DNA from: Zychaea mexicana
Taxonomy: Eukaryota > Mucoromycota > Mucoromycetes > Mucorales > Lichtheimiaceae
Direction of reading: 5' to 3'
NCBI RefSeq assembly: GCF_025766255.1
Contig: NW_026516726.1
Location: 1-64,000 of the forward strand
Length of the DNA stretch: 64,000 nt
Position 1 is the stretch's first letter. The number at the start of each line of letters is the position of its first letter. The translations under genes were made by a program, and so were the position numbers. This document shows, one piece after another, positions 1 to 64,000 of the stretch. Below the pieces are notes generated by a model. That model was not told the DNA's origin. It was given only the letters and a program-made list of their open reading frames with translations, and ran no database searches.

Positions 1-1589
1 GAGTTGAGAAAGGAAAGGAAAATAGAACGCGAAACGACGCGAGATTGTTTTATTGGTGTTGAACCAAAAAAAAAAAAAAAAATTTACAACGCGTCAACAA
101 GCGGTCTGCTCTGTCAAGATTTTCGTTCACCTCCGTGTCAATTGGATGGTACCCCAATCTACAGCGCACATAGCCATAGTAAGCGAAATAGTACTGGCTA
201 TCATCATTGTTAATTATTATCAAGCAACAAATGAACGACAACGTGAAGAGGATGTAATTAGTAGTAATAGTTTTGTGGAAAGAAAGAGTTGCATACATCG
301 AATTTCGTTACAACACCCTATGACATGCCGTTGCAGGCTGCTGATCCTGCTGAAAAGAACATGCTTTTTACATATAAGGTCGAGCCGAATAGCGTTACTG
401 CTTAGTGGCAGCAACCTTTCAGGGCTTCTGCATGCTTTTGACATCTCTCATGTCGTCATTGTTACATACCCCATGCCATGTAGTCGGATCCCACCAAGCT
501 ATTTCTGAAAGAGAAAATCACTCATAAACACTCAGTAACGTATTAAAAAATGAGTATAAGGAGGAGGCACTGCCGAACCGTAATTACTAGTGCTTATATG
601 CTAGCTATTGTATGTGTCTTGATGCCAGCCGAATTCGAGCATGAGTGCCGAAACACTATCTGTAGGCTGGACCTTTACCGGACGAACCGGAGGTCATACC
701 CAAAACGACCTGGAATAAGCGCATTTAACAATAACTTTTACATGACTCTACTCTAAGCCACACAGGTTGACAAAGCTGGATACATTGACGCTGGGTACCA
801 GGCAAGCACTTGGCGGCTTTATAAAGTGTGCACCTTGGATAGAGGTTGGAGGGTGTGGGTAAGGTAGCCAAAACGTCAGACAATGTGGGACTAATGGTAC
901 TTCAGATGGGCTTATTTACACTTTGTTCCCAATTTAGGAACTAGGTCCCCATCCTTTGGCACACAGACACTCAGCAAATCGGTTGGATTTCATTTTCAAC
1001 AAGCTAAAAAAATTACTGGACCCTCTCTTGAGAATCATATTATTTTAAAAAAAGGAAATAGTCTAAAAATATTTATAGTAGTACAGCTTTAAAAGTTTCA
1101 TATATTCCAGGTCATCGCTACAGTTTATAATCAAGAAATAACAATGGCAGATACTTGTGAAATGATTATCTTTCTTCTCCCAACGCTTGCTTGTGTGGTT
1201 TGTTCCCGGGAGTATCTCTTTTTTCTTTTGTTTGATTGTACATTATACTCCTTCATGGAAGATGAACCAAAGTAGTATTTATTCAGGGTGTTGTTGCGGA
1301 AAAAAGAATGAGTTGGTTGATTGGTTGCTTGGTAGCGTATATCGGGGGAGAATTGCTATATCGGGAATGGCATGCGTTTGTGCCAAGAGACAAAGAAGGA
1401 ATTTCAAGTGACAGGTGTATTTGTGTTGCCCAGCAAGCAGTAGTAAGCGTGGTAGTAGTAGTAGTAGTAGTTGTTGTAGCTGCAGTTCTTGTTGTTGTTG
1501 TTTGTTGTTTGATTTTGTGCGTGCGTGTATGATGCGGTGTGTGTGTGTGTGAAAAACAAAAATTTGAGTGGGATTTCGGATAGAGTTGC
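1..1589. other. Intergenic, no gene recognised
   Basis: No convincing coding region was found. The short open frames have no recognisable domain and contain A-runs (67-83). A (GTA)n/(GTT)n trinucleotide microsatellite lies at about 1449-1506 and a GT tract near 1538-1550. Both are just downstream of the TLC gene stop codon and may fall in its 3' untranslated region. Confidence 0.6.
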
Positions 1590-2917
1590 TTATGCCTTCT
1601 TGGTATTGGAAGAGGGGAATCGTTTACGAAGCATGCGAAGCATCAAGCCGAACCAGTAGATATTGAGTAGACTTGTCACTACATTGGCGACACCGTAGAT
1701 TACGAAATCTAGAAAATGGGGTTTAGGGGTTGCATGAGATATTTTATGCTGATTGTGTCACACAATCCTATCAAACCACTTACAGCTCCAGGGCACCATT
1801 TCCCTGACGGCATAAATCTCCACTACAACAAAGACATGTAATGTTAGAACTCGCTACTCATATGAAGAACCACAAAGACGCTCATTCATTCGTTCATTAC
1901 CCCAAAGATAGTAGGACATCGATAAGCCAAATACGATCCGTGCCATGAAGAACACCGAAATCAACATGACGCCGTTGATCAATTGAAGCTTACTGCCCGT
2001 CCAGCCCAGCTTGTCCTGTTATAAGCCATTTTTACCAAGTTTTCCCCGTAGTTAGCCACACATAGGCCTTTCGTCTTGGTTTTTTTTTCCTTTTTTTTAC
2101 ATTACCATGAACCAATTAATGTTGAGAAAGGGTGTGCTGGCTTCATAGAGTAAAAAGATCGAGCCATAATAGTTGATAAAGGGTCTCTGTTGATAATGGG
2201 AAAATGATCAGTAAAACTGCTTCAAGAGTTCAGCGAGAGGGCCGATTCTGTTGCTTACATAGCCCATGAAGATGACGATGAAGCCTGCAACGCCATGACA
2301 CACCATACTGATGCCTTGATACTTGATATAACGAACAGCCATCACCACATCCCAAATGAAATACCTAGTTTAAATTTTTTTTATCTGTTAGTTTGTTATT
2401 TTTTTAGGGAGGTGGAGAGACATATTGAAGCCACTACTTTTTCTTCTGTGTGCCTAAAGAACTACTTACCCGCACGAGATGGAGTAGATGGTCATTGCAG
2501 ATGCGCTGTAGCCAAAGACCTTATTCTTTGCTAATTCGCCATCAAGTAAAATGGAGATAGATCCAACAGTGATTAGGATAGAGTGAAATGTCGAGACGAC
2601 GTGAACGTGCCAGTTGGTAGGTGTGTACTATAAGCGGGCGCCAGATAGATAGATAGAAAGAAAGAAAAGGGTTTTAAGTCTTTATTGACAGATAGTATGA
2701 AAATCTGCTCTATGCGAGACTACGATGCCCCCCCCCCACTTACGCCTTTAAAGAACTGGAATGTCTTTGGGAACAATATCGGGGAGATGCATCTGGATAT
2801 CTCGAATATGACGCTGCATAATATGGTGGATAACAGAATGACTTGCCAATGATATTTTAAAACGGGCAAGCCAATTGTGTCACACAGTGAATCGACGTAA
2901 TCTTGGATCATTATCAT
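1590..2917 (-). CDS. TLC-domain multi-pass membrane protein (TLCD4/TMEM56-like)
   Basis: Seven exons (2917-2744, 2627-2470, 2364-2259, 2186-2106, 2015-1901, 1822-1784, 1708-1590) join in frame through GT-AG introns to a 263-aa protein. The TLC (TRAM-LAG1-CLN8) signature is clear. A WHVHVV/STFHS segment opens the domain, followed by a YFIWDVV motif, a CHGVAGF histidine segment, the ASTPFLNINWFM block and the terminal NIYWFGLMLRML helix. Several hydrophobic stretches indicate an ER or Golgi multi-pass protein. Catalytic ceramide synthases carry a Lag1p motif with paired His. Only single His residues are seen here, so this is probably a non-ceramide-synthase TLC protein linked to lipid handling (inference). 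The Met at 2917 is the first in frame and gives the expected short N-terminus before helix 1. The family call is firm; the substrate is unknown. Confidence 0.88.
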
Positions 2918-3347
2918 TAGCTATTGTTTGTTAAAGGGAGGTTAGGTAGTAAAGTAGAAAGTAGAGAGGTGAAGAAAAGTAGTAAAAAGGGTTTAAAAAA
3001 GAGAAGAAGGGTCTTTGTATTGGTTGGATCTCGATCTCTCTTTTTTATCTTTTTTATTATTTTTTTAAACACCCCCCCCCCCTTTATTGATGTGCATGTT
3101 GGTGGATTCCAGTAAAGAGTGCCGTGCCGAGCACTGGGATTAAACTTGGCAGACACAAAGACAGCGCGGACGGCCATGCAGAAGAAAACCCTATTTTGGC
3201 GACTCCTTTATTTTTCTTCTCACAGTATCCATCATCATCATCATTATTATTGACAAACAGTTTATACACAGAAAATGATACAGCTCATATACAATTTAGA
3301 GAGAGAAAGGGGGAATTGAAGCAGGTATAGATAGTATCACACAACCC
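2918..3347. other. Spacer between TLC gene and methyltransferase
   Basis: This 430-bp stretch holds A/G-rich and poly-C tracts (3071-3082). It must contain the promoter of the TLC gene and the 3' end of the methyltransferase. Short minus-strand open frames at 3084-3269 show no family features and no splice logic with either neighbour. Confidence 0.5.
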
Positions 3348-4446
3348 TCAGAATTTCTTGGTCGCTGTTACGATCTTCCATTTTGCACTGCAATGGTAGT
3401 CTTCAAATTCCTCCAAAGCCGACAAACAAACATGGTCGTACTCATCCTCCGAGACATGGAGCTCAGAGACCCACCACCGTTTCATGCTCTGAAACAATGC
3501 CTTCATCTGCTCCTTGTACAGAAAGCCAAACTGTCGTTGTGCTAGATTTTTACTTTATAGAATTAGCTTTTGATTGATATAGAGAATTTGATTTTTTTGC
3601 TTACCTGGATCACTTGGCCATTCGCCGATAGGTATATCGAATTCTTGCACATGGACGTCCTCGAACCCCGCTTGAGCTAAAAATGCAGGCAGGGCATCGG
3701 CATAGCTGGGATCGACGCCTATTGTGTCTGAGGCAATTTTGTACCATTCGTTCACCAATGCCAAGACTGGTCCCGGGTTCTTGAACAACAGATCTAAAAT
3801 CCGCAATCCATTAAAAAAAAATCCTACATGTAAGAAGCCCCCTACCCCTCTCCTTGTATCCATTTCGTGACGACCAGGATCGCGTAACAAGCGACCACAC
3901 ACACACACAGAAATATGTTTTTTTTTTTTTACCATATTCTACAAGTTCCACCTGACCACCAGGGCGCAGTATACGATGAAACTCTGCAATCAAAAATGGC
4001 CATTGATGCATGGGCACAATATGTGCCACGTCGCGTTGATAGACGTAATCAAACTGTCGGTCGTTGTACTGGAGTGGCGCCAGCACATCACCGTACGCGT
4101 ACGTTGCATTTGGCGGGATACTTTGGTGCGACAGGCCTGACTTGTCGCTGGTCGGCGGTACGATATCCATCCCGACCACATTACTTGAAGGATATGTCTG
4201 TGCAATTTCTAATGTCCATAGACCTTTGTTGTCGACGCGTTTTTTTTTTTGTTTTGTCACTTTGTATGATACAACTCACTTGGACCTCTCTTTTCTTTCT
4301 TTCTTTTTTTTTACCTGTCCCGCAGGCACATTCCAGAATATCCTGTGGATCCGTTCGGAATTCAACATGTTGGTTTCCTCCAAACACTTGTTTCAACACA
4401 TAATGCTTTTCATAAGAAGCTTAGTATCCTTCCTCCCTCTTTTTTC

Positions 4447-4477
<31 letters not shown>

Positions 4478-5377
4478 CAATTCAGGTAAGAAAGTAAAGG
4501 AAGGTACCTGTCGCAATTGTCTATAAAGATAAAAACGGTGATCAACAATCAGCAGATTTCCCACACACACACACAAACACACTCTGCTACTGAACTCAAA
4601 ACTCTCACACGACATCTTCTTCTAAAACAACCATTTGCCTTTAAAAAAAAATTAAAAAAGCCACTCTCTCTCTCTTCCCGAATACACTTGTTCGTGTGCT
4701 GCTAACCTATTATACTCCTTTTCCTTTCCATATTCATACACCCAACTATTCATCTTGACTTGTTGTTGCTGACGACGCGTTGCTATATCTGCCGCAGCAT
4801 GTTCGGCGTGAGCGATTGCCGAGTCAAACACAATCATCGAAGAGGACGTTCCTGCTGAAGTGGCCGTTGACGATCCTAATGAACTGCTCAGGGGTGAAAA
4901 GTCATCTATCGCTGCTAACGGTGGTGATGATGATGACCATGCTTTTTCTTCTTCTTCTTCACTTGAATGGATGGATGGTAAACTGTGCGTATCGCGTCGT
5001 TTTTGTCGCCTCGGAATCCGTATCGTTCTTTGTTTCCGTTGTTGTTGTTGTTGTTGTTGTTGATTATTGTTAAAAGGTGTAGAAAGTAGTGATACAGGTG
5101 TTGCCGTCTTGTCAGCTATCACGACTCGATGACGTATAGGTTTAGGCATTCTGTTGCTGTTATTGTTGTCAGGATACAGGCGGTAGTGATGGTGATGGTG
5201 ATGGTGATCGTTGCTATGGTTGTTGTTGTTGTTGTAAGTGTCATTAGAGCGACTCGTGTCATTGTCGTTTTCTGACCGTCCTGTGCCTTCTTGCTGATGA
5301 TGTAAAATGCGTTTTTGATAGTGTTGCTTTATTTTGGATGGTCGTATCTGTTGTTCTTTGGCAAGCTGGTTGCCCAT
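3348..5377 (-). CDS. SAM-dependent methyltransferase with low-complexity N-terminus
   Basis: Six exons (5377-4707, 4520-4508, 4405-4315, 4223-3933, 3793-3605, 3541-3348) close in frame to 482 aa. The C-terminal half is a class I Rossmann methyltransferase. It has the HYVLKQVFGGN entry helix, motif I ECACGTG (glycine loop, about residues 253-259), the acidic strand-2 end GMDIVPP, GDVLAPL, the FDYVYQRDV motif IV region, and LRPGGQVELVEYD. This matches the family of fungal LaeA/UMTA-type methyltransferases; the substrate is unknown. The first 220 residues are disordered, with runs of Asn, His (seven), Gln (eight) and Glu. The first ATG encodes MGNQLA, which fits an N-myristoylation signal (Gly2, Ala6), so membrane anchoring is possible (inference). 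The upstream TTG-led extension has no ATG. Exon 2 is only 13 nt, and the second intron carries a (TG)n tract. Confidence 0.85.
4449..4477. repeat. (TG)n dinucleotide microsatellite
   Basis: An uninterrupted TG run lies inside the intron between the 13-nt exon and the third exon of the methyltransferase gene. It is the longest dinucleotide run noticed in the window. Confidence 0.9.
4508..4520 (-). other. 13-nt microexon of the methyltransferase
   Basis: The segment is bounded by a TTTATAG acceptor and a GTACCT donor. It supplies one nucleotide to finish an Arg codon and then Gln-Leu-Arg-Gln. The result, EYNRQLRQHYVLK, matches the family pattern in which a short Arg/Leu-rich helix directly precedes the HY..L..FGGN segment. 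Without it the frame cannot be joined. Confidence 0.8.
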
Positions 5378-8300
5378 ATTATTGAATGCCGCCGTTGTCG
5401 TTGTCAATATGTGCTGCGTACGTACGTGTGTGTGAAAAAAGAAAGGGAGAAAGAAAAGACAGCTTCCTTTTTTCTTGGGACTATTTTTTCCCCCAGAAAC
5501 TTATGTCGCCGTTGTTTGAATACGGAAATGCACAGCTGATCCGAACCCCACTTAATAAGAAAGAAGGAGCACTGTGCACATACCTCTTTTATTCTGATTC
5601 GTACTCCGTTTATGCACTGACTAACCCCCTCCTACATTTGGAAAGAAAGCGTATCACACCCACATTAACTTTAATGTTGCGTGACATATGGAAATTAGAC
5701 ACCATAGAGAATGGAGACTTCTATAAGAGATGATAATAACCCAGTAGTAGTATTCATGTCTATGATATTACGTATGTATAGTATACGGCTTTCGTTGACA
5801 AGGTTTGAATTGAGATGAGTAGGACATGAGCACATTCTATCGTGCTTTTCAGATACTATGTTTATTTTTTTTATCAGTCACAATAAGATGTAAGTTCTTG
5901 TACACATACGCACTAGTGCTAGTGATCAAGTACTAAATAGCACTTGAGTTGATTGACAAGCGTCTAGCTTCCACTTGTGCACATTCTATAAATGCTGTCC
6001 AAGCCAGCCCCAATTCATCAACGGAGAAGCAGTCAACACATTCAAAGTAACCAGCAAGTGCATATAATAATAATTATCTGCGTAATAGTAATATGCAGAG
6101 TAGATAAAATTAATCCGTTGCTATACAACAACAAGCATGTGGGGTGATCATGCGTAGTGACAGATTGGACACACTAATAATAAGATAGCAAGCAAGCAGG
6201 TGATCTGCGTCCATGTAACTATGGAAACACATTTTCATCCTAGCAACGAATGACGTGCGAATGCCGGTGCATAGTTACCCTTTGAATGACTTGATGATTA
6301 GAAAGCTCACAACAGCCTGTCGGACACGACTCGTCTGTGTCTTTCCCAATATAATTACTGTCGGTCATTTATTACATGGGAGAAACAAGGGAGGACTACT
6401 GCTACTGCTACCCACTGACATGTTTTTCTTTCGTGGATAAAGCACGTAATAATGATATTGGTAATACGAGCTTGAATTTCTGACTGACTAGAAAGACTGG
6501 TCTTTTTCTTAAAAGCCAAAATACATTATGTTTGCCTAATTGAGCTCTTTTGTCAAACTGTTTTCTGCAAAACTTGGCCGAGCTCTGGTTCGATAAGCTC
6601 CGAAAAGTGTTTAAGCGTCGATAGGTTTTCTAAAAGTGGAGTTGTTGATTGTTATTCACAAAGATGGCCTCTTTTTCGTTAAAGCGTTAGATTATTTTGC
6701 AACAACCTCCACTGTCTACATTGCGGGATGATGGATGTGTGATACAACATGCTACGCGAATAAAGTTGGATAAGAAAAGGACGTTTCGGTCCCATCCGAC
6801 ACGACGATGCTTATGCATCCTCATTAAATGAGAGTCATGTACAATTTTTTTTGCGTTAAACCGGCACACTAGTGATGTGTCACAAAGTTATAAAGCCATG
6901 CACTAAAACTTTAGCACATGTAGAATATGCAGATGATGCATGTTTTGAGTTTCTGTTGCGATCCAAGCGTAGCAAAAAAAAAGACGATCTGTTTTCTTTC
7001 TTACCAGCCGTAGCTACGAAAAGAGAGGTATCCATGTCGACTACTGCCCTTCTTGAAATGGGGTACATGGAACAATTGGCATGTTGTTGTATGCATATCA
7101 GTAGCGACGAGCAAAATGTTCCCAAGGGATTGACCTACCCGCATTGTTAACTCTCAAAGAATGATGCGGGTGGGGTGGCATCAGCGTTCTTCTCGGTGGT
7201 GGGCACAGCACACATAAAACTTTAATTCTCTTTATGGGAAAGGACGCTTTGAGCACTTTACATTATTTCTAGCCGTGGGTACGTCATCTGAGCGTAAACA
7301 CAAATGCAAAGCACACGCGTACTACAACACAAAGTGCAGTTTATGGACTAGCGTCAATAGCACGCGAGCATGTTGACGATAAGGATTGTGTTCTTTTGTA
7401 TTCTAGTCTGGTGCTACTATGAGAGAAAGAGTTGTTGTTCACTTCAAGTTGGGGTAGTTTCCACTTTGTTTCATGTCAACGATCTACGGGTCTATCACTT
7501 TTTGAAAACATGCTCGCTGCTAACGGGATAGACCGGGGCGCACCTTATGCATTGCTGCATATCTTACTACAGTACTACCTACTGGTGGTGGCGATGTTGA
7601 CATGGTGCAAGTGAAATGACAGCACCCATGGTCTTTTTCTAACAACAAAACACACATATTTTTATATATTGAAAAATGCCAAGCTACTTGGCCCCGTTGC
7701 TATTTTTACTTTGCTGCATGAAACTTGCCAAACAACATGAACGGGCTATGTATGTATTGATAACACGACACCTTTGCTCTCGGTTAGAATGGTCAGCATC
7801 AATAACAGCGGCAGTGTACATGTTACATTGTTCTTGTAATGCATGATCCCGTTTGTACGCTACAGGTGGCACGACGGTTTATTTCGTTCTTCACCTTTTC
7901 ATTAACCGAGTAAAGGGGGAGGGGTTGTGGACACACAAACACGAACGGACCAAGCAAAGCAAAAGAAAAGTAGTAGCGCCGCGTGACTCTCTCTCTCTCT
8001 CTCTCGTCCTCCACGTGGGAGGAATTGAGGGGGTGGGAGGGTTGAAGGGGGAGAGACTTGCTTTGTGCTTGGTTTGCCACGTGGAATAAACAATCCCTTT
8101 TTAAAACAAGGGACAAAGGGAGAACCTAATACTAAGCCTATGCATGGTTCGTGTTGTGTTGTGTTGTGTAAGCGGCAAAAAGAGCTCTTTTTCTCCCCCC
8201 CCTCTTACAACAAGTAGTCGGTACATCATGTATGTGCTGTGGATGCACAACAAGTCCATGTGACGTGTTCCATTTTTAAAAAATTAAATAAACACAGTGG

Positions 8301-9561
8301 TACTGTACACTGTTTCCTTAAAGAGAGAGAGAGAGAGAGAAAACATAACGTAACGAATGTTTGTTGTTGTTGTTGTTGTTGCTGCTTTAGAGTCGTGTGT
8401 GGTATGTGCGAGGTTCTTGAGGGGACCCGCATCTAATGATTGCAATTGACACTCGGCCGGGGATCCTCAAAGGCGATCTTTTTTGCGCAGCGAAGTTTAA
8501 ATTTTGACTCAGCAGCACTTGTAGTAGTAAGCACAGAGACACTTATGGCGTGCGAGTGACATTTGGATTTGCTTGCAAGAAGAAGAAGTTGTTTCAGCAA
8601 AAATGGCGCATTTTTTGGCGGCGTATTCGATGGTGTTGGACACCGGCAAAAAGGACGCCCGCCACCCCTCTCTCTCGCTCCACCCCCCCCCCCCAAATCC
8701 ATTGTTGCTATGATGTCAGGGTGTAGCCTACGGTTGCAGCCACTGTCGCACGTTGGAGGGTGATGACCATGATTGGTGAACGCCATTTACCGTATTTGGA
8801 TCCAGGAGGCTCAGAACACCAAATACGGAAATGTTCTCTCTCTCCCTCCCTCTCTCTCTATGGCTGACTGAGCGTTTCATCACACAACACACGACTGTGG
8901 TTCTATCTTGCCGACGTTGCACAGACTGGTAACGCACGAAGCACGAAAAGAACTTTTGGCTTCTGAATGGAATTTTGAAAGCTTCTAGCATGGAACCACA
9001 TAGGCTCTCTGTGATGGACCATTGGGACAAAAAACACTAGCCCCCCCCCCGCCATCATAGGGAGAGAAAGAGGCGTTCTTCATTACCCGAAAAACTAGAT
9101 GGCTTCCCATTGCGGCGCAAAGGTACGAAACGATGATCCAGCTTGTACACATGTCTTTCTTTCTTTCGTTAGTCGTCATCACATACTAAACCGACTAGTG
9201 TAAAGCAACAATTAATTGAGCAGCCCTAGGGTGGTTTTACTCTATGGGAGAGAAGAATTCAAGGAGGGCTGCTATGAAGAAGAAGAAGAAGAAGAAGATG
9301 AAGGGGGAAGTATACCAAACCTTTTTTTTTTCGCAGGGATCAAGCTTTCAGTCCCACGCGACAAAACAAAACATTCCTTCCTTTGGTTCCTCTCTCCCCC
9401 AACCACCCCACCCCCCCCCCCTTAAAACGCTTTACTATACTGCGTTCAAAAGAGTGCAAAGGTGTGTGCGTCCCTTGTGTCACCAAAGTGACCCGGCAAA
9501 CTTTGAAAGCCAGCTGCATGGTCGAAGCGGCCGTGTTGCCTTCTTGCCCTTTTTTTTAAAC
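5378..9561. other. Long gene-poor stretch
   Basis: About 4.2 kb without a supported gene. It contains CT/GA repeats (7987-8004, 8321-8340, 8834-8861), poly-C runs (8683-8694, 9041-9050, 9410-9421), a GTT repeat at 8359-8381 and a GAA/AAG run (9276-9300). The open frames present, for example 6872-7150 (+), begin with ATG but show no domain, codon pattern or splice support. The 5' part is the methyltransferase promoter and the 3' part the zinc-finger gene promoter. Confidence 0.55.
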
Positions 9562-9569
9562 TATAAAAA
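9562..9569 (+). promoter_or_regulatory. TATA box of the zinc-finger gene
   Basis: TATAAAAA lies about 160 bp upstream of the start codon at 9729, after a C/T-rich stretch. It is well placed for an RNA polymerase II core promoter with a 5' untranslated region of roughly 130 nt. Confidence 0.55.
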
Positions 9570-9728
9570 GTGGCACCTCTCCACACGTCTGTTCCCCTCT
9601 TCAATTGTTCTTCTTTCTTTCCCCTTTGTTGTCATTGGACATAACAGCCCCCAAACACTTGTCGTCGTTCGTATACTCGTACATACCTCTCCATCCATCC
9701 ACTACCTCTTTACCAGATAATATAGCGA

Positions 9729-10701
9729 ATGTCTGTTAACTCTTCCACCACTATCTTTCTGAATAACATCTTCGTTAACAACTTTGAAGAATCTACCTTT
9801 GATTTCAGCTCCAATTTCTTTCAACAGACGACTCCCGCCCCGTCTGACGATTGTTTCCCTTTCTTTGACACAACCACCACCACCACTGTATCTGCACCCA
9901 TAAACATACCTTCTCCTTCTCCTTCTTGTACAAACATCACCTATGCTCCTGTCAACACCAACAACAACAACAACCATTACTTGTACTCGCCCATCTCGAC
10001 AAGTGATGACAGTCTATGCTTTTCTCCAGCAGCAGATTCAGGTAGTGTGTCTACAGACAAACAAACAAACAAACAAACATGCATACGCCAACAATAAAGG
10101 ACACGAATCAGCTGACTGGTACATTGCATATTTAGATTTCCTATCAGCAGCATCTCCTGCATCGTCGTTGGGCTCCTATATGGCAGCCGAAACCTTCCTG
10201 ACGTCCTCGAGTAGTAGTAGTAACAACAAGAACAACAATGTTGACTTTTTCAATCACGATTTCTGCCTGAATGACTCACTCGGATCACAGAACATCCCCT
10301 TTACGATCCCCGCGCTCCAGGTGCAACCCGAGGAAAACTGTCTTCCGACCCCAGTGGCTGGTTCATCGTCATCACCCGCTCTTCAGCAAGCGCCTGCTGC
10401 TGCATTCCAGCAACAGCAAGACTACTTGATGATGTTGTCACCTTCCATGGATCCCATCTTTGTGGATCAACCACGACAACAGCATCAACAACAACAACGC
10501 AACGCAACAATGACGCGCCGCCGTATTCCCAAGATCCATCGATGCCCTCACTGCACGCACACAAGCAACCGTGCCAATAACATGAAGGAGCACATCTTGA
10601 CACACGATCCACATCGTCCCAAGAAGTTCGCCTGTCCCGAGTGTGGCAAGCGGTTTGCCCGCAAGCATGACATGAAGCGTCACTTCAAGTCACCTCACTA
10701 G
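9729..10701 (+). CDS. C2H2 zinc-finger transcription factor (two C-terminal fingers)
   Basis: Two exons (9729-10041, 10148-10701) give 288 aa. The first 230 residues are Ser/Thr/Asn/Gln/Pro-rich and look like a disordered activation region. Two C2H2 fingers close the protein. Finger 1 (about 237-257) is CPHC-X12-H-X3-H with the recognition stretch SNRANNMKEH. Finger 2 (about 267-288) is CPEC-X12-H-X4-H with ARKHDMKRH. A nine-residue linker and the basic stretch RRRIPKIHR precede or join them. The second finger resembles those of Crz1/Msn2-type fungal regulators, but two fingers alone do not settle an orthologue. The intron acceptor is a tandem CAGCAG, so splicing could add or drop one Ala. 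A TATA box lies upstream. The protein is expected to be nuclear; its targets are unknown. Confidence 0.88.
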
Positions 10702-11451
10702 AAAAAACTCTATCTTTTACCCCCCCCCCTTTGTTGTATATGTCCCATTCCCTCTTTCTCTATCTTATATATATATGTTATTCTTCTCTTCTCTGTTATA
10801 TATACTCTAGACATTACATAGCCCTCTCTCTCTTTCTCTTTCACAGCAACAATAATTGATGATGTACACAGTTTTCTCACTTTTTAATATATATATATAT
10901 AATATAAACAGCTCTTTTCATGCCCACACTCTATAAAACTCAATTCTATCATATAGTAAATGTAATAATAGCTTCCCACTTCATTTCAGCGAAATTATGC
11001 TCTCCGATTCGGGATATTGCAGAAAAGAAGGAGCATGAAAAACAAAAAAAAAAGGTCGCTTGTACAAAAGTCTAATGGCTCAATTATTTGTCCGGTCCAA
11101 GCTGCTCTTTTGACAATACACACCTTGTAGTTATGTCAAAGGAACTCCATATGGCAAGTAAGACGCAAGGAACGGCCCTGTTACACAAGTGGGCGCTTAG
11201 CAACACACACACACACACACAGAGAGAAGAGCACGAGGCTAAATATATATCACGCTTGTCTTCATATCACATGGCATTACACACATACCGTATAGTTATT
11301 TGAAATAAACCCTTTTTGATACTGACGCTGTCTGGATCGCCGCCTCATGCACGATCTGGACGAGACAGGTGTGACATTGTCTATGTAGTAATGAAAATGT
11401 GACATCATTTGTTGTGGAACGTGCGCTAAAGTGTCAATCTCTAGTGCGTAT

Positions 11452-11490
<39 letters not shown>

Positions 11491-12608
11491 AACAATGGCA
11501 ACGTACCAATAAGAAACTGCGATTCATCTTTCTGCAAAGCGGAGTTCTTCGGCTGATCGGATCGAATGAGCCGCACTCCTTTGCAATGAATCCAGCAACA
11601 CGGGTAAAGTCTTTCGACGCTGATTTGTTGGAGCCTGTTTACCTTTTAGGCTTGCTAAGCACTTTGATATCTGGGGGAGGACACTTTTAACAAACACAGA
11701 AAAAAATATGTGATTAGCGCGTTTAGAATGGCGTCATTTTTCATAATACCAGGCACAACAATTGACAATGCAAACCCTTTTTGTTCTTTTTTTTTTAATA
11801 ACATCGTTTCGGTTGTCCCCAAAGAGTTGAACGTCACAACTCACTATTTGCCTCGCTTCGCCCCCGCGATCATTCACCTTCTAATTAGAAAAGACTCTAA
11901 TGAAGAGAGCCCTTTTGTGTTCTTCCATGATAGAACACTTTGACAAGTATATACAATGAAAATTGTGCTAAGCGGGTTGGGAGGAGATATTTCCAAAAGA
12001 GGTAGAAAGGGGACACAAGGGAGAAGGTTACTATGGAAATATAGAATATTCCGTTTTCCGATTTCAAGCGCAATGTCGTGTTACCCACTCACCCCCCCTC
12101 CCCCCGATTCCATAGCAAATGAAATAATGAAATAATGGTCAACTTGGATATTCAGGCAACAAGTATGTTCTCGCGGAAGATGAACAGAGACAAGGGAGCC
12201 CTTCATGTTGTTTGACACGAGTTTCGACGGATTTCATATTCTTCCGGTATAAGGCTACTTATACAAGAGGTACATTGTCAAGCACTTGTTGCTATTCCGG
12301 CATTACATACAAGACTTTTTATAGTTAAGCTTACAGCAAGAGTGCATAAACTGGTCTTCTTAAATTTATCATTATTATTATGCTCGCTACGTACATAGTT
12401 TGAATAGCATGCAACATTATTTAATACACATTTACAATATCAGGTATACCATTTCATCATGCATGTAACAGAGCGACAAAAAAAAAACAGTGGAAAATGA
12501 AGAATTTATGCAATGCTGGTTTTGTAATGTACTGATAATGTGTTATCTGTAATGGTCGAAAAGCGCCAAGTTCTAAAAGCTTGATACTTGATCAAGATCG
12601 GCTATTAC
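10702..12608. other. Intergenic with microsatellites and a possible relic exon
   Basis: This holds the 3' flank of the zinc-finger gene (poly-C at 10721-10730, AT repeats near 10888-10900), a CA tract (11203-11220) and the TAG repeat listed separately. On the minus strand, about 11535-11670, a CCCCCAG acceptor is followed by about 50 open codons ending at a TGA, including the stretch RRKTLPVLLDSLQRSAAHS. This looks coding, but no upstream exon could be attached, so it may be a relic or the last exon of an unseen gene. Confidence 0.4.
11452..11489. repeat. (TAG)n trinucleotide microsatellite
   Basis: A perfect GTA/TAG repeat of about 12 units. Minus-strand open frames across it read as poly-Thr and should not be taken as protein evidence. 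Confidence 0.9.
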
Positions 12609-13380
12609 TCATGTCTTTAGGGCAATTTCTACTGGAAGGGCTTTGGAAGCTTGGGTATTAACAATCAAGTGTGTCACATGGAGTTGTCTTTGTATACTTG
12701 GCTCTAATTTAGCTCGTTCAGCTATCTCTAATTCTTCTATAGCAGGACCATGATCGTTCCAACCTAACATTTACCATCATTATCGTTAGTAGCTTTACTG
12801 AAGTACTTTTCAATCACATTGATCTCGGCTTTGTTTTCGCGGTCTGGCCACGATTGACACTACGAATTGACAATACCCCCCTTACCTACTTTTCTGCATG
12901 AACAAGAGTATATCATCTTTTGTTTTCAAGACGTTAATGTACAGTGAAAACCAATCTATTCACCTATTGTTGTGTTGAAAATACACTGCTGCATGCCAGA
13001 AGCATTGCACGACATCCCAATGCAGCTTTACCGTGATCTCAAAGACATGTTGATCTTTATCCCTATGATACGGGCCAGTTGCTACGGGTAAAAAGCAGCC
13101 TTGGATTAGAGAAGCTAATTCTGTGCTTGCATTGGATCATCATGTTGCCTCATCTTTCGTTTTCTTGGCTGCTGCCAGAAAAAGCTACATCACTGTTTTG
13201 TTTAGCACTACTATCACATTGATTTCTCTTGTTTGTGCCGCTGCTGATGCTACACGCTTTGTTCTTTAAAAAAGCACATGTATCTATTTATACACGGTCT
13301 ATAAGCTCGAATCTCGTCTACCTCTTTTACACCACGTTCGGCCCAAAGGTCGACTGTATCCGAAAATCCAATTGACTCTC
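12609..13380 (-). pseudogene. Decayed protein-coding gene, family unknown
   Basis: Several minus-strand segments have strong coding character but do not join into one frame. About 13340-13255 reads SIGFSDTVDLWAERGVKEV. About 13130-12970 reads LIQGCFLPVATGPYHRD and KLHWDVVQCFWHAAVYF, but is preceded in frame by two consecutive TGA codons. About 12870-12780 contains CQSWPDRENKAEIN and INVIEKYFSKATNDN and runs into a TAG. About 12755-12609 reads WNDHGPAIEELEIAERAK and ends NTQASKALPVEIALKT-stop. Plausible GT/AG signals exist between some segments, but the stops and phase breaks indicate inactivation. No domain was recognised. It could be an old transposon gene or a host gene lost in this strain. 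Confidence 0.5.
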
Positions 13381-14545
13381 GTCTTTTTGGTGTATTTGAA
13401 GTTTGTTATGACGGCCAATTCTCAAGTCAGTGTAAAGAAGAACAAGGTTATCTTTTGGCTTTGTTGGATGACAGTTGGGAAGACTGCGTCTTCATTATGG
13501 TACTCGCAACCGGGTTCCAGCGCCTTTATTGTTTCTTTTGTTAAAAAATGTTTTCCTTGTTTAACACCAGCGACATGTAGGTGTGTTCATTATGTCCATG
13601 TAGCTTTTTTTTTTTTACCATGAATTGGGTCCCACAGATCTCAAGTACTGTACGTATCGATTATCGAGAAATTGTGCTATGTAGCAAAAAAGACTCAATG
13701 GCCGGCATCGATGGACATACGTTAAGCTTTTTTTTGTGGTGCAAACCGAGAAGATACCATACCGTACCTGAAGACTCACGCGGGTAACAGAAAGTTCGAG
13801 GGAACAAGCACAGTGTGTGGAACGGTAAAAGACAAAATTCGTTGTTACGCAAAACATAGTGGGACTAATAGCAACAAATTCCTTTATTATAAAAAATATA
13901 AAAGAGGAATCATAGCGCTATGTATATACGATAATGTGAGCTACATACTCGAATAGATCCCTCCATTACCGCGAAGGTGGTCACTGCATTACCTTTTGTA
14001 TCGTGTTTTTTATTTTTCCACCATGAAATTTGACTATAGTCGTTTAAGCGGAGGAAAGTATGGCCTTATACATGACATGAGGAAAAAGATAGTGGATAGT
14101 GTCTTAAAGAGGTAGAGAGGGTGCACAAGAAAGAAGGTTGATGTGGAAACTGAGAATGTTCTGTTGTAGCTTTAGATATAGTTTGTACCACCATTTCTGC
14201 TTCTCCACACATGTTATCCTTATTCATATTCCACTGTGCCCTCATCCAATACATCACCACATTTGAAACAAGACACACTTGCGCCCGTTATATCTCTAAT
14301 CCCACAGTAAATGGATCCTATTGTATGTAATGTACATATTGAATGTACCATGGCCATAACGATACCAGATCATGCACGTCCTAAGTAAAGGGATAAGAGC
14401 TCTTAGGAGGGACCGTGCTCCGTTCTTCTTCCTTTATGTATGTATGTAGCATCGTGTATATCGTGGTATTACAGTTGAAATAGGAAGAAGCAAAAACAAG
14501 TAATCCCTGCCTCCCACAATTTTTATATGTCATGACACTATGTTA
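13381..14545. other. Intergenic
   Basis: No supported gene. The open frames at 13372-13623 (+) and 13615-13857 (-) overlap each other antisense and lack family features. The right end is the 3' flank of the TBC gene. Confidence 0.5.
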
Positions 14546-17114
14546 TCATCGACGCACAGTCTTTGCTCGTTCAACAAGACGACGTGCTTCCATTGCCTTA
14601 TGAATGATGGTGCCTCGCACCGTGCCACGCTTCAGCCGTCTTTTTAATCGTGGCGTATTTTTCCTTCGCTCATCCCGACGATTCTTAACCAATTCGCGCC
14701 TCTTGCACAGGTCTTGCTCATTGACCCGTGTGGTCGACGCATACTTGTCATACACAGACTCCATCAGTCTGTGGCAATCGATCATTCGTTTTGGCATATT
14801 CTAGTAACATATAAAAAATGTTGATAAACAAAAGCGTTGACAACATCAATAACCCTCTTTCTGATTTACCTGAATCACTTGGAAAATTTCTAGTGGATCA
14901 TTCACTGCCAATACCTCCCGTTCGTTCATTTTGAAGATTGCTAGTGCGACTCGGAATAGTGCCCGTTGACCCTCACTTTTTATGTATAGTCAGTATGCTG
15001 TATGTTTTCCATTGGTATATATGATAAAGATTTACTTACTAGAACAAGCAGTCCCATACACGAAGCACAGACTACCACCAACGTTACCATGCATTTAGTA
15101 TCACGTGGCCAGGGTGGAACCATCCATACATCCCCTCACCCTTTTTCCCCCTTCCAGCAAACTGTTCATCACCATGCCTCTTCACGATACACGTACCTCG
15201 ATCGGCAAAATATTGATAAATAAAGTCAAGAACCAATGACTCGTTACGAGGGTCGTGGTAGGCATGCCATTATTACCATCCGCCTCTTCACACTCCCAAA
15301 ACGACTTCCCACTACCCATGCGATTCCAAACATGCGGGATGCGTTCTGACAGCAACATCATCAGTACTGTCTGATCAATGTTGGCACCCTCCATGGTCAC
15401 ATCGTAAATGTTGGGCGGCAAGATATCTTGTATCAATACGACAAATGTCCAGAATGCATCTTCTTCGTCCATAAACAACAACAGCAGACCAGCGATATAG
15501 TTTAAGGATTGGCAGTATCCGATATCAGGGGCGTACAAGGAGAATGCAGAAAGAATTCGTCGAAGTGATTGAATCGCAGGTACGTCGTTGTTGCTGTTTT
15601 CTCTCGTTCGACCGTGTTCATTGTTACTGTTGCTGCTGCTGCTTCCGCTACTGCTGCTTATGCTTCCACTCTCTCCTCCTTTTCCCTTATTGGTACTGGG
15701 TATAGATTTGAACCGGACATTGTCCGGAAATGTTCGATGTAGATCTAATAAATCATTTCTTTGGAGTGAATTTCCACATAGTGCGTATTATGTACATCCA
15801 ATGTAGATCCTGTCCCTTTAACTTTGTAAATACAACACGGATCGCTCCTTGTTATGCTACCTCGTTCAATGATATCCAAAAATTCATTTTCCAAACCCAT
15901 GGCTTCGGCTCGTTCCACGTAGCCTCGGTAAACGCCTGGATTCGCATACTTTTTTGCCTCGGCACCACTATAATGAAGCCATGCTTGTCCACGGAGATCA
16001 GGTGGTATTCCTTTACGAATGAATCGCTTGACTATACGAAATAATCATCCATTGTTATCACAAATGAACGCATTGTGCAATGAATAGATGTAAAATTATC
16101 AATGGTGTTATTTACATTTACTGCTCGGCTGTGGCCACTCGCCATCATTTTCTGCAATCAGCCGTCGCCACTTTTGTAGTCGGCGATTTACAATGGGCTG
16201 GTATGATATTTCAAAGGTGTCCTGTTCTTCTACAGATACCCATTGTGAGCCCTTGATGAACCCGTATTGATCCCTATAAAGAGCATATTTATATTCAGGG
16301 TTACACATATTCGAGTAACGATAACAACAACAACGACGACGATGACTTACCTCTCAGTGGATTCATTGTGTTTATTTTTCTGAGGTGCAGGTGGATATGT
16401 TGCCTGGCTACCGTCATCATACAACACGGGGGAGCTAGTATTGCTATGACGTCGTTGTTGACTACTGTTATTGTTATTATGGTGGTGTTTGCCTCGTAAT
16501 GAGAATACACTCTTTTTGCGTGACAAGGTCAATTTGTCCTTGAAAGCGTTGGATATAGAGCGGCTCACACTCGCTTTTGGTACTGGTGCTGGTGCTTGTA
16601 ATGCCGACGGAGACGGTTGTCGTTGTGTATAAGAAGCAAAAGTCGAGGTATTCTTGGGAGGTAACGGTGGTGGTGGAGAAGACGACGACGAAGTAGAGGG
16701 ACAATCGTCATTATCGTCGTCGTCATCGTCGTCTTCTTCTTCTTCGTCATCGTCGTCGTCGTCAGAGAATGTGTCCACAGAAGAAGCAACTGATGGCTCT
16801 GCATTGACAGTAAGCAATGAACCTGTGGTTGCATTGGCATGGTTTGTGACTTGAGTCTGACCAGCAGATTCGTAATTGAGTGAAGGTGGAGGAGGAGGAA
16901 GAGGTCGTCCTGGTGCTTGTGGTGGTCTTTTCTGCTTCTGCTGTTGTTGCTGACTAGTAGGGTTTGGAGATAATAAGCTGTTACTGGTGGTGGTAGTATT
17001 GGTGAATGAAGATGATCGTAGTCGAATTCCACGAGGTGTGTTGGGTGATGACTTTGAATCGTCGCGTTTACGGGGTAACCGTACACTCGTGGATGATCGT
17101 ACCAAAGACGCCAT
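14546..17114 (-). CDS. TBC-domain Rab GTPase-activating protein
   Basis: Six exons (17114-16351, 16273-16122, 16031-15861, 15744-15197, 14971-14870, 14800-14546) close in frame to 663 aa. The first 250 residues are disordered, with poly-Pro, an Asp/Glu stretch and many Ser/Arg sites. Then comes the DQYGFIKG box typical of fungal and GRTP1-like TBC proteins, and the TBC domain begins at KRFIRKGIPPDLRG. Both catalytic signatures are present: the arginine finger IxxDxxR (I360, D363, R366 in IERDLHR) and the glutamine finger YxQ (Y439-C-Q441). A Ser/Asn insertion sits between them. The later TBC helices end at NMPKRMIDCH, followed by a basic tail. The protein should accelerate GTP hydrolysis on a Rab in membrane traffic; which Rab cannot be told. 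The start codon is the first ATG after a GA-rich leader. Confidence 0.9.
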
Positions 17115-18378
17115 TTGAGCCAGACAAAGAAGGTATAGAAAAGGAAAACAAGAAAGAGAGAGAAAAAGAGAGAGAGAGAGGAGAGGAGAGGAGAGGAAGA
17201 GGGGATAGAGTGTTAGGTTTTTGAAGTAAAAGAAAGAAAACTTGAAACTGTTACGCCCTCCTCGTTCACGCATAAATTCTGTGTGTTGGGGGAGGGGGAG
17301 GTGTTTTTGCTTAGCGGGCCCTGGAAATTATCATTGCAAAACACATTGTCCACGAGTGGTTCCCATCACTGTGTCGTCCGGGGAGGGAGGGAGGGGGGGG
17401 GGGTGACGAACGCAACGGGCAAACGCTTATTCGGCCAGCATGTTTTTCCGAAGGAACACACATAAGCTAATGAACGGGTAGTATTCTCTGCCTACAACTT
17501 ATATTAAAACAGGCATTCTGTGTACTTTTCAGCTCAATGAGCAGTATATGCTATTGCATAATCCCAATCAGCATCATGGACATTGTAGCTATCATTATCA
17601 TTATTCATCACTATAACACCGTATTTACATGAGGAGAGGAGGAACACAACCTGCTTGTCAAGGAAAACTATCACGGGCATGCATTTTCTACCTCACCATT
17701 GACAATCATTGAGCATTTTGTATAACATATTAGAGACTCCGACATATTGGCAATCTGCTTTTTGTTGTTGATCATTCATCAATCGAGCCACATTTGCTGA
17801 TACAGTATGTAGAAAGATTAGAAAAAGAACGAACCGTCTTGCCATGCATATATAAATGATGTATGGAGGTGTTCCTTTCTTTTTTATCCTGTAAGGCGTA
17901 TGGTAGTGCTGCGTGGCAAAAATAACAAATGAAAGGCCCACTCTTTGTTTGTGTAGTGTTTTGATCAGCATACAAAATTACCTGATTAGTATATGTAATT
18001 GCTGTAATAGTGTATGCATACAGCCACACTATTTATATTTTCACCGTTTCCTTTCTATCGCTGTACAGAGCGAGACAAAGTTCATACATAGACATTCTTA
18101 GTCCTCCTGACATTCATGAAGTGACTGTTATTACAGAACATAGGCTTGTGGTACGAAGAATATACTATTAATGTAGCCATGTGCTTGCTTTTGATGTAAT
18201 TTCTAGTGTCGACACACTGAAACAGGCACAAAGTAATAATTTAAGGTTAAACATGGTGTCATTTATTTATTACTATTTGTGTGCTTTGCATGTATGTTTA
18301 GAATTAACAGTAATCGTAAAAAGAGCAACCTTTGAATAAATAAAACGTTAGAGTATGGTACTGTATCAATTAAGGTTC
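17115..18378. other. Intergenic, TBC gene promoter and catalase 3' flank
   Basis: There is a GA-rich tract at 17151-17200, poly-G at 17393-17402, and otherwise AT-rich sequence. No gene was recognised. Confidence 0.55.
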
Positions 18379-21357
18379 TTACTCATGATCCAAGTACAAT
18401 CTGGACCAGAATCGCTGCTGAATAAGTGCGGCCTTAAATTCGTCCTGGATGCTGCTAGGTGATTCGCCAGTAACAACACCATCCTGATTACTGTTCTTCT
18501 CTCCCAGTGCGGAATCAACAAACTTGACACCTTCACCACTGGCAGCGATTGGTTTGCAATGACGATAGGCCTCGACAATAAAGTTCTTGGGTTCTTCATA
18601 GGGGAACTCGGAGAGATCGTTCATGAGGGTCTTGATACCTTCCTTGCCACCGGGAACGTAGACAGCATCATAGAGCACCGAAGCTGTGTGCAAATAAGTC
18701 GTGGTAATGTTCAAGCCTTCTTGATCGCCGAGATTGATACCAACAAAGCTAGGGTAGGCGCCTTGCTCAGTGAGGTAGTCAAACATAGCACTGGCTTCAT
18801 CCGTGTCAATGCCAGGTGCAGTAAGAATAGCAACGGTACGTGTCTTGATATGAGCGGGCTTGGGATACTCTTCCATGGAAATGCCGACGGAGGTCTTGTT
18901 ATCGTTGTCGACGACTTTTTCGGGCAAGGGAACATTGATACGCTTGGCAATACGACGAGCGAGATCGTTGTCGACATTGTTGATCACGGTAATCATGCGC
19001 TTGCGGACATCGAGCGATTTCGACTTGCCGATTTCGAAACGGAGACCATCGATCATCTGTTGCTTTTCGGCAGGCGTGAGCGAGTTATAATAAAGACGGG
19101 CTTGGGTGTAGTAGTCAAAGAACTTGGCGGACTTGCCACGTTGCTTGACGCCACCCATTTTTTCGGGATAGTCAATGTAGCCGCCCTGGTCAGCTTCGAC
19201 CATGGAAGGTGTGTTGTCTTGCAAGCCGTTGGGGTAATAAGCGACTTTACCCTTGTGCACGTTTTGCTGCATGTATCCATCACGTTGGTTGTTGTGGACC
19301 GGGTTGACGGGGCGGTTGATCGGGATCTGCATAAAGTTGGCGCTGTTCATACGGTTGATCTGGGTGTCCAGGTAACTGAAAAGACGGCCTTGCAGTAACG
19401 GGTCGTTGGTGAATCCAATACCTCGGACGACATGGCCTGGATGCATTGTGATTTGCTCGGTTTCCGAAAAGTAGTTCTCGACGTTGCGGTTCAATGTCAG
19501 TTTGCCCAAACGTGTGACCGGGACAAGCGATTCAGGAACAATCTTGGTAGGGTCGGTCAGGTCAAAGTCATACTTGTCTTCGTCTTCTTCGGGGATAATT
19601 TGGACGCCCAATTCCCATTCGGGATAATCGCCGTTGTTAATGGCAGTGTATAGGTCGTTACGGTGGAAATCAATGTCCTTGCCACACACCTTTTGGGCTT
19701 CGTCCTATATAATAAAACGAGATTACGCTATTTAGTGCAGATGTTCATCTCGTTTTCTACTTGGCTGTATACTACTTTACCCAAAGCATGTTGGAAAGGC
19801 CTTGTAATGGCTTCCAATGGAATTTGACAAAGTGAGAGACACCCTCTTCGTTGATCAGTCGGAAGCTAGAAGAAGATCAATGGTGATGGCAAGAAATAGG
19901 AGTTTAATATGCGGTTAGAGTCAAGTGCTTGTTTGGGATGCATACTTTATGCAGCAAAAACAAGAAATAATGCCCTTACGTATGAACGCCAAAGCCCTCA
20001 ACTTGACGGAGACTGTTCGGGATACCACGACCACTCAAAGCCTGAAAGTAATATATGGAGTTTGTTGTTATTAAATGTTTTTCATAAGCCCACAAATTCA
20101 TACCCACAAAGTATATATACAACTCCAAGCCTAAAACTAAAAATGGTAAAAGAGAATAGAACATACCCAAAAGACAGTGTGAAGAGTTTCGGGGAACTCT
20201 GCAAAAAAGTCATAAGCAGTTTCATGAGCTGTACCGGCCTGAGGGGTTTCAGTGTCCGGTTCAGGTTTGCCAGCGTGGATCAAATCTAAAGATATAGTAC
20301 AAAGTTAGAGTTTTATTTTTTCAACGGATTTTCAAAATAAAGATTCGACATACCAGGAAACTTCATTGCATCTGTTTTTTGTTTGTTTGTATGTTTGTTT
20401 GTCCGCCATGATAAATATGCAGTCAATAACTCTAATCGCTCTTGATCTACACCGACCACCCCTTTCTCCCCCACCGAATAGAGATCAACAACACTACGGG
20501 CGGAGAGAAAACTTACCGTGCACAAAGAATGGAGCAATTGCGTTACCCACTGAAGAAGATTGAAAAGTACATGTTTAGGGCTTTGGTTAAGGAACCAATA
20601 TTCTCGTTTTAAAAGCCAACGTCAACTACTCACCAAGATCGAATAAACCTTCTTCGGTGTAGAAGCGAGTAGCAAAGCCGCGAACATCTCTGACTGTATC
20701 GGGAGACCCACGAGATCCAAGCACAGTTGAAAACCGCACAAACACAGGCGTCTTGGTACCTGGTGTACGCAAGAACTTGGCAGCAGTGATATTGGACCAG
20801 TCAGTATACGGCTCAAAATCACCGTGAGCACCGACACCGCGAGCGTGAACAGCGCGTTCAGGGATTCTAGACGTTTAAAGAAGAAGTTTAAGTTTACATA
20901 CTATATTCGGTTTGTAGAAGCTACAACGAGAAAAGCAAAAGTAGCTGTACCTTTCATGATCTGCGCATGATTCGTATTAAAAGTGACGACAAAAGACGTT
21001 GATGCGTTAAAAGTTGTTAGTTGTAGCATGGAGTATGTAGTAACTAAGGAATGAAAAAAATAATAGATAAAATCTTTTTTTCTTACCAAAGTGCATAATC
21101 TTTTCACGCATCATAAAATCTTCAAGCAAGGTTGGACCACGCAAGCCAGCTTTCAAGCTATCCGTATTGTTGATGCGTTGACCAAACTGGGTCGTTTCTT
21201 GTTGGCCGGCGTTGCTAATAGAAAACTGTTCCATTTGGGCAGCCTTAGGGTCATCGCCTTCGGCTTGACTGTTGAAAGCGCATGATTCATCTGCAAATGC
21301 TGTTTGTTGAACAGCAAGAGCAATGCTGAATAGTGTACCAAAGATAACGGTTCTCAT
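18379..21357 (-). CDS. Secreted large-subunit catalase (clade 2, DJ-1/PfpI-like C-terminus)
   Basis: Nine exons (21357-21087, 20960-20951, 20866-20634, 20549-20517, 20371-20354, 20285-20167, 20041-19980, 19865-19781, 19704-18379) join without a frame break to 718 aa, the size of large-subunit catalases. A signal peptide of about 22 residues ending QTAFA suggests secretion. Active-site marks are HFDHERIPE, the catalytic His in AVHARG (H101), Asn in VGNAIAP (N174) and the proximal haem Tyr in RLFSYLDTQ (Y388). The C-terminal 150 residues form the class-I glutamine-amidotransferase/DJ-1-like domain of this clade ([25 protein letters not shown]). The enzyme splits hydrogen peroxide to water and oxygen, probably outside the cell or in the wall. 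Two exons are microexons (10 and 18 nt) and another is 33 nt. A TATAAGG element lies about 100 bp upstream of the ATG. Confidence 0.95.
20354..20371 (-). other. 18-nt microexon of catalase
   Basis: The segment is bounded by AACAG and GTATGT. With one nucleotide from the previous exon it encodes Asp-Ala-Met-Lys-Phe-Pro plus one base, restoring FFVHDAMKFPDLIHA, which is the strongly conserved catalase segment. Confidence 0.88.
20951..20960 (-). other. 10-nt microexon of catalase
   Basis: The exon ATCATGAAAG is bounded by CGCAG and GTACAG. It completes G|AT CAT GAA AG|A, giving Asp-His-Glu-Arg inside the invariant catalase block HFDHERIPE. Both neighbouring exons need exactly these bases to keep frame and motif. 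Confidence 0.88.
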
Positions 21358-22420
21358 TACGAGTGAGGGGGGAGGTTTGGAGGATAGATGGCAGTGAAGA
21401 GGTGAAAGAGAAAAAAAACGCCCAGGAAATATGTTTGTTCCTGGAAAGGTCTTCTCCTTATATGCGCGTTAGAAAGTGGAAAAGCGGGACTGTCGACATC
21501 ATCATTATAGTTAGTTATTAGCAGCAACAGCAGCAAAGACGAGATAATGCGCGGGTAACCTCGTTGGTCTGACTTTAATGAAACATTGTAAAGTCTGTGT
21601 GTGTGTGTACTTATTGCATTAGCGCTAAGTATATAAAAGGAGCGGCATGACCCGAACCGGGATTTGGCGTTATTTGTGCAATCCAGGAGTTTCTCCCTAA
21701 TAATGTCACCGCCACATTTTTTTTCTCTCTCAGATGAGAATGTGCCAGTGTGTTGCTGGATGTTTGGAATTCTAGCGCTTATTAAGCCAACAAAGATTGG
21801 TCCACATTTGTTGTACAGGTGGACAGGATAAACCATTCCGCCTTTGTTATTACATTAGTGTGTTTAAACCGACTGGTCTTTCAGATCATTGACTGGGATG
21901 ATGAAGAAACTCATGCGACATGATTGGATAGTAGATGTCTTAGTAAGAGACGGGAATTGGAGTGGAGTGGAGTCGGAATATTTCGCATAATAAATGTTCT
22001 TTGGGAGAAAGCGCTTGGGTCGATCCGGCACTGAAAGTTACACAGCGTGACAACGACGACAAATAAAAAAAAAGTTTTCTGGATTATTCGTTGAAAAAAA
22101 AATTGCCTGACCTTTTTGTATCTATCTACCTGACAGGTTTTCATGCTCGGTCTAGAATTTCATTGGAAAAATTCAAGGGCTATCATATTATCATTATCAT
22201 TCGTTTCTTTTTTGTGGTTTTGCTGATAGGAAGTCGTGATGTAAATGTTGAGAACAGCAAGAAAGCCAGACACGCACGCAATCTCCTACGCTACTTTACA
22301 AGACTGCCCTGCCCTCCTGTCAAACTGTACAAGAAAAGTTTCATCATGTAATCAGCCACCACTGTTTCGATATAAGCATTGAATGTCCTTGCTATTGGCA
22401 ATATATTGTAAAGGCCTATA
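21358..22420. other. Catalase upstream region, no gene
   Basis: Contains the catalase promoter, a GT tract (21597-21608) and AT-rich sequence. The open frames here have no supporting features. A CCCGGTTCGGG stretch near 21650 on the minus strand mimics part of a tRNA T-arm but does not fold as a tRNA. Confidence 0.5.
21456..21464 (-). promoter_or_regulatory. Putative TATA box of catalase gene
   Basis: CATATAAGG on the minus strand lies about 100 bp before the catalase ATG. The + strand also shows TATATAAAAGG at 21629-21639, which would face away from catalase and has no gene immediately downstream. Confidence 0.45.
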
Positions 22421-23502
22421 TTGCTCAATAGACCGACTATTGTATCCAAGCAGACGGGTGGTAACTTCCCTGCTGTTGATTCTCCGTTCTTTTTTTCACT
22501 TGGGTCCGTGGAAACAAACGGGAACTTAAATTCTTACGTGAGCATACAGGGTTGCTCCTTAGCCAATCAAAATCGCTTCACTCATACTTCGTTTCCAGGT
22601 TACACTGAGCTTTTTGAAGACTCAACACAAGCAGTTACTGCAACCGTCATGTAACTAATCTTGTTTCCGGTTCCCATGGATACTGTATTATATCCCCGAT
22701 TAAACCATCCACAAGCAGATGAAATGTAATTGAGACTATTCCCGATTCGAAAAACAAGGCCAGTGCATCTGTGAATTACAGAAAGAACTAGAATGACAAA
22801 GTATCTGATGTGTGATAGCCCTCTACAAGAACAACGATCTGATGGTGTCCACTTTCACACCTATGATGTCTATTTGAAGTGGTTATTCATTGGGTGAAAT
22901 AATATCATTTGTTGCATATAGTATATCTTGGTGGAAACGGTTTAGCAGAATCTCACCGAACAAAACCAGTGGTGGTGGCACATACACTCGTGCAAACTGG
23001 TCGTTGATCTATGTAACACATTGTGGGGGTTATACCATAGAACTTTTCAGTTTCATCAGCCCTGTAACAAGTATAAGCTCATCTATTGGAGAGGTTGTTT
23101 GAGCGCAAAAATTCGATCACAATACTTGTCTACAGTAACCTGCTGCTCCAAATATTACGAATGGTGAAGAGCGGCGGCTGCCACAGAAGATAGACGTTTC
23201 TTAGATGAAGTTAATATAATTTTGATCATCAAGGGCAAAAAGCTAGTAATGCTTATTTATCTTTAATCAAGTTTAAATTTGAGCTTCAAGGAGCTAGTGC
23301 ATTTGAACCTGCTTATGCACGTATGCTGCATGGTTCGAGTTTATTGTTTGTCAAAAGGGATGGAGATGGGCAACAGCACAGTATCGAATATACGGCCAGC
23401 ACTTTTAGCGTTACGCATAACGCAAAATCAATTGATAAAACAGCGCGAACAAAAAGGTATCGTGTGAAATTCTCACGTTTTGTTCACCCAAATACAATAT
23501 AA
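22421..23502 (+). pseudogene. Broken coding relic upstream of the rhodanese gene
   Basis: Two parts look coding but cannot be joined. At 22421-22654 an open frame includes SYVSIQGCSLANQNRFTH and ends at a TAA. At about 23233-23502 an open frame includes GASAFEPAYARMLHGSSLLF and IEYTASTFSVTHN and ends at a TAA. Between them every frame has several stop codons, for example around 22720-22780. The second part ends only nine bases before the rhodanese start codon, so the rhodanese promoter must lie within it. No domain was recognised; chance open frames cannot be excluded. Confidence 0.35.
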
Positions 23503-23511
23503 CCTTTTGAC

Positions 23512-24225
23512 ATGTTCGCCATCAGACAAGTAAGTAAATGATAAAACAAGCCAAGTTGCCATCCATACATTTATATGTATTACAAGTGACAAAAAAATAT
23601 AACTGAAATGACTAGGCTGCACGCAATGCATCTATCCGACACCAACCATTGACCCGCTCATTCACTGTGGTAACGTCTTTTTTTGTTGTCAATCCGGTAA
23701 TGGAAATAAACAACGCTAACTATATATCCCGGGGCTTCTTCCTCCTAGACGTCGATCGCCTTGAGCCGTTGGACTGATATGGTGAAGAAGACAAAGAACA
23801 CGATTGGCATTCAGGAAATCACCGTGGACGAACTCAAAAGCGAGCTGGGTGCTGCTGAAAAGCCTGTTATCATTGATGTTCGAGAAGGTGGAGAAGTGCA
23901 ACGTGGCAAGGTATGGAAAACGGCTGAAAACGTATTTCATTGAGTTGGCGAATCGATTAAATGTGGATTGTGTTACACTCTCTCCCCTCTCTCCCTACAG
24001 ATCCCAAACGCCGTGTGTTTGTCGCGTGGTGTGCTTGAACTCGGTGTTGAAAAGGTTGTGACCCCAGAATCGGATACGCCTATCGTCGTCTACTGTGCTG
24101 GTGGTCTCCGTAGCATTATGGCTGTTGAATCGCTCGTGCGGATGGGTTATGATAATGAGAACATCAAGAGTTTGAAGGGTGGTTTCGAAGCATGGAAAAA
24201 GGGTGGAAACTCTGTTGAAAATTAG
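23512..24225 (+). CDS. Single-domain rhodanese (sulfurtransferase)
   Basis: Three exons (23512-23529, 23749-23910, 24001-24225) give 134 aa. The first exon is only 18 nt (MFAIRQ). Spliced to TSIALSRW it makes a short basic, hydroxylated N-terminus typical of mitochondrial import. The rhodanese fold signatures are ITVDELKSEL, the CH2A-like VIIDVREGGEVQRG, and the active-site loop CAGGLRS with catalytic Cys at residue 92, followed by SLKGGFEAWKKGG. The six-residue loop fits thiosulfate or similar sulfane-sulfur donors rather than Cdc25/Acr2 phosphatases. It is a GlpE/PspE-sized protein and would move sulfane sulfur to an acceptor, perhaps in the mitochondrion. Confidence 0.92.
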
Positions 24226-24386
24226 AAAGAAAGACCAAGTGTATTATTATTAATTTGTACAAAAGTTGTTTTATGGAAGTGCAGATTGTGCGTATTGTAC
24301 ATTGCTTTGGTGTGCGTTAATACTGAAATTGCAAGGGACAAAAAGAAACGGGCCGAATTACATGGCATAGTTGCTACTTTACGATA

Positions 24387-27300
24387 TTAATCCCAGTTTT
24401 CGAGCATCTTTTGGATCTTGTTCTGTGTAAATTATCATATAATGTATTATTAGCGAGACATACATGAGCAAGACAATGTTTTCGTCTTTTGGCAAACTTA
24501 CGATATTGGGATCATCAATGGCTGTATCATTCAAACTTTGTAGAAGACACTCCTTCAAACGATCGGTGACTTGGATGTTTTGGAAAATAGCAGCATCAGC
24601 TGGTATCGCCGATAGTTCATCAAGTACGATTTGTCGCTTTTGAGCATTTTCAGAGTGAAGGCAATCCAGTAAAGGGAAAATGATCCGAGCTTTTTAGTTA
24701 TTGTTTTTGACATATCACTACTAAGTTAGTCCGTCATTCGAAATCCATTGTTCTTTCATACTCTCCAAAAAAGGGCTTACCATTCTCCAAAGTGTCCTTG
24801 TTTGTATAATGCGCGATCAAGGTAAACAAAAGCTTCAGGGCAGAGGCACTCGTCTCATTGTCTGCAGTGTGAATAAAAGGTGCCACCAGTGTATCCAATT
24901 CTGGTGGTACTCCTTGAAAGCAGCGATGCCGCAAACCGGTACGTATACAATCAAGTAATGATGTGTGATACGCTTTGGACATTTTGATATCCAAACTGAA
25001 ACTACGCAGTCCCGGTATAAAAAGCATCATGAATAGGGAATCACTCATATCGGCCAGAGACAGATGATGACGAGCTTCGGGCATACGAAAGAGCAAGGAG
25101 ATCATATCCATACAGCTAAACATTTATAAATCAAATGGTCAGCGATAGTTATTATACACTTTCATCGGCTTTTTTACTAGCTGATCCTATTCAATCAACC
25201 AGAGCTAAAAAAAATACATACCGCGCCCGAACACCCACAGAGCCAATGTCTCTCGATTTACCCCGTCCCGCATCCTTTCCGGCAGATCCAAGTAATATCA
25301 TCAAGCTTCGATATCCGTTTTGATTTAATGGTGTATGGGGCCCAATATAAGAGACCGCAATTTCCAACATCTTGAGCTCAATGGATGTTTCTGTCCATTT
25401 GGAAGGAGGATCCGATCGGTTTTTACGTTCAAAAAACTTGAGCAGTCCAGGCAAGCACAATTGTAAAGTATCTAGTACAGGAAAAGTTTGCTGATGCTGC
25501 TTTGACGATTGCTCGTAGCCCTGGATTGCTTGGTTGACCTCTTTGATGACCAGGGTAGAGCCAAGATTGGATAGAAACGTGTCGGCCATTGCAACGTGGC
25601 CAACATTTTGTCGGATTGCTGAGGCTGCACACAGTGTCAGGCCTAGCCACGCAGTACGTGTGCGCAGCTCAACAGAAGTATCACGCGTAGGAACTACTTG
25701 CATGAGCGTCTTCAAGAGCCTTGCTGCTTCAAGAATGAGTTCTTCGCTTTCGATGAATTCGTCACGAAGGTAACGTGCACTTTGCGCTTCCAATATCATC
25801 GTGATATCAGATTGTGAAATGGCACCGTGTTTTGCACCCGATATCAGCTCTTGAAGTATAATCGTGCTAATGGTGATCCCATCGGTCCCAAGGCATAGTG
25901 TTTCTGCGTGAAGGAGGTCGTTTTCGTCGAATCGTTTCAGCACATATGATATGTACATGCCATCTGGTATGCGTTTTCCTAGCATCCTTACTACTTCTTT
26001 GACCTGGATATACGTATATGTAAGTTATACTAACACTGATATTTCTCTCTTTTTTTCTATGATTTATGCGCCATCTTTTCGTTTGATGTGAACTTACTTT
26101 GTCCATAACCATATTCTCGCCTTTGGCGTTGCAATAAAGAATAAACATGTGGTCAACAAGTCTTTCTAAAGAGCAGACAACTTGCTCTTCGCGTGAATCT
26201 TTGACCATTGCAAGCATCACACTCAGGTTTCTTATCCGGCGGTTCGCATCAAGCTTTAGCGTTTCTTGAATAAGATATTCCAAACATTTGCTGAAATATT
26301 TTTGTACAAGATTTTGAATTCCTACAATTATAGATGTTTAAAAAAAGCCCATACTTGCTTCAATATTATATTACCTAGTTGACCACCACTTGGTTTACCA
26401 TATTCCGTTTCTTTTAGATCCGACCATTCACCGGCTGAAACCTTTGTGGTAGCATGCTCGCATCCAATTTCATAAAGTGTGGCTCGACTGGCCTGGTTTA
26501 TGGTGTCTATCTCGTCCATCGTACATGCAAGTAAGAGCGGTAGTAGGATCGGGGCATATTTGTCTTGCTGCAGTGGTGCCATGAGTTTCATCCATGTTTG
26601 GACTACACTCGAGAAAACGTTTCGTACGTCGAATGCGCTATCATGCACGAGTGCTGGAAATATTGCTTCGCGGCGCGCAATTTCATCGTATTCGAGTAGC
26701 ACGGGTACACTATCTGGCACTGCGAGTCCTATTTGTCCTGCAGCCTTTTTTGTTGTTGTTATAAAAAAGAAACAACGTTTCAATGGCTGTGTATACGAAA
26801 AAGGAGATACAACAAAAAGGGTTCCTTACCCGAAGGCCAGTTATTCGGATGCCAGAGTGCTTGTGATAAAGTAGAGGCATTGTCATCTTCATGGATCGTT
26901 GTCCGGCAAGCGCGATACCCTTTGGACATTTGCTGGCTAACTCAAAAAGCAATTCTCCAGCCCCCTTTTGCACCTCAGGACAGGCATCATCTAATGCCAT
27001 TTTGGTCATATCCAGCATACGGTCAACGTTGACGGCTCCCATACCGTCCAGTCGATCCAGCTTCGTTAAAATACCCAAAAGCAAAACGATCCATTTTGTT
27101 CGAATCTCCTCTACTGATTCGATGAATTCAAGTGACCTGCCAGCACGTTCGTGTCGTAGGCGATTTGATGCAAGCGTAAGAACTTTTGATATCAGAGAAT
27201 CGGATAGTATTGCATTTTGAATAAGCCTACATTTAATCACCAGAAAAGATTTCAGTTTCGGTAACCCAGCCCAAAAGGGCAAGAGAGGAGAGACAAAGAT

Positions 27301-27665
27301 GAAAAGACTTACAGTGTGGCAAGGGTAACTCCTTGATCTCGAACATATTCAATCTTGCTTTCCTCCCAACTGGAAATCTCGGGTAACAATTCTTCCAAAA
27401 GAATGGAAAATTGAGTGGGCTCGCGATCGCGGGAAGCAATGTTGTTGATCAAGCTTTTTAAGGAATCGATTGCTTTTTTCTTGTCAAGCCGTTTGAGTGT
27501 TGAAGGATCCCGTAATAAAGTAAGCTATTGGTTATAAGAATTTGTTTAGGTGCTAGCTTTAAGAGCTATACAAATTCCAAAGGAAGCTATACTGACACTA
27601 GGATTGAATTCTCTCAACTCATCAAGACATTGTTTGCGAAGATCGGGACCTTCACAGTTTTCCAT
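24387..27665 (-). CDS. HEAT-repeat protein, DNAAF5/HEATR2-like
   Basis: Nine exons (27665-27597, 27524-27313, 27226-26830, 26744-26375, 26321-26098, 26003-25222, 25115-24781, 24689-24502, 24422-24387) close in frame to 870 aa, close to the 855 aa of human DNAAF5. The whole protein is alpha-helical, with HEAT-like pairs such as DACPEVQKGAGELLFELA, DSAFDVRNVFSSVVQTW and DEIDTINQASRATLYEIG. The YGKPSGGQLGIQNLVQKYF segment sits where DNAAF5 has its mid-protein conserved stretch. DNAAF5 is a cytoplasmic factor for axonemal dynein assembly, which would be odd in a fungus without flagella. The family assignment rests on length and layout and is tentative; an importin- or MMS19-like HEAT protein is the alternative. 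That the gene is real is well supported by the eight phase-consistent introns. Confidence 0.75.
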
Positions 27666-28394
27666 TCTTGGAAGCGAAAGCGGTCAAGCGTGCTACACGA
27701 TGACAATAATTTTGTCATATATGCATGGTAACACAATAAGAAATGCCGGCAAGCATAGCCGCACACCCATACACTTCCGTTCAAGCCTGTTACCTTGTGC
27801 ACAGCTTTCTCTTAGAAATTTCAAAACGAAAGCTTAGAATGAGCTAGCATTCAGCTCAAAGGTATGGGACCTACACATGCTGCGATTTTTTACATACTAA
27901 TATGCGTGATGGTTATTCAATCTAAACGATTGTAGCTACATGTTTTTATTTCAGTAACGTGTTCCTCATTCAGAAATGTAGATGCAGGATACATACTTTT
28001 CAGATGCCACGTGCGAAAGAGGTGAGGAAAAAAGAGAAAAGTGTAATAGGAAAAACCATCTATAGGAAGAAACTGCACACTACCCACCACTACCTGCAAC
28101 TGCCTTATTCTAAAACGGGGAAAGAAAAGGCTGGCCAGTCGAAACGACATGGAGGTGTATCTCCAAGTGATAAAACATTGTTGTCAGGGTACGTAGTAGA
28201 AATCAGAAAGCACAGACGTCGATCGGTGACAAAGCTTACAAGCAAAGATAGGTGACACAAAGTGCAAGCGTGCCATTCAGATGAAGCCTCGGACGGGAGC
28301 GACCGAACATGCTAAAAGTACAAAAGGGAACCTCGGATCCGGCATTAGTACGATGTTTGTCCAAAAACTATACACAATAGAATACACATATACG
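27666..28394. other. Divergent promoter region
   Basis: This lies between the HEAT gene (-) and the reductase gene (+), so it holds both promoters. A basic open frame at 27959-28255 (+) has no family features and is not called. Confidence 0.55.
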
Positions 28395-29621
28395 ATGAGC
28401 AAAGCAATCCGAGTATTGACAGGTATGTAACCAGCCAGTCAAAGGGGGGTGGGGGAGATGGATACGGGATAAATTATTAAATCCTTGACTCTTTACCTGC
28501 AGTTGGAACTGGTGCTGTTGGAAGTGTTTACAGTTGGCGCTTAGCTCAATCGTGCCAGGTTACTACCGTCTGTCGATCCAACTATGAAGCTGTCCGTGAC
28601 AATGGCTTCAGTATGGAATCAGCCAAGTTTGGCAGAGACATATTCCGACCTCACAATGGTAGCTACTTGAAAACTAGACATCACTAGCGAGCCCTTTATT
28701 GCGGGACTGTTCGAATTGGTACCCATTTATTGACTGCAATGACATTTGATTATAGTTGTATCTAGTGTAAAAGAAGCAGTTCAACATGGCCCATTCGACT
28801 ATATTCTCGTCACGCTCAAAGCTTTACCCGATGTATACAACGTTGCGGAAGTGATTGCACCTGCAGTCAGTGACAAAGAAACGGCCATTGTGTTGATCCA
28901 GAACGGCTTGGGTGTTGAAGCACCACTGTTGGAGCGTTTCCCTGACAACCCGTTGATTTCTATTGTCGCTTACATTGCCACCCTTCAAGATGGACCGGGC
29001 CGGACGCGGCACTTGGGTGGCGAAAGCTTAAGAATGGGTATCTTGGATGCCAAGTCAGAGCCCAAGGCACGCGAGTTCCAAGATCGGTTTAAACGCGGTG
29101 GCGTCAGTGTTGAATGGACAGATAATATCGAGCAGACACGTTGGGAAAAGGTGTTTTGGAATGGAGGATTTGGGCCTGTGTGTGCTATCCTTCGATTGGA
29201 TACCACCGAGGTAACCCGGAATGAAAAGGCGCGTGGTATGGTCAAGAGATTGATGGTCGAGTTGATGACCGCCGCTGAACTTGCCACTGGGATGGACTAC
29301 GAGCCCGAGTACCGTAGCGAAGCAATGATCGAAAACACAGCGCGAGGCCACAACCATTACAAACCATCCATGTAAGTCTTTCTTTAGCTATCTGTTTCGA
29401 CGTCCTTTCTTGGTATCATCCTTGTTTATTTATTGAAGGTTTACTAATGTATATAATGTTTTGATAGGCAATTGGACATGGAGCGTGGTAATCCTTTGGA
29501 AGTAGAAGTGGTCTTGGGTACAGCGATGCGCAGTGCAGCTCGGAATGGCCTTGTAGTCCCCACAATCCGCACCATCTACGATCTGTGTCGAGCCATGAAT
29601 ATCCATTTTGTCAATCAATAA
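28395..29621 (+). CDS. 2-dehydropantoate 2-reductase family protein (ApbA/PanE)
   Basis: Four exons (28395-28422, 28503-28658, 28756-29371, 29468-29621) give 317 aa, normal for ketopantoate reductases. The N-terminal Rossmann fold has the nucleotide loop G11-T-G13-A-V-G16, split by the first intron just before it. The family Lys is in TLKALPDV (K83) and the QNGLGVE block follows. The C-terminal helical domain has the WEKVFWNGGFGPVCAIL segment and ends with GNPLEVEVVLG and PTIRTIYDL, all typical. The family reduces ketopantoate to pantoate with NADPH for pantothenate and CoA synthesis. Fungi often have several paralogues acting on other 2-oxo acids, so the exact substrate is open. The stop codon lies 26 bp from that of the convergent glycosyltransferase. 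Confidence 0.9.
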
Positions 29622-29647
29622 TGGACAAAATTGACGGTAAAAATAAA

Positions 29648-31076
29648 TCAAAAGGTCATCCATAGACAATTATAGTCGCGTGGGTCCACCCCTTGCTCAT
29701 ATGCCTTGTTCACTCGATACGTCCATTCTGCTTCTTGTGCATTCGATAACTGGTTTGTAGGATGGTTGGTGAAGGCCAAAAAGACTGTCCATATCGGCAG
29801 GATGTTGCGTGCATACCAATAATGAAACTTATCGTACGCGACCTATATAAAAAAAACCAGCATAATACTGGATCAGCAATATATCCTACCAGTACATTCA
29901 TTTCCTTTGTAACCGCACAAAAACTGTTAATAACCTTAACACGGGGATCGATGAATATACGGGTATAATCCAATGCGCGCAGGTCGGTAAAGATGAGGCA
30001 GCACTCGGATGCTTCCGCAGCTATATCTGGCTCATCTGGTGCAACCGCACGAAATTCCACTTGATCCTGTGCAAACGGTTTGGCATTGAATGCCACAATC
30101 CCGTTCCAGCAGCTGTAGACAGGCACCAGATCGGACGCTCGCAACAGTTTTTGGCTCGTTTCATCCGCGAAATAAGGATAATCACCCGAAGCCACCCATT
30201 TTCCATCCACTTCACGAGAAGCAAACATATCATAAAACTCGCCATAAAAGTCCTATTGTAAACCATATACGTATTAAGTCTTTTTACCATTTTTCCCGGA
30301 CTCTCTCTCTCTCTCACTATTCCTTTCAATCTTACCATTCCGCATACGGCATCATAATCTCCATCTCGAGTTGTGAGCAATCGAATAGCGTCTTGAACGT
30401 CAAATATAATATCATTGAGGTAAAGGATCTTGTCAAAGTGTCCAGCTGATTGCGAATGCAGTGGCTCCAGTGACAAGTTGCGGATCTCGGCAAGTTTAGT
30501 TATCCGGCGATTTTTGCCTGTTGTGTTCATTCTGGAGCTAACGCTGTTTGCATCGTCGAGTACAATCTTGTTTTGTATACCGGCATCAGTAAGTTTAACT
30601 TGCCAGTTTCCGAGCAATTCTTTGGTTTTGTCTTGACTTCCTGGAAAAAGGATAAACAAATAAATACGTGTCAAGTTTCTTTCGGTGTGGGCGATATTGT
30701 TACAACGAAAAAAGCTTTCTTACCATTCTCATATACAGATATAAAGGTTCGCGAAGGGCCAGCCCACGCTACCAAACGTTCCACTTGTGTTGTCCAATGG
30801 TCGAGTATCGGCTCACTGTTGCGTAGTGCTGCCACAATGAATATTGACGGCCGATATTCTTCTTTGTGCCTTGCATAACGTCAAGTTCTCGTTCAGTAAA
30901 ATCAATCAGAGTTGGCTTCCCACAGTTATGAACAAAACTCACTGTTGCTGGGTAACAGTAGTAGTTGCTACCATCAAGTGCTGCTGAATACCTATCGCTG
31001 TGAGAAACAAAGCCAGCAGCGTAACAATCAATATCCGTCGTCGTCTTCGAAAAAATGTAATCATTTGAATGCTCAT
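29648..31076 (-). CDS. Type II membrane glycosyltransferase, CAP59/CMT1 family (GT69)
   Basis: Five exons (31076-30943, 30869-30724, 30640-30336, 30252-29935, 29842-29648) close to 365 aa. The N-terminus is MSIQMITFFRRRRI followed by one hydrophobic segment (about 14-30), a signal anchor of Golgi type. Family marks are IFIVAALRNSEPILDHW, FISVYENGSQD, the acidic ILYLNDIIF site, DYDAVCGMD, the CWNG segment, SECCLIFTDLRAL and the C-terminal PRVKVAYDKFHYWY. These are the landmarks of the cryptococcal mannosyltransferase 1/CAP59 group, which builds wall or capsule mannans using GDP-mannose. The acceptor here is unknown. The donor of intron 4 (GTTATT) is weak, but it is the one that yields the conserved RVKVAYD junction. 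Confidence 0.9.
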
Positions 31077-32949
31077 ATAAAAAAAAAGGGCCAAGAAGAA
31101 AAAGATGGGAGTTCCCCCTCTTCACTTCGTTGGATCAAAACCCCCAATCCCTCGCGCACAGCCTTACCATGTTACACAAAAAACTAACATATATGGTAAA
31201 ATTTAGAATTTGTGATCATGGTTTCAGCAAGGAAAACTGCACTGGTGAAAATTGACAGTGGTGTTATTTAGCTTTGAAAAACCTGCCATACAATACTCGG
31301 CATAGGAGGATTGAAGCTAGTTTTCTTTTCTCGCCGCTTCCAATCTTGAGACAGGTTTGGATGTAGTTTTTCTTCCCAATAGAGTGCTTACACCATCAAG
31401 TGATTTCAATTACCGACTAGAAACCAATTGTTTGCGGATTGGCAGATATACCTTTTATTCAAAACCTTTAACCGTAATATATATATATATATAGACTTCT
31501 AAACAAATACTTTGCATTTTTCGAAGCTCTGATACTAAGTTTTCTTGGAAAATGCAAATTTAGGTTTTCGACAAAGTCGTCAAAGGAAACGAGGTTTAGG
31601 ATGTGTAACATAATTGCTGTCAGTGTTACACACGGTCAGCTCAAAGGATACTGGCTTATGGCTACTAATGCAATACACATGTTTGTTAATGATATTTCCA
31701 GTCATGTACAGGGGATCCTCGTTAATTTCGTAGTGGCATTTCCGTGAAATTAAGCAGGTATGAAACACGGATTACCGCTTCTCAGGATGAAGTTGTCGCT
31801 TTAAATTTCACGTAAATCACAAATACATATGTATTTCTATATCTTGCAGTTTCTCCTGCCTTTTCTCTTTCTTTTCACTTATCTTGGACACTTTTCTCAT
31901 TTGAATGCGTCTTTTATGCGTACAATATGAGTAAATTACTATGAATCAACACCTTAATCTAACCCCTTAATGCGTACAACCCAGTTCCATGCCTTGAAAG
32001 TAAAAAACAGAACAGGGATGTGTTTCTACCATTCCCAGAAAATTTCGGAGAGTGAGATTTAACGAACATGAAATCGACGACAGGAATCATTGTACCTGGA
32101 AGGAAAATAGAGAAGGCCAGAAGTTCAAATAAATGTACTATTTAGGGATTAATCAAACTATTTTGCAGAATACTTACTTACACATCATTTGACGCCATCA
32201 TTAAAGTGTCACAGTCTATTCACCAAATACACATATAGTATATTGCTAGTCACGAGGTTTTTGATCTTATCAGCATCTTTATGGCCAGGAAATAAGATGC
32301 TTCATATCATATCTGTGGCGTTCTTGATCAGACTTGTCAATTCCGGTTCCGTGATACTGTATCATACCAACCAGCCTGGATAATTATACAGTCTATATGT
32401 ACAATATTATTTTCGCAGATGCCGTTACTTCCGAGAATGACCAGCTCGAGGCTAGAAGCGGTCCACTATTTTTTGAGGATGCCAATGCTTATACAAGCTC
32501 CTAATCAATGTTCACTGAGTGGTCATAGAGTATGATAGAGTGCCGCTTTTGAGTATCAAAGATTAACGAAACAGGTCTGCTGTCATGTGATTAAAGTAAT
32601 GGGCATTTAGTATATGAAAGAAGGTTTGATAAGTATATACGAAATAAGCTTTCTTGTCGATGAAATTTTGTTTTGTGAAGCCGTTATAAACTGTTAGCTT
32701 TGGTAGTAATGACTGGGCACCCGTAGCACGTTGACGTTAAAGCAAGGTCCCAGGACAACTGCCAGCAAACTAATGGCACCTTAGAGTAACCGCTTTACGT
32801 CTTCGCACAGTATTATGGAAACGTGCTGGTCCAGATACATATAGTAAGAGAAGCGGTGAAAACAGCGTCACAGCTTTGGAGCAATCAGGACAGAATGGGA
32901 TGCAATTACTGAAAAAAAAAACTATCGTAGAGGAAACGTTATGCTGGCG
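31077..32949. other. Intergenic, AT-rich
   Basis: Contains the glycosyltransferase promoter and an AT dinucleotide tract (31477-31492). Nothing with coding character was found. Confidence 0.55.
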
Positions 32950-33240
32950 TCAGATAATACTATAAGTGTAGATGGTGAAGTACAATATATAGAGAGTGTG
33001 TATGAAGGGGTTTGGAACGACAGAGAAGAACAGCGCCAACGAAGGTAATGGTGGTAGCTGCAGGGCTTCCTCTGGAACTGGTTTGTCGTCGTCATCGTTA
33101 TAATTACCAACAGAAAGATTTAAGCAGTCTTGCTCCCTGAAGACGCAGATAATTAGCGCTGGCCAGATCTTTGCCATTTGCCACACGTTATAGGCCGGAA
33201 TGTACTTATAATGTTGCCGCTGCGGTATACGTTTTGACAT
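32950..33240 (-). CDS. Small ORF, unknown, weak
   Basis: A 96-codon frame starting at an ATG (MSKRIPQRQHYK) has a short hydrophobic stretch, an acidic DDDD run with PVPEEALQLPPLP, and a Tyr/Ile-rich end. No domain, no recognised paralogue and no clear promoter. It may be a real small protein, an exon, or chance. Confidence 0.2.
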   Translation of the reverse strand: MSKRIPQRQHYKYIPAYNVWQMAKIWPALIICVFREQDCLNLSVGNYNDDDDKPVPEEALQLPPLPSLALFFSVVPNPFIHTLYILYFTIYTYSII

Positions 33241-34315
33241 AGAGTAAGCACAAACATGTTCTTATGCTGCAGTAGAATACTTAAAGGCCGACACCATGTT
33301 GTTTCAAATACAGTTAAAGTATATACGCCCTGAATCCCAATTTTGACCTTTTACTGTACTGTACATATCATGCAAAACAAAGACGCTGGAAATCCTTTAT
33401 ACACTCAGTCGATTAACACTGCATGAAAATGGCTCTTTGTGACACTTCAAACAGCCATTCACTTTCACTGTTCAGGGAAATTGTTGAATAGAATAAGGGA
33501 GACCTACGGCTGCTGTGGCAAAGTCATACGAGTAGCCACTCGCGTTAGAAAGAACACAAAAGCATTTGTCAAATTGCATCCTCGATAAGAAAAGATTTTC
33601 TCTGTTTTTTTCTTCTTCTACGTATACCTTTGAAGGATGATTGTGGAGAGTTATACTACCACTGTCACTACTTCAGACATATAATACTCATAGTCATTAC
33701 GCTCGAAGGACACGTAAAAGAATGCTTTTCATACACTGACCAGGGTTGTGGCAAGCTTAATATTTTGATTATCCACCTGCCATGGAGTGATTTGCCTGCT
33801 TTTATATCCTCTTCAGTATTCAAAATATTGCGGTAGTAGCACTTGCTGCTTGCTAATTCTCACGTAAGGACGATGTGTTAGCGGTGCCAAGTGACGATCA
33901 TTGATGAATTCCTGACAGTTATTGTCAACTGCGTGCGTTGCTTTCCCCTTTTTCCCTTGTACGAAAACAATCTGCAGTCAATGATACCCTCTTTTTTATG
34001 CTGTCAAGATATTACACGAAGGAGCATGCATTCCGTGCAGTTTTGCAAATGTCTGTAACAATGGACGATGAATAGCAAAGGAATGCAGCCGTACAAAAAA
34101 AAAGTACACCTCGTCAAAGCTCGTTTCCACCTTATATGATAACATTCCGGGAGTTTCCGAAACGATTCATGCAGTTGGCTGTTGTGATCTCCGCAATGTG
34201 CAAGTTACTTTTTCCGCAGCATGTGTAACATACGCGTGCTTTGAACGCTCTTTCTTCCTCTTCCCACTATTCACTTTGCTCCCGTCCTCACTACACATTT
34301 AAACACTTTACAAGC
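33241..34315. other. Intergenic
   Basis: No gene recognised. It is the probable promoter region of the small Asn-rich protein at its right end. Confidence 0.5.
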
Positions 34316-34699
34316 ATGAAAGTTGTCGTCGACACACCCACTAACAACAAGCATAGCGTCACCACCAAGATGAAAACGGATGACAGCGGACGGGTGAGTA
34401 AGGTGACTATTATCGTAAAACGTCACCGACACCCTCGCAACAACAGTAGCAATAGCAATAGCAATAGCAACAGCAACGCCAACGGCAGCAGCAATATCGC
34501 TGACGGTGAGCAGCAGCAAGTCCAACCCGAACAGCCGCGCGAAAAAGAAGCCACTTCTTCCGAGATCTGGCGTCAAGTCGACCGTGCGCTTGACGCCTAC
34601 GCAGAAGAACGAGGCCGCCTGCTCGCAGCCAACGTTGAAGAAGACTCTGCTTCTTTCAACTTGAATGCGGAAATGGCAGGCCTCGCTGCGTTGTTGTAA
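34316..34699 (+). CDS. Small Asn/Ser-rich protein of unknown function
   Basis: An intronless frame of 127 aa from the ATG at 34316. The frame extends upstream to 34241, but the context CAAGCATGA and the charged start MKVVVDTPTNN favour the internal Met. It holds a beta-like stretch (VSKVTIIVKRHRH), a Ser-Asn repeat (about residues 43-55), a Gln/Glu segment, then an amphipathic helix region EIWRQVDRALDAYAEERGR. No domain is recognised. Codon regularity and the composed helix make it more likely real than chance. Confidence 0.5.
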   Translation: MKVVVDTPTNNKHSVTTKMKTDDSGRVSKVTIIVKRHRHPRNNSSNSNSNSNSNANGSSNIADGEQQQVQPEQPREKEATSSEIWRQVDRALDAYAEERGRLLAANVEEDSASFNLNAEMAGLAALL

Positions 34700-35420
34700 A
34701 TAGTCTGTCTTTCCTCCCCTTCTGTCTCCCCACCCTCGCATGTATGATGTCTTCTTCCTCCCTTCCCCCAGCCCCAAAATTATATTTCTGATTATAAAAA
34801 CATATTTTTTTTAAAAAAAGCACTGAGCTGCAAAAACGCTTTAGTTCATAATCTGTGCGTTTTTACCATGTCTGTGAGTAGAGATAAGAAAGGTTTACCA
34901 CTGGCTTCCTAACTGTAAAAGTTGTGGTTGTCATTACCGACTATGGAATCTGTCAAAGTTGAATGCCGTTTGGAACAACATTTCGAACGGTGGAGATCTC
35001 TCAGTTGATGTTGCTCCTGTTGGGTCTGACACACAATCGCAACCAAACAAATCTCTTTCACCCAGGTAATGAATGAGTTTTCGTAAGGAGTCCTTTTTTT
35101 TTGTACTGAGCGTAGCTGGTGGCCGTCGTTACAGGATAAGCAGAACAGGTGAATGCGAACACATTTGACTGTTGCGATAGGCTTGCATGATATAGTGTGG
35201 ACGTTGTGTAACCGTATTGTCTAACAAAAGAAAGACATCGCATTGCAAGGGGCAGGAACCAGGCACGCAGTATGTTGGGTGCCAGGAGAAGCTTGAGCTG
35301 TTAATGCTGTTGGTGGGATACCTCCTGTCTATGTAATGGCAGCCTTCCACTTGGTCACCGTCCTTTACCTTCTTACGGTAAGCGACAGACTTAATAGACT
35401 CGGAATTTCGTGACAAACCT
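34700..35420. other. Intergenic
   Basis: No supported gene. A minus-strand open frame (35129-35560) overlaps the relic described next and lacks family marks. Confidence 0.4.
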
Positions 35421-36199
35421 ATGCAAGGTGAGCCGGTAGATCCCATCCGTGTCACTACTACAACAGCATCAGTAGCTGAGCCATCACCACCTAATAGTAC
35501 TTCCTCAACCCTAAAAAAGCGAACGAAACTGATCGTATGGAAGCTCGCCAAGAGCTCCATCGGTCGATTGAAAAAGGATCTGACGTCGCCATTGTCTTCT
35601 TAGGACCACCAGTAAATCACATCCGGCGATGCTCTTACAGCGCTTGCCTATGGTGCTCTCATCCGTGCGCGCGAAAACGCCAATATACCAAGAGCAGCAG
35701 TAGTGCAATCCAGCATCGAGCCCCAAGTTGGGATTGTCGTCCGAAAGCGCTTTGTCAGCCTATAGGATCTAAAGTACTACGCTATTTTGGAAACTCGTGT
35801 ATATTTTGCAAGACCACCGTTCCGCGTGCTCTTCTACTGTCTCCAACAGTCGAGGGTACCTTGCGCGTCGCCCTTTGAATCGAAACTAAATGCGCACCCA
35901 GCTTTCACGATTAGTGATCGCCAATCAACTTGCCTTTTTCGAATGTCTCAAGATAAAAAAAACGTCTTATGAAATATTCCCGCATTTTGCACCAAATGTT
36001 TAAATTTGATTTCGGTTGGGGTAAATCGTACAAAACAGCTATTACTAATGGTTCCCAACCAACGCCTGGAACTGTTTATCTTCTGCCAGCGGATGGTGGA
36101 CCAACTGGAGATGTTGACGTGAAATTTACTTTGAAAATTGATGCTATAAAACAGTTGGGTTCAGATCTGTTTCTATGTAATATACCGTATTCCAAGTAG
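35421..36199 (+). pseudogene. Broken coding relic, possibly Hsp70/HSPA12-like C-terminus
   Basis: Three + strand segments look coding but lie in different frames. 35421-35603 is a Ser/Thr/Pro-rich piece with KLIVWKLAKSSIGRLKKD. About 35629-35766 reads DALTALAYGALIRARENA and AAVVQSSIEPQVGIVVRK, then hits a TAG. 35969-36199 contains KSYKTAITNGSQPTPGTVYL and DVDVKFTLKIDAIKQLGSDL, then a TAG. The GAL..A followed by a basic RKRF strand loosely recalls the end of the nucleotide-binding domain of fungal HSPA12-type Hsp70s. That is a weak guess. No splice sites restore a single frame. Confidence 0.35.
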
Positions 36200-37508
36200 C
36201 CAGTTGTAAAAAGATGCGCTGTAATAAATTGAGGTCATTTTGCAGTGCTAATTATTTGAAGCAATGCCTCTTATTTTTGGAATACAAGCAAATGATATTT
36301 TATCCTCACAGCATAATCACAATATTGTGGTGATATGATACATCACTGGATGTTTCTTCCACGATGCTGGCCAGTATGGTGAAACTACAATAATAAAGTC
36401 ATGAGATTCCCCTCTTATTTTTTTTGTTGCTGCTTATATTTTTATATGTCGTTTTGTACTACTAGCACAGCACTACATACAACGTACAATTTTGAAAAGA
36501 TCATGATGTCAGTTGCTGTAAGGAGCTTTGCCCCATATATTTGAAAGGGACGAAGGTACATATGGTATGTGGCTTTTTTTTTTAGCTTGAACAAATGCCA
36601 AAGGCTCAGCTGAGGAGGCATAATCAATATCGCCGTTGTTGCCTCGTTTATCAATGCATAAGCATAAGTGAGAAGCACCTCATCTTCTAGTGTATGTCGT
36701 GCATTTTTTAGAAAAGACAATACATCCAGCCATGTACCAGAGTATAATTAATGTAATATACTATACATATCGCTATGACTATTCTTGAATCAAGAACAAG
36801 TGCTAATTGTTGTATATATACAGCATAGATACTTATCATTTGAGATAGAGTACCGGCATCTTCTCGGTTAAAAACGACAGTCATGGGACTATGTACTGTC
36901 ATTTTTATGCATGATGGCAGCCTTTTTATTCCTCTTTCTGTTACTGATATTCTACATTTAACTTTTTCAGATATCATTGGATAATAGATCCAAACAGATC
37001 AAATGAGAAATTTAAAAGATGATGGATAGCCAATAAACGTCATTTCATGTGTTGATTTAAAAATCGCATCGTCAAGTGAAAATTGACTCTGATCGCCGAG
37101 CCCAGCGGCCATGTAAACTGTTAGAATGAAATTATCTCGGCTTTTTGTTCGGCATAGTTTGTATGATATGAAGTGATGGTATATTGTTTTGCTATTATCA
37201 TTTCTACTTCGCCATGGTTATGGTTTTCAATTACACACAGATGCAAGAGTTGGATGTTTCTTACTGGTCGTCTAACATTAATAAATATTCGTTTACTCAT
37301 ATAGGATATTAATAGCATGCAGTAGTCGAGATCAAAGCAGCTATTAGCAAAAACTTCGTTTTTAAGATAATATGATACACAGACTTGGTGCAGTCGCAGT
37401 GCATCGGCCCGATTAATCTATACATGTATTTCTAGCATCAATTATGTTGTTTGAATTCTTCGTCTTCATACTTTTGTCCTTCCTCTCTTTCTTGTTAAGT
37501 TTTATTCT
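36200..37508. other. Intergenic
   Basis: AT-rich, no supported gene. The right end is the promoter of the PA-RING gene. Confidence 0.55.
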
Positions 37509-39307
37509 ATGCTCCACCAACATAAGCCAACACCACTCTTTCTATCTATTTTACTACTATTGTATCTATCATTGTTAGCAGGAAATAAACGTGTATCAGC
37601 AGCACCGAAAGACTTGATTGATGAGCAAGAAAACATAGCAGCAGAAGATAGTGTATTCGATGGTGATGATGGCGACGATTTGCCCCAAATAACACTCTCG
37701 CAATATATGGTGTCAGTCAATTACACTTCGCATGAATGGTACGAAGACAAACGGATGCCACGTAACGTATGGCGAGAGTCAATCACAGGGATGATACCAT
37801 TCTATCACAACTGGGATGTAATGAATGATGACTATTTTTTAGTGTTTAATGTTCGAGATGATTCTTTTTGCGTTTGGGAAAAAATTACAACAAGAAGAGC
37901 AAAAAACATGAATAAACGGCCACTAATATTCTTCATTCTATGCATTGTATGATGAAATTAATAGGGAAACTTGATGAATCTTCATACAGCATGTCCTGGA
38001 TCCTTATCAGCTTCAAACTTCACCGGACTCAATAATTTGTCGTCATTTCCCGAACAGTTATTAGATGACGATTGCGAAGCTAACGGCATAATACGGCGAG
38101 TAGCGCTTGTGTCACGAGGTGACGGTTGTTCCTGGTCGACCAAAGTTTCACACGCGCAATCAATCATGGGATCATACAACATGACACTTGCTGGCATAAT
38201 CTTGTATGAAAAAACTAATACTGACCCTACGGTGAACGGAAAAGACGATGTTTTCGACCACGATGAAATCAAAAACAAGCCAGAAAATGACCTTATTGAC
38301 GTCGAGCGACCGCCTACGACATCATCAGCGAATGGTACTTCATCAGCAATGGTCCCTGTAATATTTGTCAATGAAACTATCGGCAGCTTATTACTACAGA
38401 CAGTGTATGCCAGTAGCAGCATGACGACGCTATCCAGAGTTTTAGTGTATAACGAAAACATATCTACCTCGGACATTGATAATGATGTGAACGAAGAAAA
38501 AGAAGAAGAAATTCGGGAGCAGCAAGAAAGCACCAACAAACTCATTTTGGCAGGTCAATTGATTGTCAACAGTGTTGCTATTACCTTGGTGCTGATTCTG
38601 ATTGCGTATGCATGCCATCGTTACCGACGACGACAGCAGCAGCTGGCAGCAGGCAGGATGCTGATGATGAATAACCAACGGCAACCGCTGTGGGATGACA
38701 ACTCGGAGGATACGAGCATATTTGATTCGACAACTAGTAGTTTCTTAGCGATCATGCGACGGCGGCATGAATCAGTCGAAGAAGACGACGAAGATGCTGG
38801 CATTGGATGGCAGCAACTGGACAAGTATCCGAAAATGAAGTATGATCCGTTGATTATACGTAACAGTACATGTGCTATATGCTTGGAAGACTTTCGAGTT
38901 TGCAAACGAGATACAAACAGCACAACATCATCAGATACTGTCGAAAAAGATAGTAATAATAATGCTACCAAGTTAGTGCGCCTGCTCAAATGTGGTCATG
39001 GATTCTGCGTATCTTGTATAGGTAAAGTATATGTGTATAGCAACTTATAGTGTCTACTCACATAACGAATTACATAGATCCGTGGTTAAGTAACAAGTCC
39101 CGAAACTGCCCGCTTTGCAAACAAGATTGCAGTACTCATGATTTTGACGCTGCTACTACTGCTACTATTACTAAACCAGAAGCAGCCCAAACTAATACCC
39201 TACGAATTGACGGCGAAGCATCTCACTGGATTTCTTCGCAACGCGCGTCATCAAGGCGTACTCGAAGAGCATCACGACCTCCATCTTTAGCAACAGAGAA
39301 CAATTAA
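37509..39307 (+). CDS. PA-TM-RING E3 ubiquitin ligase
   Basis: Three exons (37509 to about 37850, 37965-39021, 39078-39307) give about 542 aa. The end of exon 1 is uncertain: GTTCGA at 37851 and GTAATG at 37819 are both in phase. An N-terminal signal peptide (LFLSILLLLYLSLLAG) leads to a luminal protease-associated domain (IIRRVALVSRGDGCSW ... AQSIMG ... LAGIILYE) with several N-glycosylation sequons. One membrane helix (LILAGQLIVNSVAITLVLIL) follows, then a basic stop-transfer stretch, an acidic region and a C-terminal RING: CAIC, LLKCGHGFC, CIDPWL, CPLC. The fifth ligand is Cys instead of the His usual for this class, so it reads as C3HC4, not RING-H2. Homologues (RNF13/Godzilla group) act on endosomes or vacuoles. 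It is convergent with the RPAP2 gene. Confidence 0.88.
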
Positions 39308-39444
39308 TTATTCTTGTCATTTTCCCCCTTCACATACACGCTATCTTCTGTTCACATCCTTCTCTGGCTTATAATAATATTTCTGCATTTACAATTCCCA
39401 GATGAAAACACACACAAAAAAAGAGAGAACATAAAAAGTTTATT

Positions 39445-41345
39445 TTATGTACTTGCAACGCGCAATACGCGCACACATGCATCCACCTTATCACCGCTTT
39501 CTCCTATAGCCTTGCAACACTCTTCGAAATTATGCTGCCACGAGGTGTTTTGGATCGTCACATCTGCAAGTGCCTTGAACAGAACCAGGGTCATCATATA
39601 AGCTTCAGAAGAATTCAGTACAACCATGGATGCATCAGCGAACCGAAATGTTTGTATCAGATTGATAATGTCGTTTTCCAGCGCGTTTTCTAAGCCCATC
39701 TGTGCACGGACAAGTCCATAGCTGCAAAACAAAACATAAACTTCAGTACTTTTCCCTTCTCATGCATACTGCATGTGCCATTCTTTCTTTACTGGATTTT
39801 TCGATCCACTATGCGTTCCTCTTACGTTTCCAATATCCGCTCACTGAAGATCTGGCCACGCATCAAAGAAACTTCGTCGCGAATCGTATTGTCGTCTTCC
39901 TCACATAAAAGTTCGCGCATATTGACCTGGGATTGCGATTTTAATTCTTCAAAGTACCTCCGTGTAGTTTTGGTTGTCAGCCTATCCGTCATTGTCCATA
40001 TCTTGCCGAATAGTGACATCTCTGGTACTTGACGCTTTTTCTTCTTTGACGACGGCTTTGGTATCTCGGGTATTACAACTTTGACGGTCTTCGGTGCTGC
40101 TGCTTTCGGTTTCTGCTGTTGTTGTTGCGAAGATGATGGTAATTCTGAGGAGGATACTGGTAATGTTGTTGTCATTGTTGTCATTTCTAATGCTTGGTTT
40201 GCCGGTGCTCGCTGTTGGTGGGGTTCACCTTGGTGCGACGGTGCTGATGCCTTGGGCTTGATTTCATCCGGTTTATCCGCTTGAAGATCCTTCAGCATCA
40301 TCATCGTTTCCATGGCATCCTCCAAAAGAGCTTCTTCGTCTTCAAAAACAACCGTTTCCGAATCCACTGTTGTCGGTGATAGTGGTTTCATATCATCACC
40401 TCCATCCGCCTGGTCTCCATGTTGTAATACTAGTGTCGTTGGACCTTCCACGCTTTTCCGTCGCATTTGAATTTGGAAGCCTTCGATAGCGTCATGGATG
40501 CCATCTTTCGGCATGTTAGGAGGTACGGCATTCGGACTGGTGTTTTCTATGATGCGGATTTCATTGCCGGTGTCCGTTTCGAATGATGTTGCAGTAACAT
40601 TTGCAGTCAAGGTCCCCGTTGTTGGTAAAATAGGCACGTTTTCCAACAGTTTTTGTACATAATCAATTCGTATCTGATGTCCTGTCCTGTCCTTTCTTTT
40701 ATCCTCCTTTTCTCTCTGCAGCACTTTCCTAACAAATTTACAGGAAGCATACACTTGATGTTAATGTAGTGTCACAATAAGTTTTAAAGAGAGGAAAAGG
40801 AAATAAAAATATGAGAAAGAAACAAAATATATATACTTTAGATCTTCACTCGGTAAAACAATCTGAATCGGCGGTGGCACTTGCAAATCACGGAACCATA
40901 CAGGCTCTTCAGACAGTTGCATTCTGAAATACTTTGATTTCTGCATACAATCATCAGAGCAATACGATGCCAGTTCGGATTGATCGTAGACTTTGCGCTG
41001 CGACAAGGAGATTCTATACCGTGGCTGATTTTTCTGCGGCGTACGATCGCATAATGGGTATCCGCAATAGTCTTGGACGGCACGTTCTTCAACAACCTCG
41101 TCGTAAGTTTGTGGCTGTAAGATCGCCGCAGCCTGTCGCAGCAGGTGAAGCGAAATTTGACGTTTGGAAAAGAGTTTCTCCTGCCAGGAAAATGCCAGCT
41201 CTTGCGATTGCAAGCGTTGTTCAGCACTTGCTTTGATAAGCTTTTGTTTTGCAGACAGGGCGGGTTTCTGTTTTCTGTTGACCGCAGGATTGTTGGGTCT
41301 TCTGTTGTTACTTTTAATGGTAGTGGTGTTGTCGTGCTTCTTCAT
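39445..41345 (-). CDS. RPAP2: RNA polymerase II CTD phosphatase, RPAP2/Rtr1 family
   Basis: Three exons (41345-40850, 40753-39826, 39721-39445) close to 566 aa. The donor of intron 1 was set at GTGAAG because the stronger-looking GTATAT at 40836 breaks phase. The Rtr1-type zinc site is intact: C94 and C99 in YCGYPLC, C129 and C133 in YCSDDC, followed by the QKSKYFRMQLSEEPVWFRD block. The middle is a Gln/Ser/Pro-rich linker with KPSSKKKKRQVPEM. The last exon is helical, with MGLENALENDIINLIQTFRF, as at the C-terminus of RPAP2 proteins. The enzyme removes Ser5 phosphate from the Rpb1 C-terminal repeat and helps polymerase II assembly or nuclear import. Confidence 0.88.
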
Positions 41346-42195
41346 TGTTAATCGTGTGTGGTGGAGGAAAGAAAGTAAAAGAAATGGCGGAGCTTGTATG
41401 TAGAAAGCGAAATAATATGCAATTTTCGTGTGTGCAGCGCGACTCCCTTTTGACAGTTCATTCACTGTCAGGTCACGGTCACCGGCTTTCCTCCTCTATC
41501 GTTAGCATTGTCTGCTTATAGCTCGACCTCTGTCTACCCAATCTACGAAAGGCTCTTATTAGAACAAAGCTATTTTATCTCTTTTCGCAAAAGAGCATGG
41601 TGTCATGCCTGCTAAAGATGGTATTACTGTAACGGCGAAATGGAAACTATGACTGGGACGCGTTCTACTCACAAACGCTGAGCTCATAAGTTTACAAAAG
41701 GAATCTTTAACAGGCTGGGAGGATTCAAGATACTACAACAATGTCATTTTGCGTGTAATAGGTCATACTTGTGAGTGACGCGTACAAATGTGCCTTTAAA
41801 TGCACAATCTACATATTCTCAAAACGTGTTTTAATAATGTAGTATATCTGTTTGCTCTCAGCTAGAGATAAATAGACATTATACAGTAGCATTACCTTGA
41901 TGGAAGCCGAGGAGTGGTTCGTTGAATCCTCCTGTTTTTATGCATCGAATTTGTAAGAGAAATTGATCAGAAAAGGGACGATACCAACAACATACAGCGA
42001 AGAGTATAGATGAATGATCATGTAGCATCTCTTATGATAGGTATAATTTGAGTGTAGGAGTTGGTAGGTGATGCAGGTTTTTCTTAAATGACACATGTAA
42101 AACAGGATATAGAATATGATATTTAAAGTTCGTAATGTAAGAAAGTGAAGAAAATGATGGAAAACAAGGAAATTGATGATAATGACAATATTCGA
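41346..42195. other. Intergenic
   Basis: RPAP2 promoter and 3' flank of the next gene; nothing else recognised. Confidence 0.55.
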
Positions 42196-44205
42196 TCAGG
42201 TCGGGCGCTGACGCTTGTTTGCTGATGAGAGTTTTGGTGACGATGGAGAAGATGCTTTTGTTGAACGTGAAGTGGATGGAGACTCGTAATTTGGTGGAAG
42301 ACACCAGTGTCTTTTGAAGGAGGTAGTGGTAGGATGGGGTGTGCTTTTGACGGCAGCCAGCATTTGCTCCATGATATTTTTCCCGGTGAGCGCGATTTTT
42401 AGCAGAGGAATTACTCTTGTTATGAAATTTTGCTCGTTGCTTGGGTGTTCAATCGGGCGAAAGCGTCTTATTCTTGTAACCAAACCTTCTGGGATGTCTG
42501 CATCGACCAACGAGACCTTGCCACCTGTTTGTATGCAAAAAAAAGATGAGGGAACCTAACCACCGGCCCTTGTTTAAAAACCTGATTTAGACTTACCATT
42601 CATAGAGTATTCGACGACATGGGAACGGTGGAGTAGTGACGGAGCATAGGTGACATCAAGCAACATATCCCGGAGTACAAGTGGCATTTTGAGGGATCCA
42701 TCTGTTAATGTTTTTGTTTGGTCGTTTTTTGATCCAATTTCAGTGCAGCCAAGCTCGATTGGTCCAGAAGCAAAGACAGTGTCGACACGTCGTCCCATCC
42801 TACGCCTTTCAATTGGATCGATAGCTGATAGCTTTCACTTTGCATTTTTGCCATTTCCACTGCTTTCGCTTGACTTTTCGGAGCTATACATAGTAAATAG
42901 AGAGATCAGTACATTGTTTCTTGCGTCTTTCACATCCTCCTTGATCATCTGGTTACTCTACCCTTTAGCAGTAATCAGCGTATCCTCAAAGATGGTGGCA
43001 AAAAAGCCAAGAAACTTGTAGAGCTGATCTGCTTCTGGAATGCTAGTGATGTCGAGTGTCTTTTTTTTGAGAAACGGCCTTAATACGTTTTGCAGCTCTG
43101 TTGACAGCCAAACCTTGAGTGAATCATCGCATGGATTTAATGGCATTCTGCGAGCATACATGAATACTTCTAACGGTGACTTCTACAAAATATTGATTGT
43201 AAGTATGTATGGGATTCCGTTTTCTCTTGTTGAAACGGAGGCAACAAGCTTACCATTTCTTTCAATTCATTGAATGTCGACGCTAACTCCTCTGGCACCT
43301 TGCACTCTTCCAAAGGTCCACCCTTCAAGGACACTTCTTCCAACTCATCTTCGCTAAATTCACTTTGCCAATTGTCATCAGTGATGTCTAAAATTAAAGA
43401 CATTGATGGACTAAAAAATTTAGCAGGCAAGTTAGCATATAGTTTATGCATAGTGGGTATTTATGTTCCTGATTTTTGATCCTTACTGGTACATAGTAGT
43501 TGTATAACAAGGTGAAGCTCATCGCCTTCTCCTTGACTGATTCAGCCCTGCTGCCTTGGCGCTCTGCCTCCATTTTTGTCGCCTGCAGCATCCAAAACTT
43601 GCTACTATCTAACTTCTCAAAGCTCGCATGCAGCGCCTCCTTGTCTTGGTCCGTGATCTTGACCTTCAATACTGTTGTTGTAGAGGTAGTGGTAGTGGTA
43701 GTAGTTGGTGAGGTATTAGTGTCGAAAGAGTCGGCTTCACCGTTAAATTCTAAGCCACCAGTCGAAGTGATTGCAAGTTTTCTCTCTAATGTTTCCCATG
43801 CATGTGGATCAGATACCTTGAAAAAAGAAGAAAAAATTAGCTTCGCTACTACAAAAAGCAAATACTATGATCAATATAAAGAATAGTAAGTACTAACTAG
43901 TATTAAGCTGGTAGATTGAGCGCTATTTGTCAAACTTTTCATCCAAGTGCTTTTGAAGTCTCAGAATGAAGTATTTCTGTCCTTGGAGTTGACAATCACG
44001 CTATCAAGACGGTCCAAGACCGTTTGAAGGGTGACAGTGGTGTTGCTGTCTGACTGCGACAAAGGCTTGAATACTATCACCAGAGACATCGGTTATTTGT
44101 TGTACTTATACTAGTGCAAGCTTATTTACTGAAACATTTATACTGATAGCAGTAGTAGTAGCTACCTTCGTCGATTGAAGTAACGAGTTCAGCTTTTGTT
44201 GACAT
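42196..44205 (-). pseudogene. Lineage-type gene with PD-(D/E)XK-like motif, apparently disrupted
   Basis: Seven exon-like segments: 44205-44166, 44073 to about 44000, 43816-43487, 43387-43254, 43182-42962, 42883-42597, 42524-42196. They run from MSTKAELVTSIDE through helical stretches (DPHAWETLERKLAIT, YARRMPLNPCDDSLKVW, DQLYKFLGFFATIFEDTLI) to a core MGRRVDTVFASGPIELGCTE, then LKMPLVLRDMLLDV and a Ser/Pro tail. The D-x(n)-ExG arrangement, followed by KMP..L.DM, recalls PD-(D/E)XK-like restriction-endonuclease folds seen in multicopy proteins of Mucoromycota (inference). Two lesions are seen: exons 43816-43487 and 43387-43254 do not share a phase, and an in-frame TGA lies at about 42833-42835, between SGNGKNAK and KLSAIDPIERRR. 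The second segment also needs an early donor to avoid a TGA. Confidence 0.55.
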
Positions 44206-45380
44206 GGCAACTAAAGTGAATGTGGTTACAAGAGAGAAAATCAAAGTGCTGCGGAACGCGAGCGCCGAACCATGTGGGGCTTTTTGAATCATCAAGACAG
44301 TGATTGTTCTTCTCCACTCACAACAGGGCTGAGTTTCTGGCTTTGCGTTTGCCGCGAATCTCTTGATCCAGATCGTGGCAGTTTCATGTTTGACAACTGG
44401 CAATTGTCCTTTCGACAGACAGGGTCTATCCTTCTTTGTTACTCACGGTAGAGTGCTGCGTATAAAGCTTAGTAGAAGAGTGTTTATGCTAGAGTGTGTA
44501 CAAAGATAGAAAGAAAAGCGTGGGGTTGATTAATCAGGCAAAGACTCATTTACGATACATAATAAGACATGTCACTTTCTTTTGAGCTATATGCAATCTA
44601 AGAGCGTTTCACGTTGCGAACCTGTTGTTACTATAGGCATCTTACAGTTATGCAGCTTAAAGCTTTGTTGCAACACGTTTAAGTAGTCTTTTCTAACACA
44701 CTTGCACCGACAAGCCGGACATGGCTAGATTACATATGCTAATGCTCGACCCACTTGCTGTCGCCGACATACGAACATTCCGCCCTCACCATGACAACAA
44801 GATAAGTCATCATGAGGAAGACCTAGTGACCACACGAACCGTACTGCTCGAATAACATGATAGAACGCTTCCAACCCTTATCATATGAACGAAAGCTTTG
44901 GCAGATGACGTATTGATGCAAAGAAAAATGATATGCATTTGTTAGCATATAAAGACGACGACCGCCTTGGGTATGTAATGTTCATCATATTTAGAAGCTA
45001 TATCTCGATTGGTCACGATGTAGTGTATGTTTAACTTGTGCTTCCAGCATTAAACAAAGAGAAATAAAAAGATTGATTTGCTTGTATTGTTGCTATATTA
45101 TTACAAAACGGTTGATACTGCACATGTACATGCGTACAGAGTGTGATAAGTAGAGGATATAGACTGTTTCATGCTATCATAAATTACACATCAAATCAAA
45201 AAATTACATATGTGAAAGAGAGAGAGAGAAATGAAAAAAATAGATGAGACGAAAAATAGTATAACACTGCAAAACAATATATGGAAGCAACTACAAAGCG
45301 CCTTGAAGCTCCAGATCCACTACTTCTCTCCTCCCTTCTCTTGCTGTCAACATGTTCGCTGGTAACGGGTTTATGTTTGA
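44206..45380. other. Intergenic
   Basis: No gene recognised. Upstream of the disrupted gene and downstream of the fragment at 45381. Confidence 0.5.
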
Positions 45381-45672
45381 TCATGGATAATGATGGGTGC
45401 GGAGTATTAGGTGCTGTTGTGGCATCGCGCATAGCACTGCTATTCCTGCTCGTTCCTCTGCTCCTTGTTGTTCTTGATTATCTAACCCCAGACTACGTGG
45501 ATTCAGAAAGGACAAGCACGATCCTACTGACGATGATGAGGATGTTTAGAGTTTAAAAAATGAGTACTATACGTGACTAGACAACTAATTAAAGAATCCA
45601 TTTCTGTCTGTGATAAATAACATACCTTGAGGACAATATCCTAGAGCATTCTCAATACGAATAAGGTCCAGC
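45381..45672 (-). CDS. Possible two-exon gene fragment, unknown
   Basis: Two minus-strand exons join cleanly. 45672-45626 reads LDLIRIENALGYCPQ between CTGTCAG and GTATGT. 45526-45381, after a CGTCAG acceptor, continues VGSCLSFLNPRSLGLDN, then an acidic Gln-rich stretch and AMPQQHLILRTHHYP-stop. The joined piece is about 65 residues. No initiating exon could be placed upstream, because the ATG-led frame at about 45760 meets a TAA first. It is either the 3' end of a gene whose first exon was missed, or a relic. No family is recognised. Confidence 0.35.
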
Positions 45673-45868
45673 CTGACAGAAAAAAATATGATGAAGCGTC
45701 TTTATTAGTACGATAGCTCAATATATTACTTAGCTGGAAGCAGTCAAGTTAATTAAGGGCATTTGATGATGCTGTTCACACAATTGAAGGTGTCGAAATA
45801 GATAAAGAAAAAAGAGAGGAAGAGAGAGACAGAGAAACGGTACTCCGAGCAACAGTGATTCAGGTTAT

Positions 45869-46027
45869 CTTGTGAGGACGGAACTGACAAGGCCATCCCC
45901 ACTGATGCACAGTAGTCCATCATGAGCAAACAGCAAGCGAGGACGTTACTGGCAAAGTACTCTGATGCATCATGATAAAATAGTGGTATCCCAGATTTGG
46001 GCTTCCTTGTGAGGACGGAACTGACAA
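45869..46027 (+). repeat. 22-bp direct repeat, copies 137 bp apart
   Basis: The 22-mer starting CTTGTGAGGACGGAACTGAC occurs at 45869-45890 and 46006-46027. The spacer also has similar GATGCA..CATGA pieces. Origin unknown. Confidence 0.8.
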
Positions 46028-46138
46028 AGGCCTTCTGATACCAGAAGAAATCGTACCATTGCTGATGCTTCTGTACATAAAAAGGGTCTACGAAGAAAAC
46101 AGAACTATGGCGAAGTGCTGCGGGAGTTAATCCTTAAC

Positions 46139-46340
46139 TGTAATTCCTTAAAAGGTTTTATAGATTAAAGGTAAATCATTGTTTAAAGATATATATAAAA
46201 AATAAAAAATTAGATTATAATTTTTTTAAATGTTTAAGATTTTTTTTAACTTTTTTTTTAATTCTTTAAAGGTTTAGGTTTTGTATAAACCTTTTTAAAC
46301 TGTTTAAAATGTAATATCCTTTAATGTTTAATTCAAACCT
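46139..46340. repeat. AT-rich low-complexity block with TTTAAA motifs
   Basis: Nearly pure A/T, with repeated TTTAAA, CCTTTAA and GGTTTA units on both strands (for example 46260-46275 and 46286-46305). It may be a degraded element end; no terminal repeats were found. Confidence 0.5.
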
Positions 46341-47765
46341 TGTAGTGGTGCAACAGTAGTGAGCAAGTCCCTTCTCTAGCCAAGGAATACTTGGACAAAG
46401 GCTAGCTTGACAGTGAAAGACATAACTAAAATTAATTAGCAATTTATTGCTAAATTAATTGTTATGGATTGAAACTCTGTGCGGATAAAGAAAGCAAGGA
46501 GCAAAAGCCACTATAATTGAAGAGCAGCACTGTCCAATAGGAAAGCTCAATAAGAATGAGATGGAGTAATATAGCCTATAATAGTAGAATGTCACGAACG
46601 GTTGCTGCGGTGTTACACATCTGTTGCCATTGATCTCACCGTAGCAACATAATCGTATAATATTTTCATACGCATTATGGATGATTTGCTATAACTCTGC
46701 GTCTTCTCATCAAGATTAAGGTAATACAGCAACCATGGAGCTTTCTTAAGTATCTGGTATCATGACTATGAGCAGGGTACCTTTAATTAAGACTTGCGAT
46801 AGCGGATGACGATTCATCAGCTAAAGAGATGAGTAAATTATCTAAAGGTTAAGAAGTTATTGATTTTACACGAAAGTGTCTTGTTTGAGCCCGCAAGTTT
46901 TTTTAGCCGCTAGGTCTCACTATGTTTCTGTAGGTGCGTTTTTCGCTTTAACATACTTTGCATTCGTGAACACTCGATCCATCTACATCCAAATTCTAAG
47001 GTTGCCGTTTGGAGCTTTTGAAACCTGACAAGGTCTTGGAAGGTAGTTAAAGGTGTCCGAAAAGTTACAAACGGCAGCTAACGGCAATTTGTATCTTTCG
47101 GATGTATCCCTTTCAAGGCCTATAGTTGGAAGGGCTTTTAGTCTACATAACAGCCCCAGCAGCTTAGACAGCAACCACATTCATCATGTTTAAAGAGTGG
47201 CGTTTTGAATAACACGGCATCGCAAGTTTGCACATACTCTATCAAGTTTTCTTGCTTGATGATTATTTTGGCGGCGTGAATTGTTGCTGGAGGGTAGCTC
47301 GGAAGTTTAGTCGTCATAGTGGATGCGTCAGCCTACGCCTTCGAGTTCGCCCTTCTGAAGGTACGCACTGCTGCGAATAGATAAAAGCTTCATTTCGACG
47401 TCGCTCAATGTTTGTACGGCCAAAGTTGAAAGCCGGATCGCAGATTAAAAACTACCAGCTGCAATGCTTGTTCTGATACGTTTACCAATTCCACCAATTG
47501 AGCCGGGATAGAAAAAGCTGGATCCGTTTAGATGGTCAGTGGGATGGTTGAAAGCATAGGTGTCAGCGTCATGGCAAATTTGTTGCAATTAATGTTTGGT
47601 GTTCTTATGATAGCAGCGCCTAATGCATTCTTTGAAATGATGTTCTATGATACATAATTTCTATATCATGGTAAATTATGGCAGTAAAAACGATTTGTAC
47701 AAGGTATTGTTCCACCTTAAGTTACCGTTGATATAATCAGACCAAATCTTGTGCACTACTGTAAT

Positions 47766-48128
47766 ATGTATTCTCCTACTGTTTCTTCAAACACTATTGA
47801 TATTTTTTATCCAACATCAAATAAGCCTCCAACAACTTACAGCTCTGATCCATCGCGCTATTACGATGTCGGTGGACGTGCGTTTATTTGGGAAAAGCCA
47901 TCAGAAACCGGAAGTTTGCGCCAAACAAGCACCCTGAGGTACTCAGCGCAGCAGTATTTTGTCGCACGTTACGATTTGCCATCTATCATTTTTTATACCT
48001 TACTGAGACGGATTTTTGATAGAGCTGATACATACATCTTAGCTTTGGGTAGACTCGCGTTAGTATTGTTGCTGGGGTACACGTTTCGTTATTACGTGTT
48101 TGCTCGGGTGGGACGTATTTTTTTGTAG
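47766..48128 (+). CDS. Small tail-anchored-like protein, unknown
   Basis: An intronless frame of 120 aa from the ATG at 47766 (MYSPTVSSNTID). It has a Pro/Ser/Tyr-rich start, a central YDVGGRAFIWEKPSETG, a helical RYSAQQYFVARYDLPSIIFY, and a hydrophobic C-terminal segment LALVLLLGYTFRYYVF ending VGRIFL. The layout fits a C-terminal membrane anchor. No family is recognised. Composition is regular and unlike the decayed surroundings, so it is likely a real gene, or an exon of one. Confidence 0.45.
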   Translation: MYSPTVSSNTIDIFYPTSNKPPTTYSSDPSRYYDVGGRAFIWEKPSETGSLRQTSTLRYSAQQYFVARYDLPSIIFYTLLRRIFDRADTYILALGRLALVLLLGYTFRYYVFARVGRIFL

Positions 48129-49997
48129 GGCAGTCTAAGGTCTGACTGCATTTTCTTTATTTAAAGTGCTGACCAGGAAATACAAACTCCCTTTCTAGCA
48201 TTTGTATTGCAATGTAGCGGGACATAAGACCCGAAGGGACAAAGAGGGCACGAGAGCAGGGGTCTCAAGTAGTAGATATAACATTTGTTCGGACTATATT
48301 GCTTGATTAATCTACAAATCAACGGACCGGACCAAGATCAAGGACAAGTGATGCAGAATGTCATACCATTGACGCAGGGCGAGGAAACAAGAGCGAAGCC
48401 GGAAACACAAGAACAGGGAGACAGAGAAATGAAATATGATTTTCTTGAGAATCGAACCCGGGTCATACAGGTCAAAGCCGCGTTCGGGTAAGATGTGATT
48501 AACTATTGAAATTACGAGATGGCAGTATTGAAAGTTAGATGCGGTCAACGACTCATCAAGACGACTGACCGTTGTTTGATGGATACAATACATTACATCG
48601 TTGTGATCTTTTATTTCCCGGATGTCGATATCTCTTCAGGAGTCTGTGCACAAGGATAGAGGGCAAATCCGGGCTTTGAGACACTGAAAATACAGCTGAG
48701 GATCCAAATTAGGCCGAAATCTTTTGTCACCCCTTGTTGTTATTCATTAAATGGTAACAGAAAGCTCATCATGTTTGAAGAGTAAGTCCTACCCTTTAAG
48801 ACAGCTGCTTTTGCCAGTTCCACTTGAGCATTGTCTCAAACTGTTGCTATCAACTTGTCTTATCACAATCTAGAAAGTAAGGAATGCAATAGATAAAAAA
48901 TATTTGCTATCAACGCTCAAGTAATGTGATCACTCTAAATCGGACGTGGGAGAAAGAACCCGTGTGACTATACAGTACATTGTTATTTCCAAGAAAACAA
49001 AAATATCATAGCTGTTGTAACTGTCATGAAAGAAGCAGCTTCTCAGCTGTTGTTTATTCATGGCATTTGCTTGTTTATTAAGGATACCAATCAATTTACC
49101 AATGCAGGGCCCTGAAACACAAGTGCGATAATGATTGCTTAGGAGCCTATCATATATGAACCATCGGTTAGGTTACTATGGTTTTTGCTGCATACCTGCG
49201 CCAGAATTAACGTTACAGCGCTGACAGTATATCCAGCTCCAGTAGTGAGTGAGGAAGACATCAATCTTCGGAAGAATGTACCCGATCATATCCGTCACTA
49301 ATATGAATGGGGGATTTCGTTTAGACTATTTAGGATACAGTGTTGTGCGCTGCTATACTTGTCAGCATCCGCGGAGAGAAGAGTTAGTAAAAATCCAGTG
49401 GGTCACCTATCTTTATCTTCTTCCTGTTAAGATCAAGCTCCTTTCTGATCCCCGGCTGTGCACGCACTTGGATATATCGCCCACTTACCTTATTATTTGT
49501 TTAACTGAAGATCTTCGGTTATTTGCTATCAACACCACTTGAGCATCACTTTTCCATCTTTTCTATATTATACCACGTCCCATATTGAAGCAAGCAGTGC
49601 CGTAATATGTTTGAACATCCCACCTCCTGTTTCCGATGCAAATCTCTTTCTATTCTGATGAGCAACTTGTTCAATTTGTTTTGACACTAAAAACTATCTC
49701 TGAAACCATGGAGATGACATTTGTTCTTACGACTGATCAGGAAATAAATAAATGATTAGTTCAGGTACATATGTAATCCCAAGGACAATAGTGACAATCA
49801 ATTACAGAACTGCGCCTCTTTGTTTATTATATATAACTAGAGCTCTCTTAAGTATATTGCTTTGTTTGTTGTTATTAAAGACCTTTTTCACGAATTTCAA
49901 GCGAAGTGGTTGTTAAAGTGCTACTAGTGTATGGTTTCTTTACTTAAACAGTGTGGTTACGACGAGTAAACGAAAGGTAATAAGTTGAAAGTGCTGT
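48129..49997. other. Spacer left of the MULE pair
   Basis: No supported gene. A minus-strand GGTTCGATTC (near 48446-48455) is a good RNA polymerase III B-box, but no matching acceptor, D or anticodon stems form, so no tRNA is called; a SINE-like or decayed tRNA remnant is possible. An open frame at 49249-49542 (+) has no family marks. Confidence 0.45.
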
Positions 49998-50006
49998 CTA
50001 TTTTTT

Positions 50007-50114
50007 GGCTTTTGATACGGACACCCCCCTCTAATCCTTACGGACAACCCCTTCTATTTCCTCATCAGGTTACACACATCCTATAAATATATACTTGTGG
50101 GGGTGTCCGCAAGG
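50007..50114 (+). repeat. Left TIR of MULE A
   Basis: 108 bp, inverted match to 53810-53922. It carries three copies of a GGACA(A/C)CCC unit (near 50020, 50043 and, inverted, 50099-50108) that may be transposase binding sites (inference). Confidence 0.9.
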
Positions 50115-50340
50115 TTATGAATATACCTAAGTGGTGTGTTCTGTTATTTGCTATACCATATAAAGGGAGAGCCATAAATCAAAGTGATGTAAAATATAAT
50201 GTTCCTTTAAGGTATTATGTAAATCTTATCAACATCGCTGTTTAACACATGCCAGAATATATCAAATAACAATGAAATGTAGAGAGTGGTGTTCGAGAAG
50301 AGAGGGAATTAGAATTACTGTACAGGAAGTAGTAGAATGA

Positions 50341-53300
50341 TTAATCTAGTGTAAAGGGTCCAGCACGCACTGTCTTTTCGTCGTCACGCTTTTTTATCTG
50401 CAGATAACGCCACTTTGTTTTACGCAGGTTATCAATATTACCCATTGATCGGTATGCCTTTATACACATCGAGTTGATAATCGGCCAGTCCATCTTGATA
50501 ATGTGTCCTTTTGTATCGATGGTAGCCCAATGATTGTTATTCAGATGCTGCATAATGATGGGGAGAGGATTCTTGTTGTCGGACGATGGACCTTGCATTG
50601 GCAAAATTAGAGATGGCTCATAAGCGTATTCGTCAGAGTCTGGCTTTTTCTTATCATTGTCTGGATAAATTGCAAGAGGTCGTTGATAAGTGTCTGCAGC
50701 GATCTGTGCAAAGTCAGGCGCAAGGAACCAGTAATCCGATGGGCACGATTCTGGGGGTCGTGGTGCATCAAGTGCGTAAGATAGTGATGTTTCAATGCGC
50801 TGTAAATTTACACGCATAAATACATAGTGCTGCTGATATATATCCTTGTTTATCTTGAAGCACTCCAGCATTTGTAGCTTGACCAACATAAAAGCCTCTT
50901 GATTGCCGTGTACATGATGTGCGATTGTGCGGAAGCCACAGAAGCCATCAGACATAATGTCGACAGTTGTTTCAATGAACTTGCGAGGGATGTTTGGATG
51001 AACGAAGAACTTCAGCTTGGGTACAAAATCTTTTTTGGATCTACAATAGTTTATCAACTTAGTTTGGTTACAAAAAATCGTGATAGCTGCAAGTATTTGT
51101 TAGCTAGAATTCCATCAGAAGAGCACGTACCTTTTGTTCGTGCTTTCAAGGAAGTTCATCTCCGGATCCTTTCTTTTCCCTTGTTGAGGAAAAATGTAGA
51201 TGTTATCATCCTCAGTGTTGCTGCCTGCGGAGAGTTCCTCTGACTCGTTGGCATTTCTATTTTGAAAGCGTTGCTGGCTATCCTTTTCATCGAGTTCGAA
51301 CTTTGACGGTAATCGTGCATTTCTTGTGTTAGCAGGGCCTCCTTTCGTCTTCACATTGCTTGGTAATTCGATGTCGCTAATGTCGATACTCATTGTATAT
51401 TCGTCGATAGTCCCATCGATACTACTAAGTAAATCGGATTTTTGCTGATCCGACCGCATACTGTAGAGTACATCATGCAGCTTCTGTAGTACCATGTTCT
51501 GTTGCTCTAATACAATTGCTTCAGGAGTATACACCTTTTGGAAGCTATCTGTTTATAAATAACTCTCATATTAGGATATGAAGTATATTACAGGCGCATA
51601 GTATAATCACAGTATTACTATAGCAGAAAATTATACCTCTGTCATATTCCAAACGCCATCGATCAGGGATATCCGACAAGCTTATACTGAACCCTTTTCG
51701 TGCGATATTATGTTGACACGGCAGTCCATAGTTTAGCGTGGTACCACACCAGCACTCGCTTGAGTCAAGTTGATATTTATCGCAGTTATCCCAAGCTCGT
51801 TTGAGGTCCCTTCGGAGTCGGTTCAAAGCAAAAAACGAAATAGTGCCAAAGAGCTCTTGCATCGCAGCCGATTCATGCTTTCCATACAGTGGCATTTTAT
51901 GTCTTTCTTGCAAAAACTGAGTCTCTTCATCAGCCAACTAGTACAAAATTCTGATTAGCATATCTGTTAACACAATATATTTTCAATCCGAAAACAAAGG
52001 GTGTAGTACATACCGATTTACGCATGACACGATCAATTGCTTTGACCGTTTTAAACACGCTTCCGGTGGTTTGCATTGTATCTTTGATGCGCCAGTGTGT
52101 TCCTTCAACACGCGATGATGCCCTCATTCCCATGTTTAAAAGTCTTCCAGCATAACAAGCACCCCATTTCTCCTTATATTCAAGACAGCTATATAATATA
52201 TATAATATAATACAGCTGGTGAGCACAACTCGGCAAAAGCTCCAGTCAAAGATTGGATAAAGGTAGTTAACATACCCGTTGAGATAGTCCATCGTTTCTC
52301 TTTCTTTTTGCTAGCCAGCAAACTTATTGCAGACGTTGCATCATCTTCAGTATCTCTGTCGTTCTCGCTATTGCTGCTGTCGTCATGATGCTTCGCTTTG
52401 GACTTTGTTTTCTTGTGCTTTTTGTTGGATCGCTTATGGTTTTCGTTGGCATACGCAAGAGCACCTTTTTCGATCAGACACTAATAAGCGTCAATGGCAG
52501 CCTGGAAAGTCACTTCGTCTTTTTTACCAACATAAACCATTTGCTTAATGATAGCTTTGGCTTCGCCTATCTCTTCGCTGTTCGGTGGAAAGCAAGTACT
52601 GAAAATGCTACGTAAATGCTGCTCCATATGCCACCCGCAAAGTATATGCTCTGCATCTTTGAAATTTGACTCGATGGCGTTGATTAAAGCTCTTTCGTTG
52701 TCCGTAATGAAGATGCGTACGTTTCCTTCTGGCCATATGACTTGTCGCATAGTCCGAAGGAGCCAGGTGTACGACTCTTCTTTCTCGTTTACCAAGAAAG
52801 CAGAGGCAATAAGCACGTTCTTGAGCTTTGATGCACCGAGATGACTGACACCAACAACATTGACAAGAGGCATCTTGGTTCTGCTCGTTTTGTACGTCGC
52901 ATCGATAGCAATGATCTCGTTGAATCGTCGTGCTTTTGCTATACTCGTTTCATGGGTAAAAAAGAGGGCGCCGAGACTTTTACCTGTGCCGTCTAGCTTA
53001 TATCTAGTGATATAGTTGTTACCAATGAGGAACTCGAATATCCTACTGAAGCCGCCATGATTATCCTCACGGAATATTTGCGCACGAAAATTGTATAGGT
53101 CCCTCATGGTCATAATTGCGCCGTCTTTGTGGTTCTGGACTTCTCGATGTATCATGAGGGGCCTGACGGAATTATCTGTCAATGATAATATTTGCTGCTC
53201 GGCGTGGAGAGTTGACGTGCGTTGTTGGTGGTAATACTGAGGAGGCTTGTCGAGGGAGTGGTTGTGCTCATTGTCGTTGCTGACCTTCGTTACTTTCCAG

Positions 53301-53563
53301 TGCTTATCCTTCTCGGACCACCTTAGGTTCATGGTCCATTGGCAGCCGGTCGTCTTCGTCGCTGTTTGGCGTCCCCGCGTTTCTTCAGTTACTCCATGTG
53401 TATTGCGATAGCTTCCACCATGTACGCACTGGATCACGATTTTTACGTTCTTCTCACTTCGTTTAGTTGAAACCGCAAAGTTGTATTCTCTGGCTTGCTC
53501 GTTGATTGCTTTCACAATTTGCTTATTTGATCCGGTATAAGTAGTGTCAATCAATTGCTCCAT
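50341..53563 (-). pseudogene. MULE transposase with C-terminal OTU-like cysteine-peptidase domain (disrupted)
   Basis: Exons 53563-52276, 52188-52014, 51937-51637, 51548-51131 and 51040-50341. The N-terminus MEQLIDTTYTGS leads a FAR1-like zinc domain (CVHGGSYR, CQWTMNL, HNH). The MULE catalytic core has first Asp in IIAIDATYKTS, second Asp in FITDNERAL, and CGWHMEQHL, followed by SRVEGTHWRIKD. A SWIM finger follows (CWC, then LPCQH). Next is a basic linker LPSNVKTKGGP and a final domain with the OTU cysteine box SDGFCGFRTIAHH and a late NNNHWATI histidine. Lesions: TAG at 52481-52483 inside an otherwise continuing frame (likely from CAG), and exon 1 ends one base out of phase with exon 2, so a frameshift lies near 52290. 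A parallel, intact gene is in element B. Confidence 0.85.
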
Positions 53564-53809
53564 AGTGTTGGGATAGTAGGATGATAAACGTAGGTAGAAA
53601 GTTGAAGATATAACATCAAAGTATACTGTTTATTGAGGAGCATTTGTATACTTGTATAAACTACTGCACATAAACACATCCGTAGAGACACCCTAGAGAG
53701 TTTGAAAAGCATTAAGGAATGTTTTTCATGTACTTTTTATGGTTCCTTTTTGTTATATATCGAAAGATGTATAATAACAATAACAAGTGAACAAATCCAG
53801 TGAACACAT

Positions 53810-53922
53810 CCTTGCGGACACCCCCACAAGTATATATTTATAGGATGTGTGTAACCTGATGAGGATTAAAAATAGAAGGGGGTGTCCGTAAGGATCAGAG
53901 GGGGGTGTCCGTATCAAAAGCC
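53810..53922 (-). repeat. Right TIR of MULE A
   Basis: 113 bp, the reverse complement of the left TIR apart from two substitutions and an extra 5 bp near 53865-53870. Confidence 0.9.
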
Positions 53923-53931
53923 CTATTTTTT

Positions 53932-54232
53932 CTAGAATAACAGAGGCTTTGCTTGATGTGGCCTAAAAATATGGGCTATAGTCGCCCTCAAACGAACGTT
54001 GTGAATATAAGTTGAGCTTATATCCTTGTTGTCGCTATAGAACAAGATTGGCGTGGCGCTTTGTTGAGTAACAACCAAGAGTTCACCACTGGTGTCGCAC
54101 AAAGTTTTTTCTCCGTTTACATGCGCTTCATGCGTCTATTGTTTTGTTAGGGATCTCAAACATTATAGAGATCAAGTGGAAGTCGCAAAACCAGACCTGA
54201 GACATGCTTGTTTGTATGTTTAAGCTATTATT
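53932..54232. other. Gap between the two MULEs
   Basis: About 300 bp of ordinary sequence with no repeat or gene noticed; it shows the elements are adjacent, not nested. Confidence 0.6.
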
Positions 54233-54240
54233 TAAAAAAA

Positions 54241-54451
54241 CAGAGTTGCTCGAGCGACCAAATTTTTCCTTGCGTAGACCAAATTTTTACATATAGGAGT
54301 TTAAACATCCGTTACACATGTCTCCTCTACTATCTTCACTCCTTCGGGAGACCAAACTTCTCCCCACACCAATTTCAGATTTTCCTTACAATCTGTAATT
54401 CCTTGCGTAGACCAAAAAAAAGTGGAAGTGTAATTCTTTGTGTAGACCAAA
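54241..54451 (+). repeat. Left TIR of MULE B
   Basis: 211 bp starting CAGAGTTGCTCGAGCGACC. It contains three copies of a (C/T)TTGCGTAGACCAAA-type unit (near 54268, 54402 and, as TTTGTGTAGACCAAA, 54437), plus GAGACCAAAC near 54348. These are candidate transposase binding sites. Confidence 0.95.
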
Positions 54452-54805
54452 AAAAACAAAAAACAAATAAACTCTAAATAGTGATAGCAAACACTCCATT
54501 GCGACTTGTCAGCTGCAAACACAAACACTCGAGAAGTTATTTGAAACATTGCTGCGCCAGCTACTTCTTTACAAGAGCTGTCCGAAATTATACTGTAACA
54601 CCATTGTCAAGATTGCTCAGCTTTTTTTACCTTCTCCGATACATACTACTATTTGCTGCGGTATCTACTTATCATGCTGTTTGTCGCTGCTGAGCGTTCA
54701 GTACAGTAACCCACTATGCCGCAGCAATTTGGCTATGCAACGTGCTTTGTCATCTCTTGTATGAGATGCGTATTGACTCGTATATGGTATTGAGTGAAAA
54801 AAAAG

Positions 54806-54813
54806 TATAAATA
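54806..54813 (+). promoter_or_regulatory. TATA box of transposase B
   Basis: TATAAATA lies 105 bp before the ATG at 54918, inside the element and outside the TIR, so the element carries its own promoter. Confidence 0.55.
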
Positions 54814-54917
54814 TCAGGACCAATTGCTAGATTGATCGATAGTAATCAATTCTATTTTCAATCCCTATTTTTACTTGCACCTATTAAAAACTTGCATAGT
54901 CCCATCTACCGATTACC

Positions 54918-57900
54918 ATGAGTCACCTTATTGGAAGAACCTACGACACCGCAGATGATATGGTGAAAGACATTCAAGCCTACGCCAAAGAAGAAGGGTT
55001 CACCATCGTCAAGAAAACCAATGAACAAGGCAGCGCACTGACCTTCAAGTGTAAGAAGCATGGCAAATACCAGGATCGTGTCACCGCTAAAGGAATGTCC
55101 CGCCAAAGACAAGGCAAAAGTCAAAAAACTGGCTGTCTATGGGAGATCTACGGCTCATACGCTCAAGTCAAGAAAGGCGAACCCAAAGCATGGCAAATCA
55201 GAAGATTCAATTGGCATTATGGAAGAGAGTATAAGTCTAACTCGGATGAAGTATTTGCTCTTGACGACGCTATTGAGCATAACCACCCGGTAGAGAAGAG
55301 CAACGGCGAAGCTCCTGGCTACGTACCTTACCAACGTCGAGAGTTTTATCAAGATGACGAAGTGCTTGAAACCCTGGCCAGCACAGAAGCGGCGTCTCTC
55401 CGACCAGCTAGCATAGCAGAACTCGTTCGGGCAAGACATAACGGTATCCTTATTACTCCTAAGGACGTTTCCAACTTCCGGCAAAGATACTGTAATGTCT
55501 CGGCTATTGACAGCAAGTTTTCACCGCTTGTTGACTATTTACAAGGTCACGGTTACGTCTCACATTATGAGATCAATTCCAACAAAGTCCTCAAGGCTCT
55601 TTTTGTGGTTCATCCCAACAACATAACTATGGCACGAAGGTAAAGGAACTAGAAAACTCTTTGAGCATTACAACTTTCGAACCGAAAACGGTTTACAAAT
55701 TCTAATGGCGATCAATTAAAGGTTCCCTCATGTAATCCAAATCGATTCTACCTACAAAACGAATATCCACAACATGCCACTTGTGAACATAGTGGGCGTA
55801 GGCAACCTTGGAACCAACAGCCTTCGTACGTTCATTATCGCGTCTGCCATTATCTCCAACGAGAACGAGGATATGTACACCTGGGTCGCCAAGAAAATGC
55901 ATGACATCGTGTGGCCTGCATCGAGCTCCAGAGCTCCAGCATTGTTTATAACTGACGGCGACAATGCATTGAGAAACGCTCTGTCTGAAATCTTCCCGCA
56001 AGTTACGTCAATTCTTTGTGCATGGCACGTTGAAAAAAATTTCATGAAGCGTTGCAAGAAGAAGTTCCCTCCTGCGTTACGTGGCCGAAAATCCGAAGAA
56101 CAAAAATTCAATAAAGCCGTTGTAACCTTGTTATACGCTCGAACCGATAAGGATTTTGAAGCAGGAGTGACCGATTACCAGGAGTTGGCAAAGTTGTCAA
56201 CAATCGAGGATGAACTTATCGAATATCTCAATGAGTAAGTTCAATATCTTTTATGTAAATGAGCTATGTTTAGTTAAAGATGCAAACGAATACTAATAAC
56301 AAACATCAAAATCGGGATAAAAACTAGAATGCTCGAGAGCAAAGAAGACTGGGCAGGTCCTTGGTGTGAAGCAAAAAAGCATTTCGGCTGCAGGTCTACA
56401 CAGAGAGTCGAAAGCGCTCATTATATGCTAAAACGGCATTTGGACAAGCCAAAGTCGTTAAGACTCTTGTTTAAGAGTATCCATGAGTGGTGTATTCAAT
56501 CAGTAAGACATATTTCTGTTAATTAATCGAAAGTATATAGTACATCAGTTTGATACTAATTTAATCTTATTTATTCATATAGCAAAAGAGTCGAGACATT
56601 TACCTGTCAAACGAAACGCAAAGTGTACCTGTAGTAGTGTTACAACAAGACGATGCATACTATTTCCAGAATGTTATTAGGAAGATCTCGCACTTTGCGT
56701 TACTTTTACTTCGTAACGAACGTGCTTCACGAGGAGAACAGCGCGACAACTGCCCATGCATACCATTGAGAAACTACAGCCTTCCTTGTCGTCACACGCT
56801 CCCGCAAGATCCTATCCCACTGGAATCAATTGATTCGTTCTGGCATCTGAAAGACAATGGAGGTGAGCACTAATAAGCATATATTACTCATACTATGTAC
56901 AGGTTTCATTATGAAATTTATACTCATGGATACTGGTTTTTATAGAAACTGATGTAACAGTTCTTGCTCAAAGCACAAATGAACGCTCGAAACAAGTTTT
57001 ATTTGCAGCACACCATCAAATGCTGGCAATGCAAAATGACCCGCAAAAATTATCCAAATTCTTGGATAATATTGAAGGTGCAATCCAAGCAGCCATTGAT
57101 GACATTGCTGATATAAATTATGTGGTGCTGCCAAAGAAAGTGAAGACCAAAGGACGAGCAACAGAACGACGAAAAAGGACACGAAGATCGCGCCTCCAGA
57201 TCATAAACTTGGTTGCAGACAAGGACAAGAGTGGAATCCCATCAAATGATTCATCCGACGAAAGTGGTGATACGCAAAGTAAAAGGTACTATTCATACAT
57301 ACCATCAGATTGTCAAATTTTGGGATCACAAATGTACTAAGCGACGAGTATGTAATGTAGAGTGAGAACCGATCCTAACGATGATGTCCCATCTCTCATC
57401 ATTCCAAAAAGGCGTCAACAATTGGAAAATTCTGCTACACAGAGTCAGCAACAAAGAGAAAGTCGACAAGGTAATACTGTGATATATATATTATGAAAGA
57501 TAATTTTTCTGTCTTACTTATGATACGCATGAAATGCAATTATTCTTTTATCTTATACAGCTGCCGAAAAAGACAAACCGTACAGTTTGCACTTGAGGCG
57601 AAATCAGAATAACTCGTGCTTCATTGACGCTCCAATGGAGATGCTGTGGCATTCTGCTTTCCCCTTCATCGATATGCGCAACCAGCTCCTACCTACTAAT
57701 TTTAACCCGGTCGATAATGCGCTGCACTATACATACATGCATCATTCCGAGAACACCGAAAAAGGGCGTGATTATGCGAGCATGTGGATCCGGGATTTCG
57801 CTTGGAGTGACATAGTATACATGGACAAGGGCTGGCACTCTGCAATTGAATTCCTTTTGCAGTTCATTTTGGAAAGAGCTTCGACGTTTATACAAGACCA

Positions 57901-59393
57901 GTTCTTCATCAAATGCCTACGAGTCATTTATTGTGAAGAGCACGGTGTATTTTATCCTGCCGATTCACACTACCTCAGGCCGGCAGTTTACATTGAGGAC
58001 TTGGTCTCAAGCGCAGAAGACCCTGTCGAGTTTGGCAAGCTACTCTACAACATTCACATCGAGGACGAAAGGCTCGCTCTACAAGGCTGTCCCGAACCAG
58101 GCTGTAGTTGCTCTGCAATGGAATATAATGTGCCAACAGAATTTCCGACATTCCTTATCTTTGCAGACGACGAAAGAGAACGACATGGTCGGCCTACTAT
58201 GTTTCCCTACCGGCTTATGCTCACAGACGACGAAGGTGGAATATCGGAAGAATATGTATTGCATGCAAGGATTTATTCAACGTCATCAGGAGGAGCACAT
58301 TTCTATACCGTGGCTATAATCGAACACCGAAACAAACGATTCCTCGCACGCATGGACAACTTGGCCGGCAATCAAGTGCAGATAATTGCATCCGATCCTG
58401 ATTCTATTGAAAGCATATTAACAGAAAACAGAAAGCATACGATATCGATACTGTACAAGAAAGCCGACCAGCTAAAAGCACCGACGCCTTCATACACGCT
58501 TGATGAAGAGCATCATATGCAGGAGGTATTCGACCAAGTGGAACCAGGCAAGTATATAAGCTTTTTGCTGTTATAAGCTCAACGACGTGTAGCTGATTTT
58601 TCTAATGGTTTTTAGTGATCGCCTGCTGGAGGTGCTCAACTCCTTTGCCTACACCATTACAAGCATCCTTGTCGCCCAATTATTTCAGCGTCTTTCCGCA
58701 TTCGAAAGTAAAGAAACCTCATCGACAGAATGATGTTGCTTGGTGTAGACCGCATCTCGACATTATGGTCTACGAGCCAATGCGCCTAGCGAACAAATTC
58801 CCTTTGGTCGAATTCGAGGCCTTGCCGGAACGGATCGCAAAATGGATAGACGAGCTCAAGGATTTGATAATGGATAAGCCGTTTCAAAGCTATTTCAAGA
58901 AGAAGATCATAGAATACTACAAAAATGCACCGAGCATCAGAGCTGCGAAAAATCCAATGTTAAAGATGAGCATTTTCAAAGACCATATGGTAAGTTTTGC
59001 AAAATTGAAATGTATACATAGTAGAACCTATGATATAATAACAATTATCTTTATATTTTATAGCCTGGATACTATGGGTTTAAAGGCAAAAAAATAATCG
59101 CAAAAACACTCCAAGACATGCTGGTACACGAGATCGATGCTGCGAATGAGCACATCAAACCGATGGATACCCCGGAATATATAGCCTCTGTTCTTGTTCC
59201 AGAGGTCGGTATGCGCCTTATTAGGGAAGATCTTGAGACGGCCGGTGAGACAGAAGAAGATTGTGATTGCACGATTAGGCTAGCAGAAGAATACAGTCCC
59301 CTCAGCAACATGGCGCTTTTCCGCATGGAGCGTAGCGTCGACTACGGCTGTTTCAAATATCCAGATGACGATGACTCAGACAGTGAAGATTAG
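54918..59393 (+). CDS. MULE transposase with C-terminal ubiquitin-specific-protease-like domain
   Basis: Nine exons (54918-55639, 55722-56234, 56328-56502, 56583-56862, 56946-57285, 57361-57470, 57561-58547, 58616-58989, 59064-59393) form one open frame of 1,276 aa. Domains: FAR1-like zinc region (about 5-115; CKKHGKY, GCLWEI, EHNHP); MULE core with D249 (IDSTYKT), D319 (FITDGDNAL) and CAWHVEKN, then RVESAHYMLKRHL; SWIM finger C527-P-C529 with C539-R-H541; basic linker LPKKVKTKGR. A long C-terminal part then has a USP-type cysteine box RNQNNSCFIDAPMEMLW (C733), Cys-rich knuckles (CPEPGCSC) and the His box SSGGAHFYTV (H960) followed by ARMDNL (D979). A helical tail with an acidic end finishes the protein. 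Intron 7 is GC-AG (AG|GCAAGT). The transposase moves the element; the role of the peptidase-like part is unknown. Confidence 0.88.
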
Positions 59394-59622
59394 GGCGACC
59401 AAGAGCATCATATACTCTGATGAATAAATAGCAGAACCATACATTATCTTCTCCAACATATTTCTATACACTTTCACTTTTTTTCTCTTTCTCTATATTC
59501 TTCTGTTAAAAAAAGAAAAAGAACAATGTTCAATAAAAGAAAATGTCAAACCTGCGTGGTAAATGGCTACCACTGGATATTATATCTCACTTACTGAACG
59601 TCACTACAAGGCAACATGATTA

Positions 59623-59833
59623 TTTGGTCTACACAAAGAATTACACTTCCACTTTTTTTTGGTCTACGCAAGGAATTACAGATTGTAAGGAAAATCTGAA
59701 ATTGGTGTGGGGAGAAGTTTGGTCTCCCGAAGGAGTGAAGATAGTAGAGGAGACATGTGTAACGGATGTTTAAACTCCTATATGTAAAAATTTGGTCTAC
59801 GCAAGGAAAAATTTGGTCGCTCGAGCAACTCTG
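59623..59833 (-). repeat. Right TIR of MULE B
   Basis: 211 bp. Its reverse complement matches the left TIR base for base as far as could be checked by eye. Confidence 0.95.
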
Positions 59834-59841
59834 TAAAAAAA

Positions 59842-60916
59842 TAAGTAGCTAATAAAAGTCTGCTATTTGTAATTATGGCAAAATTTTCATGTTGTTTACG
59901 TTAGAAGGATCAGCCACTCCCCAGAGTATGGAGAGTATGTACTTTACGCTCTATTCCACAGATATGATACAGTAATGTATGACCACACAGTCACCCCTTC
60001 CTTAGCTTTGTCTTGGAGGACCATAAAAGGGAACATGTGTTATTACTCGGTACACGATACCAGTCCAAATGAAATTCTATATCCAGAAGCACATGATCTT
60101 TTAAGATAACGATAGTGAAAAAAGCAAATGCATAGCAGTCCATGATTTACAAAGAGAGAAAAAGAAATTGACCCCACCTTTGGGCTCGTGGTGCTACGAG
60201 AGAGACGCCTTTTTTAATCGCTCTGCTTTCTCACTGCCTCGGCAAATCGTTCCGTAGATAACCAGTATACCTGATAGCGCAATAAAATTGTTGGAAGAGA
60301 TGCTGCACTATGGACAGTAATGACTTTCCCTTTCTTTCTGCAGGATCTTGGCTTGCTCTTATGAGGTTCTCAGTAACAGCAACTCAACTAACTTGTTGGG
60401 ACCTTCTGAATTTAGGTATACAAGATAAACGTATCTTGATCTGTCGGCCATTCTAAGCAGGCTCGCTCAAAACAAAAGGAGAAAGGTAAGTGAGAGTTAC
60501 ACAAGAGATAAAGGACATCTTCCTATCAATTACTGGTTTCAGTACTGTGCACACACAACGAATACGGTATTACATGTACCCGCCCACACGCACGCAAAAG
60601 TCAAAATTAACGACAAAACCCTGCATTTCAGTAATTATTGTACTGAAGCGAGTAGAGCCGACAGCCTCCTTTGCCTTATCAAGTGAATTTTGATGTTATC
60701 TTTTCTATGTCTATATTAGCATTTGCTGCTGCAGGTTCACACACTTAATCTCTTGCAGACATATATAAATAACCTGCTTTTTGGTCCTGGTCACTATCAA
60801 CGTTATTCGTATCTTCGGTATATTCTTCTTTTCTCCTCTCTCTTAAATAACAACGCCACTACTAGTACTACTGTCAACGACAACAATAATCACGCTAACT
60901 GCACACGCACTATAAT
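59842..60916. other. Spacer, ammonium transporter upstream region
   Basis: No gene. It carries the GATA-type sites and the TATA box listed next. A small open frame at 60490-60693 has no support. Confidence 0.55.
60424..60769 (+). promoter_or_regulatory. GATA-site cluster and TATA box of the ammonium transporter gene
   Basis: GATAA at 60424-60428 and 60507-60511, the reverse form TTATC at 60676-60680 and 60696-60700, and TATC at 60432-60435. ATATATAAA at 60761-60769 is the likely TATA box, about 150 bp before the ATG. In fungi, AreA/Nit2-type GATA factors activate ammonium permease genes under nitrogen limitation. The sites fit that, but GATA motifs are common by chance. Confidence 0.45.
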
Positions 60917-62589
60917 ATGGACGCTGAAGAACCCGTAGTATTCGAGTCCGGCCATACCGCCTGGATCATGACTGCCATGGCCCTGGTTTGGCTTATGATA
61001 CCAGGCCTTGGTTATTTCTACTCTGGTCTTGCTTCCCACAAGAACGCCTTATCGCTCATCATGTATGTCTTGGTATGCATGATGGTAGCCTCTATACAGG
61101 TATGAGAGATGTATATAAACAGCAGGCTTGGTACATCATTGCTCGCTGCTGTGGCTATTGTTATTGTTGAAGAAAATATATTTAGCAATTACTGATAATA
61201 GCAATGTTGATGGTGATCTATCATATGTAGTGGTTTGTATGGGGCTACAGCTTGACATTTTCTCTCGGCGGTAATGCACTTCTCGGTAACCTCGACAACG
61301 CCTTCCTCCGTGGCCTCCTTGGCTATCCTTCCGTCGGCATGGACGCCATCCCAGACTTGGTTTTCTGCATCTACCAATGTATGTTCCAATGTGTCACCGC
61401 AGCCCTTGTTGTCGGTGCTGTTGCTGAACGTGCCCGTATCTTGCCCTTGATGCTTTTCGTCTTTATCTGGTCAACCCTCGTCTACAACTTCCTTGCCTAC
61501 TGGACCTGGAACCCCAATGGCTGGTGTTTCCAACTCGGTGGTCTCGATTTTGCCGGTGGCACGCCCGTCCACATTGGCTCCGGTTGCTCTGCACTTGCTT
61601 ATGCTCTTGTTTTGGGCAAACGTATTGGCTATGGTAAAGACGCTGACCCTGAACGTTTCAAGGCCCACAACATGTCTAATGTGGCTCTCGGCACTGCATT
61701 GCTCTGGTTCGGTTGGGTAAATATTTATTAAGCACGCTCTTCTCGGTTAAATCGACAATGAAGAATGATGGTTTCAACTGTTGAACAATGTGTTTCAATG
61801 ACTTCTGATAAAGTATCCCTATTTGCTCACCATCCAAACATTCTCTATCAGTTCGGCTTCAATGGAGGTTCGGTTTTGAGCAGTAATGCACGTGTCGGTA
61901 TGGTCTGCATTGTCACCAACTTGGCTGCTGCTGTCGGTGCCTTAACCTGGATGATCATGGACTACCGTGTCGAGCGCAAATTCTCTGCCCTTGGCTTCTG
62001 CTCTGGCGCTATTGCCGGTTTGGTGGCTATCACTCCCGCTGCCGGTTTCGTGGGCCCAGGACCTGCTGTCGCTATTGGTTTCTTTGGTGGTTTCTTCTGT
62101 AACTTGTCCATGTACACTAAGCGTTGGCTCGGATTTGATGACGCTTTGGATGTGTTTTCCTTGCACGGTGTTGGTGGTTATGTTGGCTGTATCTTCACTG
62201 GTGTTTTCGCAGAAAGCTATGTCGCTGCTATTGATGGTACCGAGATTGACGGTGGTTGGTTAAACCAGAACTGGGTTCAGGTCGGCTATCAATTTGCTGA
62301 TGCCACAGCCGGTGCTGCCTGGGCGTTCTGTATGACCTATATAATTTTGTTTGTCATGAACAAGATCCCCGGTCTCGCTTTGCGTGTCTCAGAAGAGGAA
62401 GAAATCCAAGGTCTCGATGTCACCGAAATCGGTGAGAGCGCCTACGTCTATGTCAACAAGTTGATCTCTGTCGACTCCAAGACTGGTGTCCAAACCACTG
62501 TCCGTGAAGAAATCAAGCAGGTCAACGTTGGAGAGCACGGTTCCGTGCATACCACCGATAAGGTTGAAGTTACTCTCAACGGCGCGTAA
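60917..62589 (+). CDS. Ammonium transporter, MEP/AMT family
   Basis: Three exons (60917-61099, 61231-61716, 61852-62589) give 468 aa with eleven hydrophobic segments. Family landmarks include WLMIPGLGYFYSGL, the first pore His in LDFAGGTPVHIGSG (D167, H175) and the second in DVFSLHGVGGYVGCIFTG (H328). So the twin-His pore is complete. Yeast Mep1 and Mep3 have Glu at the first position, while Mep2 keeps His, so this is of the Mep2/Amt-like pore type. The C-terminal cytosolic tail starts at LRVSEEEEIQGLD..EIGE, the conserved regulatory segment, and extends about 55 residues. It imports ammonium at the plasma membrane and could also act as a nitrogen sensor, as Mep2 does (inference). Confidence 0.96.
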
Positions 62590-63908
62590 TTTTCTTCCTT
62601 CAGTCCTCATTATTACATGCATTCTCTCCTTATCTCCATTTGCAACCATCAACTTATATCCGCTTATATCATGTACAACGTTAATATCATATACAACTGC
62701 CCTCACATATATTATTAAATGATTACGCTTACTATTCAAAAAAGCCTGTTATAACTTCAGTGTTTGTGGTTGTCTTTAGGTTTTACCTTGGGTACACGTT
62801 TTATTAAATGAATCCGAACAATCGGCTATGTCATTTATATGTAGCTGTTGAGAGCCATGACTACTAAGTTTAATATGCGTAGTGATGATAATCAATAAAA
62901 ATGAGAATGACCCAAATGCAAATATGGAAAGTCAAGTGCGTGGTGTTGTTGATGATAACAAACTTTGTTTGGTGTTGCGCTACTTTTCTTTAAATTCTAT
63001 GCATATCATGCATATTTTACGACCGTGAACGAGGTCACACAATGGTTGTTATCTCATAGAATGCTTTTAGAGGCACTTTACGGTAATCACTTCAGCTCAA
63101 AAGGAGCTTGCAGCCAGGATTTCAGCTTTGGGTTTGTGCATGTTCGTCTTTTATATTGCCGGCTGATAAAGTGTTTTTTTGATGTAATGATGGAATGCAA
63201 GTTTGTGTTTTCTTTCGACAGAGTTATATAATACTTAACATAAGCGTTTATTATCTTATCAAAATTTCCCAAAGATCACGAGCAGAGTAGCACATTACAT
63301 GCCGCTGGCTATTGTTTTTTTGTTTCTTAGAATTATGCTACACACCATATTTGTAATATTTAAGCCGTACTGGCCCTAGCACCACTGTTCAAAAGCGTAC
63401 ATCAGCAATAACGCAAGCTATTTCTGCCGATATCGACAACATGCGAGCGTGCACTCTAAGCACATGTCGAACTTGATGGAGAAAGGCTTCCATAATAGGC
63501 TCAATCAAATCATTCTTCCATTTGTCGTCAGGATATGTATCTTACAGCAAGGAACGTGCAGAGAATTAAAAACAGAAAACAATAAGGCAAGGTGCTTAGA
63601 TCGCCATCCTTGTATGTTGAAAAATTTTAGTGTGCTATCTTTGCTCATCTTTATTATGTTCATAATAATTAGTCTCTGAAACAGATATGATATGTACAAT
63701 GAATATAGCACAACAATTTCACAAATAAGACTGGCATGTAAATATTTTAGTGTTTGTAGCTGGAACTTGAATGCTTTACATTGGCTCTGATCCGGACCTT
63801 ACCGCTATACACGAAATTTTCAGGTCAGGAAGCCGACTACATTTCTTTTTTTACCGCTCCCCTCTCCCTTTCTTTTGCAAGCATTCCCAGCGTAATTCAA
63901 TTTCCATA
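62590..63908. other. Intergenic
   Basis: Ammonium transporter 3' flank and AT-rich spacer. The short open frames have no coding features. A C/T-rich stretch at 63857-63875 probably belongs to the promoter of the last gene. Confidence 0.55.
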
Positions 63909-64000
63909 ATGCCCAATAACAGAAAGCAAAACCAAGGCAAACAAAAACTGCAAGATCAGGTCCAACGACTCAACAATGAATTAGAAGAGCTTCGCCTCGA
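63909..64000 (+). CDS. 5' end of a coiled-coil protein, cut by the window edge
   Basis: The ATG at 63909 follows a C/T-rich promoter-like tract and TTTCCATA. The 30 visible codons start MPNNRKQNQGKQKLQ and continue with a heptad-like run DQVQRLNNELEELRL, suggesting a coiled coil. The rest lies beyond the window; no family can be given. Confidence 0.6.
   Translation, partial: MPNNRKQNQGKQKLQDQVQRLNNELEELRL

Follow-up and report, generated by a model that had tools for sequence, protein, structure and literature searches.

Neighbouring MULE transposons of Zychaea mexicana carry different predicted cysteine protease modules, OTU-like or C19/USP-like, at one C-terminal position

The window, the whole stretch of 64,000 nucleotides analysed from Zychaea mexicana (assembly GCF_025766255.1, contig NW_026516726.1, positions 1 to 64,000), contains two adjoining elements, A and B, that are MULE DNA transposons of this Mucorales fungus. 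Both possess a DDE domain recognised by Pfam, terminal inverted repeats and target duplications of 9 bp (A) or 8 bp (B); the target duplications of MULEs are 8-11 bp long. The outer inverted-repeat ends of the pair are located, to within a base, at 50007 and 59833. Element A (50007-53922, minus strand) is bounded by inverted repeats at 50007-50119 and 53805-53922 that are 96-97% identical, and is flanked by the duplication CTATTTTTT (49998-50006 and 53923-53931). The N-terminal part of its transposase (52481-53563, minus strand) comprises a FAR1-like domain, which scores below the Pfam cut-off (E=1.7e-5, 25.9 bits against 28.1), and the MULE DDE core (E=1.9e-21, match 52622-52915). This copy is probably broken, because the transposase frame is terminated by an in-frame TAG (52481-52483). 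Further along the minus strand, the SWIM-like motif CWCGTTLNYGLPCQH (51566-51937) and the linker SNVKTKGGP (51131-51552) were read from open reading frame regions. A GT-AG intron identified by eye (51041-51130) would link the linker region in frame to the exon encoding the OTU-like module (50341-51040, minus strand), which extends up to the stop codon and was assigned by a profile match to OTUD5. The catalytic-type residues of this module are D51, C54 and H190, in the numbering of the open reading frame at 50344-51099.

Element B (54241-59833, plus strand) is bounded by inverted repeats of 215 bp (reported positions 54240-54454 and 59620-59834) and is flanked by the low-complexity duplication TAAAAAAA (54233-54240 and 59834-59841). 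A hand-made splice model (54918-59393, plus strand) predicts a protein of 1276 amino acids plus stop, with no in-frame stop, from nine exons: 54918-55639, 55722-56234, 56328-56502, 56583-56862, 56946-57285, 57361-57470, 57561-58547 (with a GC donor), 58616-58989 and 59064-59393. The MULE DDE core lies in the exon at 55722-56234 (Pfam E=1.8e-25; E=3.7e-24 for the spliced protein) and the FAR1-like domain is again below the Pfam cut-off (E=0.067, whole protein). The exon at 56583-56862 contains the SWIM-like motif CPCIPLRNYSLPCRH, read from the sequence, and that at 56946-57285 contains the linker LPKKVKTKGRA, recognised from the sequence and from the linkers of sister elements. The C19/USP-like module (57561-58547), assigned by comparing the family consensus with Pfam UCH, has putative catalytic Cys, His and Asp residues in NNSCFIDA, GAHFYT and MDNL, respectively. 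It is followed, at 58616-59393, by a zinc-ribbon-like CxxC...CxxH motif seen by eye and by an RTC4 domain (PF14474, E=8.5e-17, 61.9 bits against a cut-off of 23.7) that the preliminary description had overlooked. RTC4 (restriction of telomere capping 4) is a fungal domain.

That different C-terminal modules are carried by these neighbouring MULEs, as originally noticed, is a confirmed observation, and each motif given for them can be found: VKTKG in both proteins, DGFCGFR and NHW in A, and NNSCFIDAPMEMLW, GAHFYTV and MDNL in B. The domain order that was described as common to both stands for the MULE cores and the basic linker; the FAR1-like domains fall below the cut-off, and Pfam reports no SWIM finger in A or B, where a CxC...CxH motif is apparent only by eye. 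The two C-termini do not align with each other as a single domain (hhalign probability 0.1%), and module B is unrelated to module A.

We surveyed 149 scored MULE cores of this one genome for a module within 3 kb of the DDE match. An OTU-like module follows 63 of the 149 cores and a B-type module follows 8, while no module was detected at 77 of the scored loci and none of the 149 carries both types. On the strand of the DDE match, 62 of the 63 OTU-like modules start 1272-1672 nt beyond it (the other at 852 nt), and all 8 B-type modules start 1510-1605 nt beyond it. Control searches of the same 149 loci yielded no OTU-like and one B-type module on the flipped strand, and three OTU-like and no B-type modules upstream. 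The linker LP(S/K)NVK(T/A)(K/R)GRP was found in 5 of 13 loci scanned, two of OTU type and three of B type. The near-constant distance from the DDE core, the similar linker and the lack of scored loci with both modules bear out the proposal of a single fixed module position. Four C48/Ulp1 matches were found in the genome, none of them near a scored MULE core or at A or B, and Pfam scans of the modules revealed no C48 domain. Some OTU-type MULEs of this genome also terminate in RTC4. C212, the one MULE locus labelled +RTC4, was rejected, since its RTC4 domain appears to be part of an internally deleted copy of B inserted there. One locus on C299, a candidate for OTU with RTC4, has its module 4.3 kb away and is excluded by the 3-kb limit.

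Module A is almost certainly an OTU-like domain, in agreement with its initial assignment: a profile of 14 A-type modules matches two OTUD5 sequences (E=7.3e-8 and 2e-7). The same profile matches two chains labelled RNA-dependent RNA polymerase (E=3-5e-4), which we take to be nairovirus OTU domains. With a single sequence the similarity to OTU domains is at E=0.22; Pfam OTU is matched at E<=1 by none of the 14 aligned modules, among them A, although Otubain C65 is given by one at 0.12, and the two matches to PF02338 in the genome are not at OTU-like MULE modules. The OTU catalytic pattern consists of D-G-x-C plus a late His. Among the unique rows covering each catalytic column, near-copies included, Cys is present in 40/40, His in 41/42 and Asp in 39/40, and modules with as little as 21% identity to A retain these residues almost invariantly.

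Module B is probably a very diverged C19/USP domain, although the evidence from UCH is limited to the Cys-box half. The B-type family consensus gives UCH as its first Pfam match, starting at the Cys box (E=2.3e-5, 24.6 bits against a cut-off of 23.9), whereas UCH was matched by none of seven control sequences (the reversed and six shuffled consensus sequences), and when Ser replaces Cys in the N-terminal consensus half, the UCH score drops from 24.8 to 20.5 bits. In the covering rows, near-copies included, the catalytic columns contain Cys in 17/18, His in 16/17 and Asp in 16/16, and, judged by eye, the order of these residues and the pattern YxLxAxI...GxHF are similar to the USP His box. The C19 reading given previously is supported less surely than the OTU one, by a consensus match over the Cys-box half; the His-box test was negative and structure prediction uninformative: a four-sequence USP His-box profile fails to find B, the C-terminal half of the consensus has no Pfam match, the AlphaFold models are poor (pLDDT 45.5 for the first and 35.9 for the second, of P0001 alone), and Foldseek with the better model (pLDDT 45.5) returned nothing at E<=0.001. 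It is rather unlikely, but should be weighed, that module B belongs to a different family of papain-like cysteine proteases (USPL1/C98-like, for example, or new), with the UCH match reflecting chance or a distant fold resemblance. This would account for the narrow margin by which the consensus alone passes the cut-off, for the negative His-box half and for the absence of UCH matches among the single B-type proteins scanned, P0001 included; it sits less well with a top match that is in register at the Cys box and absent from all seven controls, and with the USP-like residue order and pattern. A match of the consensus to PFam54_60 (1.1e-4, under the cut-off of that family) indicates that chance scores can arise from helical consensus sequences. 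B is not among the genome matches to PF00443. A protein database search with the B C-terminus found no match, and of 7987 candidates scored against B residues 140-680 none reached E<=1e-10; the 11-row B-type module alignment found one protein, P0001.

DDE sequences from A, B and 46 loci (one a duplicate) represent 47 of the 149 scored loci, and the tree contains 46 rows after omission of a 63-residue fragment (C191) and the duplicate (C47). The seven B-type rows form one group (87/88) and the other two main clades both include OTU-bearing rows, so that one exchange is enough and the repeated swapping of modules envisaged earlier is not supported. We consider that an OTU module was probably exchanged for a C19-like one, once, in the B lineage. 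A less favoured but still substantial possibility is that each MULE lineage gained its module separately, the two being captured independently at a preferred exon boundary with no replacement. How the C19 clade branches relative to the two OTU-bearing clades is not fixed by the DDE tree, and the RTC4 tree is uninformative, being compatible with one capture or two; against separate gains, the OTU-bearing rows fall in both other main clades and a single change of state suffices. That the modules are captured passengers of no use to the transposon, akin to Pack-MULE debris, appears improbable. Plant Mutator-like elements do pick up gene pieces (described in the part of PMC6431247 drawn on here), some copies contain stops, and some dN/dS pairs are near 1; nevertheless 71 of the 149 scored DDE loci have one module or the other at near-single spacing, and the catalytic residues are almost invariant down to 21% identity with A. 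Of 32 pairs for which dN/dS was computed five were tested: the ratio is 0.41 for the OTU pair C10/C237 (Fisher p=0.005), 0.35 for A/C106 (p=0.04) and 0.43 for B/C110 (p=0.05), and does not differ from 1 for B/C68 (p=0.30) or A/C302b (p=0.24). Equally improbable are inactive binding domains that read ubiquitin and guide the transposase towards ubiquitinated chromatin: Tyr replaces the Cys in the B-type relative C137, but Cys is retained in every covering OTU row and in all but one covering B-type row.

The elements, module positions, mutual exclusion among scored loci and conserved catalytic-type residues established here by computation are, taken as a whole, best explained (with a probability of about 0.6) by MULE transposases with a module slot between the conserved basic linker and the protein end, or the terminal RTC4 domain in B and some OTU relatives. 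This slot would be filled by an OTU-like cysteine protease in 63 of the 71 relatives with a detected module, A included, and in the B lineage, probably after a single exchange, by a highly diverged C19/USP-like cysteine protease. Both modules are predicted, with fair confidence, to be active deubiquitinases or to cut a ubiquitin-like tag. That many sister elements carry one module or the other suggests that this putative activity helps these transposons. More tentatively, the modules may act in cis to protect the transposase, stripping ubiquitin from it or from strand-transfer partners, which would prolong the life of the transposase or allow repair to proceed. A fuller scenario is unlikely as a whole: it would combine an exchangeable deubiquitinase slot, a swap from OTU to a C19-derived module with RTC4 kept, a C19-derived family with a free-standing host gene as well (P0001, contig C258, its source or its domesticated offspring), and transposition dependent on ubiquitin removal in cis.

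A Phantom-type MULE with an OTU domain is a possible precedent. Our literature search, which covered papers available without subscription, did not find this element, nor any paper reporting a fungal MULE with an OTU or USP domain, or a transposon with RTC4. By term counts, OTU, protease, peptidase and ULP are absent from PMC6446971, on MULE evolution, and OTU and RTC4 do not appear in PMC10799480, PMC12730594 or PMC12062965; PMC6875170 was discarded as an OTU precedent since OTU there denotes operational taxonomic unit. The comparisons that follow draw on parts of the cited papers. Ginger1 transposases carry a C-terminal OTU or Ulp1 domain, never both, and a ubiquitin/SUMO role in transposition has been proposed for them (PMC2836005). 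They resemble A and B in having one of two protease-type domains at the C-terminus but not both, and differ in their Gypsy-integrase-type DDE domain, their hosts, which are animals in the tabulated cases, and, in the sections used, the lack of a USP-like module or RTC4. In Helitrons and Helentrons OTU may accompany VTD deubiquitinase domains or take their place, and it has been suggested that different deubiquitinase classes can provide useful activity (PMC9741609). These proteins likewise carry one class or the other, at times both; however, they are rolling-circle RepHel proteins rather than MULEs, and VTD is not C19. MULEs with Ulp1 are found in plants, hydra and lancelet, Kaonashi/KIU among them; they carry a ubiquitin-like-protein protease domain, as is predicted for A and B, but theirs is Ulp1/C48 (PMC13317346, PMC2836005). 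The Trichomonas protein XP_001314237.1, known here only from its description in PMC2836005, fuses peptidase C19 to a DNA transposase, as is predicted for B, but the transposase domain (transposase_11) is different and the host is a protist. The preliminary description knew of no comparable pair, and our search showed none among fungal MULEs, but interchangeable ubiquitin-protease modules have already been described in Ginger1 and Helitrons, and the novelty is narrower than was thought. Puccinia novopanici and P. sorghi have 45 and 15 RTC4 proteins, respectively, which the portion of PMC9370660 used here treats as host genes with no transposon link drawn; the C-terminal domain of B belongs to the same family, PF14474, by Pfam.

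The RTC4 domain gains a context, since it is also carried on transposases. Should the modules prove active, MULEs of fungi could be added to Ginger1 and Helitrons as transposons ending in interchangeable ubiquitin-protease domains, which would argue for a ubiquitin-based limit on transposition. As both module types adjoin one another in multi-copy families of one genome, the role of the module is open to testing by swapping or inactivation.

The two neighbouring MULE transposons belong to a genome of 50.3 Mb in 305 contigs. Element A (50007-53922, minus strand) has inverted repeats that are 96-97% identical and a 9-bp duplication (CTATTTTTT), and element B (54241-59833, plus strand) has 215-bp inverted repeats with TAAAAAAA on either flank. 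The MULE domain is matched in A (E=1.9e-21) and in spliced B (E=3.7e-24). An in-frame TAG closes the transposase frame of A, which measures 382 codons from stop to stop (462-496 codons in some sister elements, shorter in others); the hand-built model of B has nine exons and 1276 residues without a stop. Both share a SWIM-like motif and the VKTKG linker described previously, which also occurs in relatives of both module types, being present in 5 of 13 loci scanned as LPSNVKTKGRP ahead of OTU-like modules (n=2) and LPKNVKARGRP ahead of C19/USP-like (B-type) modules (n=3). Two further features follow the module in B, a stretch with the pattern CxxC...CxxH and an RTC4 domain (E=8.5e-17). The OTU module of A (50344-51042) is the same as a copy on another contig (C302a, C302:87046-87756) in 233 of 233 compared codons, which we take as a sign of recent movement. 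Open reading frames downstream of B (61231-62589) appear ammonium transporter-like by eye.

Matches to the transposase core (DDE), of which 150 were scored among 222 candidates, merged into 149 loci. These were combined with RTC4 matches, OTU-like matches from three queries (nearly all table places entered, repeats of the same place omitted) and B-type matches from two, giving at least 103 OTU-like, 24 B-type and 39 RTC4 loci. The tables of matches give minimum counts, and for some DDE cores the contig end is close. An OTU-like module alone follows 60 DDE loci, OTU-like plus RTC4 three, B-type plus RTC4 six, B-type alone two and RTC4 alone one, with nothing detected at 77. The RTC4-alone locus (contig C212) is spurious, its RTC4 apparently deriving from an internally deleted B element. 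The spacing from DDE to module is 1272-1672 nt in 62 of 63 OTU cases (852 nt in the other) and 1510-1605 nt in all eight B-type cases; a flipped-strand control gave no OTU and one B-type match, and an upstream-side control three and none. The fixed module position proposed in the preliminary description is thus borne out for both types by near-constant spacing among the scored DDE loci of this genome. Seen from the modules, a DDE match lies upstream of 63 of the 103 OTU-like loci and of 8 of the 24 B-type ones. An initial tally that used a single query for each module agreed with this.

Module A taken singly matched no Pfam family, and OTUD5 was its sole match (E=0.22, weak). A profile was therefore built from A and sister modules, 14 in all, with identities to A of 21-97%. 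It matched two OTUD5 sequences (E=7.3e-8 and 2e-7), as well as two chains that bear the label RNA-dependent RNA polymerase (E=3e-4 and 5e-4) and are presumably nairovirus OTU domains. Among unique rows covering each catalytic column, Cys is kept in 40/40, His in 41/42 and Asp in 39/40. Although none of the 14 modules matched Pfam OTU, we take module A to be an OTU-family domain, as originally suggested.

Modules A and B are unrelated by hhalign (probability 0.1%): the two C-termini do not align as one common domain. The USP reading of B was upheld in part. The consensus of a first 11-row alignment matched the Pfam C19/USP profile UCH with E=0.015; another consensus of the same family did not. 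With the consensus of an enlarged profile of 40 matching stretches, near-copies included, UCH ranked first (E=2.3e-5, 24.6 bits, cut-off 23.9), aligned starting at the Cys box, ahead of PFam54_60 (E=1.1e-4, under its family cut-off). The reversed and six block-shuffled sequences gave no UCH match. The N-terminal half alone retained the match (E=1.9e-5), and replacing its consensus Cys with Ser lowered the score by 4.3 bits. On the other hand, the C-terminal half had no match, single B-type proteins did not match UCH, the B-type profile had no relevant match in PDB, and B did not match a His-box profile of four USP sequences, two encoded in this genome and two being USP30 chains, although the YxLxAxI...GxHFxT...DN pattern of B resembles the USP His box by eye. 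Structure prediction was unsuccessful (pLDDT 45.5 and 35.9). C19 is therefore the best reading of module B from its sequence, short of proof.

In a tree of 46 DDE rows (200 bootstrap trees) the seven B-type rows lie on one side of one branch (87/88, not starred; 85% of bootstrap trees). Both other main clades contain OTU-bearing rows, the clade containing A groups with OTU-RTC4 rows (80/86), and nine rows, including that from C212, have no detected module. The tree sets no order among the three clades, so replacement of OTU by C19 in the B lineage is no more than likely. One change between OTU and C19 is enough for this tree, which lends no support to the suggestion of repeated swapping.

The 40 RTC4 matches merge into 39 loci, of which 12 have an OTU-like module within 2 kb upstream, nine a B-type module and none both, leaving 18 solitary. 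RTC4 thus terminates some OTU MULEs too, in C268, C282 and C191 with a DDE match as well. Five of the 18 solitary loci were inspected. Those on C212, C42 and C242 (L124, L125, L126) look like B elements that have lost internal sequence but retain the last exon, and a pair of B-type repeats, spaced about 1.6 kb, encloses that on C290. As such derivatives retain the RTC4 exon, remains of transposons may account for some of the RTC4 genes that fungal annotations show standing alone. The fifth (L075, C201:427300-428500), with CPFC...FCRLH, is 36-37% identical to OTU-linked and 30-32% to B-type RTC4 regions, and appears to be a separate gene, perhaps the host's own. An RTC4 tree does not discriminate between one and two captures by MULEs. 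Short derivatives of B with internal deletions, also seen on C290 and C270, keep the RTC4-bearing last exon along with inverted-repeat sequence of the B type.

Other B-type modules lack a MULE match upstream. An annotated standalone gene (L070, C258:196300-197700; none within 3 kb) encodes P0001, the sole protein bearing this module found in a protein-database search, annotated to Zychaea mexicana; it is possible that P0001 is the source or a domesticated copy. A further group (CYIDAFVEM; L013, L014, L020 and L072 on C184, C192 and C289) also has no MULE match upstream. At L018 (C137:797-1036) Tyr replaces Cys; the stretch upstream resembles another MULE type by eye, and a piece of it scanned against Pfam had no match.

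OTU and C19 enzymes are papain-like proteases that cut ubiquitin. Module dN/dS, computed for 32 pairs with five put to Fisher tests, was 0.35 for A/C106 (p=0.04), 0.41 for C10/C237 (p=0.005) and 0.43 for B/C110 (p=0.05), which gives mild support to maintained module function; values were 0.73 for B/C68 (p=0.30), 0.75 for A/C82 and 0.95 for C82/C52, and the pairs share ancestry and were chosen from the retrieved sequences. We favour, with a probability of about 0.35, a protective role in cis, in which the protease would cut ubiquitin off the transposase; shielding of transposition-required proteins from the proteasome has been proposed in the VTD paper (PMC9741609). Ranked second is a role in repair, whereby the target would be ubiquitin on repair or chromatin proteins where strand transfer occurs, and a link to DNA repair is proposed in the Ginger paper (PMC2836005).

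Interchangeable ubiquitin-protease-like domains are already known in Ginger1 (PMC2836005) and Helitrons (PMC9741609), and the Ulp1-bearing MULEs cited earlier as precedent are indeed documented (PMC2836005, PMC13317346). In the literature searched, no paper described fungal MULEs with OTU or C19-like domains, and none placed RTC4 in a transposon. Within that literature, what is new is that OTU is a common ending of one fungus's MULEs, that a B-type module occupies the same slot and also occurs as a standalone gene, and that RTC4 stands behind either module type.
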